Source of the DNA: Methyloprofundus sp.
GTDB taxonomy: Bacteria > Pseudomonadota > Gammaproteobacteria > Methylococcales > Methylomonadaceae
DNA length: 64,000 bases
NCBI GenBank assembly: GCA_012960135.1
Contig: DUBW01000072.1
Location: 1 to 64,000 of the forward strand
Reading direction: 5' to 3'
In this document: piece after piece, positions 1-64,000 of the stretch
Numbering within the stretch: position 1 is the first letter of the stretch
How the letters are laid out: the number at the start of each line of letters is the position of its first letter
The notes under the pieces: model-generated
Seen by the model: only the letters and a program-made list of their open reading frames with translations
Database searches by the model: none
What the model was told of the DNA's origin: nothing
Program-made: the position numbers and the translations under genes

Positions 1-325
1 TTTCTATTCATGTTGATCTATCCTCTTCTTATTTGAAGTTAATGATAGACACTTACACAAATTTATTTACAGTCTCCAGTTTTTCCGTCAGTGCAACCGA
101 ATATGGCAATGCTACCGTTAGCGAAGTCAGGACTGTTTTTGATGGTGATAGCCTGCTTAGTCATGGACTGGCTAGGCTTTATGATGGTGGTAAACGTGGT
201 AGCTGGTGTGATTTGCAATATCTATGATAGCCAATAAGATTAATCCACTAGTCCACTTATAATTAATGTACATTATTCAAATAATGCTAAAATCCCCGTA
301 AATACGGAAACTTACGGATTAAATC

Positions 326-601
326 ATGACTCTAGAAGGCAGGAACACCAATGGCCAGTTTTCTAAAGGCAATACAGGCGGTGGACGTTTAGGGACAGGT
401 GTTGATAAGACAGCATTAAACATCCTTAAAGCAAATAGCGCAGGCATAACTAAGAAAGCGGTTGAAATGGCGTTAGAGGGCGATACTGGCATGATTAAGC
501 TGTGCCTGGACAAACTGTTGCCACAATCAAGCCTTATTCAGCAACAATTGCAAGAACAGATATTAGCTCTTGAAGAGGCTGCACATAATGATTCAAAGTA
601 A
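326..601 (+). CDS. DUF5681-like small phage-type protein
   Basis: This 91-residue protein begins with a Gly/Asn-rich stretch (GRNTNGQFSKGNTGGGR) followed by a helical segment ending in KLCLDKLLPQ. That layout is typical of the DUF5681 family, small proteins often found near phage terminase or replication genes. No catalytic motif is visible and the function of the family is unknown to me. The start follows a short AT-rich leader with direct repeats of TACGGA. It overlaps the next ORF by 14 bases, so the two are probably cotranscribed. It lies on the 3' side of a tRNA-Val gene, a usual place for integrated elements. Family assignment is from pattern memory only. Confidence 0.6.
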   Translation: MTLEGRNTNGQFSKGNTGGGRLGTGVDKTALNILKANSAGITKKAVEMALEGDTGMIKLCLDKLLPQSSLIQQQLQEQILALEEAAHNDSK

Positions 602-833
602 TCAGGAATTGCAAAAGAGACTGGATGCTATGACCACTAAAAGCACCGGCCGGCAAAAAATCATTGTGCTTGCTGATAATGCCGAACAAACTGTTATTGA
701 TTCAGGTTATAGCATTGAACAGCTAAGGGGTGATTATAAGCGTAACTTATTATGCATAATTCAGGGCGTAAACAGGGAGAGTCTTGATAGTGGTAAACGA
801 AATTATAAGGCGTTTAAGGCGTTAATCACATGA
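588..833 (+). CDS. Hypothetical protein, coupled to the DUF5681-like gene
   Basis: An 81-residue hydrophilic protein that I do not recognise. I chose the ATG at 588 over the in-frame upstream start at 570 because the shorter form overlaps the preceding stop by only 14 bases, a usual translational-coupling arrangement. It has no signal peptide, membrane segment or obvious metal-binding motif. Its C-terminal half is basic. Being directly downstream of a phage-type ORF and near a tRNA gene, it may belong to a remnant of an integrated element. Confidence 0.45.
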   Translation: MIQSNQELQKRLDAMTTKSTGRQKIIVLADNAEQTVIDSGYSIEQLRGDYKRNLLCIIQGVNRESLDSGKRNYKAFKALIT

Positions 834-1094
834 TATTAACTAACTTTAAGCCCTTAGCCAGTCCCTGGACATTCCCAAACTATAAAACCATCAACAACAC
901 CCGATGCTGATTAGGGACTTATTCAGCAGTTCTGATGCTTCAGCCTTGATATTCCTCTGACTTCCTGTCGAAGTAGGTTATATTATAACCCACTACCCTA
1001 AAGATGTTTTTAGCCAGAATTTTAGCCACAGCGCTTTTTGAGAGAATTTATTGAATTGTTGTTTATGGATTACCATCTAAAACAGGAGCTTAGA

Positions 1095-1171
<77 letters not shown>

Positions 1172-1236
1172 AAAGAATCTTAATAAGATCAATTAAGAGC
1201 CGCATATTATAGCTGTGCAGCCATAATATGCAACCG

Positions 1237-3240
1237 TTAAATTAACATTTCTGCTTGTAACTGCTTTATTTCATCCCTCACTCTAGCCGCTGCTTCAAAT
1301 TCGAGGTTTTTCGCATGTTTATACATTTGCTCTTCAAGTTGGACTAACTTCTTTTCTTTATCTTTTGCCGACAAGCCTTGGTAAGTTGCTTGTTGTTCAG
1401 CAACTTTGCGCTTTGATGCTTGATTGAACCCTGCCCCAGGGATAGTCAATTCTAAAATATCAGTAACCGATTTAAGAATCGTTGTCGGAGTAATCCCCCG
1501 CTGCAGATTAAATTCTATCTGTTTTTCTCTGCGCCGCTGGGTTTCTTCTATCGCCTGTGCCATGGATTTAGTGACCCTATTGCCATATAAAATCGCCTTA
1601 CCATTCGAATTTCTGGCTGCTCTGCCGATGGTCTGAATAAGTGAAACGACCGAACGCAGAAAGCCTTCTTTATCCGCATCCAGAATGGCAACTAAAGACA
1701 CTTCGGGTATATCCAGACCTTCTCGTAATAAATTAATTCCGACCAGCACATCAAATTTACCTAGGCGTAGATCGCGGATAATTTCCACTCGTTCTACGGT
1801 ATCTACATCTGAATGCAGATAACGCACGCGTGCACCATGATCCATTAGATATTCAGTCAGATCTTCGGACATTCTTTTGGTTAAGGTGGTGACTAAAACC
1901 CGCTCTTTCTTTTCTACTCGCAGGTTTATTTCAGATAATAAATCATCAACCTGCGTAGTCGCCGGCCGTACTTCTATTTCCGGATCCAATAATCCGGTCG
2001 GCCTGACCACCTGCTCAACAAATTGCCCTGAATGTTCCTTTTCATATTTGCTTGGTGTTGCTGAGACATATATTCTTTGCCCTATCTGGCTTTCAAATTC
2101 ATCAAAGCGCATCGGCCTGTTATCCAGTGCTGATGGTAGCCTGAAACCATATTCAACCAGGGTTTCTTTACGCGACCTGTCGCCTTTATACATCGCGCCA
2201 ATTTGCGGCACGGTGACATGGCTTTCATCTATAATAACCACGGCATTTTTAGGCAAATAATCAAACATGGTCGGAGGGGATTTACCATCTTCTCGTCCGG
2301 ATAAGTAACGCGAGTAATTCTCGATACCTGAGCAGTACCCTACTTCGTAGATCATTTCTATATCAAATAGAGTACGTTGTTCCAGACGCTGCGCTTCAAC
2401 TAATTTATTCAGTGAACGCAATTGTTCCAAACGTTCTTTTAATTCGACTTTGATTTTATCAACCGCTTCCAGCAGCCTTTCTCGAGGAGCCACATAATGA
2501 CTTTTAGGGTAGATGGTATAACGCGCGATACGGCGCAATATCTCACCTGTTAAGGGGTCGAATAAGGATAGGCGTTCAATTTCATCATCAAATAACTCGA
2601 TGCGCAAAGCCGCTTCTTCTGATTCAGCAGGAAAGACATCGATTACATCTCCACGCACACGATAAGTACCCCTGCGTAACTCTATGTCATTGCGAGTATA
2701 TTGCATACCCGAAAGGCGACGTAAGATATCTCGCTGCTTAATAATATCCCCGCGCACCAGATGCATGACCATCTTGAAGTAGGATTCAGGTTCGCCCAAA
2801 CCATAAATAGCTGAAACGGTTGCGACGACGATAGTATCTTTACGTTCTAGTAATGCCTTGGTTGCCGACAGACGCATTTGTTCGATATGCTCATTGCGTG
2901 AGGCATCTTTATCGATAAAAGTATCGGATGCCGGGACATAAGCTTCAGGCTGATAATAATCGTAATAAGAGACAAAATACTCGACACTGTTTTCCGGGAA
3001 GAACTCTTTCATTTCCCCATACAGCTGAGCCGCCAGCGTTTTATTCGGCGCCATAATCATCGCCGGACGCTGAATTTCGTTGATCATGCTCGCGATGGTA
3101 AAGGTTTTTCCCGATCCCGTTACGCCTAATAGCGTCTGATGCACTTCTCCATCGGCCAGCCCTTCAACCAATTTCTTAATTGCTGCGGGCTGGTCGCCTG
3201 CCGGTTTAAAGGGGCTTTTAATATTAAATAGTTTGCTCAC
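1237..3240 (-). CDS. uvrB: Excinuclease ABC subunit B (UvrB)
   Basis: UvrB is the damage-verifying helicase-like subunit of nucleotide excision repair. It is loaded on DNA by UvrA and recruits UvrC for incision. The 667-residue length matches the family. The Walker A motif GVTGSGKT is at residues 39-46, and the beta-hairpin region ([12 protein letters not shown]) is near residue 95. The helicase C part contains QTIGRAARN. The UVR motif that contacts UvrC is at the C-terminus (about 625-665). The ATG at 3240 gives the canonical N-terminus. The gene is intact and ends 65 bases before the tRNA-Val gene on the same strand. Confidence 0.98.
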
Positions 3241-3268
3241 GCTTGATATACTTTAGCAATGTCATGTA

Positions 3269-3571
3269 TCAATGAGAAGAATGAATAGTCTCTTTGAGTA
3301 TTGGCTGAATCGCATCATTAAACCAGTCTTTATCAACAGTAAATGATTGCCCAAGGTTACTGAAATGACTAATTTCCTGTTTGCGCAGCTTACTTCGAAT
3401 TTCTTCAAATACTTTGACAACGCTTTCTGGATTTAGCCTTTCACCACAATGCAAGCAGACTTCAGCAGTTACTGTCTTAGAAACTGTATTGCTGCCGACC
3501 CGCGGTAATTTTTTCACTTGTTTAGATTTTAATTCTCCGCCACAACCAGGACACTTCTCAATAGGTTTCAT
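3269..3571 (-). CDS. YgiT-type zinc finger protein (MqsA-like antitoxin)
   Basis: A 100-residue protein with paired CxxC motifs (CPGCGGEL and CLHCGERL) separated by a basic segment. This is the YgiT/MqsA-type zinc finger found in antitoxins. I chose the ATG at 3571 rather than the longer form at 3592 because 3571 overlaps the old stop of the upstream DUF4258 reading frame as ATGA, a sign of translational coupling. MqsA itself has a C-terminal helix-turn-helix. Here that domain is missing and a tail of about 35 residues of unknown kind follows. The usual partner of this finger type is a short DUF4258 protein, and exactly that lies upstream, frameshifted. Confidence 0.75.
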   Translation of the reverse strand: MKPIEKCPGCGGELKSKQVKKLPRVGSNTVSKTVTAEVCLHCGERLNPESVVKVFEEIRSKLRKQEISHFSNLGQSFTVDKDWFNDAIQPILKETIHSSH

Positions 3572-3871
3572 TGCTTTATTCTCACTTTGCATTCAATCCA
3601 TTGACTCGGACCTGGTCTATAAACTGTAATTAATACAGTCCACTTATTCTTAAGATTATAAGCTCAAACACGTATGAATAGATTCTCCAGAAAAACTTCT
3701 TCCAAAAACCAAACAGCTCGGATAGAGGTTATCATTTAAATAGGTTTCAATCACTTCGCCATGAAGAACAGAAAAATATATTTCTTCATATGTCAGGTCG
3801 TCATCATCAGCATGATTACTGATTCTTACCTGGCTACCCCGAATAGCACTAATTAGATGCTCTATTTCCAT
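3568..3871 (-). pseudogene. DUF4258 protein (toxin-like), frameshifted
   Basis: The open frame gives 71 residues and stops at 3656, soon after ESIHTC. If one base near 3664 is skipped, reading continues in a new frame as AYNLKNKWTVLITVYRPG, the normal C-terminal half of DUF4258 proteins, and ends at a TGA that overlaps the ATG of the YgiT-type gene. So the original gene was about 100 residues long and coupled to its partner. DUF4258 proteins are commonly paired with YgiT-type fingers and are thought to be toxins. The break would remove the conserved C-terminal strand, so the toxin is probably inactive. A sequencing error is the main alternative. Confidence 0.8.
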
Positions 3872-3922
3872 ACTAAAGTTTTAGACATTAAATTCTAAGA
3901 CAAGCAACGCATAAGCTAATTA

Positions 3923-6517
3923 TTAAATCTCTACCGTATCCGCCTTATCCTGATAATTTTTAATCTGGTTAAAATTCAAATAACGATATGAATCTTCTGC
4001 AGTTTCATGAATTTTAAGCGCATAAGCCATATACTCTTCTGCTGTTGGAATCTTGCCTAAAATTGAACACACGGCGGCCAACTCTGCAGAAGCCAGGTAA
4101 ACAAAAGCGCCATTACCTAGACGGTTTGGAAAATTACGCGTGGAAGTCGAAACCACTGTAGCGCCATCTGCAACTCGCGCCTGATTTCCCATGCATAATG
4201 AGCAGCCTGGCATTTCAGTACGCGCACCTGCTTTACCAAAAATACTGTAATAACCTTCTTCGGTTAATTGTGCCTGATCCATTTTAGTGGGCGGCGCAAC
4301 CCAAAGTTGGGTTGGTAGTTTTCCTTCTAATTTATCGAGTAATTTACCTGCTGCCCGGAAATGACCAATATTGGTCATACATGAGCCTAAAAAGACTTCG
4401 TCAATTTTAGTGCCGGCAACATCAGACAAGGTTTTCACATCATCCGGGTCATTCGGGCAGGCCATAATAGGCTCTTTAATAGCACTAATATCTATATCTA
4501 GCACGGTATGATATTCAGCATCAGCATCTGCCTCCATTAGTACCGGTTTCTCTAGCCAGGCTTGCATTTCTTTAATGCGACGTTCGATGGTACGTGCTTC
4601 ACCATAGCCTTCGGATATCATCCATTTCAACATGGTAATATTAGAATTGATATATTCACGAATAGGCGCGTCGCCCAAACGAATGGTACATCCCGCTGAT
4701 GAACGTTCGGCCGATGCATCGGAGAGTTCAAAGGCCTGCTCTACTTTTAAGTCAGGTAGCCCTTCAATTTCCAATACACGCCCTGAAAATACGTTTTTCT
4801 TGCCTTTTTTTTCTACCGTTAATAAGCCTTTTTTAATCGCTGCCAATGGAATTGCATTTACCAGATCACGTAAGGTAATACCTGGCTGCATTTCACCAGT
4901 AAAACGTACTAGCACCGATTCAGGCATATCGAGTGGCATGACACCTGTTGCGGCTGCAAAAGCCACTAAGCCAGAGCCGGCTGGAAACGAAATACCAATT
5001 GGGAAACGCGTATGCGAATCACCACCGGTACCCACTGTATCTGGCAATAACATGCGGTTTAACCAGGAATGGATAATACCGTCTCCTGGGCGTAGCGCAA
5101 CACCGCCACGATTCATAATAAAATCGGGAAGCGTGTGCTGCATAGCCACATCTATCGGCTTTGGATAGGCCGCAGTATGGCAGAAAGACTGCATTACCAA
5201 ATCAGCAGAAAAACCTAAACAGGCCAGGTCTTTTAACTCATCACGCGTCATTGGCCCGGTAGTATCTTGTGAACCCACAGTCGTCATATGCGGTTCACAA
5301 TACGTATTAGGACGCACACCAGCAACACCGCAAGCTTTACCAACCATTTTTTGCGCTAATGTATAGCCTTTGCTGCTATGTTCTGCATCGACTGGTCTGC
5401 GGAAAACAGCAGAAGGCTCAAGGTTCAGCGCTTTACGCGCACGATCAGTTAAACCACGACCAATAATTAAAGGTATACGCCCACCCGCGCGCACTTCATC
5501 AAGAAGAACCTCGGTTTTTAAGGAAAATTCGCAAACCACTTCATCACTATCGTGACGCTTGACGATACCTTGATAAGGGTAAATATCAATCACATCACCC
5601 ATCGCTATATTTTCTACATCACATTCAAAAGGTAATGCCCCCGAATCTTCCATGGTATTAAAGAAAATAGGCGCTATTTTGCCACCAATACACACCCCGC
5701 CTGCCCGCTTATTAGGGACATAAGGAATATCATCGCCTGTAAACCATAACACCGAGTTGGTCGCCGATTTGCGTGAAGAGCCTGTTCCAACTACATCACC
5801 CACATAGGCAACTGGAAAGCCTTTTTGTTTTAATTCTTCAATCTGCTGCTCAGCATTAGTAATTCCCTTTCTAGGAATTTTTAGCATCGCCTGTGCATGT
5901 AAGGGAATATCAGGACGCGACCAGGCATCGGGAGCCGGAGATAAATCATCAGTATTGGTTTCGCCTGTCACTTTAAAAACAGTGACTGTCAGTTGCTCAG
6001 GAACTTCTGCTTTACTGGTAAACCATTCAGCGTCTGCCCAAGACTGAATAACCTGACTGGCAAATTTATTGCCTGCGTCAGCTTTTTCCTGAACATCATG
6101 AAAGGCATCGAAAACTAATAAAGTATGCGACAAGGCTTTGACCGAGATTGGTGCGAGTGCCTCTACTTCTAGTAAATCGACCAGTGGTGCAATATTATAA
6201 CCACCTAGCATAGTCCCTAATAATTTAGTTGCTCGCGACGCATCTAACACAGGAGAGGAAACTTCGCCTTTAGCAATTGCTGCCAAAAAACCAGCTTTAA
6301 CATAAGCGGCTTCATCAACGCCAGCCGGCACACGATAGGCCAATAATTCTAATAGAAAATCTTCTTCGCCAGCTGACGCTTGCTCAATCAGCTCAACAAC
6401 CGCTGTTACTTGTTCAACATTCAAGGGTTGCGGTACAACGCCTAGTTTTTCTCTTTCTGAAACATGCTGACGATATTGCGCTAAAACTTCGGATGCTGGT
6501 ATTTTATTTTCGGACAT
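3923..6517 (-). CDS. acnB: Aconitate hydratase B (bifunctional, also 2-methylisocitrate dehydratase)
   Basis: AcnB interconverts citrate and isocitrate in the TCA cycle and can also hydrate 2-methyl-cis-aconitate. The 864 residues match the family's usual length. The N-terminal HEAT-like helical domain is followed by the swivel domain and then the catalytic domains. The [4Fe-4S] ligands are visible in [10 protein letters not shown] (near residue 710) and PGCSLCMGN (near 770). The substrate-binding segment [14 protein letters not shown] is also present. The gene stands alone, with 217 bases to the helicase gene upstream. Confidence 0.98.
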
Positions 6518-6734
6518 TATTGTTACCTTCTTTAATAATATATTGTTTTTGTACCTCAGCTTAATGGGTAAAGCTAAAGTACGAATTCATTGATTACTGC
6601 TAACAGATATAACTATCTTTATATTCCAATATTGGTTAAACATCATTTTGGCGCACTGCTGTAGTCTTGGGTGGGCGTATAACTACGCCCTTGTTGCCTT
6701 TGCTTTTACTTGCTAATCAAGATTGGAAACTCTA

Positions 6735-9700
6735 CTAATCTTCAACTTCACGGATCAACTCCATCATCTCATTGACTGACATTTTACCACTAAGCTCGCC
6801 GCCCTCTAATAAACTACTGGCTAAATCTCGTTTATGCGCATGTAAATCGACGATTTTATCTTCAATTGTATCTTTTGCCACTAAGCGATAAATAGTTACT
6901 GGACGTTTCTGTCCCATACGGTGAGCTCTATCGGAGGCTTGATCTTCCACAGCGGGGTTCCACCAAGGATCCATATGAATAACATAGTCGGCTGCGGTTA
7001 AATTCAGTCCTGAACCACCTGCTTTTAAGCTAATTAAAAAAATATCACCTTCACCAGCCTGAAATGCATTGACTGCTTTTTTACGCTTTGCAACCGGGGT
7101 ACTACCGTCCAGATATTGATAATGAATTCCTTTTTTATCTAATGACTCTTTTAAAATCGATAAATGGCCTACAAACTGACTAAAGACCAGGGCTTTATGC
7201 CGATTAGAAATCAACTCATCAACTAATTCTTCAAAAGCCTGCAGTTTAGCGCTGCTTATAGGGCTATCTTCCTGCACCAGTTTAGGATGACAACAGGTAC
7301 GCCGTAACTTCATGATTTCTGCTAACACTTTAAGGTGTTGCTGCCCTGCTTGCTGTCCTTTCTCTTGCGATGCTTGCATGACTTGTACAGCATTACGCCG
7401 CATTGCTTCATAAAAAGTACGTTCTTCCTGACTTAACTCTACATGTAGGGTAATTTCAGTTTTAGCCGGTAATTCTTGTAGTACGTCATTTTTAAGGCGA
7501 CGCAAGATAAACGGTCTGAGTAATTTCTTTAAACGCTGCTGAGCACTACGGTCTTTATTATTTTCTATCGCTTGCGCATAACGCTCATTAAATTTTTTCA
7601 ATGTACCGAGTAACCCAGGATTAATAAAATGAAATAAATTCCATAATTCACCAAGATGATTTTCTATCGGCGTGCCTGTAGTAATTAATTTAAAGTCCCC
7701 TTGCAACGCCATTGCAGCTCGAGATCTTTTAGTCAGACCATTTTTAATTGCTTGCGCTTCATCGGCAACAATCGTGTGCCAATGTTTGCCTATCAGTAAC
7801 TCAGATTCTGTCTGCAGCAGGCCATAGCTACAGACGACAACATCAAACTCAGCCGCCTCTGTAATAATTTTTCGCCGATTTCCAGCACCAAATTGATGGA
7901 CATTCAGTGTGGGTGCAAAATGTTGCGCTTCTTCTAACCAGTTCATACATACTGAAGTTGGCGCTAGTATTAGAGTTGGGCCTTGTGTTGCACGTGATAA
8001 AATGAGACTAAGCGCCTGGATGGTTTTACCTAAACCCATATCGTCTGCTAGACAGGCACCTGCCCCCCAGTGCGCTAAACGCGCCATCCATTGATAGCCT
8101 TCTAATTGATAATCACGCAATTCCCCTTGCAAAGTAGAGGGGAGTTCTGGCTCTAAATCGGCCATAGACTCCAGTTTGTTAAGCTGCTCTTGCCATTGTT
8201 TGCCTGCTTTAACATCCATACCTTGCATTGCTTCATTCAAAGCGGGCGCCGCTAGGCCATGAAAGTGTAATTTACTGCCTTTTTGTTCACCTAATCCTGC
8301 GACATCATCCAGACGCTGACGTAATTCACTGGTTAGCGCAATAAACTGCCCATCTTCCAGCTTTAAAAATCGTCCTGTATTCGCTTGCAACAGATTGATT
8401 AAGCGTTGCATATCATAGACCTGCTGGTCATCTATTTGCACTTTACCTTCTACACTAAACCAGTCTTTTTCTTTACGTACCGAGAAATGTGCCTGTTGCA
8501 ATCCGGCCTCACGACTGACCTTTATTTTCTGTCCCTTAGGCCATTCCATCACCACAAAATTAGAGATTTCCTGTATTTGTAATAACGCGCTTAAAGCCAT
8601 CTCGGGATCATCTAATGTCCATTTCTGATCTTTCGATTGATAGAGTTCAGGGCACTGCTCTAGTAATTGCGTCAGGTGTTGATTTTCAACTGCAAAGTCA
8701 CGCGTAGTTTGCACCTGCTTACCCTCAATTTCAGCAACTACTGTTGTACCCCCTGTTGACGGCTTATAAATTGGCCCTGCATCGTTAAAAGGCTGGATAA
8801 ATACTTCAATCTGCAAGCCTTCTCCTACTGGTTGCAAATGTATATGCAGACGAGCATCTGCTGCTACACTTTCTATATTCTGAACCTGACCACCAATACC
8901 AATATCTGATTGCACTGTTAGCGTAGAGGCAATTGCCGCTATTGAGTCTATGACTTGCTGTTTGGCTTTGTGCGGAACATTCAAGCCTTTTCTACCTAGA
9001 ATCTCGGCAACTTGACGGTGCTGCGCAGTGATTTGGTAGACGTGTAATTCATTGTCTGCGGTTCTTTCAACGATTATAGTTTCCTCATCGATCACAGGAT
9101 GCAAGGAAATCTGTAGGCTTTTTGCTTTACTGGTAACCAGCAATTGGGGCTCTGCTTTCTTTATCGTGAGCGGAGTGTCATATTTAGCTGCGCCTGCCCA
9201 ATAAACACGAGGGTGGCCTATTGCAGCAATCAGCGCATTACCCTCTAGAGAATAAATCTCTGTCCGGCCATACCCGTAGTAGTTTGATTCATATTTTATC
9301 TTAATCTGATTACTAATCTGACTATCTTGATCTGTTAGATATTCAAAAGATTCCCGCTCATTCATTAATCTTTTTAAGGCAACAGGGCGACCTTTGGTCC
9401 AACGACCTGACTTGCCTATTACTTGTTCACGCGGCTCTATACTTGCATGATGACCATTAAGTGCCAAAACCCAAATCATGCGTGATTCGTTATTTTCTAT
9501 ACCAGAATCACCCGAGGTCTTTACTTCATTTAACTGTGTCAGGGCGTGTAATGCTCTTTCCCATTTTTCCTCCCGCGGTACTAAATCAAGTAGATGTATA
9601 CAGCTCTCACTTCGATACTTAATAGCTAACCGTTTAATTTTACTATCTTTTGTGCCAAGTTTTTGTAGCAATGTTGCACTCACAGCAGTATAAAATAATG

Positions 9701-10901
9701 CCCCTACATTATCTGCCTGAAAACAATATTTTTTTAATTGTTCTAAAAACTGTTTATCTCCCTCTACACTTAAAGAAAGTGCATCACACCAATACAGAAT
9801 CAGACTATAAAACAATACTTCATAAGGCTCAGAAATTTGTAGCAATAGTAAAGGCTTGTATTCCAGGCCACGCCGCTGCCCCTGTATTACATTAACCCCT
9901 TGCTGCAATCGTATTTGCGTATCTTGAAAATAACCTGCTTCCTTAGATTTACCAATACTTGTTAATTGCTTCTTTAAATAGTTTAAGTTTTCAGAGTCTC
10001 TGCTTTTAAGCAAGGCCAAATTATAAAAATAGCCATGCATGCCCGGTAAAAAAGCATTACGTTTACGGGTCTGCTTTTTGATTTGCTGTACAGCAGCAGC
10101 GTAAAAGTCCAGTGCGGCATCATTGCGGTTTTCTAAAAAACATAAACTGCCCTGTAGGGCTAAACCACGAGTTGAACAATCCTGTTTAATTAGGCTTTCA
10201 ACCTCCTGCCCATAACCCAGTAAAATTTTAATTTCTGCAAAAGTAAGAACAGACTCGTGAACACCCGTATCACTAGAATTAATACTCTCCTCTAATACCT
10301 GCAAAGGAAAACTCAGATCCTGTAGATTTAAAAAACCAACCTCAGCATAGCGAGATAATGCAAATGCTTTAATATTATCATTGACTGATTCAAACCAGGC
10401 TTTATCAAAAGGAGAGAAAAAAAGTAATTCCAATGCAGACATTGCTTCTTCAGGAAACTCACCTTCTATTTCCTGGAAACAGCCTTCAAACTGCTTATCT
10501 TCATTGAGATAAAGAAAAAAACGCAAGCGCCTCACTCTATCCATTAATCGTAGCTGGCTAGGCATATAGTCTCTACTGTTCAGACTAAAATCTGCTAACC
10601 TGAAAAATAACCCCGGGTACTCTTGTAGCGCTATCCTTATGAATATTTCACTAATCCCTCCTGTCACGCAACGCCAGCCATACTTGGTGGATTCTATAAA
10701 GCCCTGATTTACCAGTTTTTCCCTTAAAGGTTTTGCAATTTGTTTATAAACTTTTGGCTCCACACAATTGAGCCCACGTAAAACCTCCTGTAGTCGTGCC
10801 AGCCCAACTGGGACAAATAAAATCGACAGTGACAAAAGAATTTGCTGTTCATCTTCGGAAAGTTGATAAAATTTTTTTAATAAGAGATTTGTCTGCGACA
10901 T
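6735..10901 (-). CDS. Large SNF2-family DEAD/DEAH helicase
   Basis: A 1388-residue protein whose last 450 residues form a complete SNF2 ATPase. Walker A in DDMGLGKTIQ is near residue 955, followed by a DEAQ Walker B, a TTGTPIENHLGELW motif, and the helicase C motifs ending in RAHRMGQKRPVTIYRL near 1330. The first 900 residues have no domain I can name. They look helical up to about residue 450 and then beta-rich. Bacterial SNF2 proteins of this kind remodel protein-DNA complexes or RNA polymerase, and some work in phage defence, but no defence partner lies next to it. No SWIM zinc motif is seen. The gene is monocistronic. Confidence 0.9.
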   Translation of the reverse strand: MSQTNLLLKKFYQLSEDEQQILLSLSILFVPVGLARLQEVLRGLNCVEPKVYKQIAKPLREKLVNQGFIESTKYGWRCVTGGISEIFIRIALQEYPGLFFRLADFSLNSRDYMPSQLRLMDRVRRLRFFLYLNEDKQFEGCFQEIEGEFPEEAMSALELLFFSPFDKAWFESVNDNIKAFALSRYAEVGFLNLQDLSFPLQVLEESINSSDTGVHESVLTFAEIKILLGYGQEVESLIKQDCSTRGLALQGSLCFLENRNDAALDFYAAAVQQIKKQTRKRNAFLPGMHGYFYNLALLKSRDSENLNYLKKQLTSIGKSKEAGYFQDTQIRLQQGVNVIQGQRRGLEYKPLLLLQISEPYEVLFYSLILYWCDALSLSVEGDKQFLEQLKKYCFQADNVGALFYTAVSATLLQKLGTKDSKIKRLAIKYRSESCIHLLDLVPREEKWERALHALTQLNEVKTSGDSGIENNESRMIWVLALNGHHASIEPREQVIGKSGRWTKGRPVALKRLMNERESFEYLTDQDSQISNQIKIKYESNYYGYGRTEIYSLEGNALIAAIGHPRVYWAGAAKYDTPLTIKKAEPQLLVTSKAKSLQISLHPVIDEETIIVERTADNELHVYQITAQHRQVAEILGRKGLNVPHKAKQQVIDSIAAIASTLTVQSDIGIGGQVQNIESVAADARLHIHLQPVGEGLQIEVFIQPFNDAGPIYKPSTGGTTVVAEIEGKQVQTTRDFAVENQHLTQLLEQCPELYQSKDQKWTLDDPEMALSALLQIQEISNFVVMEWPKGQKIKVSREAGLQQAHFSVRKEKDWFSVEGKVQIDDQQVYDMQRLINLLQANTGRFLKLEDGQFIALTSELRQRLDDVAGLGEQKGSKLHFHGLAAPALNEAMQGMDVKAGKQWQEQLNKLESMADLEPELPSTLQGELRDYQLEGYQWMARLAHWGAGACLADDMGLGKTIQALSLILSRATQGPTLILAPTSVCMNWLEEAQHFAPTLNVHQFGAGNRRKIITEAAEFDVVVCSYGLLQTESELLIGKHWHTIVADEAQAIKNGLTKRSRAAMALQGDFKLITTGTPIENHLGELWNLFHFINPGLLGTLKKFNERYAQAIENNKDRSAQQRLKKLLRPFILRRLKNDVLQELPAKTEITLHVELSQEERTFYEAMRRNAVQVMQASQEKGQQAGQQHLKVLAEIMKLRRTCCHPKLVQEDSPISSAKLQAFEELVDELISNRHKALVFSQFVGHLSILKESLDKKGIHYQYLDGSTPVAKRKKAVNAFQAGEGDIFLISLKAGGSGLNLTAADYVIHMDPWWNPAVEDQASDRAHRMGQKRPVTIYRLVAKDTIEDKIVDLHAHKRDLASSLLEGGELSGKMSVNEMMELIREVED

Positions 10902-11060
10902 CTGTATTTGAGCTATTAGCTAGATTGCTGTTGGTACGGCACTATGTTGTTTTGATGGATAAAGGTGAATTGTGTTATTCAACATGGCACTGCCCAGGCT
11001 CTATAATGAAGTTATTGAACCCTAGGAGGCACCACCAATCGATATGATGATATGTCTAAC

Positions 11061-11150
11061 GGCTCAGGCACCTGCAAATAAATAACCGTCCAATATTTGG
11101 GCAAAAAGACCAGCAAGGATCCATGCTTATTTGTTTCCAGGAGCCTGAGG
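11061..11150. repeat. Inverted-repeat element with CTCAGG arms
   Basis: Arms of about 23 bases face each other: CTCAGGCACCTGCAAATAA on the left and its near complement TTATTTGTTTCCAGGAGCCTGAG on the right (shown here only as a description of the pair; the right arm spans 11128-11149). The interior carries AATAACCGTCC, a sequence that recurs as AATAACCATCC in the element at 23318. It fills most of the 277-base gap between zipA and the SNF2 gene. Confidence 0.6.
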
Positions 11151-11178
11151 GGGAAATCAAAATATAGACACTTCTTGT

Positions 11179-11916
11179 TTAAACTAGGCTCGTTTTAATT
11201 TGTTGTAAAGTGCCTTCAGTCAGTCGCTGTTGATCCTGATCTACAACATCGCCTTTAAGAACCGCTGATAATTCACCGATAGTAGCAATCATTTCATCAA
11301 ATACCTGGGCAGCATTTTCAACCTCTCTGGGTTGGAGAAAAAAAGTCACTCCGGGGCAAACATAGCTTTCCCAATCATCTCCTGGAAAGATACCGGGATC
11401 TGCCATACTGGCAACGGCATAATCAACCTGGTTTAGATCATCCAGTTTTTCAAAAACTTTGACACTACCATAAGTCAAACCAGTATTTTCAAATGCTTCT
11501 AGCAATTGCACACCTGTAAAGCCTGTGGCTGTCTTAGCCACAATGCTTAATTGCAAGAGCGCTGGCAATAGTTTACTTTCAGCGACTGCTTGTGCGCCTG
11601 GATGCGCAACTGCGTTAGAATTTTGCATAGGTGCATGCGCACCATTTAACTGTGCTTCCTGCATATATTCAGCATTTAAGCGAGTCTTAACCTGTGAGTT
11701 ATTTTCCTCTCCAGTGCTGATCGGCACAATATCAAATTCATCATCCTCGGCACTCACTACCAGGCTTGGGTCTATATTTTCGAGGGGATCATGATCATCA
11801 TAAAAATTAATTCTTTTACGTTTTGATCCCTTACTAAACATTGCCCATAGAACCATGGCTAAAATAACGACGGCACCTACCGCAATAATAACTATTCTTA
11901 ATAAATCTTTATCCAT
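11179..11916 (-). CDS. zipA: Cell division protein ZipA
   Basis: ZipA anchors FtsZ to the inner membrane early in septum formation. The 245-residue protein has one N-terminal membrane helix (about residues 7-27, IVIIAVGAVVILAMVLWAMF) followed by a basic patch KGSKRKR. A low-complexity linker runs to about residue 115, and the C-terminal FtsZ-binding domain makes up the rest. The linker is shorter than in E. coli. The ATG is one base after the smc stop, so smc and zipA form one operon, the order usual in gammaproteobacteria. Usually ligA follows; here it does not. Confidence 0.93.
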   Translation of the reverse strand: MDKDLLRIVIIAVGAVVILAMVLWAMFSKGSKRKRINFYDDHDPLENIDPSLVVSAEDDEFDIVPISTGEENNSQVKTRLNAEYMQEAQLNGAHAPMQNSNAVAHPGAQAVAESKLLPALLQLSIVAKTATGFTGVQLLEAFENTGLTYGSVKVFEKLDDLNQVDYAVASMADPGIFPGDDWESYVCPGVTFFLQPREVENAAQVFDEMIATIGELSAVLKGDVVDQDQQRLTEGTLQQIKTSLV

Positions 11917-11917
11917 T

Positions 11918-14900
11918 TTAACTCTCTGCCATTGCTACTGCTTCTTGAATATCCACCGCTACCATGCGTGAAACGCCAGGTTCCTTCATGGTAACACCTG
12001 CTAGTTGCTGCGCAATTTCCATGGTCACTTTATTATGTGAAATGTATAAAAATTGTACGCTAGCTGACATTTCCTCAACCATTTGTGAGAAACGCCGGAC
12101 ATTTGCCTCGTCTAAAGGAGCATCGACTTCATCCAGCAAACAAAAGGGTGCCGGATTCAGATCGAATATAGAAAAAACCAATGCTACTGCTGTTAACGCC
12201 TTTTCACCACCCGACAACAAGTGTATGGAACTATTACGCTTGCCAGGGGGCTGGGCGATAATATTAACCCCACTTTCCAGTAAGTCATCATCGGTTAATG
12301 ATAAATAGGCTCTACCTCCACCGAAAAGCTTAGGAAACTTTTCTTGTAACCCAGCATTGATTTTATCAAAAGTTTGCTTAAATCTCTGCCGACTTTCTTC
12401 ATCAATTTTTGCTATCGCTTGTTCCAGGATATCCAGGGCTTCCAATAAATCAGCATTTTGCTCATTGAGAAAGTTCATCCGCTCGGATTGCGCCTTGAAT
12501 TCTTCTATCGCCGTCAAGTTGATGGTACCCAGTCTCTCTATCTGTCTTACCAGGTCATCCACCTTTACTTTCCAGGATAATTCATCCGCATGCGCTGCGA
12601 TAGTCTGGATAATTTTTTCCGCATCGGCTTCTAATTCATCTAATTGCTCGGTAACGGTTTGCTGACGCACCTGACTTTCCTGTTGCTCGAAGCGGATACT
12701 ATCTAATAATTCCTTTTTCTTCTCTAAATGTTGCTGGATTGATGCATACTCTTCTGCAGATTCTGTTATGTCAATTTCTAAAGCTTCTTGTTGCTCTCTT
12801 ACTTTTTGTAAATCCAGCTCTAAAGACTCTTTATCCTGCTGCAAAGTTTCCAGCTGATAACGTTCATCATCCATCGGCTCCAGAGTTGAATGTAGTTTTT
12901 TTTCTAATTCAACGATGCGCTCCTGCGCATGCTGATATTGTTGCTGTAAACGCTCTATTTGTTTTGTCGTTAAAGTATCGGAAGATTTTAAACTGGCAAT
13001 ATTTGCCTGCAGGGTATGCACTTGCTGCCGACTTTCATTAACCTGTTTATCGCTTTGTTCATTTTGGGTTTGCAGACTATCGCTATTTTGCTCTAATTGT
13101 AATTTAGTTTCCTCTAGCGCCTCCATCGCCTCTTCCGCCTGCTCTTTGATCATTGCGGCTTCTTCTCGCGTTTCGGTATTATCAAGTAACTCGCGGTTAA
13201 TGTCAGCCATTTCATTCATCACCTGCGTCAGACGTTGCTGTTGTTGCTCTACACGTGCAGAATGAGCACTAAACTCGGCATTTTTTTGCCCTAGCTCATG
13301 ACTTACCTGCTTATACTTGTCTTGGCATTCTTCGCGCTGGCTTTCCGCCTGTTTTAAATAGTCTTCTGCCGTTTCCAGCTGTTCTTCAGTCACCACCACG
13401 CGCGCCTGTAATTCTATTTGCTCTTCTTTTAATAAGCGTAATTCTTTTTCTCTTTGTAACACACCTGATTTAGCATCATGATCATGAATCACTTTCACCC
13501 AGCCATAACCCATCCAGGTTCCCTGTGTGGTAATTACAGATTCATAAGGCTTTAACTGACTCACTATTTGCCTTGCCTGCTCTGAATTCTCTGCACAATA
13601 GATGCCCGACAATAAACCATGTAAATTCCACGGGGTTTTAATTTTATCTATTAGCAGAGTTAGACCTTTGCCGGTTTCTTCCTGTAAGGGGTGCTGGGTC
13701 TCAAATAGGGTAATAGACTCATCACTTAATGAGGAGAGCTCAGCTATTAGTTGATCCGCATTATCAATACACACCGCCTCTAAATAAGTGCCTAATACCG
13801 TTTCAACCGCGCTATCCCAGCCAGATTCAACCTCGATAAACTCTGCCAGGCGTTGATTATCCGTGAGCGCCATTCGGTCCAGCCAATGGGTTAATTTCTG
13901 CTTATCTTTACCCATTGCATGTTGCTGTAGCAATTCTAAAGACGTAACTTTGCCTTTAATGGTTTGCAGTTCAGAACGGTCTTTGTGCAAGATCTCGTGA
14001 TATTGTTTAATTTGCTGTCTTAAATCGGTAATGGATAAATGTACGCTATCCAGCTCTATCTGTAATTGATCTCGCTGCTCTTCAATCAGTTTAATTGATT
14101 GGTCTAAAACCTCAATCTCTTCCTGTAAGCTTTTTTCATTTAACTCATCATGCTCGGCTTGCAAACGCTGCAACCGACTCTGCATTTGAAAGGTCTGATT
14201 TTCCAGTTGCGCAATCTGCATACGCTTGACTTCCGCCTGTTCCCGGTAGTTAGCATATTGATTTTTATAGGCTTCCCACTCTTGCTGCCAAGCAAGCCGC
14301 TGTTCCTGCGCAGCACTCTGGATTTCCAGTAATTCAGCTTCCAGCTCCTCGGCAACGAGCAAAGACTCTTCGGTTTCCAGTAAAGTTTCCTTAATTTCAT
14401 CTAATTGCTGCAAGTCTTCATCTAAATTTCCCTTTAAATGTTCTGCTTGCTCACCCAACCGAGCAAGTTCTAATTCAGTTTCCTCATGCGATTGCTCATT
14501 GTGTTTGATCACCTGATCCAGGCGGCTCACTTCCGCAACCACATGATAATACTCGCCCTGTTGTTTATCTACAGCTTGTTGTTGGGTTTTATGGACAATC
14601 CTTTTTTGCTCTAGCGTCTGTTCTAATTCCTTGCGTTCCATAAACAGTTGATTATGTGCCGTTGCCGCATCTTGTAGTTTCACTTCCAGTTGTTCGGCGG
14701 TTTGCTGATGAGTACGCCAGCGCATCGCTAACAACTCGAGCTTAAATTGCCGTTCCTGAGTTTTTAGCGTGGTATATTTTTCAGCTTTTTCAGACTGCTT
14801 TTGTAAATGATTGAGCTGTTTTTCAACTTCATCACGTACATCATCCAGACGTTCCAGGTTTTCACGCGTATGGCGTATGCGCATTTCAGTTTCATTACGC

Positions 14901-15427
14901 CGCTCTTTGTATTTAGTAACACCCGCAGCCTCTTCTATATGAGTACGCAACTCATCGGGTTTTGCCTCAACCACACGGGAGATCGTACCCTGTTCAATAA
15001 TCGCATAGCTACGTGCGCCCAGGCCGGTACCCAGAAATAAATCGGTAATATCTTTACGTCTACATTTAGTGCCATTAAACATATAGATAGACTGGCCATC
15101 TCTGCTGATCTGGCGCTTTATGGCAATGGTACTGTATTTGGCAAACTCACCACCTGCACGGCCTTCGGCGTTATCAAAAACCAGCTCAACCGACGCAGTA
15201 CTAACAGGTTTACGCCCTGAAGAGCCATTGAAAATCACATCTGCCATACTACCACCGCGCAAATGCTTTGCCGAGCTCTCACCCATCACCCAACGCACTG
15301 CATCGATGATATTTGATTTTCCACAACCATTTGGGCCAACAATACTGACTAAATTACCTTTAATAGGAATCGTCGTGGCATCTACAAATGATTTAAAACC
15401 TGAAAGTTTAATTTTTTCCAGCTTCAT
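11918..15427 (-). CDS. smc: Chromosome partition protein SMC
   Basis: SMC is the ATP-driven DNA loop extruder that compacts and segregates chromosomes, acting with ScpA and ScpB. The protein has 1169 residues. Walker A GPNGCGKS is at 31-38. Two long Gln/Glu-rich coiled coils flank a hinge at about 510-650. The ABC signature LLSGGEKAL lies near 1070 and Walker B LLDEVDAPLDEANV near 1100. It is intact from ATG to stop and cotranscribed with zipA. It is divergent from queF with 94 bases between starts, which must hold both promoters. Confidence 0.97.
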   Translation of the reverse strand: MKLEKIKLSGFKSFVDATTIPIKGNLVSIVGPNGCGKSNIIDAVRWVMGESSAKHLRGGSMADVIFNGSSGRKPVSTASVELVFDNAEGRAGGEFAKYSTIAIKRQISRDGQSIYMFNGTKCRRKDITDLFLGTGLGARSYAIIEQGTISRVVEAKPDELRTHIEEAAGVTKYKERRNETEMRIRHTRENLERLDDVRDEVEKQLNHLQKQSEKAEKYTTLKTQERQFKLELLAMRWRTHQQTAEQLEVKLQDAATAHNQLFMERKELEQTLEQKRIVHKTQQQAVDKQQGEYYHVVAEVSRLDQVIKHNEQSHEETELELARLGEQAEHLKGNLDEDLQQLDEIKETLLETEESLLVAEELEAELLEIQSAAQEQRLAWQQEWEAYKNQYANYREQAEVKRMQIAQLENQTFQMQSRLQRLQAEHDELNEKSLQEEIEVLDQSIKLIEEQRDQLQIELDSVHLSITDLRQQIKQYHEILHKDRSELQTIKGKVTSLELLQQHAMGKDKQKLTHWLDRMALTDNQRLAEFIEVESGWDSAVETVLGTYLEAVCIDNADQLIAELSSLSDESITLFETQHPLQEETGKGLTLLIDKIKTPWNLHGLLSGIYCAENSEQARQIVSQLKPYESVITTQGTWMGYGWVKVIHDHDAKSGVLQREKELRLLKEEQIELQARVVVTEEQLETAEDYLKQAESQREECQDKYKQVSHELGQKNAEFSAHSARVEQQQQRLTQVMNEMADINRELLDNTETREEAAMIKEQAEEAMEALEETKLQLEQNSDSLQTQNEQSDKQVNESRQQVHTLQANIASLKSSDTLTTKQIERLQQQYQHAQERIVELEKKLHSTLEPMDDERYQLETLQQDKESLELDLQKVREQQEALEIDITESAEEYASIQQHLEKKKELLDSIRFEQQESQVRQQTVTEQLDELEADAEKIIQTIAAHADELSWKVKVDDLVRQIERLGTINLTAIEEFKAQSERMNFLNEQNADLLEALDILEQAIAKIDEESRQRFKQTFDKINAGLQEKFPKLFGGGRAYLSLTDDDLLESGVNIIAQPPGKRNSSIHLLSGGEKALTAVALVFSIFDLNPAPFCLLDEVDAPLDEANVRRFSQMVEEMSASVQFLYISHNKVTMEIAQQLAGVTMKEPGVSRMVAVDIQEAVAMAES

Positions 15428-15521
15428 TACTGGTAAAATATCCCATTTTTAAAATAAAGCAGTCATTATACTTTATGCAAAATAATGTATCAGGCTAAAT
15501 CATCTAACAGCACCAATCATT

Positions 15522-15911
15522 ATGGCAACAAAACCTAGCAAAGATTTACAAGCATTCGATAATCCCCATCCCGGCCGTGACTTTACTATCCGTATTGATA
15601 CCCCTGAATTTACCTGTCTTTGTCCATTAACAGGTCAGCCCGATTTTGCCGAAATCACGATTGAATATGTGCCTGATAAATTGTGTATCGAGTTAAAAGC
15701 CCTAAAACTTTATCTCTGGACTTTTCGTGATCGTGGCGCTTTTCATGAAGCCGTTACCAATGAAATTCTGGACGATATTGTTAAAATTATTCAGCCTAAT
15801 TTCATGCGTGTCCGTGCTGATTTTAATGTTCGCGGCGGGATCTATACTTCTGTCATCGTCGAGCATCGTAATCCTGACTGGCAGGCACCTGAATTAGTGC
15901 AATTGCCTTAG
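15522..15911 (+). CDS. queF: NADPH-dependent 7-cyano-7-deazaguanine reductase (QueF, short form)
   Basis: QueF reduces preQ0 to preQ1 in queuosine biosynthesis. At 129 residues it is the unimodular type, not the longer two-domain form of E. coli. The catalytic cysteine is Cys34 in [14 protein letters not shown], with the proton-donating Asp at 41. The substrate-binding [20 protein letters not shown] segment is complete. The gene stands alone, divergent from smc, and is followed by a small GC hairpin. No preQ1 riboswitch was recognised in the 94-base leader. Confidence 0.96.
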
Positions 15912-15924
15912 CCAAATAGTATAT

Positions 15925-15941
15925 GCGGGCAAGTGGCCCGC
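15925..15941 (+). terminator. Hairpin after queF
   Basis: GCGGGC and GCCCGC pair around a five-base loop (AAGTG) 14 bases after the queF stop. The following bases are T-rich but have no clean T run, so this is only a probable terminator. Confidence 0.5.
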
Positions 15942-15966
15942 AGTTATCTCCTTATTTTGATAAGGC

Positions 15967-16128
15967 TAAGGAACGCGCACGGAATAAGCTGCGCATCTGG
16001 CGCAGGATTTTTATTTGAATTCATGGCATAGAAACAGTTACATAGCTAGCTACGTAACTGTTTCTGCAACACAGAAGACGGATAAAAAGACAAGTCAGTT
16101 GCTTAAATTATTTTGTGCACATTCCTAA
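15967..16128. repeat. MITE-like element, copy A (tRNA-arm-like interior type 1)
   Basis: A 162-base element bounded by TAAGGAACGCGCAC on the left and GTGCACATTCCTAA on the right. The interior has the palindrome AGAAACAGTTAC...GTAACTGTTTCT around TAGCTAGCTA, plus CGCAGGATTTTTATTT and GGATAAAAAGACAAGT. The reverse complement of almost the whole element is found at 52416-52577. It contains no ORF. It fills the queF-psd gap. Confidence 0.8.
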
Positions 16129-16177
16129 ACCTCTTAATGGGAAGACTTCCTTAACGTAACAACACCGCCACCCCAAG

Positions 16178-17041
16178 ATGACCTTTAAAGAAAGCCTGAC
16201 CACCCTGCCCCAACACATCCTGCCGCATCATCTATTGTCAAGATTAATGCGCCAACTAACCCATAGCAGAAACAAAATCTGGAAAAACCTCTTTATTAAA
16301 GGCATAGCCAGTCATTATGGTGTCAATATGGAGGAAGCAATTGATTCAGATATTAATGCCTATTCTAGCTTTAACCAGTTTTTCACCCGTGAATTAAAAG
16401 CCGGCACTCGTACAATCGCCAACAATCCTGGTGACATCGCTAGTCCAGCCGATGGCTCTGTTAGTCAGGCGGGAGATATAACTGAAGGTAATATTATCCA
16501 GGCAAAAGGCAAGAGTTATACTGCAACTGATTTATTAGGCGGTGATGAAGAACGTGCTGCGCCTTTTCTAAATGGTAAATTTACTACCATTTACTTATCC
16601 CCCAAAGATTACCACCGCTTGCACATGCCTCTAGATGGCAGGCTAACAGAAATGGTTCATGTACCAGGGCGATTATTTAGCGTTAATGGAGCCACAGTCA
16701 ATTCAGTGCCTCGTCTGTTTGCCAGAAACGAGCGCGTTGTCGCCATTTTCGATACTGAAATTGGCCCTATGGCACTGGTACTCGTCGGCGCAATTTTTGT
16801 CGCCAGCATTGAAACCGTATGGCATGGCGAAGTAACTCCCCCAACCTCAAAATCTATGCGAACCTGGCAATATATTAGGAAAAATGCACCAAAACTCAAA
16901 CGTGGCGAAGAGATGGGTCGCTTTAATATGGGATCAACAATTATTGTTTTATATGGAAAAGATGTAATGAACTGGGAGAAAGCATTTACCGCAGGTAAAA
17001 AAGTTCAACTCGGCGAAAAAATTGGTCATACAGAGGCCTGA
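16178..17041 (+). CDS. psd: Phosphatidylserine decarboxylase proenzyme
   Basis: This inner-membrane enzyme makes phosphatidylethanolamine from phosphatidylserine. It is made as a proenzyme that cuts itself, turning a serine into the pyruvoyl cofactor. The 287-residue protein shows the cleavage motif as MGST near residue 253 (E. coli has LGST), with the supporting segment RGEEMGRF just before it. The catalytic His region KDYHRLHMP and the FNQFFTREL segment are present. The Leu-to-Met change is conservative. The gene is alone, preceded by the MITE-like element, so its promoter must lie in or just after that repeat. Confidence 0.97.
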   Translation: MTFKESLTTLPQHILPHHLLSRLMRQLTHSRNKIWKNLFIKGIASHYGVNMEEAIDSDINAYSSFNQFFTRELKAGTRTIANNPGDIASPADGSVSQAGDITEGNIIQAKGKSYTATDLLGGDEERAAPFLNGKFTTIYLSPKDYHRLHMPLDGRLTEMVHVPGRLFSVNGATVNSVPRLFARNERVVAIFDTEIGPMALVLVGAIFVASIETVWHGEVTPPTSKSMRTWQYIRKNAPKLKRGEEMGRFNMGSTIIVLYGKDVMNWEKAFTAGKKVQLGEKIGHTEA

Positions 17042-17303
17042 TGGCTAAGCAAGTGGATTATGAGGACATTCCAAAATATTTGCAGAATTAATTTGCTTAG
17101 GATTTAACTCAGCAACCAGGCTGAACCCAAAGGTTCGGCCATGTAAACATAAGCTTATCAACTAAAGGCCACTTTAGGAGGTTTAAAAATGAACAGCCCT
17201 GAATACACATAGGCTGAAAAAATTTAGCATCCCTTCATGAACACACAATAAAACTGCAACACTATCTTCAGTAGCTGTGAATTATAGGTGCTGCCTATGA
17301 CCT

Positions 17304-18188
17304 TTATTCAGCAAAATAATCCACGATACAATCGATAAACGTACTTATTTTAGCCGGATAATAATTACGCTGCAGATAGGTGGCATAAACGGAAAGGCTG
17401 GGTAGTTTATAATCCTCTAGTATCTCAACTAATTCACCCGATTGTACATAGCGCCGGACTGATAATGCAGGTGAACGCACAATACCCATACCTAATGAAG
17501 CAGCCTGGCAGAGTGCGCCGCCATTATTGGATGCAAAAGTCCATTTAGGTCTGATTTCAATGCGGTCCTTGCCTTGTATAAAAACCCAGGCATCGGCATG
17601 CGGGGTATTTAAATAGTGCAAACACTTATGTTCGACTAAATCATCAACTTGCTTTGGAGTGCCATATTCTTGTAAATAAGCGGGTGATGCATAGGTACAT
17701 AAGGAAGTTTGGGCTATTTTTCTTGCGACCACCCCCAGATCGAGCTTATCGGTGACCACAATGGCAATATCAAATTGAGCTGAGCGTAAATTAACGGATG
17801 CATTATCCAGTGCCATGAGCACTTTAACATCGGGATATTGCTGTTGATACGTATTAATAACCGGCAGCATATAGATGCCACCGAAATCTATAGGGGTATT
17901 AATTTTCAATACACCTTTAACTAGCGTTCCTTCCTGGCTGATAGAACTTTCTAAATTATTTAAATCTTCTAGTATCTGCTTACATTCACGATAATAAGCC
18001 TGACCTAAATCAGTGACATATAACTGCCTTGTATTGCGGTTTATTAGTGAGATGCCTAGGGAATTCTCTAAACTACGCATATATTTACTGATCATCATCG
18101 CAGAAACCCCTATTTCCCGCGCCACAGCTGCAAACGTGCCGAGCTCTACGATACGACAAAATACTTGCATGTTTTTTAACTTATCCAT
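17304..18188 (-). CDS. LysR-family transcriptional regulator
   Basis: A 294-residue regulator with an N-terminal winged helix-turn-helix (about residues 1-60, with GTFAAVAREIGVSAMMISKY) and a two-lobed effector-binding domain (about 90-290). The sequence fits the CrgA-like group of LysR proteins. I use the ATG at 18188; a GTG at 18191 is directly before it. No divergent metabolic gene is close that would name its target: the next gene on the other strand starts 309 bases away and codes for a small membrane protein. The start codon abuts a tetranucleotide repeat, described separately. Confidence 0.9.
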   Translation of the reverse strand: MDKLKNMQVFCRIVELGTFAAVAREIGVSAMMISKYMRSLENSLGISLINRNTRQLYVTDLGQAYYRECKQILEDLNNLESSISQEGTLVKGVLKINTPIDFGGIYMLPVINTYQQQYPDVKVLMALDNASVNLRSAQFDIAIVVTDKLDLGVVARKIAQTSLCTYASPAYLQEYGTPKQVDDLVEHKCLHYLNTPHADAWVFIQGKDRIEIRPKWTFASNNGGALCQAASLGMGIVRSPALSVRRYVQSGELVEILEDYKLPSLSVYATYLQRNYYPAKISTFIDCIVDYFAE

Positions 18189-18207
18189 CACTCACTCACT
18201 CACTCAC
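18188..18207 (-). repeat. Tetranucleotide tract (TCAC)x5 at the LysR start
   Basis: Five perfect TCAC units (GTGA on the coding strand) sit where the ribosome-binding site of the LysR gene should be. No normal Shine-Dalgarno is seen. Slippage would change the spacing upstream of the start, or which GTG can be used, so the tract could tune expression. Confidence 0.75.
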
Positions 18208-18497
18208 CAGCGTAAACTTTAAGTTTATATATCATAAACGTAATCATATCTATATAAATTTACTCGATGACGATAAAATTTGTTCCGGAGATAACGAAAC
18301 GCTTAATTATATTTTCAGCTTGTAGCGCAGTTTCTTAATTCTGTTGAATTAATACTTTTAAATAAGAAAACTAGCTCAAGTCTGAATTATATTTAGGCGT
18401 TTTTTTTGTTTTTAGGAAACTCAAATCATTTTCTGCCAAATAGACAGCCTTAGTTGTTCAGGCTATGATACATGTGACTACATTTAAGGAGGCTCTC
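18208..18497. other. AT-rich intergenic region
   Basis: About 290 bases between the divergent LysR and small membrane protein genes. It is AT-rich and presumably holds promoters for both. I see a good Shine-Dalgarno (AAGGAGG) at its right end for the gene at 18498. No repeat or RNA structure was recognised. Confidence 0.5.
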
Positions 18498-18770
18498 ATG
18501 CCTGGTACACTCGCAGCTATTATTATCACTGTTATATTCTTTAAAACTGCATTAGATGCTGGTAAAAATCCGGTGCATAAGGCGTTCACTGGATTTCTGG
18601 CCTTTTTTATCCCTGCCCTACTCTGGACCTATTTTGTGACTCCGGATTTAAAAGATACTTTACAGCATGACCCCAGCAATACCCTACTCAAATTGACTGC
18701 TAACTATGCCTACGCTTTGCTAGGTTCAGTGTGTTCTGTCTGGGTATGGTTCAAAATCTTTAAAAGCTAA
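18498..18770 (+). CDS. Small inner-membrane protein of unknown function
   Basis: A 90-residue protein with three likely membrane segments: residues 4-17, 31-48 (FTGFLAFFIPALLWTYFV) and 70-87 (YAYALLGSVCSVWVWF). The ATG at 18498 is chosen over the upstream in-frame start because it follows AAGGAGG at proper spacing. I do not recognise the family. It is followed by a MITE-like element and no operon partner. Confidence 0.75.
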   Translation: MPGTLAAIIITVIFFKTALDAGKNPVHKAFTGFLAFFIPALLWTYFVTPDLKDTLQHDPSNTLLKLTANYAYALLGSVCSVWVWFKIFKS

Positions 18771-18890
18771 TATTCCCCCGATATCACTCGACAGGACAGC
18801 TCTTAAGCCATGTTTTATCCATAGACAATGGAGCCGTGTTGCTGATAAAAAAATTCCAATAGTCACTTAATATTCGCTGGCTTTATCCGC

Positions 18891-19015
18891 AGGAACAAGC
18901 ACGAAATACAATAAACAACTAAATACGGGAGCGGGGTCTTTAGCCCTGCATGGTAAAATTCGGGGCTAAAGACCCCGCTCCCAAGTTGCTCAAGTTATTT
19001 CATGCACATTCCTAA
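18891..19015. repeat. MITE-like element, copy B (TTTAGCCC hairpin interior)
   Basis: A 125-base element with outer arms AGGAACAAGCACGAAATA and TTATTTCATGCACATTCCTAA. The interior is a strong hairpin: GGGAGCGGGGTCTTTAGCCC pairs with GGGCTAAAGACCCCGCTCCC around a short AT-rich loop. Right arm and interior resemble the copy at 31441. It lies in the 375-base gap before ygfZ; I saw nothing else in that gap apart from probable promoter sequence. Confidence 0.8.
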
Positions 19016-19145
19016 ACATCCTGAATCAAAGGCTCTAAGGCATAACCTCAGACTCCTTTCTGAGTCCATCTATCTAACTTAACTACTGTATAATACTGCA
19101 AAAGCCTTCGGCTACTACTCGACTTAACTCACTGTCAAAATTATT

Positions 19146-20066
19146 ATGCATGCTGACTGGATAGACTTCTTAAAAAACCAAAACTTATTAGTTCAAACAC
19201 CTACCGATAAACGGGCCATATTAGCACCGCTCACTCATCTAGCCGTATTAACGGTTTCAGGTAAGGATGCAGCAAGTTTTTTACAAGGGCAAACGACTTG
19301 TGACATTAATGCATTAATCGATTCAAAGCCTGGTTTAGGTGCTTACTGTAATGCCAAGGGTCGCGCGATAACTAGCTTTATCATTATTAAACAACAAGCA
19401 TCATTTCAGCTCATTCTCACTAGCGACTTACTCGATATTGTTAGCAAGAAATTACGCATGTATGTCTTACGTTCTGACGTACAACTAATTGATAATAGTA
19501 ATGATTTATGTATTACTGCTATTGCTAATGTCGAAATAAGTCCGCAAGATCGCTTATACCCCTATCCGCAACTTGATAACAGTTTTCTGTTTATTGATAG
19601 CCCCGAACAATCACGCTTATTCTGGTCTAAATTAAAACAACAACCCATCACCCTGCTTAATTCAGATGCCTGGCTAGGCCTGGATATTCAAGCAGGCATC
19701 CCCTGGCTGTTTGCGCAAACCAGTGAAGAATTTGTCCCACAAATGCTTAATCTGGACAAACTCAATGCAATCAGCTTTGAAAAAGGCTGTTATACCGGCC
19801 AGGAAATTGTTGCCCGCACACATTATCTAGGGAAAAACAAACGCGCTATGTATCCGGCCCACAGCGTAAGTACGACTGATATTCTGCCGGGATGTACGGT
19901 AACAGATAGTGAAGATAACATCATGGGAACTGTCGTATTAGCGGCTCAGCAGGACAATGCTACGCAACTATTAGTGGTGCTGAAAGACCAAGCTACCGAG
20001 ACAAAAAATTTACAGCTTGATAATACAGATCACGATAAAATCAGCTTAAATTCAAGTCCTAAATAA
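19146..20066 (+). CDS. ygfZ: tRNA-modifying/folate-binding protein YgfZ
   Basis: YgfZ is a folate-dependent protein that helps maintain certain Fe-S enzymes, including the MiaB tRNA methylthiotransferase. The 306-residue protein has the aminomethyltransferase-like fold and the hallmark KGCYTGQE motif near residue 215, whose cysteine is needed for function. The gene is the first of a close group: its stop is 5 bases before the ctaA ATG. The link with heme A synthesis is only by neighbourhood. Confidence 0.93.
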   Translation: MHADWIDFLKNQNLLVQTPTDKRAILAPLTHLAVLTVSGKDAASFLQGQTTCDINALIDSKPGLGAYCNAKGRAITSFIIIKQQASFQLILTSDLLDIVSKKLRMYVLRSDVQLIDNSNDLCITAIANVEISPQDRLYPYPQLDNSFLFIDSPEQSRLFWSKLKQQPITLLNSDAWLGLDIQAGIPWLFAQTSEEFVPQMLNLDKLNAISFEKGCYTGQEIVARTHYLGKNKRAMYPAHSVSTTDILPGCTVTDSEDNIMGTVVLAAQQDNATQLLVVLKDQATETKNLQLDNTDHDKISLNSSPK

Positions 20067-20071
20067 TACAT

Positions 20072-21055
20072 ATGAACCCAGAAACGGCACGACGCTTTAG
20101 ACGCTTAGGTACGCTAACAATTTTTGCTGTCTATTTTGTAATATTAGTGGGAGGTATAGTCCGTGCCTCCGGTGCAGGAATGGGATGCCCTGACTGGCCC
20201 ACCTGCTTTGGACAACTTATTCCGCCAACTAGCGAAGCTGAACTACCGAGTAATTATCATGAACTCTATGCAGTCGGATATGCGAATACTGATTTTAATG
20301 TCGTTAAAACATGGACTGAGTACCTTAATCGCCTGACCGGTGTTACTATCGGTTTTTTAATTTTTTTAACACTCTGGTATTCACGGGCCTACCTGAAAAC
20401 GGATAAGGCTGTGTTTTATTTATCGCTCGCCTGTTTCTTATTAGTCGGTTTTCAGGGCTGGCTAGGTTCGGTAGTTGTTAAAACACATTTGCATCCCTTA
20501 ATGATAACGGCACATATGCTGCTTGCATTGTTTATTGTTGCCTTATTAATTTATGCCATTGCCCGTTCGCAAAATGACTTATTACGCCAAATTGACATTT
20601 CTGCATTGCCAGATAAATTCAAAACCGTATTAGTTATTGCCATGGGCTTTACCTTGTTGCAAGTAGGTATGGGTACCCAGGTTAGAGAAGCGGTGGATTT
20701 AATTGCAACACATCATAATTATATTGACCGGGAATACTGGCGTGATAGTTTCCCTCTCATTTTTTATGTACATAGGTCATTTTCGGCAGTCATATTATTG
20801 ACTAACCTCTGGCTAGCCTGGAAAATCTTTCAATCAGTCGAAAAAAATAGCTTATTACTACGCCTTTCCTATGCCTTAGTGGGCCTGATTATTAGTGCTA
20901 TTCTTGCCGGAATGTCCTTAGATCGTTTGGGCATGCCACCTGTCGCACAACCCATACATTTATTAGTGGCCAATTTAATCTTTGGCATACAGTTTTTTAT
21001 TTTTATCTGTATCAGTTATGCCGCTAAAACAACTCACCCGGCTGTGTTACCCTAA
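20072..21055 (+). CDS. ctaA: Heme A synthase (COX15/CtaA)
   Basis: CtaA oxidises the C8 methyl of heme O to give heme A for aa3-type oxidases. The 327-residue protein has about eight membrane helices. It has the N-terminal ASGAGMGCPDWPTCFGQL loop, the first His-containing TEYLNRLTG helix, and a later HRSFSAVILL helix with heme-ligand histidines. The cysteine pair seen in some CtaA proteins is only partly present. No cytochrome oxidase or ctaB gene lies in the window, so its substrate is made elsewhere in the genome. It is cotranscribed with ygfZ. Confidence 0.92.
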   Translation: MNPETARRFRRLGTLTIFAVYFVILVGGIVRASGAGMGCPDWPTCFGQLIPPTSEAELPSNYHELYAVGYANTDFNVVKTWTEYLNRLTGVTIGFLIFLTLWYSRAYLKTDKAVFYLSLACFLLVGFQGWLGSVVVKTHLHPLMITAHMLLALFIVALLIYAIARSQNDLLRQIDISALPDKFKTVLVIAMGFTLLQVGMGTQVREAVDLIATHHNYIDREYWRDSFPLIFYVHRSFSAVILLTNLWLAWKIFQSVEKNSLLLRLSYALVGLIISAILAGMSLDRLGMPPVAQPIHLLVANLIFGIQFFIFICISYAAKTTHPAVLP

Positions 21056-21100
21056 AATCTACATCACTACACGCTTGCTCACATATACACAGAGACTCTG

Positions 21101-23248
21101 ATGCTAAAAATATTTTTAAGATGGCTACTCACTTTTCTCTTTAGAGTTGAAATGAATGGCCTAGAGAATTATAAAAAAGCAGGAGATCGCGTACTTATTG
21201 TTGCTAACCACATCTCCTTTTTAGACCCTTTATTGCTGGGCGTATTCTTACCTGACAAGATTACTTTTGCGATTAATAGCCAGATTGCTGAACGCTGGTG
21301 GCTAAAGCCCTTTCTCCGCTTGTCCCATGTTTTTAGAATGGATCCGACTCACCCGATCTCGCTAAAAAATCTAATCCATTATTTACAAAAACCTAGTAAA
21401 ACCGTTATTTTCCCAGAAGGTCGGATCACCGTCACTGGTTCATTAATGAAAGTCTATGATGGTACTGGTATGGTTGCCGATAAATCCGGTGCGACCATTC
21501 TTCCTATTCGTATAGAAGGTGCTCAATATACGCATTTCTCGCGTTTAAATAATATTGTACGCCTGCGCTTTTTCCCTAAAATTACCCTGCAAATACTGCC
21601 GCCTACAAAGATTTCAGTGCCAGATGATTTACGTGGCAAAGTGCGCCGTCATGCCAGTGGTCTGATTTTAACGGACATCATGAGTAATATGATGTTTGCC
21701 ACCAGTCACTATAAGCAAACTTTATTTTCCGGCTTACTGGAAGCTAAAAAAATCCATGGTGGTAAACACACTGTTGCAGAAGATTTAGACCGAATCCCGC
21801 TATCTTATAACACCCTGATTATTCGCTCCATAGCGATAGGTAATGCACTGACAAAAATCACGGCTAAAGGGGAAAATGTTGGCGTCTACCTACCTAATAG
21901 CAGTAAAACACTGAATGTCGTTTTAGGCCTGCAAATCCGACAGCGTGTGCCTGCCATGTTGAATTATTCAATCGGCGCATCAGGCATGCTTTCTGCCTGT
22001 CATACCGCAGAAATAAAAACGGTACTGACATCTCGACGCTTTATAGAACTGGGGAAATTTTCTGAAGACGCGCAAACCTTGTCGAAAAATCTCAATCTGG
22101 TTTTTCTGGAAGATTTAGCCAAAGACATTAGCCCAGCTAATAAACTGATCGCTTTAATACAGGCTAAAACTGCCCACCTCTGGTACCCACGCACTCACTG
22201 CAAACCGGATAGTCCAGCTGTTGTATTATTTACTTCAGGCTCCGAAGGTACCCCCAAAGGTGTAGTACTATCGCACCGAAATATCTTGGCAAATCATAAG
22301 CAGGTTTCTGCACGTATCAGCTTTAATGCCCAGGATACAGTATTGAATTTCCTGCCCATGTTTCATTCTTTCGGCTTTACGGTCGGCACCATGCTGCCCA
22401 TTATGAATGGCATGACCACCTTCTTCTACCCATCGCCGTTGCATTACAGCATTATCCCAGAGATGGCCTATGAGACTAAATCATCTATTATCTTTGGTAC
22501 TAATACCTTTTTAGCGGCTTACGGAAAAAAGGCACATCCCTACGATTTTTATAATATCCGTTATGTTGTCGCAGGTGCTGAAAAACTGCATGAAAATACA
22601 CGAAAATTATGGGCAGATAAATTTGGTATTCGCATCCTGGAAGGCTATGGTGCGACAGAAACCAGTCCGGTTGCGGCCGTCAATACCCCGATGTTTTATA
22701 AAGCGGGTACAGTCGGGCGATTAATGCCAGGTATGCGGTATAAATTAGAAACCATTCCGGGCATCGAAAATGCAGGACAACTACATCTGCATGGGGAAAA
22801 TGTTATGCAGGGTTATCTGCTGGCCGATAATCCCGGCAAGCTCGTTCCACCCAATTCTATTTATGGCGCAGGTTGGTATGATACCGGGGACATAGTGAAT
22901 ATTGATGAAGAAGGCTATGTTGCCATCCGCGGTCGCAGTAAGCGCTTTGCAAAAATTGCTGGTGAAATGGTTTCCTTAACCGCCACAGAGCAACTGATCA
23001 ATGATATCTGGCCTGATAGTCAGCATGTTGTTGTCTGCACTCCAGACGAAAGAAAAGGCGAACAACTGGTACTGATAACGACACACGAGAATGCAAATAG
23101 TAAGGAACTGATGACATTGGCTAAAGGTATTGCAGGAATCAATTTACCGAAAAAATTTATTCACGTAGATAAAGTGCCGGTACTCGCAACCGGAAAGATT
23201 AACTATATTGAAGCAACTGAACTAGCTCTAGCTCATTTTAATACTTAA
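21101..23248 (+). CDS. aas: Bifunctional acyl-ACP synthetase / 2-acyl-glycerophosphoethanolamine acyltransferase
   Basis: A 715-residue fusion. Residues 1-190 form a PlsC-type acyltransferase with NHISFLD (the HX4D catalytic motif) and FPEGRIT. Residues 230-715 form an AMP-dependent acyl-ACP synthetase with FTSGSEGTPKGVVLSH, GYGATETSP and YDTGD motifs. Together they re-acylate lysophosphatidylethanolamine at the inner membrane, as E. coli Aas (719 residues) does. The lysophospholipid flippase LplT, often beside or fused to it, is absent. The gene follows ctaA by 45 bases on the same strand. Confidence 0.94.
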   Translation: MLKIFLRWLLTFLFRVEMNGLENYKKAGDRVLIVANHISFLDPLLLGVFLPDKITFAINSQIAERWWLKPFLRLSHVFRMDPTHPISLKNLIHYLQKPSKTVIFPEGRITVTGSLMKVYDGTGMVADKSGATILPIRIEGAQYTHFSRLNNIVRLRFFPKITLQILPPTKISVPDDLRGKVRRHASGLILTDIMSNMMFATSHYKQTLFSGLLEAKKIHGGKHTVAEDLDRIPLSYNTLIIRSIAIGNALTKITAKGENVGVYLPNSSKTLNVVLGLQIRQRVPAMLNYSIGASGMLSACHTAEIKTVLTSRRFIELGKFSEDAQTLSKNLNLVFLEDLAKDISPANKLIALIQAKTAHLWYPRTHCKPDSPAVVLFTSGSEGTPKGVVLSHRNILANHKQVSARISFNAQDTVLNFLPMFHSFGFTVGTMLPIMNGMTTFFYPSPLHYSIIPEMAYETKSSIIFGTNTFLAAYGKKAHPYDFYNIRYVVAGAEKLHENTRKLWADKFGIRILEGYGATETSPVAAVNTPMFYKAGTVGRLMPGMRYKLETIPGIENAGQLHLHGENVMQGYLLADNPGKLVPPNSIYGAGWYDTGDIVNIDEEGYVAIRGRSKRFAKIAGEMVSLTATEQLINDIWPDSQHVVVCTPDERKGEQLVLITTHENANSKELMTLAKGIAGINLPKKFIHVDKVPVLATGKINYIEATELALAHFNT

Positions 23249-23317
23249 GATTCGCTGATAAACAGCCAATACACTGAAAGACTCATTCAGCCCGCATACT
23301 GAGTGCGCAATATAGGC

Positions 23318-23434
23318 TTAGGAATATTAAGCATCTGGAAATAAATAACCATCCATCCTTGCTTGCTTGTCTTTTTATCCGTCACTTGCACTGTAGCAAT
23401 AGTTATGTAGCCAGCTATGCGCCTCTTGCTATAG
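23318..23434. repeat. Degenerate MITE-like element, copy E
   Basis: Starts with TTAGGAAT and TAAGCATCTGG, then shares GTCTTTTTATCC and GTTATGTAGCCAGCTATGC with copies A and D, but lacks the second outer arm. It is a deletion derivative. The 639-base gap from 23249 to 23887 holds this remnant and otherwise nothing I can support; a 103-codon reverse ORF there is rejected. Confidence 0.6.
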
Positions 23435-23887
23435 CACCTTTTCGTTTTTTGCAATGGGCTGTTTTTAACGCCAAGTTTTCCCCACACGCCAGTGCATGAA
23501 TTATGCAACTTTCTATCGGGGTTTTGCTTGAGTTTATTGACAGCGCTCGCTTTAAATCTCACACCATGTTCGTACGCACGAACAATCATCCATTTCACTT
23601 CTTATATAAAGCTGCCAGGCAATATCGATATCCTTAGCTTTTAGCGGAATATACTGCTCCCTAATATCCAGACCCATTTTTTAAAAAGTTAAGATTCAAT
23701 GCTCTCCTTATAACATCTCTGGCTACGCAGCGATTCTTTAGTGCAGGTTAATTTAACCAAATTATTCATCTATATTTATAGTACATATTTTTAATGCTAT
23801 CAGCCGATGCATAAACCAAAGCACACACATAAAATGGGTGTAAACTTAATACATAGCAATATAAGTCAACAAGACAAGAAGGAAGTC

Positions 23888-25258
23888 ATGAAAGAATATA
23901 CGATAGATACCAGAATTTCACCTGAAGTACATTTAGCCGTTTTATCACGAACAGAAGTTAATAAATTGCTGGATACCAGTCAGGGTGGACTCTACCAGCT
24001 ATTGCATAACTGCGCACTGGCCGTTTTAAACTCTGGCAGTGATTCTGATGATGGCAAGGAATTACTAGAGCGATACAATGATTTTTCAATTAAAGTGATT
24101 CAGGAAGCACGAGGTATTAAGCTGGAATTAAAATGCGCGCCGGCTAGTGCGTTTGTCGATGGTGAAATGATCAAGGGGATACGTGAGCATTTATTTGCCG
24201 TACTGCGTGATATTGTTTATGTCAGCGACGAGATCAATGATAACCCCAAATTCGACTTACTTAGTTCTGAAGGCATTAGCAACTCAGTCTTCCATATTTT
24301 ACGCAATGCCAATGTTATTCATCAAAGTACCGAACCCAGACTGGTTGTCTGTTGGGGTGGGCACTCCATATCCCGTGAAGAATATACTTACACTAAACAA
24401 GTAGGCTATGAAATTGGGCTACGCAATATGAATATCTGTACCGGGTGTGGACCTGGTGCCATGAAAGGCCCCATGAAGGGTGCAACGATTGCTCATGCCA
24501 AACAACGCATTAATCATGGCCATTATATCGGCATTACTGAACCCGGCATTATTGCCGCAGAATCACCTAATCCAATTGTTAATGACCTGGTGATTTTACC
24601 GGATATCGAAAAACGACTGGAAGCATTTGTGCGTATAGGTCATGGCATTATCGTGTTTCCAGGCGGCGCAGGTACGGCCGAAGAAATTTTATATCTGCTG
24701 GGTATATTATTGCACCCTGATAATGCAGAAACCCCTTTCCCGTTAATTTTTACTGGTCCCAAATCATCTGCAGACTACTTCAAACAGATCAATGCATTTA
24801 TTGGAGATACCTTAGGTTTTGAGGCGCAACAACGCTACAAGATTATTATTGATGACCCGTCAAGAGTCGCACGAGAAATGAAACTGGGTATTCGTCAAGT
24901 GCGTAAATTTCGCAAGACTAAAGCGGATGCTTACTATTTCAACTGGAGTTTAAAAATCGCCACTGAGTTTCAACAACCTTTTTCCCCTACGCATGAAAAT
25001 ATGGCAGGACTGCAATTACATAAAAACCAGGAGAAACACCAATTGGCTGCAAATTTACGCCGGGTATTTTCTGGCATAGTCGCGGGCAATGTAAAGGATG
25101 AAGGTATTCGTGCTATTGAAAAACATGGCCATTTTGAAATCAGTGGCGATAAGGAAGTTATGCAGCCCGTAGATGCATTACTCGCTGCATTTGTCAGCCA
25201 AAAACGCATGAAACTACCCGGTACGACCTATATCCCTTGTTATAAGATTGTGTCTTAA
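23888..25258 (+). CDS. ppnN: Pyrimidine/purine nucleotide 5'-monophosphate nucleosidase PpnN
   Basis: PpnN cleaves nucleoside monophosphates to base and ribose 5-phosphate, and in E. coli is stimulated by (p)ppGpp. The 456-residue protein aligns in memory with E. coli PpnN from end to end: VVCWGGHSI, NICTGCGPGAM, the LOG-type active-site motif PGGAGTAEE near residue 260, and the C-terminal KLPGTTYIPCY. The ATG at 23888 has the Shine-Dalgarno AAGGAAG. The open frame extends 27 codons further up, but that part is not family-like and has no ribosome-binding site. Confidence 0.95.
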   Translation: MKEYTIDTRISPEVHLAVLSRTEVNKLLDTSQGGLYQLLHNCALAVLNSGSDSDDGKELLERYNDFSIKVIQEARGIKLELKCAPASAFVDGEMIKGIREHLFAVLRDIVYVSDEINDNPKFDLLSSEGISNSVFHILRNANVIHQSTEPRLVVCWGGHSISREEYTYTKQVGYEIGLRNMNICTGCGPGAMKGPMKGATIAHAKQRINHGHYIGITEPGIIAAESPNPIVNDLVILPDIEKRLEAFVRIGHGIIVFPGGAGTAEEILYLLGILLHPDNAETPFPLIFTGPKSSADYFKQINAFIGDTLGFEAQQRYKIIIDDPSRVAREMKLGIRQVRKFRKTKADAYYFNWSLKIATEFQQPFSPTHENMAGLQLHKNQEKHQLAANLRRVFSGIVAGNVKDEGIRAIEKHGHFEISGDKEVMQPVDALLAAFVSQKRMKLPGTTYIPCYKIVS

Positions 25259-25545
25259 GATGCCATAATATTTTGGGCTCTTTTGAATTTCAAGTGGGTA
25301 AGCAATTGTTTTGAAGTGCCTTATTTTATACCCTCTCGCTTTTTTTTGCAGCCTGTAAAACCGAGTTGACTATGACTCGTCCAGTAATACCCGTTATTAA
25401 GTAAGCCTTCAAATTACTCTGTACTTTCGGCAACATAAATCTGCTGAAATGCTTCGCGAATTTGCATAGCTCAAATAGATTTGAGGTTAAGTTTTGCTGT
25501 GCTTAACTCTCTTCTTCTCTACGCACCTGGTCAACGACTTCATTG

Positions 25546-25835
25546 AGCGGGGAGTCCCTACTTTTGCGAAAGCTCATTTTGGGCATCCAAGCCCACAACG
25601 CGGCAAAAGATTAACGGGGCTAATTAAAATCTACGATGCCCTGATTCGTCCTGTGCCCACTTATAAAAAACCTAGAGGGGTTTTTATTTAGTGACCTCAA
25701 ATGGCTTGACGCGATGTCGGAATGCCTTGTATTTTCTCTACGCAAAAAGACGCTTCGAGAAAACACCCGTCCCTATCGCTATCAGGGACTAAAAATCTTC
25801 ACTTCACTTAAGCTCCGTTTCCAGAATTTTAAGCG
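25546..25835 (+). repeat. 290-bp dispersed repeat, copy 1
   Basis: This sequence occurs again, inverted, at 61685-61975 with only scattered substitutions. Both copies contain a frame reading GVPTFAKAHFGHPSPQRGK to a TAG, a hairpin AAAAACC...GGTTTTT, and TTTTCTCTACGCAAAAAG. No terminal inverted repeat is evident and no transposase is present. The 597-base gap 25259-25855 contains this element in its right half; the left half shows no feature. Confidence 0.85.
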
Positions 25836-25855
25836 ACCGACTCCGTCACATACAT

Positions 25856-28051
25856 TTATTTTATATCTTTAAAAGATCGAATCCATACTTTAAGCGCTTT
25901 GAATTGCTTACTCGAATTTTCTGCCCTTAGTCGGGTTGAATAATAACCATACAGAACGCTATAAAGTTGTTTCGAATGCTTCCTGACCGGGTAAATGGCG
26001 TAATTACCCTTGATGCTTTGCTGATTAATAAAAGCTCTGACCGCTTGTTGAGTACTGAATGAGCCTAGTTGCAGGGTAAAATTATTTTTTGCCTGTTGCG
26101 TAACCCAGCGCTTATCATGGATCATTTTTTTTGAACTGGAATCAGGTGATGCCTGTTTTTCAGGGCTGGTGTTTTTCGGCGCTTTGCTTTTTGCACTCAC
26201 TTTTGGTGCCTGGGGCTGATTACTGGTTTTCGCTGCCCTGGTTCTACCCAGACATTCTGCTACTGCGAGTTCTTCTCCCTGTTTTACGCGTAAATATTTG
26301 CCGTGAAATGCCTTATCTACTTTTTGTTGCCATGCGCTGGTGTTGCTTTTTCTATACCGGGCGACCTGACTAGGGCCTCCGTTATAAGTTGAGTAGGTGG
26401 AGCGTGCTAGGTTATCCAGGCCACCACTATGTTTATGTTCGCCTTTTTTAATGGCATAACGAGTCATATATTTGAGTAAGATATTACTACCTGTTTCAAC
26501 ATTATAGGCAATGCTCCAGCGCAGCTTATTCCTGTTGACAAAGCCGCGCCAGACATTTTCATTAATTTGCATAATGCCGGTGTCGCCGGTACTTGAGTGT
26601 AAGGGAACGAATTTTTTATTTTCCACGACATATTGTCGCCAGCAACTTTCCTGCCAGGCGGTGGTTAGCACCAGTTTCTGGAAGATATCGCGTTGTGCTG
26701 CGGTCATTGATGATTTTGCACTGGATTTTATAGCGCTAGTGATTAACAACGCACGTACTTGCGAGAGGTAGGCATCCAGTTCATTTGTCTCTGGAATCCA
26801 GTTATCCAGAGTGCGCTTACTTACTGCGTTGGCAGTCTGAATAGGCCATAGGTTAAACAGAATATTATTACTTTCATTGCTATCGCTGTCAGGATCAAAC
26901 CGAAAGAGTTGTCTAAGTTCAGGGTCGATAGTGTCATCGTATTTTAATGGGTCTCCAGGCGTATTTTTATTCAGCAATCTGGCTAGACGGCGTAAACCAT
27001 CTATAGAAATATCTAGGCCAAATGCAGGGCCTAATTGGTCCAGTGCCTGCAATGCATCTGTGGCGGTGATCATGGTCATTAAAGCTAGGGGTGCTTGTTC
27101 AGGGTTTGCTGTGCTAATTTTTTGCATGACTGGCAATAGTTGCGCCCAACTATTGATAAACCAGTGTCTAACCGGGTCATTAGCCTGGTCCTGTTGTAGC
27201 GCTTGCTGTAATTGATAGCGACTGCTTAGCAGTATATCAAACAAGATTTGCCTAAGCTCCTGCAGCTCAGTTGCCTCTGCATAGTGCTTGATAGTGTATG
27301 TGAGCACGGCATCCATGCTATGCCATTTTTCTTGCCACAACTGTTGTTCCTGGGCATTTAATGCAGGCTCTGGCTTTGGTTCGGCAGTAATCTTCGCTAT
27401 ATCAAAATGTAATTGGCCGTTAATGCCACTGCTGTTAACTTGTATGCCATCGAGTTGGATCGAATCAAGCAGGCTATTGATCTGTGCATGATTATGTTGG
27501 GGCAAAAACGTAGGCAGGATAGTCTGAATATTATTAATTGCAGGCCGCAAGTCCATGTGGAAATCATCAAACAGCGGATGTATGTATTTTCTAGCCTGAT
27601 CCCATAACGGCCCCGTTGCTAAGGTTTCTTGATTTTGATTGATTAACTGACTGTCGATGACTTGTAGGTAAATGACTTGTGGATTATCCGGTTTAATCAG
27701 AGGTTTGCTGAGGATTTGTGCATAACCATCCCAGTTTAACAGCGGGATGCAATTATCCAGCACTTTTACGGCAAGTCGGGCTTTAAGCCGGGTGTTAATC
27801 TTTAGCTGCTGTTTAAATTCACTTAATTCCGGTTCGGATAAGATAATTTCACTACAACCATAGGGATCGTTCAGGATTTCTACTGTGGTCAATGGTTCCC
27901 TGTATAGCTGCTTGATAAGCACTTGCTGTAAATATGGAAACTCTACTTTCAGTGGAACTGAGACAGTTTCAGCCTGTGCCAGTTGAGTAGAAAATAGCAA
28001 AAACAAGGCAGCAATTCTGTATGGGAGAGATGATATAAACTTTGCGGCCAT
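25856..28051 (-). CDS. Lytic transglycosylase with C-terminal SPOR domain
   Basis: A 731-residue exported protein. The ATG at 28051 gives a typical signal peptide (AALFLLFSTQLAQA) and is preferred to the 28147 start, whose first 32 codons lie in a dispersed repeat. A long helical N-terminal part of unknown fold is followed by an SLT transglycosylase domain at about 450-590 with AWQESCW (catalytic Glu), TGDTGIMQIN and YNGGPSQVARY. The last 80 residues form a SPOR peptidoglycan-binding domain (FTLQLGSFSTQQAVRAFI). It likely cuts glycan strands at the septum or during wall turnover. No operon partner. Confidence 0.85.
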   Translation of the reverse strand: MAAKFISSLPYRIAALFLLFSTQLAQAETVSVPLKVEFPYLQQVLIKQLYREPLTTVEILNDPYGCSEIILSEPELSEFKQQLKINTRLKARLAVKVLDNCIPLLNWDGYAQILSKPLIKPDNPQVIYLQVIDSQLINQNQETLATGPLWDQARKYIHPLFDDFHMDLRPAINNIQTILPTFLPQHNHAQINSLLDSIQLDGIQVNSSGINGQLHFDIAKITAEPKPEPALNAQEQQLWQEKWHSMDAVLTYTIKHYAEATELQELRQILFDILLSSRYQLQQALQQDQANDPVRHWFINSWAQLLPVMQKISTANPEQAPLALMTMITATDALQALDQLGPAFGLDISIDGLRRLARLLNKNTPGDPLKYDDTIDPELRQLFRFDPDSDSNESNNILFNLWPIQTANAVSKRTLDNWIPETNELDAYLSQVRALLITSAIKSSAKSSMTAAQRDIFQKLVLTTAWQESCWRQYVVENKKFVPLHSSTGDTGIMQINENVWRGFVNRNKLRWSIAYNVETGSNILLKYMTRYAIKKGEHKHSGGLDNLARSTYSTYNGGPSQVARYRKSNTSAWQQKVDKAFHGKYLRVKQGEELAVAECLGRTRAAKTSNQPQAPKVSAKSKAPKNTSPEKQASPDSSSKKMIHDKRWVTQQAKNNFTLQLGSFSTQQAVRAFINQQSIKGNYAIYPVRKHSKQLYSVLYGYYSTRLRAENSSKQFKALKVWIRSFKDIK

Positions 28052-28083
28052 GATTGCTGTTTGTTTTAATCTATTAAGTCTTT

Positions 28084-28156
28084 GTAGTCCACATGGAGCT
28101 CGGCGGAATGTCGGGGACGCGATGTAACAGTTTCCCGTATTACGCAAGCTTCATAC
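28084..28156 (-). repeat. Dispersed repeat with GAAGCTTGCGTAATAC, copy S1
   Basis: On the reverse strand it reads GTATGAAGCTTGCGTAATAC followed by GGGAAA, then a CCCCG/ATTCCGC part, and ends in TGGACTAC. The same order is found on the forward strand at 33269-33340, and the first 17 bases again at 41299. It overlaps the untranslated leader of the transglycosylase gene. Confidence 0.75.
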
Positions 28157-28175
28157 GAGCTGCACTGGATATAAG

Positions 28176-29192
28176 TTAATCTAGCTGAATAGTACGGCCT
28201 TGCTGAGCTGATTCCAGTGCACCAAGAATAAGCGCGCAGTTATCCTTTGCATCCTGCAGTGATAAACGTAGCGATCGCTTATTCAGCACGCAATCACAAA
28301 AATGTTCGACTTCCAGAGTGAAATGATTAGCCGCATCTAACTGCTCGGTGTGTTCTTCCCCTGTATTGCTAGTCCAGGAAATAACCGGCATTTCATCTTG
28401 TTTTGCCCAGACATTATGGCATTTGATCCCACCTTTAGTACCGATAATTTCATATTCGGCTCGGCGAGCATGTTCAAAACCAAAACTGAACTGCGCATAT
28501 TTACCATCGCCAAAATCAATAATCCCGCTACAGCTGATATCGGCGTCATGTTCATTATGTTTGGCCAGGGCAGTGACGGCTTTTGCCGGAGTGTCACCAA
28601 AATGGAGTCTGGCAGTATGAATGGCATAGCAACCAATATCCCACATGGCACCGCCACCGTATGCAATACTTCGATCTATACGATAAAGTCGGGCGGGTTG
28701 CATAGGATAGGCGAAGCAGGTACGAACTGAGCGGACTTCGCCGATAGCACCGGAACTAATGATTTCCTGTATGCGTTGGTGCTGAGGATGGAAGCGATAC
28801 ATAAAGCCTTCCATTACGCAGACCTGGTGCTTTTCCGTAGCGGCCTGAATAGCCTCAATATCACTAATGCTTAAAGCCATCGGTTTTTCGCATAACACAT
28901 GCTTGCCATGCTCTATGGCGCGTAAAGCCCACTGTGCATGCTCTTGATTTGCCAGGGGTATATACACGGCCTGGATATCCGGGTCTTTGAGTAATTCAGC
29001 AGGGTCATTGTACAGGCGCACATTTTCTATGCCTGGAGCATATTGTTCTAGTATAGCTTCTGCAGCGCCTGGTCTGCGGCTGGCTATGGCAGTCAGCTCG
29101 CTATTGCTGGCAGCGATGATGGCTGGCATGAGTTGTTGGTTGATGCGCGCAGCACCGAGAATTCCCCAGCGTACTTTACTTTGTTGCGACAT
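28176..29192 (-). CDS. Gfo/Idh/MocA-family NAD(P)-dependent oxidoreductase
   Basis: A 338-residue dehydrogenase with an N-terminal Rossmann fold (WGILGAARI, residues 9-17) and the EKP motif (LCEKPMALS near 95) that binds the nicotinamide. The C-terminal alpha/beta domain contains GGGAMWDIGCYAIH, the usual substrate-site segment. Family members oxidise or reduce sugars, inositols or dihydrodiols; the sequence alone does not tell the substrate. No sugar gene lies nearby. It is preceded by a short inverted repeat and rpsT's terminator, so it has its own promoter. Confidence 0.9.
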   Translation of the reverse strand: MSQQSKVRWGILGAARINQQLMPAIIAASNSELTAIASRRPGAAEAILEQYAPGIENVRLYNDPAELLKDPDIQAVYIPLANQEHAQWALRAIEHGKHVLCEKPMALSISDIEAIQAATEKHQVCVMEGFMYRFHPQHQRIQEIISSGAIGEVRSVRTCFAYPMQPARLYRIDRSIAYGGGAMWDIGCYAIHTARLHFGDTPAKAVTALAKHNEHDADISCSGIIDFGDGKYAQFSFGFEHARRAEYEIIGTKGGIKCHNVWAKQDEMPVISWTSNTGEEHTEQLDAANHFTLEVEHFCDCVLNKRSLRLSLQDAKDNCALILGALESAQQGRTIQLD

Positions 29193-29251
29193 GGTCTGAC
29201 CTTACTTAGATGGAAATTAAGGCCAAGTATATACGCAGTGAGGGAGAAAAT

Positions 29252-29301
29252 GTAGGCTGGATTAGTTTTTTATTGCGCAGCATTAAAAAACGTAATCCGG
29301 C
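29252..29301. repeat. Short inverted repeat TGTAGGCTGG, copy T1
   Basis: GTAGGCTGGATTAG and CGTAATCCGGC form an imperfect hairpin around AT-rich sequence. A second copy with GTAGGCTGGGTTAG and CGTAACCCAGGC is at 34035. Repeats of this appearance are common between genes in many proteobacteria. Confidence 0.65.
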
Positions 29302-29400
29302 AATAGATTGTTGAACCTATGTGAAGTTTAAGCAATGCGGGAAAGTTGTTTGTGCAAATTCAGATAAGGCATCTGAAAACTTTTGAATATCTTTCAGGAA

Positions 29401-29443
29401 AAAAAATACCAGAGCAATCTATACAGAAAGTCTGGTATTTTTT
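29401..29443 (-). terminator. Rho-independent terminator after rpsT
   Basis: AAATACCAGA and TCTGGTATTT pair around a 17-base loop, with an A run on the left (a T run on the reverse strand) and T run on the right, 20 bases after the rpsT stop. Confidence 0.85.
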
Positions 29444-29463
29444 GATAATCCTTGAAAGGATTA

Positions 29464-29727
29464 TTATGCCATTGCGCGGACTTTAATATTTAGTCTGCTT
29501 TTATTTCTTGCGGCTTTATTCTTGTGAAGAAGTCCTTTGTTCACTGCTGAGTCGATAACTGGAACGACTGTTGCATAAGCTGTTTTTGCTTGTTCTACGT
29601 CACCAGATTCTACTGCAGCAATAACTTTTTTGATGTATGTACGTAGGTTGCTACGTTGTCCTGCATTGCGAACGCGGTTTTTTTCTGACTGACGTGCGCG
29701 TTTTCTTGCTTGAGCTGTATTAGCCAT
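29464..29727 (-). CDS. rpsT: 30S ribosomal protein S20
   Basis: S20 is a basic helical protein binding 16S rRNA early in 30S assembly. The 87 residues and the start MANTAQARKRARQSEKNR match the family fully. It is transcribed divergently from murJ, the common gammaproteobacterial order, with 93 bases between starts, and is followed by a clear terminator. Confidence 0.98.
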   Translation of the reverse strand: MANTAQARKRARQSEKNRVRNAGQRSNLRTYIKKVIAAVESGDVEQAKTAYATVVPVIDSAVNKGLLHKNKAARNKSRLNIKVRAMA

Positions 29728-29820
29728 GATGCCTCGGTTATTGCGATTGGTATTTTAAAACCGCATATTGTCCTTTTAAATGCTATGATTGTCAATCTTT
29801 TAATAGCAGGAATATGAGTC

Positions 29821-31371
29821 TTGAGCCGTAAACTATTCAAATCGACCGCTATCGTTAGTAGTATGACTATGATTTCACGTATCCTGGGCTTTATCAGAGA
29901 CATGCTGTTTGCACGCCTGTTTGGTGCTGACTCGGGTACTGATGCGTTTTTTGTTGCCTTTAAAATACCTAATTTTCTACGCCGTTTATTTGCCGAAGGC
30001 GCTTTTGCCCAGGCATTTGTACCGGTACTCTCGGATTATAAAGAACAGGGTGGTAAAGCTGCACTGCGTCATTTTATAGATCGTACCGCTGGAACACTAG
30101 CACTTATTTTAATGCTAACGACCATTATCGGTATGTTAGCTGCACCTTATTTAATTATGGTCTTTGCCCCGGGTTTTTCCTGGGAGGGCGAGCAGTATGA
30201 GCTGGCAGTGCAGTTGTTGCGTATTACGTTTCCTTATTTATTTTTTATTTCCTCGGTCGCCTTTGCCGGAGGGATATTAAATACCTATGGTAAATTTGCA
30301 ATTCCTGCTTTTACGCCGGTATTCCTTAATATCTGCCTGATTTCTGCGGCGATCTGGCTTGCGCCATTAATGCCTCAACCAGTTGTTGCTCTGGCTTTTG
30401 GTGTGTTTGTTGCCGGGGCTGTGCAGCTGATTTTTCAGTTTCCTGCTTTGCGCCAACTCGGTCTGGTGCCGCGCCTGCGCTTTGGCTTTAGAGATCCTGG
30501 GGTCAAGCGGATTATGAAGTTGATGCTGCCCGCTTTATTCGGTGTCTCAGTAACGCAGATTAACTTATTACTAGATACCTTGCTGGCTTCATTTCTGGCA
30601 ACTGGAAGTATTTCTTGGTTATATTATTCAGACCGCTTGGTCGAGTTTCCTCTGGGCGTTTTTGGTATTGCTCTGGCTACAGTTATCTTGCCAAACTTAT
30701 CCAGAAACCATGCAGCAGAAAATACCGAAGCATTCTCCAGGTCATTGGACTGGGGCTTAAAACTGGTCGTTTTAATAGGTGTGCCGGCCTCTTTAGGTTT
30801 ACTGATGCTGGCCGAGCCGATAGTCTCGACTTTATTTCAGTATCATCATTTTGGTGTTAATGATGTGACCATGACCGGGCGCAGTCTAATGGCTTATGCT
30901 CTAGGCTTATTAGGCTTTATATTGGTCAAAGTACTGGTACCCGGGTTTACTTCGCGCAAGGATATGAAAACACCGGTACGCTTCGGGATTTATGCAGTGG
31001 CCGCCAATATGATTTTAAATCTTGTTCTGGTTTTTCCGCTGGCGCATGCTGGACTTGCTTTAGCTACTTCGCTGGCGGCGTTTTTTAATGCCAGTTTATT
31101 ATTGTTTGCGCTGCTCAAAACTAAAATTTATCGACCTTCCCAAGGCTGGCGTTTGTTGTTGTTACGTATTACCCTGGCTGCTTCTGCAATGGCATCATTG
31201 ATCTACCATTGCGTTGATAACAGTCTCTGGCACGGCTGGGGGTTAGTCGATCGTGCCTGGCATCTGGCGATGTGGATTGCTATTGCAGCCACCTTGTATG
31301 CTACTGTATTGTTACTATCTGGCTTAAGATTAAGACATTTGTCAGCCAACACCATTCAAACCAATAAGTAG
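29821..31371 (+). CDS. murJ: Lipid II flippase MurJ
   Basis: MurJ moves the lipid-linked peptidoglycan precursor across the inner membrane. The 516-residue protein has about 14 membrane helices and the N-terminal signature SRILGFIRDMLFARLFGA with the conserved arginines. The start is TTG at 29821; the ATG seven bases upstream is in another frame and closes after five codons. The stop codon lies inside the arm of an inverted repeat (31368-31428). ribF and ileS, often downstream, are absent. Confidence 0.95.
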   Translation: MSRKLFKSTAIVSSMTMISRILGFIRDMLFARLFGADSGTDAFFVAFKIPNFLRRLFAEGAFAQAFVPVLSDYKEQGGKAALRHFIDRTAGTLALILMLTTIIGMLAAPYLIMVFAPGFSWEGEQYELAVQLLRITFPYLFFISSVAFAGGILNTYGKFAIPAFTPVFLNICLISAAIWLAPLMPQPVVALAFGVFVAGAVQLIFQFPALRQLGLVPRLRFGFRDPGVKRIMKLMLPALFGVSVTQINLLLDTLLASFLATGSISWLYYSDRLVEFPLGVFGIALATVILPNLSRNHAAENTEAFSRSLDWGLKLVVLIGVPASLGLLMLAEPIVSTLFQYHHFGVNDVTMTGRSLMAYALGLLGFILVKVLVPGFTSRKDMKTPVRFGIYAVAANMILNLVLVFPLAHAGLALATSLAAFFNASLLLFALLKTKIYRPSQGWRLLLLRITLAASAMASLIYHCVDNSLWHGWGLVDRAWHLAMWIAIAATLYATVLLLSGLRLRHLSANTIQTNK

Positions 31372-31428
31372 GGCGGCACTTTAGTCCGCTGATATAGCAC
31401 GACAATTCGGGCTAAAGCACCTCCCTAC
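31368..31428. repeat. Inverted repeat overlapping the murJ stop
   Basis: GTAGGGCGGCACTTTAGTCC pairs imperfectly with GGCTAAAGCACCTCCCTAC. The TAG of murJ is within the left arm. It probably works as the murJ terminator. The TTTAGCCC/GGGCTAAA core resembles the hairpins inside copies B and C, and GTAGGGCGGCAC also occurs at 56269. Confidence 0.7.
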
Positions 31429-31440
31429 AGGTTGTTATAT

Positions 31441-31540
31441 TTAGGAATGAGCACGAAATAAAGTAAACAACTAAATTCGGAAGCGAGGGTTTTAGCCCTC
31501 GCTTCCAAGTTGCTCAAGTTATTTCATTCACACTCCTTAA
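31441..31540. repeat. MITE-like element, copy C (TTTAGCCC hairpin interior)
   Basis: A 100-base element with arms TTAGGAATGAGCACGAAATAA and TTATTTCATTCACACTCCTTAA. The interior is the hairpin GGAAGCGAGGG-TTTTAG-CCCTCGCTTCC. Left arm continues into AACAACTAAAT as in copy B. Confidence 0.8.
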
Positions 31541-31567
31541 CTATAAAAATAATAAAGAGCACACGAT

Positions 31568-31960
31568 ATGACTAAAGCAAAATTAAGTGATGCACAATGG
31601 CGTGAAAAATTAACGCCAGAGCAATACAAAATCTGCCGCTGTAGCGCGACTGAACCGCCCTTTACCGGAAAGTACGCACACTGTAAGGACGATGGTATCT
31701 ATCATTGCAGTTGCTGTGGACAGGCGTTATTTGATTCAAACACTAAATATGATTCAGGCTCAGGCTGGCCGAGTTACTGGGACCGTGTCTCTGATCAAGC
31801 ACTTAAGGAAATTACGGATAGTTCGCTTGGTATGCACCGCGTTGAGGTGACATGTAGTGCCTGTGATGCGCATTTAGGGCATGTTTTTCCAGATGGCCCC
31901 GAGCCAACTGGATTACGCTATTGCATTAATTCAGCCGCATTAGATTTAAAAGCAAGATGA
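31568..31960 (+). CDS. msrB: Peptide-methionine (R)-S-oxide reductase MsrB
   Basis: MsrB repairs oxidised methionine of the R form. The 130-residue protein has the two CxxC zinc pairs (CSCCGQALF and [12 protein letters not shown]), the GSGWPSYW substrate loop and the catalytic Cys in RYCINSAAL near the C-terminus. Its TGA overlaps the ATG of the aminopeptidase gene by four bases, so the two are translationally coupled. Confidence 0.96.
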
Positions 31961-33264
31961 CCGATAAAGCAAAAGTACAGCAATTATTAGATTTTATAGA
32001 TGCCAGCCCCAGCCCCTGGCATGCGGTGGCAACGATGGAGCAGGCTTTACTCTCGGCATCTTTTACCCGGTTGAGTGAAACACAATCCTGGCAATTAGAT
32101 CCCGGTGGGCGCTATTATGTCGTCCGTGATGACTCATCTATTATTGCTTTTGTTGTTGGTGATAAGTCATTACCTGAAAGTGGCTACAAGATTATCGGCG
32201 CACATACAGATTCTCCTGGTTTAAGAATTAAGCCCCATGCATTGCATCAATCTGGCGAGATGTTACGCATGGGAGTCGAAGTTTATGGCGGACCTATACT
32301 GGCAACCTTTACCGATCGGGATTTAAGCTTTGCCGGTCGGGTGAGTTATCGTAGCGAAGCAGGCGAGATAGAAACACAGTTAGTGCGTTTTGAAGAGTCT
32401 TTATTACGCTTGCCAAATCTTGCCATACATATGAATAGAATGGTTAATGAAGAAGGCTTAAAGCTGAATAAGCAGACTGAGTTACCTTTATTGTTTGCCA
32501 TGAGCAGTAAAGAGCAAATGCCAGATCAGCTGTTTAGCGAATTATTAGTGAGCCAGTGTCAACTACTGGCCGAGCAGGTCATGTCTTGGGAGTTAAATGT
32601 CTACGATACGCAGAAGGGTGCATTCTGGGGTGCGCAGCAGGAGTTCTATACCGATAGTCAATTAGATAATCTGGCCTCCTGTCATGCGGGTTTAAGCGCT
32701 TTACTGGATGAGACGGCATTACAGTCTGGCAATACGCTAGTCTGTGCATTTTTTGATCATGAAGAAGTGGGCAGCGAAAGCACCAAAGGGGCTGATGGAA
32801 GTTTTCTCCCGGATACCTTAGAGCGCATAGCTTTAGCACGGTCATTAAAGACCGAAGACTATAAGCGCGCATTGGCTAATAGTTTTATGCTCAGTGTGGA
32901 TATGGCGCATGCCTACCAGCCAAACTTCCCCGTCGCTTATGAATCCGAGCATAAAGTCTATGTCAATAAAGGCCCAGTGATTAAATTAAATGCGAATCAG
33001 CGTTATAGTTCTGAAAGTGTTTCCGAAGCGATGTTTATGAGCTGGTGTCAGGAAGCGAACGTGCCGTTTCAAAAATACTCACACAGAACAGATATCCCCT
33101 GTGGTAGTACCATAGGCCCGATGACCTCGGCCAAATTAGGCATACGTAGTGTTGATGTCGGCAATGCCATGTGGGCGATGCATAGCATACGTGAGAGTGC
33201 AGGCGTGCTGGATCATGCCTATATGATAGCTGTGATGCAGTGCTTTTTTAAAGACCAAAAGTAG
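31957..33264 (+). CDS. apeB: M18-family aminopeptidase
   Basis: A 435-residue cytosolic zinc aminopeptidase of the M18 (aspartyl aminopeptidase-like) family. Metal and active-site segments are visible: [13 protein letters not shown] near residue 80, [13 protein letters not shown] near 270, [13 protein letters not shown] near 310 and the final MHSIRES with a metal-binding His near 410. It removes N-terminal residues from peptides. The coupling with msrB suggests a joint role in turnover or repair of damaged protein. Confidence 0.92.
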
Positions 33265-33268
33265 CCTG

Positions 33269-33340
33269 CATGAAGCTTGCGTAATACAGGGAAAGCAGAG
33301 AACCCATTGCCCCGTATTCCGCTAACTCCCTATGGACTAC
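33269..33340 (+). repeat. Dispersed repeat with GAAGCTTGCGTAATAC, copy S2
   Basis: Begins CATGAAGCTTGCGTAATAC, continues AGGGAAAG and CCCCGTATTCCGC, and ends TATGGACTAC, matching copy S1 at 28084-28156 in reverse orientation. It starts five bases after the aminopeptidase stop. Confidence 0.75.
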
Positions 33341-33428
33341 GACTTATTAGTAGTTATTATAAAATTTGAACAATCAATAGCTAGAGCGTAAGATTAACGC
33401 CTGTTATTACTGAGTATTGAGGTACATC

Positions 33429-33998
33429 ATGAATCTATATAGAAAATTATATCTGGGTGTTTTTTTAGCGCTATTTATTTCAGGCTTAGCCTTTGCTGCC
33501 CCTGATATTGCAGCGGGTAAAGAAAAAGCAGGGATGTGTTTTGCTTGTCATGGAGCTGCCGGAAATAGCAAGAACCCCAATTTTCCAATTCTAGCGGGTC
33601 AGAAACCAGCCTATCTAGTTAATCAACTGCGCGCTTTTCGTAAAGGAACGCGGGGAAATGGCATGATGCAAAATATGGCGGCTAACTTAAGTGATGCAGA
33701 GATTAATAATCTGGCAGCTTTTTTTGCTTCTGTAAAAAATATCAGCGCAGGCGGCGATAAAGCGCTAGCGACTAAAGGCGAATCTAAAGCTCCAATGTGC
33801 TTCGGCTGTCATGGTAATAAGGCAGTGGGAAGGGGTGTTACTCCAAGGCTTGCTGGACAGCAGCCAGCCTATTTGCAACGCCAGTTAAAGGCGTTTAAAG
33901 ACGGCTCACGTAGAAATGGCCCTATGAGCGGCATTAGTAAAATGCTATCCGAGGAAGACGTGCAAGCAGTCACTGAATATATGGGTAGTTTAAAGTAA
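33429..33998 (+). CDS. Cytochrome c4 (diheme)
   Basis: A 189-residue periplasmic cytochrome. It has a signal peptide ending at ...SGLAFA, then two homologous halves, each with one heme motif: CFACHG near residue 35 and CFGCHG near 125. Methionine axial ligands are likely in GNGMMQNMA and NGPMSGISK. Both halves have the GQxPAYLxxQLxAF segment typical of cytochrome c4. It passes electrons to terminal oxidases. The ATG at 33429 follows GAGG; an in-frame TTG at 33417 is less likely. Confidence 0.95.
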   Translation: MNLYRKLYLGVFLALFISGLAFAAPDIAAGKEKAGMCFACHGAAGNSKNPNFPILAGQKPAYLVNQLRAFRKGTRGNGMMQNMAANLSDAEINNLAAFFASVKNISAGGDKALATKGESKAPMCFGCHGNKAVGRGVTPRLAGQQPAYLQRQLKAFKDGSRRNGPMSGISKMLSEEDVQAVTEYMGSLK

Positions 33999-34620
33999 CA
34001 TCTAACTTCCCAATCTAATAATCAATAACACCCTGTAGGCTGGGTTAGATTTTTTTCGAAGCAACAAAACGTAACCCAGGCCCGATGCTGTATATAACAA
34101 TTTGGGGTACGTTATCTGCGCCCTGCTTGATAATCTAACCCATATACGGACTCCTCAATTATTGCAGGTCAAGTTTTCAAATTTTGGTAATATCAACTGT
34201 GACCAAGATTGTAACCATCTATTCGGTCTCTCACAGAGGCTTTATTGCCTCAGGACTCCTAACGAATCTATTCACATACTTTTGCCCCCCACCAGCCTAA
34301 CGGCCTTACAATGGACTCTCTGGGTTGCACAGGTATTGTTAAGTATCAGTCTTGCATCTTAACTCTAGTGTCCTTTTAAACTAAAAAAGGGCACAATCCA
34401 ATGACGATTGGATGAGGGGTAGAGGTATTGTATGCGAGCCTTGATTATAAAAATCGTGGGTCAGATTAATGCCTACCCCAAAGCCAGCAACACCAACGAA
34501 CTACAGTCTACCGGAGTCTTAGTGTTGTCGGGTAGAAGCTTTTCAGGTTAGAATCAAATTGTAATTAATCTCGACGTGAAGAGATTAGCTTCCATTTAAA
34601 AATAATAATTAGTCAGAGAA
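33999..34620. other. Long intergenic region with inverted repeat T2
   Basis: Contains copy T2 of the TGTAGGCTGG repeat at 34035-34081 (GTAGGCTGGGTTAG ... CGTAACCCAGGC), which may terminate the cytochrome c4 transcript. The remaining 540 bases show no convincing gene. An 86-codon frame starting with TTG inside T2 has no ribosome-binding site and no family resemblance. Confidence 0.6.
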
Positions 34621-35259
34621 ATGCAAATGATTAGAATATTTTGTTTAATTTTGATAACAATGCTTATGGATTCAAGCGGATTGGCACTTGCCGCAGACGC
34701 AGCCTGTGCTACTTTAGATAAAGGACTCAATGTAAAACTTCCCTGTGTTACAAATGGGACTAAAACGTGGTCGGCGAACCTGGGCGCGGTAAAAAATTCG
34801 GATGGTACGCTGAGTGGATTTGACCTGAAATCGTACAACCTATTGGATAATAATTACATCACCTTGGTTCTCAATCAAGGAGTGCCGAAGGTAGACATGC
34901 TAACGACTAAAGTTGGCGACGACCTTGAAGCTGTTATTATTTTTACAGCGCCGTTAACCACACTGGAGAATGAGCTTGTAGGTGAGCTCGCAGGGTTCTT
35001 GACCATTCTTGACACTGATAACTCCCAACAAGTCGACGAAACCCGTTTTCGAAATCTTGCCTTCATGCTCAAGGACGGACAGATTATCGCCAATGGCGCT
35101 GGGGAGTACACATCCTCCCTCACTGAAATGCCAGTAGAAAGGCCATCAATAATCGCAATCATTGGTGGAACGGGTAAGTATATGGGAGCTAGGGGCGAAG
35201 TCGAAACTCGCAAAAATGCAGACGGCACCTACAGGCATATTTTTAAGTTATTGAAATAA
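34621..35259 (+). CDS. Secreted protein resembling the allene-oxide-cyclase/dirigent barrel
   Basis: A 212-residue protein with a signal peptide (IFCLILITMLMDSSGLALA) cut before about residue 27. The mature part is beta-rich and ends with IIGGTGKYMGARGEVETR, a segment that is typical of the allene oxide cyclase-like and dirigent barrels, followed by YRHIFKLLK. In bacteria these barrels are poorly understood; some act as cyclases. An acidic insertion LDTDNSQQVDETRF is in the middle. It stands alone between two repeat-rich gaps. Fold assignment is from one motif, so the function stays open. Confidence 0.6.
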   Translation: MQMIRIFCLILITMLMDSSGLALAADAACATLDKGLNVKLPCVTNGTKTWSANLGAVKNSDGTLSGFDLKSYNLLDNNYITLVLNQGVPKVDMLTTKVGDDLEAVIIFTAPLTTLENELVGELAGFLTILDTDNSQQVDETRFRNLAFMLKDGQIIANGAGEYTSSLTEMPVERPSIIAIIGGTGKYMGARGEVETRKNADGTYRHIFKLLK

Positions 35260-35576
35260 TTGGATGTCGTGAGGGGTGGTTTTTCTCATGCCGAGAACAA
35301 TAAAAATATCTATTCCTTTTATGCTGGTAATATTGGAGGTTTCAGCTGCAATGTAAAACCCCTCAAATAGAGGCGGGGCCATCTTGTTTTTTCTTTCGTA
35401 CATCGCATATTTTAAGGTTCTCAAAAAGTGAGTGGGATATTAAATATTCTACTGAGTTGCAATTTACCTGAATGGTTAGGCATCAGTTTACCAAAAATTG
35501 TTAAATCTCCGTTTGCCTGGGTGGATGTTACGAATGTGATGTCAATGGTCAATATTTTTACTTAATTTTTTCGGCT

Positions 35577-35660
35577 CTATGTAAAATACAGTGGGTAGTC
35601 GAATTTTAACTCACCACAAAGAAAGTAAATCATATTGATAAAATTATTAATATTACGACA
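35577..35660 (-). pseudogene. ISL3-family transposase, C-terminal fragment
   Basis: The reverse strand reads GCRNINNFINMIYFLCGELK and ends FDYPLYFT plus stop. It matches nearly residue by residue the C-terminus of the ISL3 remnant at 53926 (YRNINNFINMIYFLCGKMK ... FVYPLHFT). Nothing further upstream fits the transposase, so only the last 28 codons survive. Confidence 0.85.
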
Positions 35661-35772
35661 CCCCAAACGTTGGAGTGGTGAGATAAGAAATTGAGATAAA
35701 GTAGATGAGGTATTGCTTAATCCTGAGAAACAGAAGAAATTGGGGGCATAATTTTTAACTTTAGGCGACAAC

Positions 35773-35910
35773 TATTCTGACACAGGGGGTACCGATGCTA
35801 AGCAGGCAATTTTTGAATATATCGAGGTCTTTTATAATCGAGAAAGAATTCATTCTGCTAATGACTATATGTCACCCGAAGATTACGAAATTCAGTATAA
35901 AGCTGTGTAA
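35773..35910 (+). pseudogene. IS3-family transposase (OrfB), C-terminal fragment
   Basis: Frame from 35773 reads [20 protein letters not shown], then [19 protein letters not shown] and ends at TAA 35908-35910. FYNRxRxHSAxxYxSPxxYE is the conserved end of IS3-family integrase-type transposases. The following GTGTTGACACTTCA looks like the end region of such an element. The rest of the gene is missing. The flanks 35260-35576 and 35911-36149 hold a small TGTCTGAC/GTCAGACA hairpin (35994-36013) and no other feature. Confidence 0.8.
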
Positions 35911-36149
35911 CTTTGTGTCCCGAAAAGTGTTGACACTTCAGTTCATGATGGGTGCGAATATGCAACATAAAAGCTGCAAAAGTTTATTCTAGTTTGTCTG
36001 ACACATGTCAGACAGAAGTACAAGAAAACAAAGAACGCCATCTCTACGAAATATTTTATATTAATTATTAACACCTATAAAACAACACCTTAAAAATAAT
36101 CGTGACGGAGTCCACATCATCAGTCTACCATTGTCTTATTGATGTTAAA

Positions 36150-38537
36150 TTAAAATTGTGAGCCAAAACTAAACTGGAAAGCCTGAATCTCATCACCATC
36201 TTTTTCATTCAGTGGGATTGCATAACTGACCTGTAATGCGCCAAAAGGTGACAACCATTTAGCCGCAATCCCGGTGGAATACCTGAAATCATTAAATGAA
36301 AGACTGGGGTTAACTGTTGAATAACAATCAGGATTATCGGGGTCACCACATGCTGAATTAAAATCAAGATAACTACCCTGTACCGTACCGATATCAAAGA
36401 AAGCCATTAAGCGTACAGACTCCACATCTGCCATAAAAGGAATAGGAAAAATAAGCTCAGTATTACCTAGAATTTTGATATTACCCCCATAAGGTCGAGG
36501 CTCACCTATACCGCAAGGTGAGCCAGTGACGAGGGGGTTACAGTGATCACGTGGGCCCAGGGTATTATCACGCCAACCCCTCACAGAGTTGACACCACCG
36601 GCAAAATAGTTGTCAAAAAATGGTAGCGTCTCGGTTCCACCATAACCGTCACCATAAGCAGCTGAACCCATAACCTTTACCACCAAGTCTTTTGCAAGGC
36701 TGAAATAATGCTGGTCTTTTGCACTTATTTTATAATAAGTTAAATCACTACCCGGAATGGACACTAAACCCGAGAGCCGTTGCTGACTTCCTTCGGTTGG
36801 GAAAATTGGCTTATCCAGAGTATCACGCACCCAGCCGACAGCAAAGGGAAAATTTAAGAATTTATCGCCATTCTTTTCAATCCATACCGGGAGTTCTGGT
36901 GGCGCAAATTGACCTTTTTTCAGGGTCGTATGTTTAATATCTAACCCTATTGTAAAACGCTGATTTTCATTGATTGGAAAACCTAAGTTAAAACCACCAC
37001 TCATGACATCAGTTAAATAATTTGAAATATTAGCGGCATTCCCATCGGTTTTCTTATATAGCAAATTATAACCCAGGCTAACCCCATCGCGTGTAAAGTA
37101 TGGATTGGTAAAGCCCAGACTATAGAGAGTCGAGACATCACTTTTATTAAAGTTCACACTGACTCGTTTACCCGAACCAAAAATATTGTCCTGGGTAACA
37201 CTAGCATTGTAGATAATGCCCTGGGTTTGAGAATAACCTATCCCGGCCATTAAATTACCCGAGGACTTTTCAGTAACCGAAAAGTTTAAATCCAGCTGAT
37301 CACGCGTGCCAGGAACTTTAGGTGTTTCTATACCAACATTTTCAAAATACCCGAGACGACTTAATCGCGCTTTAGAGCGCTCGATTTTAAGTGAAGAAGC
37401 CCATGCACTTTCCATCTGACGCATCTCTCTACGTAATACGGTATCGCGAGTTTTGGTATTGCCGTGCATGCTAATTCGTCTGACATAAACTCGACTGGCT
37501 GGATCAACAAAGAAAGTCATATCGACAATTTTAGTGTCATTATGAATATCAGGCACCATATTGACATTGGCAAAAGCGTAGCCCTCTTCACCCAGACGAT
37601 CAGAAATGGCTTTAGAAGTCAGGGTTGCATTTTTACGCGAAAAGACCTCGGTCGGACCAAGTAGTAACAGCGCAATCAATTCTTCAGGGGGGACGACTAA
37701 ATTACCACTTAATTTAACACTGCCCAGAGTAAATAAATCACCTTCTTCTACATTAACCACAACATAGATATCTTTTTTGTCCGGCGTTATCGAAACCTGG
37801 GTGGACTTGATAGTAAAGTTAATATATCCACGATCAAGGTAATAAGAACGCAGACGCTCCAAATCGGCAGATAGTTTTTGCTTGGAATATTGATTATCTT
37901 TAGTATAAAAAGACAGCCAGCCGGTCGTCCGTAATTCAAAATTTTTCAGTAAATCTTTTTCAGGAAAAACCTTATTACCGATAATATTAATCGATTTAAT
38001 TTTCGCAACAACGCCTTCTGAAATATTAATATTAACACTCACTCTGTTTCTTTCCAGAGGCAATACATTAGTGTCAATTTTTAAGCTGTATTTACCGTGA
38101 CTAAAGTATTGGCGTCTAAGTTCCTGTTCAACTTTATCCAGAACTTGCCGATTGAAGACCTTGCCTTTTGCCAGACCTATGCTTGTTAATGCCGTTAATA
38201 AGTCTTCAGTTTTAAGGTCATCATTTCCTTCTATTTCAATATCTGCGATGGAGGGTCGTTCCAACACTTCGATCAGCAGCACATCGCCTTCACGCCCCAT
38301 CGAGACATCCTGAAAAAAACCAGTTTTAAATACAGCCCTGATGGCAGGTGCTATATTTTTATTGAGCAGTTTTTCACCTATATTGACAGGTAAATAATTA
38401 AATACAGTTCCCACCGATATCCGCTGCAAGCCAGTTACTTTAATGTCTTGTACGATAAAACCCTCTTCCTCGCTGTGAACGACAGAAGATATAGTGAGCA
38501 AAATTAACAACAGCGATAAAAATAATTTAACTTTCAT
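36150..38537 (-). CDS. bamA: Outer membrane protein assembly factor BamA
   Basis: BamA is the core of the complex that inserts beta-barrel proteins into the outer membrane. From the ATG at 38537 the protein has 795 residues and a good signal peptide (LFLSLLLILLTISSVVHS). The upstream in-frame start at 38588 would bury it and overlaps epmA. Five POTRA repeats fill about residues 22-420, and the 16-strand barrel follows, with VRGW and a terminal Phe (FQFSFGSQF). Usually bamA sits between rseP and skp/lpxD; here it follows epmA, so it is either a moved locus or a paralogue. Confidence 0.94.
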   Translation of the reverse strand: MKVKLFLSLLLILLTISSVVHSEEEGFIVQDIKVTGLQRISVGTVFNYLPVNIGEKLLNKNIAPAIRAVFKTGFFQDVSMGREGDVLLIEVLERPSIADIEIEGNDDLKTEDLLTALTSIGLAKGKVFNRQVLDKVEQELRRQYFSHGKYSLKIDTNVLPLERNRVSVNINISEGVVAKIKSINIIGNKVFPEKDLLKNFELRTTGWLSFYTKDNQYSKQKLSADLERLRSYYLDRGYINFTIKSTQVSITPDKKDIYVVVNVEEGDLFTLGSVKLSGNLVVPPEELIALLLLGPTEVFSRKNATLTSKAISDRLGEEGYAFANVNMVPDIHNDTKIVDMTFFVDPASRVYVRRISMHGNTKTRDTVLRREMRQMESAWASSLKIERSKARLSRLGYFENVGIETPKVPGTRDQLDLNFSVTEKSSGNLMAGIGYSQTQGIIYNASVTQDNIFGSGKRVSVNFNKSDVSTLYSLGFTNPYFTRDGVSLGYNLLYKKTDGNAANISNYLTDVMSGGFNLGFPINENQRFTIGLDIKHTTLKKGQFAPPELPVWIEKNGDKFLNFPFAVGWVRDTLDKPIFPTEGSQQRLSGLVSIPGSDLTYYKISAKDQHYFSLAKDLVVKVMGSAAYGDGYGGTETLPFFDNYFAGGVNSVRGWRDNTLGPRDHCNPLVTGSPCGIGEPRPYGGNIKILGNTELIFPIPFMADVESVRLMAFFDIGTVQGSYLDFNSACGDPDNPDCYSTVNPSLSFNDFRYSTGIAAKWLSPFGALQVSYAIPLNEKDGDEIQAFQFSFGSQF

Positions 38538-38580
38538 GTACCGTAACAACAGAAGAAAATCCGTAAAAAAAAACCTAGCA

Positions 38581-39558
38581 TCAAGCATTTTCTACGGGAA
38601 ATGCTAAAACCTCATTAATATGATTTTTCTGGCTGATTATCATTAATAATCGATCCAATCCTATGGCGATTCCAGAACAATCTGGCAGACCATTTTGCAA
38701 GGCCGCTAAAAAACGTTCATCTTGCTGCACTCGCTCTGCACCATTTCTCTCGCGGATTAAAATTTCCTGCTCAAACCGCTGCCGTTGTTGTTGCGGGTCA
38801 GCTAATTCGTAATATCCATTCGCTAGTTCTATGCCATTAACAAAAACTTCGACCCTGGCCACAGTCAGTGGGTTATCAGTATTTAAGCGTGCCAGCGACG
38901 GTAGGCACGCCGGATAATCATAGATCATACAGATACCATACTTTACTAATTCTTGCTGCACAATATGGCTAAATAAAAAGTCCAGCCAGCTAGAATGGTC
39001 ATCGGCACATAAACGAATGGCATCAACTAGCCCGCGTTTCTCAGCAACTAATTGATAGCATTCAAGATCAAACTGCAGTGCATTTAACCCCGTATACTGC
39101 TGAAAAACATCAGCATAGCATAGCCGTGTCGCGGGCTCGGAAAAATACTCCTCTGGCAACAACCGGCCTAATAACAGCTCGGCATCATCCATTAACTGAC
39201 GTAAATCATAACCGACCCGGTACCACTCCAGCATACTAAATTCAGGGTTATGTAAGCGCCCTAATTCGCCTTTTCTAAATGCTTTAGTAATCTGATAAAT
39301 TGAGCCAGTTTGTGCGGCTAACAGACGTTTCATGGCAAACTCTGGCGATGTTTGCAGGTATAAAGACGGCTGTTTACCTGTTAACTCTGCGGTAGAAAAA
39401 AAATCCAGGAACGGGTCAGTTCCTATCGCATGGCAAAGTATCGGAGTCTCAACTTCGAGAACATTTTCAGCATAGAAAAAAAGTCTAATTTCATGCAATA
39501 CCCGTGCACGTAACCGAATAAGTTCTATTGAGCAAGCTGGCTGCCAGGCATATACCAT
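38581..39558 (-). CDS. epmA: EF-P (R)-beta-lysine ligase EpmA
   Basis: EpmA is a truncated lysyl-tRNA-synthetase-like enzyme that attaches (R)-beta-lysine to Lys34 of EF-P. The 325-residue protein lacks the anticodon-binding domain, as expected. Class II motif 2 (FRKGELGRLHNPEFSMLEWY) and motif 3 (GIAIGLDRLLMI) are clear. It follows efp by 38 bases on the same strand, and epmB is divergent just beyond efp, so all three modification parts are together. Confidence 0.96.
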   Translation of the reverse strand: MVYAWQPACSIELIRLRARVLHEIRLFFYAENVLEVETPILCHAIGTDPFLDFFSTAELTGKQPSLYLQTSPEFAMKRLLAAQTGSIYQITKAFRKGELGRLHNPEFSMLEWYRVGYDLRQLMDDAELLLGRLLPEEYFSEPATRLCYADVFQQYTGLNALQFDLECYQLVAEKRGLVDAIRLCADDHSSWLDFLFSHIVQQELVKYGICMIYDYPACLPSLARLNTDNPLTVARVEVFVNGIELANGYYELADPQQQRQRFEQEILIRERNGAERVQQDERFLAALQNGLPDCSGIAIGLDRLLMIISQKNHINEVLAFPVENA

Positions 39559-39596
39559 TGATTACTAAACTTATTTATACGCTAGCTATTTGTCAC

Positions 39597-40166
39597 TTAT
39601 GCTTTTGCCCTGGAAACATAGTCACCGGTGCGGGTATCTACCTTAACCACTTCACCAATTTGCACAAATAATGGCACGCGCACCACCGCACCTGTTTCTA
39701 AAGTAGCAGGCTTACCACCACCACCAGAAGTATCACCTTTTAAACCAGGGTCAGTTTCTGCTATTTCCAGCTCCACAAAATTCGGTGGCGTGACGCTAAT
39801 CGGCGCATCATTCCATAGGGTCAGAATACACATCGCCTGATCTTTTAGCCATAATTTCGCATCAGCAACCGCGCTCTCATCCGCTTGATACTGATCATAT
39901 GACTCGGGGTGCATAAAGTGAAAAAACTCACCATCGTTATATAAATACTGCATATCCAACTCGATAACATCGGCAGCTTCTAGTGATTCACCCGACTTAA
40001 AAGTACGCTCAATCACTCGTCCGGTTTTCAGGTTTCTTAATTTAACTCGGTTAAAGGCTTGTCCTTTTCCCGGCTTAACAATCTCATTCTCAATAATAGA
40101 ACAAGGATCACCATCCATCATTAATTTCAAACCGCCTTTGAACTCACTGGTGCTATAACTCGCCAT
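39597..40166 (-). CDS. efp: Elongation factor P
   Basis: EF-P relieves ribosome stalling at polyproline stretches. The 189-residue protein has the three beta-barrel domains. The modified residue is Lys34 in VKPGKGQAF, the site for beta-lysylation in the E. coli-type pathway; both enzymes for this are the immediate neighbours. It is divergent from epmB with 85 bases between starts. Confidence 0.98.
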
Positions 40167-40251
40167 CGCTATCTCTATTATTTGTATGCTTAAATTTTGC
40201 TATTATACCTTGCATCAATTGAATTCTGAAGAATATTAAATATTTTAAATT

Positions 40252-41247
40252 ATGACCGCCCACTTACCTACCTGGCAAAAAGAATTGGCTACCGCCTTTA
40301 GTAAACCAAAGGAATTATTGCAATATCTAAACCTTGATTGTCAAACTTTCTCTGCTCTTGCCAGAAGTGATTTTGCTATGCGAGTACCTTTAAGCTATGC
40401 CGCCTGCATGCAAAAAGGCACGTTAGATGACCCTTTACTGATGCAGGTCTTGCCGGTTAGTAATGAACTCATTAATCCTGATAATTTTCAAGATGACCCT
40501 GTCGGGGATTTATCTGCATTAACTGAAGACTGCATTATCCATAAATATCAGGGCAGAGTTTTATTAATTACAACTGGGGGTTGCGCAATTAATTGCCGTT
40601 TTTGTTTTAGGCGTAATTTCCCTTATGCCGATGTACAACTCAATACGCAAAAAGAAAGCATCGCACTAGCTTATATTCAGGCTAATTCCGATATTCATGA
40701 GGTTATACTAAGCGGGGGGGATCCCTTGCTTTTAAGCGACCAGAGATTGGCTGATTTAATTGAGAAAATATCTGGTATTGTACATATCAAACGCATCCGC
40801 ATACATACACGCCTGCCTATTGTTCTGTCTGCTCGCATTACTACCGAATTGGTAAGCATATTACAAAACTCAGCCTTGCCGATTATTGTGGTGGTACATT
40901 GCAATCATGCGAATGAACTAAGCGAACAAGTAATCGGCGCATGCCTGGCATTAAAGCAACAAAATATCACCCTTTTAAATCAGTCGGTGTTGCTAAAAGG
41001 TATTAATGATAATGCGCACACTTTGCATGCCTTAAGCGAACGACTGTTTGCAGCGGGGATCTTGCCTTATTATCTACACTTATTAGACCAGGCGAAAGGC
41101 ACGGCCCATTTTGAGGTAACGCAGACTGATGCGGTTAAGATACACCAGTCATTACAGCATACATTGCCAGGCTATTTAGTCCCTAAGTTAGTTAAAGAAC
41201 AGTCAGGTGAAGCGGCAAAAACATTGATTTTTGAAGGTGCCAGCTGA
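40252..41247 (+). CDS. epmB: EF-P beta-lysylation protein EpmB (lysine 2,3-aminomutase)
   Basis: EpmB is a radical SAM enzyme that turns (S)-alpha-lysine into (R)-beta-lysine for EF-P. The 331-residue protein has the CxxxCxxC cluster motif (GGCAINCRFCFRR) near residue 115, the GGDPLLLSD segment and a PLP-binding C-terminal part (YYLHLLDQAKGTAHF). At this length it is the EpmB type rather than the longer catabolic KamA. The place beside efp supports this. Confidence 0.96.
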   Translation: MTAHLPTWQKELATAFSKPKELLQYLNLDCQTFSALARSDFAMRVPLSYAACMQKGTLDDPLLMQVLPVSNELINPDNFQDDPVGDLSALTEDCIIHKYQGRVLLITTGGCAINCRFCFRRNFPYADVQLNTQKESIALAYIQANSDIHEVILSGGDPLLLSDQRLADLIEKISGIVHIKRIRIHTRLPIVLSARITTELVSILQNSALPIIVVVHCNHANELSEQVIGACLALKQQNITLLNQSVLLKGINDNAHTLHALSERLFAAGILPYYLHLLDQAKGTAHFEVTQTDAVKIHQSLQHTLPGYLVPKLVKEQSGEAAKTLIFEGAS

Positions 41248-41298
41248 TAAGCTACGAATCCCGGCAAAGAAATATTTACAAACTCGAAAAGACTGGGC

Positions 41299-41315
41299 TT
41301 ACGCAAGCTTCATAC
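41299..41315 (-). repeat. Fragment of the GAAGCTTGCGTAA repeat, copy S3
   Basis: TTACGCAAGCTTCATAC, 17 bases identical (reverse orientation) to the start of copies S1 and S2. The rest of the repeat is absent here. Confidence 0.55.
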
Positions 41316-41340
41316 CAACCCACATCCACCTTACAGGTGT

Positions 41341-41814
41341 CTACGCTAGGCGTAACTGAGCTAGTGAGGCAAAGGCTTTGTCATTATTAATATCTGGAAT
41401 AATGCATAATTCAAAAACTGTCACCGCAGGAAGCTCAACACTATAATCTTCAGTTTCGCTCGTTGCTCCTGCCGGACTAAAATTCCACTGCTGGCGAACG
41501 ATTTCCTGAAAGGATAGCCCGTTATCAGATGAACAACGTATATTGAATTCCTGAGTACGCTCGGCACTCGTCTCGGCAAAACTTAACCAGATACGCGCCA
41601 GTTTTTGTGGTTGGGTAAACACCAACCTAATCATTTGCTTGCCTGGCTCAGAAGCACGCCAGCCTGAAGATTGAACAGCTAGCAGCGCAGACTCAACCGG
41701 ATAAGCAACATCTTCAGAACTAATTTCTACTTCTGCAATTCCTTCCAGATCTAGCCAGGCATCGTCAGGAGTTACTGTTTTATTTTTATCGTTGGTGATA
41801 ATTCGCTTGCGCAT
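41341..41814 (-). CDS. Discoidin/carbohydrate-binding-like protein
   Basis: A 157-residue cytoplasmic-looking protein, no signal peptide. The core from residue 35 on looks like an F5/8-type C (discoidin) jelly roll: ALLAVQSSGWRASEPGKQ, then IRLVFTQPQKLARIWLSF, and a later FELCIIPDINNDKAFASL end. Such domains bind sugars or lipids, but the ligand cannot be told. It is alone, between epmB (convergent) and a CBS-domain gene. I do not know a pathway for it. Confidence 0.6.
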   Translation of the reverse strand: MRKRIITNDKNKTVTPDDAWLDLEGIAEVEISSEDVAYPVESALLAVQSSGWRASEPGKQMIRLVFTQPQKLARIWLSFAETSAERTQEFNIRCSSDNGLSFQEIVRQQWNFSPAGATSETEDYSVELPAVTVFELCIIPDINNDKAFASLAQLRLA

Positions 41815-41971
41815 TTTAGCTTGCCTTTTTATGTTAGAAGAGATCGAAACGCAGCCGAATGACTCACAGCCACACCAAAGAAATAGTAGATCTAAGCGCG
41901 GTTATGGTAGCTAATGTCATAGGAAATCCTACCTATAACTACATAGTATTGAATACTATAAAAATTTTTAA

Positions 41972-42367
41972 TTAAGCTGTAGTAGCTAATGCACGCAGTA
42001 CATCGGTACGGCTGATAATACCGACTAAATCATGATCTCTATAAACTGGAAAACTTCGAAATAATGAGTTCTGAAATTTATCTGCCAAGTCAACAATACT
42101 CATTTCAGCTTCTAATTTAATAACTTCTTTTGTCATGTATTCAGTTACTTTACCTGCACTACTCTGGTTATAAGCAACCTCTAAGACCATTTTCAGCGCG
42201 TCTTTCTCGGAAAACATGCCGATCACTTTATCATGTTCATCAAAAACAGGCGCACCGGTAATTTTATGATCGAGTATTTTTTTTATTGCATCAATACCCG
42301 TCATATCTTCAGTTAATTTTATTAACCTTGTGCTCATATAATCTGCAACTGTAATTTTAGCTAACAT
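41972..42367 (-). CDS. Two-CBS-domain protein
   Basis: A 131-residue protein made of two CBS motifs: residues 7-60 (ADYMSTRLIKLTEDMTGIDA) and 75-128 (VTEYMTKEVIKLEAEMSIVD). Each ends in a segment of the GIISRTDVLRAL type. CBS pairs bind adenosine nucleotides and usually regulate a partner; stand-alone pairs are common and their partners mostly unknown. No partner is evident next to it. Confidence 0.9.
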   Translation of the reverse strand: MLAKITVADYMSTRLIKLTEDMTGIDAIKKILDHKITGAPVFDEHDKVIGMFSEKDALKMVLEVAYNQSSAGKVTEYMTKEVIKLEAEMSIVDLADKFQNSLFRSFPVYRDHDLVGIISRTDVLRALATTA

Positions 42368-42467
42368 AGTCCGCCCCTTATTATTCTTTAATTAAATAAA
42401 ATTAATACTGCATTAATCCTTGTTATACTTCGCATTGTCACGATTGAAGATTTTATAGCGAGTCGAT

Positions 42468-42544
42468 TTTTTGTCGAGAGCAAGACGCTAAAAAGACGCA
42501 TAGCTGTCTACGCAACAATTTCAGAAACCAGCTATCGACAAAAA
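42468..42544. repeat. Inverted repeat TTTTTGTCGA ... TCGACAAAAA
   Basis: Ten-base perfect arms 57 bases apart. The interior carries AAAAAGACGCATAGCTGTCTACG, described only as similar in style to the GTAGCTAGC core of copies A and D. It lies after nqrM and may end the nqr-apbE-nqrM transcript. Confidence 0.5.
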
Positions 42545-42585
42545 GCGGCCGTTAGAAAATTGTACCCGTGGCCACGCGAAGTATA

Positions 42586-42768
42586 TTAACCGGGTTCAGC
42601 CTCAGCTTCCATTTTCTTTCTTTTATCACACTTCTCTATGCAAACGCAATTGCCCGCGCCTGCCCCACCACAAGAACCTTTAATTGCATTGCGTCCAAAA
42701 ATAACACCTATCGCCATCACTACAATGACTATCAGCATAAATGCAAAGGTAACTAGAAAATATATCAT
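42586..42768 (-). CDS. nqrM: Na+-NQR maturation protein NqrM
   Basis: NqrM is a small membrane protein needed to place the Fe centre between NqrD and NqrE. The 60-residue protein has one N-terminal membrane helix and then a Cys-rich part (SCGGAGAGNCVCIEKC) followed by basic residues, as in the family. Its ATG overlaps the apbE stop by four bases. Confidence 0.92.
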   Translation of the reverse strand: MIYFLVTFAFMLIVIVVMAIGVIFGRNAIKGSCGGAGAGNCVCIEKCDKRKKMEAEAEPG

Positions 42769-43811
42769 TGTTTTACCTTGAAATATTCAGTAAATAAAGG
42801 GGTTTCATACTCTACAAAATCCTGATCTGATTTCACAATAAACAAAACAGCCAGTTTTTGTTGTTCAGCAATTTCATACCCCTCCTCATAGCCTAAGACC
42901 ATCAGAGCAGTTGCCCAGGCATCGGCTTTCATTGTAGTTTCGCTTAAAACCGTCACAGATGCCAATTTATGTTTAACAGGATAACCTGTGCGTGGATCTA
43001 TCGTATGCGCAAAGGATTGCCCATCCTGTTCAAAATAGTTTCGATAATCGCCTGACGTCGCCATAGCTATATCAGTCATTGGCAGAACCCTCTGCAATTC
43101 ACGCTTTTCTGTATTCGGTTTTTCTACAGCAATCTGCCAGTCTTGACCCTGCAAATTTTTACCTTTCAAATACAACTCACCACCAATTTCCACCATGTAA
43201 TTGGCCACACCCTGCTTTTCAAGGACATTTGCAACCTCATCAACTGCAAAGCCTTTTGCCAGCGAAGATAAATCTATATAGATTCCTGACTGGGTCTTGT
43301 CTAAAGTTATTATACGTGTCGAGAGCTTTAACTTGTTGTAACCCGTCTTAGCCAAGGCTTGCTGAATCTGCTCATCAGTCGGCACCTGATTCAGTGTTTT
43401 ATCTGGACCAAATCCCCATAAATTCACCAAAGGACCTACCGTTACATCATAAGCGCCATCCGTTACTGCGCTGATTTCCTGGGCTGCAAATAGCAGTTTA
43501 AATAATTCAGGCGAAATAAATTGCGTTCCGGTATTAACTGACTTATTAATTAAGGATAGTTCAGAATCCGCAATATAGGTCGACATTTGTTGATTTATTT
43601 CACCAAGACGTCGCTTAATGAGCGTTTCCAGCCTTCTAACCCGCACACCTTCTGGTAATTGACTCGCTTTAATACTAAAGCTAGTCCCCATGGTAGGACC
43701 AGAGAATTGAAAAGGATATTTTTCGACGCTGCTATTATTTACACAACCTGATAACAAAAAAACGAGCATTAAGATTAAGCTTAATCCTCGTTTAGAGATT
43801 TTATTTTGCAT
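42765..43811 (-). CDS. apbE: FAD:protein FMN transferase ApbE
   Basis: ApbE attaches FMN through a phosphoester bond to threonines of NqrB and NqrC. The 348-residue protein has a lipoprotein signal (VFLLSGCVNN), the substrate segment DLSSLAKGFAVDEV near residue 180, and the metal-binding DPRTGYPVKH near 275. Its place between nqrF and nqrM fits this job. A strong hairpin separates it from nqrF. Confidence 0.96.
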   Translation of the reverse strand: MQNKISKRGLSLILMLVFLLSGCVNNSSVEKYPFQFSGPTMGTSFSIKASQLPEGVRVRRLETLIKRRLGEINQQMSTYIADSELSLINKSVNTGTQFISPELFKLLFAAQEISAVTDGAYDVTVGPLVNLWGFGPDKTLNQVPTDEQIQQALAKTGYNKLKLSTRIITLDKTQSGIYIDLSSLAKGFAVDEVANVLEKQGVANYMVEIGGELYLKGKNLQGQDWQIAVEKPNTEKRELQRVLPMTDIAMATSGDYRNYFEQDGQSFAHTIDPRTGYPVKHKLASVTVLSETTMKADAWATALMVLGYEEGYEIAEQQKLAVLFIVKSDQDFVEYETPLFTEYFKVKQ

Positions 43812-43838
43812 TTTATTTGTTATATTTACTGATTTAAT

Positions 43839-43864
43839 TATAGGGTGGCATTACCCACCCTATA
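43839..43864 (-). terminator. Hairpin between nqrF and apbE
   Basis: TATAGGGTGG and CCACCCTATA form a perfect ten-base stem with a six-base loop, 8 bases after the nqrF stop. No T run follows, so it could be a processing or attenuation signal that lowers apbE and nqrM expression relative to the structural genes. Confidence 0.55.
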
Positions 43865-43872
43865 AGCCTTAT

Positions 43873-45093
43873 TTAACCACCAAAGTCATCTAACATGATA
43901 TTCTCTGGTTCTACTCCATTTTCGATCAGCATATTAATGACGGATGAGTTCATAATTGGAGGTCCACACATGTAGTATTCACAATCTTCTGGTGCTGGAT
44001 GATTTTTAAGGAACTCTTCAAACAATACGTTATGAATAAATCCTGTGTATCCATCCCAGTTATCTTCTGGAAGCGTATCAGACAAAGCCACATGCCATTC
44101 AAAGTTATCATTTTCAGCTGCCAGCATATCGAAATCTTCTACATAGAACATTTCGCGTTTACTACGTGCACCATACCAGAAAGTGATCTTGCGATCAGTT
44201 TTCAACGTACGTAACTGATTAAACAGGTGAGATCGCATCGGCGCCATACCCGCTCCACCGCCAATAAAGACCATTTCCGCATCGGTCTTTTTCGCATAGA
44301 ATTCACCATATGGCCCTGATATAGTACATTTATCGCCTGGTTTCAAATCAAATATATACGATGACATTATGCCAGGAGCCACTGAATCAGGGGCACCCGG
44401 AGGAGGCGTCGCAATACGTACATTCAACATGATTTCTTTTTCTTCTGGATAAGAAGCCATTGAATAAGCGCGTAACGCATCTTCTTTTACATCAGAAACA
44501 TAACGCCACAAGTCAAATTTGTTCCAGTCATCACGGAACTCTTCTTCGATATCAAAATCAGAATATTTAGCAATATGCGGTGGACATTCAATTTGAATAT
44601 ATCCGCCTGCTTCATAATCAATTCTTTCTCCGCTAGGTAGTTCTAGAACCAGTTCTTTAATAAATGTCGCAACATTATTGTTTGATTTAACGGTACATTC
44701 CCATTTTTTGACCCCGAAAACACTGTCTTCGACTTCAATATCCATATTGTGTTTTACCGCAACCTGACAAGATAACCTCTCGCCCTCTGCCGCTTCACGC
44801 TTGGTAATATGACCTAATTCAGTCGGCAGAATCTCGCCACCACCTGAATTAATTTTAACTTTACATTGCGCACAGGTACCACCACCGCCACAGGCTGAAG
44901 GTACAAATAAGCCATGATCGGCTAATGCAGTTAATAATTTACCACCCACTGGAACATGAATTTTTTTCTCATCATTGATAAGAATTTCAACATCTCCAGA
45001 GGCAACTAATTGACTCTTTGCTCCGATAATAACAAATACCAATGCAATCACGATAAACGTGAAAATAATAATCCCTAATGCAATCTCTAGCAT
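43873..45093 (-). CDS. nqrF: Na+-NQR subunit F (NADH dehydrogenase module)
   Basis: NqrF takes electrons from NADH to FAD and then to its [2Fe-2S] centre. The 406-residue protein has one N-terminal membrane helix. The ferredoxin cysteines are in [12 protein letters not shown] with the fourth in RLSCQVAV. The FAD motif is RAYSMAS near residue 210, and the NADH site is [12 protein letters not shown] near 275. The C-terminus LDDFGG is canonical. It is the last structural gene of the nqr operon, 12 bases after nqrE. Confidence 0.98.
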
Positions 45094-45105
45094 TACGATA
45101 CCTTC

Positions 45106-45714
45106 TTAAAGTTGAATTCCAGAGAAAGCCATGAAGCCAAGTGACATCAGACCCGCGGTAATAAATGTAATTCCAAGACCCTCAAGGCCTTTAGGGATAT
45201 CACTGTATTTTAATTTCTCTCGCACACCTGCTATCACTGTAATAGCTAGTGCCCAGCCGAAACCACTACCGACACCGTAAACCACACTTTGGGTAAAGTC
45301 ATAGTCACGCTCGATCATGAATAAGCTACCACCTAAAATGGCACAGTTCACTGTGATCAACGGTAAAAACACACCTAATGCATGATACAAGGCAGGAAAG
45401 AATTTATCTAAAATCATTTCCAGCATTTGTACTAAGGCAGCGATCATACCAATACAACTTAATAAAGCTAAAAAGCTGAGATCAACACCTGTGATACCCA
45501 TCCAGGCCAAAGCATCTTCTTTAAGCAAAGTATGATAAATAACATTATTAACTGGTACGGTAATGACTTGCACAACCATCACAGCAATACCTAACCCTAT
45601 CGCTGTCGAAATCTTCTTCGACACCGCTAGAAAGGTACACATTCCTAAAAAGAATGCCAAGGCAAGGTTTTCAACGAAAACGGCTTTAATAAATAAACTA
45701 ATATATGCTTCCAT
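45106..45714 (-). CDS. nqrE: Na+-NQR subunit E
   Basis: A 202-residue membrane protein with six helices; it forms the inverted pair with NqrD and provides cysteines for the Fe centre in the membrane. [17 protein letters not shown] near residue 15-30 and [10 protein letters not shown] near 120 carry the two cysteines. Its ATG shares one base with the nqrD stop. Confidence 0.97.
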
Positions 45715-46394
45715 TAGTGATGCCCTCCTTCACCATGAGCAATATCCATAATTTTAAAATCAGGTACTTCGTTCTGATCCGGCTTCCATTGACGGAAAAC
45801 CCAGATAATAATTCCGATGATAAAAAAGGCACTCGGAGGTAACAACATTAAACCATTAGGATCATACCAGCCACCGTCTTTAGTTAAGGTAAAAACGTCG
45901 ATACCGAGTAATTTACCAGAACCAAATAACTCTCTGAAAAATGCAACGATAATCAAGATTAAGCTATAACCCAGGCCATTACCAATACCATCTATAAAAC
46001 TCGCCATCGGCGGGTTTTTCATGGCATAGGCTTCTGCACGTCCCATCACGATACAGTTAGTAATAATCAATCCGACAAAGACTGATAATTGCTTACTAAC
46101 TTCATAAGCAAAGGCTTTCAGAACCTGATCAACAACAATAACCAGCGAAGCAATAATCGTCATTTGTACAATAATACGAATACTACTAGGAATGTGATTA
46201 CGGATCGAACTAATTGCTGCACTTGAGCAAGCGGTCACCGCTGTTAAGGCAACAGCCATAATCAAAGACGTAGACATCTGCGATGTCACCGCCAAGGCAG
46301 AACAGATACCCAACACCTGTAGAGTAATCGGGTTATTATTGACCAGTGGATCGGTCAGTGTTTTCTTTGTTTCGCTATTCATAACGGCACTCAT
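45714..46394 (-). CDS. nqrD: Na+-NQR subunit D
   Basis: A 226-residue membrane subunit with six helices. [15 protein letters not shown] and [14 protein letters not shown] contain the cysteines that share the Fe centre with NqrE. The N-terminus has the usual soluble stretch. It starts 9 bases after nqrC. Confidence 0.97.
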
Positions 46395-46403
46395 AATAAC
46401 CTC

Positions 46404-47279
46404 CTAGCCCTTAGTTTTTATTTTATCCAGATAGGCCGCAAAACCTTCCTGACCCATCCAGTATTTAACAAGATTAGTGACTCCGACACTGGTTAGTGTC
46501 GCACCCGCCAAGCCATCAACTTTATATTCAGCACCCGGTTTAGCTGGATCAACCACACCTTTCACCAAACCTAAAGCCACCTGACCTGACTCATCATACA
46601 GTTTTTTACCTGACCATAATGCACGCCAGTTTGGATTAACAACCTCGCCACCTAATCCTGGTGTTTCAGCCTGATCATAGAAGTTAATGCTCTGTACTGT
46701 CTGACCATCTGCATCGAGTGCTAAAAAGCCATACATAGTCGACCATAGACCATAACCATGCACAGGCAGGATAATAGACTTAATCGCATCGCCGTCTTTA
46801 ACCAAGTAGACTTTAGCTATTTTTGCCCGTCTTTTAATACCGGCAATGTCTTGACCTCTGCTTAATTCAACATTTAGCGCAGGATCTTTAGCTGCTTTAC
46901 GTTGGTCGTAAGCAACTACGTCACCATCAACATAATCACCTGTTGCTACATCCACTAATTTAGCTTCTATTTGCTGAGCAAAAGCATTATGAATATCGGT
47001 ATCGTCTTGCAGCAAGCCAGCAACTTCAAGAATATTCTTCTTCATATCCATGGCTTTGTTTTCGACCTGCAAGGGGCGCAAAGCCACCGCAGCAAATGAC
47101 ACCAGAATCGCACAAACGAAACATAAGGCTAAAGCGACAGAAATGGTTTTTTCCAGGCTATCATTATTTAAAGCTAAAACTTTATCTCGATACTTAGCAA
47201 ACTTCTGATAATGTTCGCAATTATCCAGTTTTTCGCAAAGCGGCCCCAAATATTTACATAGTTTTTTATCGTTAGGCAT
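46404..47279 (-). CDS. nqrC: Na+-NQR subunit C (covalent FMN)
   Basis: NqrC carries one FMN covalently bound to threonine. The 291-residue protein has one N-terminal membrane helix (about 42-65) and a soluble domain. The flavinylation site is the GATLT motif in [10 protein letters not shown] near residue 265. The N-terminus is longer than usual, with a Cys-rich start ([14 protein letters not shown]) that I have not seen in the typical family. It overlaps nqrB by 8 bases. Confidence 0.95.
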
Positions 47280-48473
47280 GACGCTTCATCCTTCTCTTAA
47301 TATTTGCCTGAACGACAAAATAATCAATCACAGGCGCAAACATATTAGCGAATAAAATAGATAACATCATACCTTCAGGGAAAGCAGGATTCACTACACG
47401 CACTAATACAACCATCACACCGATTAAGGCTCCAAATATCCAGCGCCCCGTATTGGTCATTGCAGCTGACACAGGATCAGTTGCCATATACACCATACCG
47501 AAAGCAAAACCACCTAAGGTCAAATGCCAGTAAAAAGGCATGGAAAACATTGGATTCGTATCGCTACCAATAATATTGAATAACAACGAAGTCGCTACCA
47601 TCCCACCTAAAACACCACCCATAACACGGTAAGACGCAATACGTGTGTATAACAGGAATGCAGCACCAATCATGATCGCCAACGTTGAAGTTTCACCAAT
47701 TGATCCAGGAATAAATCCCATAAAGCTCTGAAACCAGCCATACCCAGCGGCATTAACCGCATCAATACCTCCTTGTGCAGCGATCCCCAAAGGCGTTGCC
47801 ATGGTATAGCCATCGACCCCAACCCAGGCAGTATCACCTGAAATGGCAGCCGGGTAAGCAAAGAATAAAAAGGCACGGCCTGTTAACGCCGGATTAAGAA
47901 AGTTCTTACCTGTCCCACCAAAGACTTCCTTACCGATAACAATACCGAAAGAAATACCTAATGCGACCTGCCATATAGGCATGTCGGGTGGCAGAATCAA
48001 GGTATATAACATGGAAGAAACCAGAAACCCTTCGTTGACTTCATGTCCACGAACTGTTGCAAATAAGACTTCCCAAACACCACCGACAGCAAGTGTCACA
48101 AGATATATTGGTAAGAAAAATAAAGCACCATAAACAAAGTTTGAAATAGGGTTCATCGGGCTATAGCCAAACAACGCCATAGGGATGCTACGCCAGTCCT
48201 GTGCCTGATCTAAACCCATTGCCTCTAATGCTAAATTAGCTTGATAACCGGAGTTATACATCGCCATTAGAATACAGAAGAATGTCGCGATAACCACAAA
48301 AGTCATAGTACGCTTCAGGTCATTGCCATCACGTACATGCGTTGTGCCTCGCGTCACATCAGCGGGTGTATAAATAAAAGTATCAACCATCTCATAAAGA
48401 CCGTAATACTTTTCTAGCTTACCGCCTTTGATAAAGATCGGCTCAATACTGTCTAATAAACTTCTAGCATTCA

Positions 48474-48474
<1 letters not shown>
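47272..48474 (-). CDS. nqrB: Na+-NQR subunit B (covalent FMN, riboflavin, Na+ channel)
   Basis: The largest membrane subunit, 400 residues with about ten helices. The covalent FMN threonine lies in [12 protein letters not shown] near residue 255. The [20 protein letters not shown] segment is the conserved quinone/flavin part. It starts on the last base of the nqrA stop (TAATG), so translation is coupled. Confidence 0.97.
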
Positions 48475-49877
<1,403 letters not shown>

Positions 49878-49959
49878 TCAACAGAAAACAAGAGGCACTT
49901 CAATACGAAAAACTTTGGTATTATCCCATAAAAGTAAGCCCCACTCAATCAGAGTTCTG

Positions 49960-52125
49960 TTATAAAATGTCTAATTTGGCATAAGATAACATTAGCCACT
50001 TCATACCTGCATTGGCAAAATTTATCTGCACCCGCTCCTGGGCACCATCCCCATCAACTTGTAAAACCACGCCTTCGCCAAATTTCTGATGACCAACTCT
50101 CTGACCTAATTGATAACGACCACTCGTCCCGAGAGTTACTTTGGCTTTATTATGCGTCGTAACCGGTTTGCTCACATTCGCACGTAAGCGAATTTCCTGT
50201 AACTGCTCAGCAGGAATCTCTTTTAAAAATCGCGATGGGCGCGGATAATTCTCTTTTCCATATAAGCGCCTGGACTCAGCATAAGTAATAAACAGAAATT
50301 TCATCGCACGAGTCATACCCACGTAGCATAAGCGGCGCTCTTCTTCCAAGCGGGCAATATCATCCACCGACTGCTGCGAGGGAAACAAGCCCTCTTCCAG
50401 ACCCACCATAAAGACTACTGGAAACTCCAGGCCCTTGGCTGAATGCATTGTCATTAACTGCACACAATCTTCAAAATCGTCAGCCTGCGCATCGCCAGAC
50501 TCCAAAGCGGCATGTGCGAGAAATAAATCTAGCTCCGAATAGCTCTCTTCATTGTCCTCATCATAATCAAATTGCCGCGCAGCATTAACCAGTTCTTCCA
50601 GATTTTCTACCCGCGCCTCGCCTTTATCGCCTTTCTCTTTTTTATAAAACTCAATAAGACCGCTTTTCTCGATAATATTTTTAACCTGCTCATAGAGTTC
50701 CCGCCCTTCGGCCTGTTCACCCAGACTATTAATTATTTGCACAAAGCCCTTTAAGGCATTTTCCGCACGCGGGGTAAAATGGCCTGCCTTGATCAATTCA
50801 AGCATTGCCTGCCATAAGCTAATTTGCTTTTCTCGGGCTAACAGGCGGATTTCATCCTGTGTTTTCGCACCGACACCTCGCGTTGGCGTATTAATAATGC
50901 GCTCAAAGGCAGAATCATTATCCTTGTGCAGCATCAAGAATAGATAAGCCAAAGCATTTTTAATTTCCATACGATCAAAGAAGCGTAAGCCACCATAAAC
51001 TCGGTAGGGCGTTCCAGTTGCCATGAGTTTTTCTTCAAACTGCCGCGACTGTGCATTAGAGCGATATAAAATCGCCACATCCGAGCGCAAATTCCCCTCA
51101 GCTACCCACTTGCGTATACGCTCAACAACAAAGTACGCCTCATCTTGCTCATTAAAAGCCGAGTACAGGGAAATTAAATCACCGTCACCATCATCGGTTC
51201 TAAGTTCTTTACCCATACGCCCCTCATTACAGGCAATCAAGGCATTCGAAGCTTTAAGAATATTGCCGGTAGAACGATAATTCTGCTCTAAGCGTATCAG
51301 CTGATGGTTGGGGTAATGCTTTTGAAAATTATACATATTTTCAATTTTCGCCCCGCGCCAGCCATAAATTGACTGATCATCATCTCCGACGACAAAAAGG
51401 TTGTCCTGCCCTTCGGTTAATAAGCGTAACCAGGCATATTGCACTGTATTAGTATCTTGAAATTCGTCGACATGTACATATTTAAAACGCTCACGATAAA
51501 ACGCTAATAATTCCGCATTATCACGCAGTGTTTCATGTGCCTTTAAAAGCAGCTCAGCAAAATCCACCAGACCTGAGCGGTTACATAAGTCTTCGTAGGC
51601 ATGATAGATAACCAGCAACTGTTGCTGGTACACGTCATCCGTTTCCTGAACATGCCCGGCACGAATGCCTTCATCTTTTTGCGCATTAATAAACCAGACA
51701 ACTTGCTTGGGTGGCCAGCGATTATCATCGATGTTCATCGCTTTCATCAGGCGCTTTATCAGGCGTAATTGATCATCCGAATCAATCACCTGAAAAGTAT
51801 CGGGTAGCTTCGCTTCTTTATTATGCTGACGTAATAAACGATGCGCCAGGCCATGAAAAGTTCCTATCCACATGGAGCGTGCAGAAATATTTAACAAATC
51901 CTCAACACGAGTACGCATTTCTTTAGCGGCTTTATTGGTAAAAGTAACGGCCAGTAGATTATGTGGCGAAATATGCTCGACCTTAATTAACCAGGCAATC
52001 CGGTGCACCAATACTCGCGTTTTACCACTGCCCGCACCTGCCAAAATCAGCATAGACCGAGGTGGTGCAGAGACTGCTTCACGCTGTGCATCATTTAAAG
52101 AATTAATAATTGCCGCTACATCCAT
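49960..52125 (-). CDS. uvrD: DNA helicase II (UvrD)
   Basis: UvrD unwinds DNA in nucleotide excision and mismatch repair and removes RecA filaments. The 721-residue protein has Walker A AGAGSGKT at 29-36, DEFQDTN, GDDDQSIYGWRGA, QNYRST and the late motif VGMTRAMKFLFI near 575. The C-terminus RYQLGQRVGHQKFGEGVV is the RNA-polymerase/UvrB-binding Tudor-like domain. It is not SOS-boxed in any way I could recognise. Confidence 0.97.
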   Translation of the reverse strand: MDVAAIINSLNDAQREAVSAPPRSMLILAGAGSGKTRVLVHRIAWLIKVEHISPHNLLAVTFTNKAAKEMRTRVEDLLNISARSMWIGTFHGLAHRLLRQHNKEAKLPDTFQVIDSDDQLRLIKRLMKAMNIDDNRWPPKQVVWFINAQKDEGIRAGHVQETDDVYQQQLLVIYHAYEDLCNRSGLVDFAELLLKAHETLRDNAELLAFYRERFKYVHVDEFQDTNTVQYAWLRLLTEGQDNLFVVGDDDQSIYGWRGAKIENMYNFQKHYPNHQLIRLEQNYRSTGNILKASNALIACNEGRMGKELRTDDGDGDLISLYSAFNEQDEAYFVVERIRKWVAEGNLRSDVAILYRSNAQSRQFEEKLMATGTPYRVYGGLRFFDRMEIKNALAYLFLMLHKDNDSAFERIINTPTRGVGAKTQDEIRLLAREKQISLWQAMLELIKAGHFTPRAENALKGFVQIINSLGEQAEGRELYEQVKNIIEKSGLIEFYKKEKGDKGEARVENLEELVNAARQFDYDEDNEESYSELDLFLAHAALESGDAQADDFEDCVQLMTMHSAKGLEFPVVFMVGLEEGLFPSQQSVDDIARLEEERRLCYVGMTRAMKFLFITYAESRRLYGKENYPRPSRFLKEIPAEQLQEIRLRANVSKPVTTHNKAKVTLGTSGRYQLGQRVGHQKFGEGVVLQVDGDGAQERVQINFANAGMKWLMLSYAKLDIL

Positions 52126-52415
52126 TATTTAACCTATTTAACTTGCCTGATGATAATTGAAGGGATGATTAAACACCACACTGGATATGGTGACAGCCCA
52201 TCACTCGAAAACATTTAAATGTTCAGCAAAATCAACTTATAGCACTGGCTACAGCACCACCTGAAAAATGACCCTCGCCAGGGTAATATACAAACAAGTT
52301 ATTATACCCGAACAGAATAATGACATTAATAATGCATGATTTTTCGCTGTTTTTTTGCAAGCGGCACTTGCACATTTTCATTAGCCCTGTATATTTAAAA
52401 AAGTTTAATGATAAT

Positions 52416-52577
52416 TAAAGAACGTGCACGAAATAATTTAAGCAACTCACTTGTCTTTTTATCCATCTTCGGTGCTGCAGAAACAGTTACGTAGCTAGCT
52501 ATGCTCCTGTTTCTAGGCCTTGAATACAAATAAAAATCCTGCGCCAGATGCTCAACTTATTCCCTGCGCGTTCCTAA
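52416..52577. repeat. MITE-like element, copy D (inverse of copy A)
   Basis: A 162-base element, the reverse complement of copy A with few differences. It has arms TTAAAGAACGTGCACGAAATAA and a right end CGCGTTCCTAA, with GTCTTTTTATCC, CAGAAACAGTTACGTAGC and AATAAAAATCCTGCGCC in between (all in the order expected from copy A reversed). It has the same length as copy A. Confidence 0.85.
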
Positions 52578-52625
52578 GTGATCACATCTCAATATCTTAT
52601 AATAATTTTAACAACGGGTATAACC

Positions 52626-52841
52626 ATGAACTTTGATTTTAAACGCATGCTTAAATTTGAAATAAATGTCGGCAGTAAAGAAAAACGAATACGCATCTAC
52701 GCAGGTGCTGCTTTATTATTTACCTCTTTATTTGTAGCCTCTGTGGCTTTACTATTAATCGGCCTGGTATTGGTTGCTACAGGCTATACAGGATATTGCC
52801 CTGCTTATGCAGGCTTAGAAAAATCGACCGTAGAAGATTAG
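52626..52841 (+). CDS. DUF2892-type small inner-membrane protein
   Basis: A 71-residue protein with two membrane segments forming a hairpin (AGAALLFTSLFVASVAL and LIGLVLVATGYTGYCP). The GYTGYCPAY end is typical of DUF2892 (YgaP-membrane-like) proteins. The ATG at 52626 is preferred over the 52578 start, which would lie in the repeat element. Function of the stand-alone form is unknown. Confidence 0.8.
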   Translation: MNFDFKRMLKFEINVGSKEKRIRIYAGAALLFTSLFVASVALLLIGLVLVATGYTGYCPAYAGLEKSTVED

Positions 52842-52893
52842 CAAGACAGTTGGGCAAACGAGCTGTAGTGACGCGCCCAACTTAACCGCTTTA

Positions 52894-52974
52894 TTAGCAG
52901 CACCCGCAATCAGTAGATTCCTCCGCAAAACTTCTGCAACCCGGATTTATTTTCTGCCTACCCATAAAAGTCAT
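52894..52974 (-). other. Possible Cys-rich tiny ORF ending in CGCC
   Basis: From an ATG at 52974 the reverse strand encodes 26 residues ending ESTDCGCC before TAA. The frame is open a further 15 codons upstream and includes a CYKC. No Shine-Dalgarno is visible. It may be the tail of a lost zinc protein or a small peptide; I cannot support either. Confidence 0.2.
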
Positions 52975-53126
52975 CACTGGTTTCTGAGTAAGAAGCCTAC
53001 ACTTATAACAAATCCGCTACACAGCCACCCTACAATTCTCCATATCTAAGCTCCGCCTGAGCAATCCCATAGAAAACTCGCCCTGTTACTGCTAGTATGA
53101 CAAGGAAATTACACTATAGTAATGTT

Positions 53127-53926
53127 AGTAGCGGCGTCACCCTCTTGTTTGAGGCGTTTGCAATGGTCTTAATTGAGCGAGAAATGCCAGTGGATCGGAA
53201 AAGCGATCCAGTCAGATGATCCATCCACAATAATTCGGTTAGGAGTAGATGAGACACTGCCAAAGAAAGGTCATAAATATGTCATCTTGGGTGTTGATCT
53301 GGACGCATCAGGTGTCATCCATGTCTGTAAAGAAAAAGGCAAGGCAATGCTGAAAAGTATTCAGCAACACCTGGAAAAAAAGGGGTTCCAGAGGAACAAG
53401 TCACGGAGCTGAGTATGGATCTTTCACCCGCTTTTATTGCTGGCGCAGCCACCTACTTTCGACCGGTTTCATGTGGTCAAATTACTCAACGAGGCTATGG
53501 ATAAAGTACACGCTCCTAAAAAATCGAGAAAATCTTTCGGCTAAACAAGAAGCATCACGGGTAGAAATGATTCCACCTTGTCCAAAGCTAGATGAAGCCT
53601 ATCGACTGAAAGTTCTATTCAATGTTTTATGGGGAATGCCCAACAAACCAGCGGCATGCTCCTTCCTGACGCAGTGGTGCAACGCAGGAGAAGTCGCTAA
53701 AATACCGACCTTCTTGATCTTTGCAAAAACAGTTAAAGCGCATTGGTCAGGCATTGTTCACTTTGTTGAATCACACATCACTAACGGTATATTGGAAGGC
53801 ATTAATAGCAAGGTACAATTAGCCAAAAGACGCGCTAGAGGTTACCGCAATATCAACAACTTTATCAACATGATTTACTTTCTCTGTGGAAAAATGAAGT
53901 TTGTTTACCCACTGCATTTCACATAG
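53127..53926 (+). pseudogene. ISL3-family transposase, disrupted
   Basis: The pieces in order are: SSGVTLLFEAFAMVLIEREM from 53127; an internal deletion; GKAIQSDDPSTIIRLGVDET (active-site Asp region) at about 53197; TELSMDLSPAFIAGAA near 53405; FDRFHVVKLLNEAMDKV in another frame near 53460; and a C-terminal frame from about 53555 to 53926 with GILEGINSKVQLAKRRARGY. At least two frameshifts and one deletion separate them, and the N-terminal zinc finger is gone, so the element cannot move itself. The terminal repeats were not identified. A second C-terminal scrap of the same kind is at 35577. Confidence 0.9.
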
Positions 53927-54073
53927 AGTCATATAGTTACTATTACGGATCCATCCGCGCGTAACGTCAATTATGTTTAGGGGGAGGAGCAAATCTACTT
54001 ACCGGTTCTGACGAAATAATCTGAACGTTAGAACTAACATTAACCTCTCAGATATTGCTCTTGAATCCAAACA

Positions 54074-54104
54074 TTGCCTTCCTAAAGTGCTTTAGGAAGG
54101 CAAA
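54074..54104 (-). terminator. Hairpin after the truncated haemoglobin gene
   Basis: TTGCCTTCCTAAAG pairs with TTTAGGAAGGCAA around a three-base loop, 7 bases after the haemoglobin stop. The long stem suggests a terminator, although the T run on the reverse strand is weak. Confidence 0.7.
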
Positions 54105-54110
54105 ATACTT

Positions 54111-54512
54111 TTATTTACCTAACACATCCTTACGCGTACTTTCTGCAATTGCGGCTGCTTGTGCAATTAGATTATCGGGTACACCTAATTCTGTCAGAGT
54201 AGCACCCAAGTGCTCCATTACCGCATCAAAATGCGAACTATCCAAACCCATTTTTACTAAACGTGCATGTACCGTGCGCATATCGCCGCCGGTATAATTA
54301 TTTGGCCCACCAAATGCCATGGTAAAAAACGCCTTCTGCTTGGCAACCTGCCCTTCCATATCAGTTTTAGCAAAAAAACGATTAATCCGGTGGTCACTTA
54401 ACACTTTACGGTAAAACAGATCAACTGTAGCGTCAACGGCTGCTTCTCCGCCAATTTGATCATAGAGACTTGCTTCTTCACTTCCTTCACTTCCTTCACT
54501 TTCTTCACTCAT
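54111..54512 (-). CDS. Group 1 truncated haemoglobin
   Basis: A 133-residue globin of the 2-on-2 type. SLYDQIGGEAAVDATVDLFY opens the globin part, with AFFTMAFGGP and the proximal-His region RTVHARLVK near residue 85. Such proteins bind O2 or NO and often detoxify NO. The ATG at 54512 follows GAGGAAA; a GTG precedes it directly. The first 14 residues are an extra acidic tail coded by four 9-base repeats (Ser-Glu-Gly/Glu). The gene is alone beside the dead ISL3 element. Confidence 0.92.
   Translation of the reverse strand: MSEESEGSEGSEEASLYDQIGGEAAVDATVDLFYRKVLSDHRINRFFAKTDMEGQVAKQKAFFTMAFGGPNNYTGGDMRTVHARLVKMGLDSSHFDAVMEHLGATLTELGVPDNLIAQAAAIAESTRKDVLGK
54474..54509 (-). repeat. In-frame 9-bp tandem repeat (4 units)
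   Basis: Four copies of AGTGAAGRA, all in frame, code for SEE-SEG-SEG-SEE just after the start of the truncated haemoglobin gene. Unit gain or loss would change tail length but not the frame. Confidence 0.8.
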
Positions 54513-54702
54513 CACGTTTCCTCTTTGTTATTATGCTACGAATTCAGGATATTCAATTACTGCAAAATGATAGTAACAAGTATGTACAGACTATGCAATT
54601 GCAGTAAGTTAAAAATCATATAAATACAAGGGGCTTTGTTTTTGTGAGATAACCACAGAACTTTTATTATTTACTTCTGACTAGCCAAGGATTCTCGCCC
54701 TT

Positions 54703-55707
54703 TTATTTAAGCAGTACTACCTTCCCGATACTTGAACCTGCTTCAAGTTGCTTATGTGCTGCGATAATATTATCTACTGAAAGCTGCTTATAGGTTTTGT
54801 TTAAGGTAGTTTTAATTTCCCCGGCGTCAACCAGTCTTGCTAACTCATTTAATAATTGGTGCTGCTTAATCATATCGGCTGTTTTATACATGGACCGGGT
54901 AAACATAAACTCCCAAACAAAACCCGCGCTTTTGGTTTTTAATTTATCTAAGTCATGGCTTTCCCGGGTTTCAACCACACTGCAAATCATGCCCTGAGGA
55001 GCTATTAATGTCATCATGGCATGCATATGCGCGTCAGTATCATTAAGGCAAAGTATATAGTCTGGCATGGTAAGCTCCTTATGTTTATATTGCTCCGGCA
55101 TATCTGCATGATGATTGATAACTTTATCCGCACCCAGGCATAAGCACCACTGCCGGCTTTTCTCTCTGGAGGCGGTAGCAATAACATTTAATCCGGCAAC
55201 TTGTTTAGCGAGTTGAATGGCGATTGAGCCTACTCCCCCCGCGCCACCAATGATCAATATATGTTTACCTTTATCCGTTTGCGGATTAATCTTGAGCCTA
55301 TCGAACAAGGCTTCCCAGGCAGTAATACTGGTCAGAGGTAACGCTGCTGCCTCTGCAAAGTCCAGCGATTTTGGCATACCACCCACGATACGTTCGTCTA
55401 CTAATTGATAAGCTGCATTACTGCCACTACGCGTAATATCACCAGCATAAAACACCCGATCACCAGGCTTAAATAGGCAAACTTTGTCACCTACCGACTC
55501 GACTACGCCAGCAGCATCCCAGCCCAGAACTCGAGGCTGGTCTTGAGAACTTATAATACTTTGGCGTACTTTATAATCAACCGGGTTAACAGAAATTGCC
55601 TCAATTTTTACCCGTAAGTCATGACCAGCAGCTTTTTCTACCTGTTGTTCTACTTCTATAAAATGGCCTGTTTTATTATCACTATCAACTTGATACGCAA
55701 TTGCTTT
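54703..55707 (-). CDS. MDR-family quinone oxidoreductase-like protein
   Basis: A 334-residue member of the medium-chain dehydrogenase family. VNPVDYKVR and RVLGWDAAGVVESVGDKV are the N-terminal GroES-like part, and IIGGAGGVGSIAIQLAK near residue 150 is the NADPH-binding loop. The cysteine ligands of zinc enzymes are absent, which fits the zinc-free quinone oxidoreductase type. Substrate is unknown. The ATG at 55707 is preferred to the 55731 start because MKAIAYQVDSD is the family's usual beginning. Confidence 0.88.
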   Translation of the reverse strand, partial: KAIAYQVDSDNKTGHFIEVEQQVEKAAGHDLRVKIEAISVNPVDYKVRQSIISSQDQPRVLGWDAAGVVESVGDKVCLFKPGDRVFYAGDITRSGSNAAYQLVDERIVGGMPKSLDFAEAAALPLTSITAWEALFDRLKINPQTDKGKHILIIGGAGGVGSIAIQLAKQVAGLNVIATASREKSRQWCLCLGADKVINHHADMPEQYKHKELTMPDYILCLNDTDAHMHAMMTLIAPQGMICSVVETRESHDLDKLKTKSAGFVWEFMFTRSMYKTADMIKQHQLLNELARLVDAGEIKTTLNKTYKQLSVDNIIAAHKQLEAGSSIGKVVLLK

Positions 55708-55928
55708 CATTCTTTCACCAGGGTCTAACAATCATTCACTATAGCTTATAAACCAGCAAAGGTCTTATATTTACTATATCAGGACTTACTTTTTCTAACA
55801 CCTTAAAACCTTATACTCTGAAGTCCTTTTTTTCATTTGAGCCAACCGTAAAATACTATTAAAGTCAAAGTTGCTTAATAATAGCTTTCTTAAATTCTTA
55901 ATATTCTTTTTTATTACAGGAAATAACC

Positions 55929-56179
55929 ATGTCTGCATTCAAGAAATACCCATGTTCTGTTTATGATCACATTTATGATGAAGAACTAGGTGATGCTGAC
56001 AGCGGTATTGAGCCAGATACTTTGTGGGAAGATATATCAGAATACTTGGGTTTTGCCCGGAATGTGGTGCCGAAAAAATGCGTACATTGAGCCGGTTTAA
56101 ACAGATGTTTAATGCGTCCTCTCTAAAGTCTACTTTTATGAGTTCAGTTCAAACTGAGGTGGTTAAAGGGTCGCGATAG
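55929..56179 (+). pseudogene. Rubredoxin, decayed
   Basis: After a good Shine-Dalgarno (AGGA) the frame reads KKYPCSVYDHIYDEELGDAD, then SGIEPDTLWEDIS, clearly rubredoxin. The second cysteine of the first CxxC is Tyr (CSVY). After that, two single-base insertions in T runs near 56046 and 56053 throw off the frame: WV appears one frame over and CPECGAEKMRTLSRFKQMF two over, ending at 56179. The read-through frame stops at 56090. Without two intact CxxC pairs it could not hold iron. The missense change argues that at least part of the decay is real and not a sequencing error. Confidence 0.88.
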
Positions 56180-56259
56180 ATAAGTTAGAAGTCTTTGTTT
56201 TAGAAGTGGACCTAAGTCAATAGAAAAAGTTTAGACTTATTGATGGAGTAGTGGTTTAA

Positions 56260-56280
56260 GTGCCGCCTGTAGGGCGGCAC
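56260..56280 (-). terminator. GC hairpin after the DUF4136 gene
   Basis: GTGCCGCC and GGCGGCAC pair around a five-base loop, 7 bases past the stop. The GTAGGGCGGCAC half is shared with the repeat at the murJ stop, so it may also be a small repeat. Confidence 0.65.
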
Positions 56281-56287
56281 AGAGCGA

Positions 56288-56884
56288 TTATTTAACTTTA
56301 GGTGGGAATTCCTCTAATATTTTATTGACATATTTTTGCGCAAGTTTATCACTTTTATTTCTATCGGAACCTTTGGGTAAGCGACCATCCGCAGAGCCGC
56401 GCCATATAAGCTGGTCTGTTTTAGGGTCGAGTATATCAATAATGAGTGTGCCCTGTTTGTAATGGGTGGCCTGAGTTTCAGGGCCAGTGTTGTAAGCAGC
56501 CCCATATCCACGGCCATAATAACCATATCTGCCCCGATAGCTATAACCTGGATACAGACCGTTATAATTATTATAGGTGCGTATATCAACTCTATCATCT
56601 ACTACGATACTGTAATTAACTAGAAAATCGACCTTTCCGGCATCGGCTGCTAGTTTAGTATAATGTTGGCTAAGAAATTGAGCATTGATTGCATCGCGAA
56701 TACGTTTATCCATGATGGGATCAAGATATTTTAAACTTGAAGCATTGTACTCATTTCTGCCGTGCCAGTGATAAGTCTTGAAATTAGAAAAATCAATTTT
56801 ATTATCATAGTCGGTACTCACCGTGAGAGATGAGCAGCCAGTCATAAAAATTGATAAGATAATTATGCAAAGATAATTTTTCAT
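56288..56884 (-). CDS. DUF4136 lipoprotein
   Basis: A 198-residue lipoprotein with a clear lipobox (FMTGCSS, Cys at about 17). The DUF4136 body has DYDNKIDFSNFKTYHW near the start, a Tyr/Gly-rich stretch in the middle (YRGRYGYYGRGYG), and the end LIIDILDPKTDQLIWRGSAD. These proteins are thought to be anchored to the outer membrane; their role is unknown. The ATG at 56884 places the signal peptide properly; the upstream start at 56914 does not. Confidence 0.85.
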   Translation of the reverse strand: MKNYLCIIILSIFMTGCSSLTVSTDYDNKIDFSNFKTYHWHGRNEYNASSLKYLDPIMDKRIRDAINAQFLSQHYTKLAADAGKVDFLVNYSIVVDDRVDIRTYNNYNGLYPGYSYRGRYGYYGRGYGAAYNTGPETQATHYKQGTLIIDILDPKTDQLIWRGSADGRLPKGSDRNKSDKLAQKYVNKILEEFPPKVK

Positions 56885-56980
56885 AGGTGCCTTTATTAAG
56901 GTAAGTGATTTCATAGGGAAAAATCACATGTTTATTTTAATATATTCTAATATATAAAATAATTAATGTAAGCGGAGGAT

Positions 56981-57217
56981 TTATTTGGAAGTTAATATGG
57001 TGAGTGCCTTTTGTATATGTTCGGCTGTTTCTATCCCTAAAGCTGTTAGATAGCCCCCGTCATCCTGTGTCACCAGATCTTTTTCATGTAGGCGCTTTAT
57101 TGCGGCAATTGTTTCCGGGGAGGCAGTATGGTGTACTTTTATTCCTTCCTGCGTCGTACTGAGGTTATAACGTGCTAAAATAGCTAATTCATCGACTAGG
57201 TCACTTGAAATTGGCAT
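56981..57217 (-). CDS. TIGR02647 family protein
   Basis: A 78-residue soluble protein. The pattern SSDLVDELAILARYNLSTTQ, then KVHHTASPETIAAIKRLHEK and a C-terminal TALGIETAEHIQKAL, is that of TIGR02647, a small gammaproteobacterial family that looks like a winged-helix. No function is known. It is divergent from ftsH with 122 bases between starts. Confidence 0.82.
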   Translation of the reverse strand: MPISSDLVDELAILARYNLSTTQEGIKVHHTASPETIAAIKRLHEKDLVTQDDGGYLTALGIETAEHIQKALTILTSK

Positions 57218-57339
57218 GGTTCGTCCTTATTATTATATGAGAGGGTTTGCTTTTCTAGGTTAATTTATACCATTAAACAGACGAGCAGAATACAGAAAAA
57301 ACAAAGAAAAAAATTCTAGGTTTAATTTAGAGGAATATT

Positions 57340-59277
57340 ATGATGAAAATTCTTATCAGGGTCGCAATGTTTGTTGTGATTGGCACTATGTTGTTTAGCA
57401 TAATGGGCAGAATGCAGCCTGGTTATGAGAAAAATTATTCAATTTTATATTCCGAATTTATCGATGATATCCGCAATGGTTCGGTATCTGAAGTTACGAT
57501 TACGGGTGAAACGATTAAAGGTAAACTGCATGGTGGTGAGCCTTTTGTTACTTATAATCCAGGCGATGATCACCTGATCGATGACTTGATTGAATATGGC
57601 GTAAAAATTAAAGTAGCAATGCCGGAAAAACAATCCATGCTCACGCAGATTTTTATTTCCTGGGCTCCTATGTTGTTGCTGATTGCTGTCTGGGTTTACT
57701 TTTTCCGTAAACAACAGGGCGCAAGCGGTGGCGGTGGCGGTCAGATGGGTATGGGGAAAAGCCGTGCAAAATTACTGGAAGAAGATGAAGTTAAAGTAGG
57801 TTTTGCTGATGTTGCCGGTGTAGAAGAAGCTAAAGAAGATGTTATGGAAATGGTTGATTTCTTAAGAGATCCATCTAAATACGAATTTGTCGGCGGAAAG
57901 ATCCCTCATGGAGTGTTATTAGTAGGCCCTCCTGGAACAGGTAAAACCTTATTGGCTCGAGCGATTGCAGGAGAGGCGAAGGTTCCTTTTTTCTCTATTT
58001 CGGGTTCTGACTTTGTTGAAATGTTTGTTGGGGTAGGAGCGTCTCGCGTACGTGATATGTTTGAACAGGCAAAAAAACGCGCACCTTGCATTATATTTAT
58101 TGATGAGATTGATGCTGTGGGTCGGCAGCGTGGAGGCTCTGGCCCTGGCGGCGGCGGTAATGATGAGCGTGAGCAAACCTTAAACCAGTTACTGGTTGAA
58201 ATGGATGGTTTTAGTGGCAATGAAGGTATTATTGTTATCGCAGCAACTAACCGCTCTGATGTACTGGATAAGGCTTTATTAAGACCGGGACGGTTTGATA
58301 GAGAAGTGCATGTAGGTCTGCCAGATATCAAAGGTCGCGAGCAAATTCTCAAGGTACATATTAAAAAAATACCTCAAGCAGAAGATGTCAGTATTAAAGA
58401 TTTAGCGCGTGGTACACCTGGATTTTCAGGTGCAGAGCTGGCTAATCTGGTTAATGAAGGCGCTTTACTTGCGGCACGAAATAATAAGCGGGTTGTCAAT
58501 ATGGATAATCTTGATCGGGCCCGAGATAAGTTATTGATGGGTGCTGAAAAGCGCTCAATGGTCATGCGCAAAGAAGATTTGTTAATGACTGCCTATCATG
58601 AGGCGGGGCATGCAATCGTTGGGCAACATGTACCTGAGCATGATCCAGTCTATAAGGTGAGTATTATGCCTCGTGGGGGCGCTTTAGGTATTACCATGTT
58701 TTTACCCGAGCGCGATCAATACAGTGCCAGTAAAGATAAGCTGGAAAGTCAGATTTCAGGATTGTTTGGGGGGCGTATTGCCGAGGCAATTATTTACGGT
58801 AAAAATAAAGTGACTACTGGCGCATCAAATGATATTGAACGTGCTACACAGCTAGCCAGAAGTATGGTTACCAAATGGGGCTTGTCGGATAAGCTAGGGC
58901 CTATGGATTATGGAGATAATGAGGGCTATATGGGTTCGCAAAGTAAACCTATGTCTGAACAAATGGCACAAGTTATCGATGAAGAAGTGCGTATAGTGAT
59001 TGATAGAAATTATCAACGCGCTGAAGATATCTTAAATAAGAATATTGAGATATTACATAATATGGCGCACGCTCTAATGGACTGGGAAACAATCGATAAA
59101 TTCCAGATTGCAAAGTTATTGGATGGTGAAAAAATTGATCCGCCTGTTGATGAGCCAGAAGAGGATGATACAGATAACAGCGCTCAGGTCGATGTAGAAA
59201 CTGAAACGGTTGAAGATAGCGATAATGACATATCATTAGATAGGAAGGCTGGGCAAGCTGGTCATCAGGAAATGTAA
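57340..59277 (+). CDS. ftsH: ATP-dependent zinc metalloprotease FtsH
   Basis: FtsH degrades misfolded membrane proteins and regulators such as LpxC. The 645-residue protein has two membrane helices (about 5-23 and 105-122) around a periplasmic domain, the AAA module with GPPGTGKT near 197 and the [11 protein letters not shown] and second-region RPGRFDREV motifs, and the protease HEAGH site near 420. The long acidic tail is typical. It is preceded by GAGGAATATT and not by rrmJ, so it lies outside the usual rrmJ-ftsH operon. A strong terminator follows. Confidence 0.97.
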
Positions 59278-59303
59278 GTTATTTTAACTTTATGCTGAAG
59301 AAG

Positions 59304-59327
59304 CGGGCTTAATAGCCCGTTTTTTTT
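59304..59327 (+). terminator. Rho-independent terminator after ftsH
   Basis: CGGGCT and AGCCCG pair around a four-base loop and are followed by eight T, 27 bases after the ftsH stop. Confidence 0.92.
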
Positions 59328-59350
59328 GTTCCTTTGATTCATTAAAAATC

Positions 59351-60106
59351 ATGATGAGTATAGCTGAAAATGCGCGCATAAAAATGGACCCGTCCTGGAA
59401 AGAACGATTGCAAGGTGAATTTTCACTTGAATATATGCAGTCGTTACGCGAATTTCTAACCGAGGAAAAGCAACAGGGCAAGATAATATACCCGCAAGCA
59501 GCGCAATATTTTACAGCCTTAAACCTTACGCTATTTGATCAAGTTAAAGTCGTTATTTTAGGGCAAGACCCCTATCATGGCAAAGGCCAGGCACACGGTC
59601 TTTGTTTCTCGGTTCCACCTGAGGCTAAAGTCCCACCTTCATTAATCAATATCTACAAAGAATTGCATAACGACCTAGCTATTCCTAGGCCTGAGCATGG
59701 TTGCCTAGTTAGTTGGGCTATGCAAGGTGTGTTATTGCTTAATAGCGTACTGAGTGTTGGACAAAACAATGCGGCTTCTCACCAAGGCAAAGGCTGGGAA
59801 CAATTTACAGATAAAATAATAGCTGAAATCAATGAGCATGCAGAGCATGTGGTATTTATGCTCTGGGGCAGTTATGCCCAGAAAAAAGGGATATTGATTG
59901 ATAGGACCAGGCATTGTGTTCTGCAAGCACCGCACCCATCACCCTTATCGGCATATCGAGGTTTTTTTGGACAAAAGCCATTTACTAAAGCGAATAAATA
60001 TTTAGTTGAGAACGGTAAATCGAAAGTTCAATGGGATTTACCTGATACCCTTACTGCAATAAATCAGTTTGTGCGAGCTAATGAAATTAATCAGAAAGTC
60101 TCATGA
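59351..60106 (+). CDS. ung: Uracil-DNA glycosylase
   Basis: Ung removes uracil from DNA to start base excision repair. The 251-residue protein has the catalytic GQDPYHG motif near residue 76 (Asp acts as the base), the uracil-binding LLNSVLSV segment and the DNA-binding HPSPLSAYRGF motif near 197. ATGATG start; either could be used. It is separated from ftsH by the terminator, so it has its own promoter. Confidence 0.97.
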   Translation: MMSIAENARIKMDPSWKERLQGEFSLEYMQSLREFLTEEKQQGKIIYPQAAQYFTALNLTLFDQVKVVILGQDPYHGKGQAHGLCFSVPPEAKVPPSLINIYKELHNDLAIPRPEHGCLVSWAMQGVLLLNSVLSVGQNNAASHQGKGWEQFTDKIIAEINEHAEHVVFMLWGSYAQKKGILIDRTRHCVLQAPHPSPLSAYRGFFGQKPFTKANKYLVENGKSKVQWDLPDTLTAINQFVRANEINQKVS

Positions 60107-60269
60107 TAGAGATATTTAATTTTTTAGCATACCGGTTTCTTCGGCCTCACAAAATATTAGCTATTGACTACCTTTGAGTAAAATAAGCTGATCAAATGGC
60201 CCCGGACTAACATAGGCGGTTGCTAGACCCATGCGGTGGTTACAAACTCCTCCAAAGGAGACGCTATCA

Positions 60270-60473
60270 ATGGATATGTTTAAACGCGTGCCTCCGAGCC
60301 CTCTTAATATTGGGTTACAGGCGTTACCGCTCTGGCGTGTTACAGATACTCAGGGGGTTGCTTTAAGAAATCTGCGTCATCTGTGGCAATTCCCAGGTCT
60401 TTTTTTATCAGATCAATTGATTCAAAAGCTTCCTGAGGTCGTTCAGAAGAAATGGTCATGGCTTCTAAGTTAA
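60270..60473 (+). CDS. Small hypothetical protein with good RBS
   Basis: A 67-residue ORF starting at 60270 with AAAGGAG nine bases before the ATG. The sequence MDMFKRVPPSPLNIGLQALP is Pro/Leu-rich and ends KKWSWLLS. I do not recognise it. It overlaps, antisense, a possible decayed reverse frame described below. The good ribosome-binding site is its main support. Confidence 0.4.
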   Translation: MDMFKRVPPSPLNIGLQALPLWRVTDTQGVALRNLRHLWQFPGLFLSDQLIQKLPEVVQKKWSWLLS

Positions 60474-61083
60474 CAGTGGAAGGGTCTTCTGCCCCGGCAT
60501 CAGTTAGAGGTGTTTCCAGTTGTTGCTCAGAGGAGTCGTTGTACTTATGTTCTGGTGTTTAATGTTGATGATCTTGAATGTCATTGAACATGATTATTTA
60601 CCTGGCTGATTGAACTAAGACTAGAGGCAATTAATAAAGGCAGAGCTGTTAAAGTAACGATGGTATTTGGTTTCATATCCCTTGAATCTGAAAAGGGTAT
60701 GTCTATATGCTATTTAACCGCTAATGATGCTAAAAATTAGCTGTTTCTGCTAGTTTTTTTTGATAAAAATCTATAAAAAATGTACGCTTAATTAAGGTGT
60801 TAGTGTCTTTTATAGTTTGAATGCTTGAAAAATCGCCATAGAAGGTTTTTTAAGTATGATCTTGGCCATATTATGTAATACTTTATATTGTTGAGAATGA
60901 GTAGCCTGTATAAGTACTTGCTATTAAGTTAAAGCAAAAAAGTAGAACAGTTTACTGAAAAATATCTACTTTCTGCTATGCTTGGGAGTGAGGATTTAAT
61001 AATATGCGGAAGTTTGACACATCCGCGGGTAATTACCCCCCCCCTAATGTTTTCCAAAAATAATAATTAATCAGGAATAGACT
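60474..61083. other. Long gap, with a possible decayed secreted-peptide frame on the reverse strand
   Basis: On the reverse strand an ATG at 60676 opens a signal-peptide-like 31-codon frame (TIVTLTALPLLIASS) that stops at 60581. One base later a second frame runs, with one further stop, to about 60340 as a polar acidic stretch (LETPLTDAGAEDPSTVNLE). This may be one frameshifted secreted-protein gene. The part 60700-61083 is AT-rich and presumably carries the promoter of the HdeD-like gene; I saw no other feature. Confidence 0.3.
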
Positions 61084-61665
61084 ATGAATACTAATACACA
61101 ACTAGATTCAGTTTTTACGAGTCAACTAGGTGAAATACATGAGAAATGGGGTTGGCTGCTTGCCCTGGGTATTGCATTTATACTTCTAGGAACGATTGGC
61201 CTGGGTATGACTTTTGCGCTAACTATGGTTAGCATGTTATTTTTTGGATTTTTGATGCTATTTGGCGGTGTATTTCAGTTAGTTCAGGGGCTAGGATGCA
61301 GGGGCTGGAAAAGTATTGTGATTCACGTCCTGATTGCGATTGCCTATTTAATTGGCGGCGTTATTATTATCACCAATCCTTTACTAGCCTCGGAAATCAT
61401 TACTATGATGATTGCCGCTATTTTTATGGCGGTTGGAGTGATGCGTGTGGCTATGGCTATCCAGCTTAAAGCAGTAAAAGGCTGGTGGGTATCATTAGTG
61501 AGCGGCCTATTAGCCTTGATCTTTGGTGGGATGATTATGACTGCCTGGCCGATGTCGGGTACCTGGATTATCGGATTGTTAATCGCCATAGATATGATTT
61601 TTCATGGCTGGGGTTATGTTGCTTTAGCATTAGTTGCTAAGGATACGCGTAATCAAGTTGATTAA
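61084..61665 (+). CDS. hdeD: HdeD-family membrane protein
   Basis: A 193-residue inner-membrane protein with six helices in two homologous halves, as in HdeD, an acid-resistance membrane protein of enterobacteria. The N-terminal cytoplasmic tail is followed by WGWLLALGIAFILLGTIGLG and later WWVSLVSGLLALIFGGMIM. The family is broad and its role outside acid stress is unclear. A Shine-Dalgarno (AGGAAT) precedes the ATG. It is alone, followed by repeat copy 2. Confidence 0.85.
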   Translation: MNTNTQLDSVFTSQLGEIHEKWGWLLALGIAFILLGTIGLGMTFALTMVSMLFFGFLMLFGGVFQLVQGLGCRGWKSIVIHVLIAIAYLIGGVIIITNPLLASEIITMMIAAIFMAVGVMRVAMAIQLKAVKGWWVSLVSGLLALIFGGMIMTAWPMSGTWIIGLLIAIDMIFHGWGYVALALVAKDTRNQVD

Positions 61666-61684
61666 TGCAGGAATAACTGACTAG

Positions 61685-61975
61685 CGCTGAAAATCCTGAA
61701 AATGGAGCTTAAGCGAAGTCAAGATTTTTAGTCCCTGATAGCCATAGGGCCGGGTATTTTCTCGAAGCATCTTTTTGCGTAGAGAAAATACAAAGCATTC
61801 CGACATCGCGTCAATCCATTTGAGGTCGCTAAATAAAAAACCCTCTAGGGTTTTTATAAGTGGACGCAGGGCGAATCAGGGCATCGTAGATTTTAATCAG
61901 TCCCGTTAAGCTTTTGCCGCGTTGTGGGCTTGGATGCCCAAAATGAGCTTTCGCAAAAGTAGGGACTCCCTGCTT
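61685..61975 (-). repeat. 290-bp dispersed repeat, copy 2
   Basis: Inverse of copy 1 (25546-25835) along its full length, with roughly one difference per ten bases. The reverse strand again reads GVPTFAKAHFGHPSPQRGK and a TAG at the same place. Its right end borders directly on the reductase fragment at 61983, so its insertion or recombination may have cut that gene. Confidence 0.85.
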
Positions 61976-61982
61976 ATCATAT

Positions 61983-62230
61983 TCAAGCGTGGTTATATCT
62001 CCTTTGCTGCTGACGGTCTATGGCTATTACCTCAGCGCCGCTGATAACATGAATACTTTTTTGCTCTAATTGAGCAAAGGTTTTCATAATAATAGTCTGT
62101 TCTATATCCGGTTTGCTAAATCCATGTGAAAGAATAGGGCGCGAATAGTAATCATCAGTTTCCTTGGTCAGAACTGTAATTTCAGTATCTGGGCTGACTT
62201 CTTTGGCCTGGTCTGTAAACAAATCCTGAG
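61983..62230 (-). pseudogene. Rubredoxin-reductase-like FAD oxidoreductase, N-terminal fragment
   Basis: The reverse strand reads KEVSPDTEITVLTKETDDYY, then SRPILSHGFSKPDIEQ and IHVISGAEVIAID. This is the early part of an NAD(P)/FAD oxidoreductase of the rubredoxin reductase type (the DxxFYSKPxLS pattern). The first FAD-binding GxGxxG stretch is missing and replaced by cytochrome-type sequence in the same frame, and nothing continues past 61983 where the dispersed repeat lies. So only about 75 codons remain. Confidence 0.7.
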
Positions 62231-62239
62231 CAAAGGCAA

Positions 62240-62400
62240 TATCACCTTGCTGATCACGTACGGTTACATCCAGGATAACCAAAAGGTAATTTATGCCCAG
62301 TCAGACCATTGATGTTTATAGTAAAATTTAATATATCACCAACAAATAAAGCATCATTAATTTCAAGTTGCGCAGCATCTGCGAAAGGTTTAAAGCCCGG
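62240..62400 (-). pseudogene. Multiheme cytochrome-type protein, internal fragment
   Basis: On the reverse strand, EINDALFVGDILNFTINING is followed by LTGHKLPFGYP, and after a small deletion and frame change by LDVTVRDQQGDIAF. LTGHKLPxGYP...VTVRDxxG is a pattern I know from the beta-sandwich region of multiheme c-type cytochromes. No CxxCH is left. The last part is joined in frame to the reductase fragment, so the two remnants are fused by deletion. Confidence 0.6.
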
Positions 62401-62656
62401 TACTTATGATCTTTGGCTAATAGCTAGTCTGAAATCTGATAATAACAACAAAATCAGCATTCCTTTAGGACAACTAACCGATGCAGGTGAACAGCAATTT
62501 CACCTAAGATCTCAGTCAAACAGATCAGCAACAAAGGATCTTGCTGTTAAACAAGTTGTTATTACTGCAGACAAGCAAGACCCGTTCAAACAAACCCTGT
62601 TAATAGGCTCACCTAGTTTATTTCAAAACGTATTTTATCGTGACCAATATGGATGA
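62387..62656 (+). pseudogene. Unidentified ORF remnant
   Basis: A frame reading GLKPGTYDLWLIASLKSDNN and later AVKQVVITADKQDPFKQTLL. The style is that of an extracellular or anti-sigma-factor-like beta domain, but I cannot name a family. Its upstream part is antisense to the cytochrome fragment, and no ribosome-binding site is seen, so it is probably a scrap like its neighbours. Confidence 0.4.
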
Positions 62657-62675
62657 CTGTACAAATCGGGCCTGA

Positions 62676-63320
62676 GCAAATCAAGCTGACTTATCTACCG
62701 ACTACCTGGGGACTTTTATCAATCAGCTCTTACCCAAAGCTGCCTGCGCGAAATCAAAAAATCAATCATTAAACGATGCTTTTGCTGCTCAAATTGTCTG
62801 GGGTAAAGACTTATTATCAACGAAACTTTGGATGACCATGGTCGTACCTGTAGCACTGCTCATAGGCAAGATAATAACCATACAATCGACCCAAAACATA
62901 TTGCCCGCTTGCCTAATAATGACCCTTTATTTATCGCCGAAACCAACCCGGAATTAGCCGCACTGGAACAACCCTTATTATTACGCCAGTTTTGTTTATT
63001 ACTCGCAAACATAGATGCCTTTGATAAACCTGGTGAAACTACACACCTAAGATCTAGACCTGGATAATATGTATTTTTCATCACCTTTAGCACAAAAGGG
63101 GCGCGAATTATTTCATAGTAAAGAACACAGAACCGGACAGCGTAAAGGCTGTCATTTAAATACTAGAGAAAACAGCTCCAGTTCTCTGCAAAATGGCAAC
63201 CGCAATACAGGGGTTGATAATATGCTCGACAATCCACTTAAACTGGTCTGAAAAAAAACCATCAGATGGTGGTTTTGGAGACAAAAAGCAAGGAAATTAA
63301 TTAGCCAGGCCATGGAATAT
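62676..63320 (+). pseudogene. Diheme cytochrome c (peroxidase-like surface type), decayed
   Basis: Pieces in different frames read in family order: a part with AFAAQIVWGKD near 62780; ETLDDHGRTCSTAHRQDNN near 62830; ARLPNNDPLFIAETNPELAA; LLANIDAFDKPG; then MYFSSPLAQKGRELFHSK near 63070, GTGQ-like TGQRKGCHL, NGNRNTGVDNMLDNPLK and, one frame over, PSDGGFGDKK. This is the order of large extracellular diheme cytochromes related to cytochrome c peroxidase. Both heme motifs are ruined: CSTCH has become CSTAH and CKGCH has become RKGCH. With at least three frame changes it is surely dead. Confidence 0.75.
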
Positions 63321-63394
63321 AAAAAGCAGGTAAATGATTTATTACTAATGGAAGCGCCTGAAACCGAACAAGAATAAAGTGTATTAGCCCAAAT

Positions 63395-63421
63395 CCAATC
63401 TAACAGACGCAGTTAGATTGG
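63395..63421. terminator. Perfect hairpin after the cytochrome remnant
   Basis: CCAATCTAAC and GTTAGATTGG pair perfectly around a seven-base loop. It may be the old terminator of the dead cytochrome gene. The following 160 bases to 63588 show no gene. Confidence 0.6.
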
Positions 63422-63588
63422 CTTGACTCCTGAATGACAGCTGCCAGCCAAGAATGGTCATTTAATTGGTCAGAAAATATCAATGTGTCACCCAGAAGCC
63501 AGTGACATTTCGTTGGTTTGAGAAGAGTGAGAACTATAGCAGTTGATCTCTTTTCAGCTACTACTAAAATAGCACTGCTACACTATAC

Positions 63589-64000
63589 TTATGAGTTGAA
63601 TTCAACTTTTCCTATATAAACCATTTGAATAAGCTTGCTAACAATTAAAACAGTTAAGCTATAGATTAAAGTAGAGCTTATATAAGCAGGAAAATATTTT
63701 GCAATTCGTTCCACATATTGTACAACTGACAGATCGGGAAACTTCCCTGAAAGCAGGTAAAAACTTCCATTGGAAATCCAAAATGCTATCGAAGCTGCAA
63801 CCAATAAATAAGCAAACTGTCGACTTAAGTCATGAACATCTAATGCAGAGTACTTAGCACTCCAGCGCCCTGTAAAAAACATGACTGCATAAGTAGGGAT
63901 TAAAAAAACATATGCTGGAGAAATACAATAATCATTGACTTGCCAGTGGGTAATCGCAATATAATCCAGCAAAGCGGCTTCTGTCAATAGCACGGCTAAA
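63589..64000 (-). CDS. Multi-pass membrane protein, partial at window edge
   Basis: At least 136 residues with four likely membrane helices (around AYVFLIPTYAVMFFTG, FAYLLVAASIAFWISNGSFY, and AYISSTLIYSLTVLIVS). The frame is open to the end of the window, so the start lies outside; a GTG at 63993 is not needed. I do not recognise the family. Conserved-looking features are LLDYIAITHW, GRWSAKY and RIAKYFPAY. It is complete at the C-terminus. Confidence 0.65.
   Translation of the reverse strand, partial: LAVLLTEAALLDYIAITHWQVNDYCISPAYVFLIPTYAVMFFTGRWSAKYSALDVHDLSRQFAYLLVAASIAFWISNGSFYLLSGKFPDLSVVQYVERIAKYFPAYISSTLIYSLTVLIVSKLIQMVYIGKVEFNS

Follow-up and report, generated by a model that had tools for sequence, protein, structure and literature searches.

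A decaying stretch of a Methyloprofundus chromosome and a very probable reciprocal inversion through two of its genes

The stretch of Methyloprofundus DNA analysed here (the window; 64,000 nucleotides, positions 1-64000 of contig C72 in source genome G000, which comprises 2.50 Mb in 92 contigs and is 90% complete) contains five wrecked genes amid intact ones, namely, those for rubredoxin, rubredoxin reductase (RdxR), a five-heme cytochrome (MH), a di-heme protein (DH) and a TonB-receptor-like protein. Very probably, the region belongs to a Methyloprofundus-type chromosome and is in decay, one reciprocal inversion at the bases AGCC having cut RdxR and MH and exchanged their ends. We infer that selection on the wrecked genes had lapsed, and the case is one of ordinary gene decay, with one unusually well resolved step, the reciprocal inversion at four shared bases.

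The remnants were located by tblastn of relatives' proteins against the window (Table 1). Those claimed in an earlier note on this DNA, RdxR and MH on the reverse strand and DH on the forward strand, are real, with families and coordinates right, and the decay that the note described, including the frameshifts and lost heme cysteines of DH, holds as well. The note further proposed that RdxR and MH had been fused in frame by deletion, and it pointed to a rubredoxin pseudogene 6 kb away. The pseudogene exists (PF00301, 32.2 bits) but appears to be the second end of the same event: the supposed deletion joint is best read as one of two reciprocal inversion joints, the other being at the rubredoxin remnant.

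Table 1. Remnants, repeat copy and breakpoints around the inversion in the window
Feature	Position	Strand	Description and basis
Rubredoxin remnant	55908..56045	+	N-terminal two thirds, then frameshift near 56045; tblastn, 74% identity to L017:9899-10114:-
Rubredoxin CPECGA joined to RdxR AEKMRTL	56054..56089	+	three-frame reading; G010 rubredoxin-RdxR DNA
Breakpoint A, microhomology AGCC (4 bp)	56090..56093	+	best joints of 4900 pairs; random-sequence controls
MH C-terminal tail RFKQMFNASSLKST..., severed from body	56094..56167	+	tblastn to L014, L015, L020 and L048 proteins
Segment between breakpoints	56094..62191	.	6098 bp; reciprocal joints, gene map, Pfam
TonB-dependent copper-receptor-like remnant	60164..60516	-	residues 30-147 of 691; frameshift and stop
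288-bp dispersed repeat copy	61685..61972	+	right end abuts RdxR remnant; ends from 16-copy alignment
Last readable RdxR piece, TLEYDK	61973..61990	-	shifted frame, abuts repeat; three-frame reading against G010 protein; six residues, weak alone
RdxR remnant	62004..62191	-	about residues 24-86; tblastn, 68-72% identity to L017:8858-9880
Breakpoint B, AGCC on minus strand	62192..62195	-	breakpoint scan
MH remnant	62193..62279	-	residues about 457-472 joined in frame to 597-611 (internal deletion); tblastn
MH remnant	62269..62385	-	residues 414-452, GHKLP motif, other frame; tblastn, 54-57% identity
DH remnant, first heme part	62390..63034	+	about residues 92-310, frameshifts and stops, left edge approximate; CSTAH at 62849-62863
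DH remnant, second heme part	63045..63260	+	about residues 398-470; 76% and 83% identity; RKGCH at 63141-63155
DH remnant, C-terminal residues	63282..63374	+	58% identity to L013 residues 462-492

The two joints

The MH body stops at 62193, where its tail would be expected to start, and is followed by RdxR; the missing MH end is found 6.1 kb away, behind the rubredoxin remnant. At 62237-62193 (AFAQDLFTDQAKEVS), MH agrees with the L048 protein in 15 of 15 positions, and in the alignment of RdxR residues 15-86 at 62219-62004 (-), the portion before about residue 24 is actually MH sequence. To place the breakpoints, 70 x 70 pairs of positions (4900) were scanned, with the sides exchanged and the products scored against reference sets of seven proteins for RdxR and six for MH. 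The five top summed scores (189-190) were obtained at the five positions within the shared AGCC tract, with the next scores at 185 and lower. The best pair scores 56 + 134, whereas the existing joints score 34-37 against RdxR and 73-78 against MH; the maxima of the random controls (n=500 each) were 101 for both sites, 115 for the left site and 124 for the right site.

The exchange yields an RdxR N-terminus and an MH C-terminus that are in register with the relatives, with no gap and no bases beyond AGCC. The restored RdxR joint reads AEKMRTLS followed by PDTEITVLTK, compared to AEKFRTLSPEAEITLLTK in the RdxR of G015, and the restored MH joint reads AFAQDLFTDQAKEVS followed by RFKQMFNASSLKST, compared to AFAQDLFTDQAKEVSRFKQMFDASTLKST in the MH of G002. 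The joints are oriented as an inversion would leave them. Between the breakpoints lie the MH tail, genes for DUF4136 and DUF5669 proteins, ftsH, ung, the copper-receptor-like remnant, a DUF308 gene, the dispersed repeat and the RdxR remnant. The left joint corresponds to the old rubredoxin-RdxR site because, in G010, this pair adjoins zinc-dehydrogenase-family, globin and UvrD-type helicase genes that are orthologous to the genes at 50-55.7 kb of the window.

Had RdxR and MH once been neighbours on the same strand that were fused by a deletion, the rubredoxin remnant being a separate matter, one would understand why the fused frame at 61983-62282 runs for 99 aa without a stop, and MH does carry an internal deletion. 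However, the severed MH end was located at 56.09 kb, in register with the missing RdxR start, and a plain deletion would not place both there; a simple deletion is excluded because the ends that it would remove are both present, and this scenario as a whole appears highly improbable. We attach equally little weight to an assembly artefact, that is, a chimeric contig of unrelated loci. The assembly is indeed in 92 contigs and the case is judged from assembled sequence alone, but the two joints are reciprocal, lie on one contig and show no gap or extra bases beyond AGCC, and the gene damage extends to places away from the joints. There is barely any chance that the inversion proceeded through homologous recombination between copies of the 288-bp repeat: neither breakpoint is within a repeat and the joints are at AGCC in coding sequence, although one copy lies 220 bp inside the right breakpoint and, on contig C39, another is about 0.7 kb away from the displaced rhodanese gene.

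The preferred reading is a reciprocal inversion at AGCC whose cuts would fall behind the N-terminal part of RdxR and immediately ahead of the C-terminal tail of MH. The exchange would have brought the rubredoxin-RdxR start up to the MH tail (56.09 kb) and the body of RdxR up to that of MH (62.19 kb), with the deletions, frameshifts and heme-cysteine losses occurring before or after the inversion. With equal base frequencies, a hand calculation gives four shared bases by chance at about 1.6% of joints, and the AGCC homology is thus only modest evidence of mechanism.

Gene order and dispersed repeats

The earlier note suggested looking in related genomes for intact versions at this place. An intact rubredoxin-RdxR pair is present in G010 in a matching left neighbourhood, but the pre-inversion order is seen in none of the relatives' loci that were mapped. 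The order DUF4136-DUF5669-ftsH-ung is conserved in 8 of 8 mapped loci (L038-L041, L047, L049, L051, L052). In G009, MH is faced by the ung side of this group, whereas the DUF4136 side would face MH here if the inversion were undone, and the rhodanese gene (PF00581) that adjoins DUF4136 in five of the eight loci has its best match here on contig C39. Thus, other rearrangements happened, and the inverted piece need not have measured 6.1 kb at the time of the event. The 288-bp repeats may have driven such other rearrangements at the locus. An ISL3-family transposase gene, apparently broken, is found in two frames at 53173-53926 (PF01610 above the cut-off in 53471-53926 and below it in 53173-53412).

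The 288-bp repeat has 43 matches in its own genome at E 1e-5, 11 of which, including the copy in Table 1, are 245 bases or longer; the second copy in the window is at 25546-25835. Long matches elsewhere show 93-94% identity in G007, 78-88% in G010 and 71-75% in G001. The stretch 61670-61990 is strongly structured as single-stranded DNA (z -4.06), and Rfam at gathering thresholds gave no match in 53-64 kb. Classification of the repeat as a classical MITE was considered and dropped, as no terminal inverted repeats were visible in its alignment and a comparison of the repeat with itself gave an internal palindrome of 20 bp plus shorter matches. Its right-hand 72 bp are present at about 26 further places. 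Among seven such sites examined (L184, L185 and L189 among the loci, around 1300-1800), three share about 300 bp and four share parts, which points to a second dispersed element; inspection of the adjoining frames by eye revealed no obvious transposase.

Rubredoxin and rubredoxin reductase

The rubredoxin remnant at 55908-56083 exceeds the PF00301 cut-off of 23 bits and covers profile positions 1-31 of 47, beyond which the frame is broken; its first metal motif is altered (CSVYDH versus CSVCDH in G010). In G010, rubredoxin and RdxR are separated by 18 bp, and the 10-mer GCCGAAAAAA occurs near the rubredoxin end and again in the RdxR start, 96 bp apart. The window has this 10-mer once, at 56069, with rubredoxin sequence before it and RdxR sequence after it. 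From the comparison with this one relative, we infer an in-frame loss of 96 bp between the 10-bp direct repeats that would have fused rubredoxin to RdxR and, with it, would have taken out the first nucleotide-binding motif (GSGIAG) of RdxR. An intact second rubredoxin is encoded on contig C51 of the same genome, so the rubredoxin-RdxR pair is broken but rubredoxin itself is not lost. Elsewhere in the assembly, RdxR-like matches do not exceed 34% identity.

In the window, the RdxR gene survives in pieces that amount to about one quarter of it. The remnant alone matches PF07992 with E 0.15, below the cut-off, so its identity rests on the match to relatives. The relative in G010 (L017) matches PF07992 (Pyr_redox_2) with E 7.6e-55, and its best PDB match is the rubredoxin reductase 2v3a, over residues 3-316 (E 3.5e-35). 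A rubredoxin gene adjoins the gene of this G010 relative, pointing to rubredoxin as its putative substrate; the gene in the window differs in being reduced to those pieces.

The five-heme cytochrome and the di-heme protein

In G009, MH is a protein of 638 aa with five CxxCH motifs. The N-terminal heme-bearing part was not found in the window, where the surviving pieces contain no heme motif, and intact MH is absent from the assembly; a 678-aa frame on contig C74, which is similar to MH at 41% over about 50 residues and 26% over about 140, was taken as a different cytochrome. MH passes no curated NCBIfam cut-off: among the multiheme models, ExtKL gave 48.3 of the required 250 bits and OmcA/MtrC gave 18.6 of 209.3. 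The only Pfam model passed is the short Paired_CXXCH_1 (21.4 bits, cut-off 20.6), and the structure model of MH is poor (mean pLDDT 44.4).

DH (670 aa with two CxxCH motifs in G009) is represented in the window by a remnant that spans about 62390-63374 (+) and whose two heme parts are 75% and 83% identical to L013. Two deletions, of about residues 311-397 and about residues 470-640, accompany the frameshifts and stops. The cysteine loss that the note had reported for both heme motifs was borne out, CSTAH and RKGCH reading as claimed. Both CxxCH motifs, with four cysteines and two histidines, are invariant in all 18 aligned homologs (one of them a short form, another read from an internal start), and the remnant lacks both. 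Altogether, 48 columns are invariant among these homologs in the alignable parts; 38 of these are kept in the remnant and 10 are changed, including one cysteine in each heme motif. The changed invariant columns, together with the frameshifts and deletions, mark this as decay and not sequencing noise. The assembly contains no second DH.

Judging by sequence profiles, DH is a distant relative of the di-heme CCP/MauG proteins. The profile of intact DH is similar over about 50 positions to proteins of this kind (PDB 6e1c, 3l4m, 1nml), with E 5.8e-8 for 6e1c, 0.0025-0.003 and, in one case, 0.042 for MauG entries, and 0.049 or weaker for CCP entries (0.24 for 1nml). DH differs from them by about 200 additional N-terminal residues and a C-terminal helical part. 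A phmmer search with the single protein found no CCP/MauG members; its matches were recA chains only, which we took as spurious. Membership in the MbnH family (TIGR04039) was rejected, with 19.9 and 27.4 bits against a cut-off of 362.85. In the DH structure model, which is of low confidence (mean pLDDT 58.6, with much of the heme region below 50), no CCP/MauG chain appeared among the best 50 matches listed by either Foldseek or VIA-align. The best Foldseek match has E 0.08, with Cu,Zn superoxide dismutase leading (N-terminal beta domain), and VIA-align likewise matched this domain to SOD1 variants (Z up to 9.5). For the C-terminal helices, the matches were helix bundles, the metal protein SmbP among them (Z 10.0, rmsd 1.4, 76 aligned); helix bundles match by chance, and nothing was concluded from this likeness.

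MH and DH are neighbours in G009 and G005. In G009 (L014:1-9491), DH and MH occur together with a discoidin-domain protein, two proteins without a family match and a TonB receptor, a group that is possibly a redox/metal-uptake cluster.

The copper-receptor-like remnant

Overlooked in the earlier note was the remnant of a TonB-dependent receptor, which aligns in two frames, at 69% and 53% identity, with L038:5621-7696:+ from G015 (tblastn, E 3e-34). This ortholog scores 441.2 bits with TIGR01778, just under the cut-off of 472.45, with the next model at 112.2, so we describe it as copper-receptor-like only. The remnant lies between ung and the DUF308 (HdeD-like) gene, and the G015 receptor likewise lies between ung and a DUF308 gene, with two extra genes on the ung side. 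The remnant is located within the same 7.5 kb as the other wrecks, and a TonB receptor adjoins MH in G009 also; a copper connection of the lost genes is possible in view of these positions.

Distribution among relatives

RdxR orthologs (53% identity or more) were detected in 9 of the 17 genus mates, the one in G007 being truncated; in the other eight, the best match is 36% or less. MH (54% or more) is likewise present in nine of the 17, with a broken form in G007 (53-66% by piece), and absent from eight. DH was found in three genus mates, split over two contigs in G005, and is absent from 14; in the order, DH relatives at E 1e-30 or better occur in 81 of the 301 genomes sampled, the genome of the window included. 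Because five of the genus mates are only 63-77% complete, some of these absences may be assembly gaps, and, given the fragmentation and completeness of the genome under study, an intact copy could similarly be missing from its assembly. In G001, which was matched to the symbiont of B. japonicus, none of RdxR, MH and DH was found.

In G007, MH is broken separately (L042:400-1773) into three pieces, with residues 277-412 and about 1-117 not found, and RdxR (L043:5916-6794) is without its first 46 residues but keeps residues 47-340; these lesions differ from those in the window. In four genus mates, one and the same gene, instead of rubredoxin, follows RdxR (L043:6812-7273, L044:1435-1896, L053:7870-8352, L056:8130-8612); its product in L044 is fatty-acid-hydroxylase-like (PF04116) and might be an electron-transfer client.

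Implications

The earlier note took the wrecks to indicate the loss of an extracellular or rubredoxin-linked redox system. To the extent that the rubredoxin-RdxR pair and the MH/DH cluster are both broken, this stands; however, a rubredoxin is kept elsewhere in the genome, and RdxR and MH are 0.58 Mb apart in G009, so they look like two separate systems damaged by one event. The literature search found no paper pairing Methyloprofundus with rubredoxin.

Inversions at short inverted homology are not without parallel. In Salmonella, inversions at short inverted repeats have been described, with junctions confirmed that carry more than 10 bp of microhomology (PMC3411829, in the available part of that report). 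The inversion described here resembles these in the short inverted homology at its ends and differs in that the homology is 4 bp, the event is known from an assembled genome and both joints are inside genes. Pseudogene-rich genomes are reported for two Methyloprofundus symbionts of deep-sea mussels, of the same genus as the organism studied here: insertion sequences make up over 20% of both genomes, most transposase genes are disrupted and the cytochrome bd oxidase genes are absent; the available part of that account (PMC8788690) makes no mention of the genes wrecked in the window. It is conceivable, though we consider it rather unlikely, that selection has repeatedly favoured loss of the redox and copper-uptake set as Methyloprofundus lineages took up life with a host or in some other stable niche; on such a reading, one inversion would have broken the core of two systems here, G007 would have broken RdxR and MH by different lesions, and the absence of all three genes from G001 would belong to the same pattern.

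The single-base view of the reciprocal inversion indicates that one short-homology inversion can break two unrelated genes together, and it calls for caution, since pseudogenes that seem fused in frame, or a pair that lies kilobases from one another, may be the two ends of one event. As for the organism, the findings suggest that RdxR, the five-heme and di-heme cytochromes and the copper-receptor-like gene became dispensable in this lineage.
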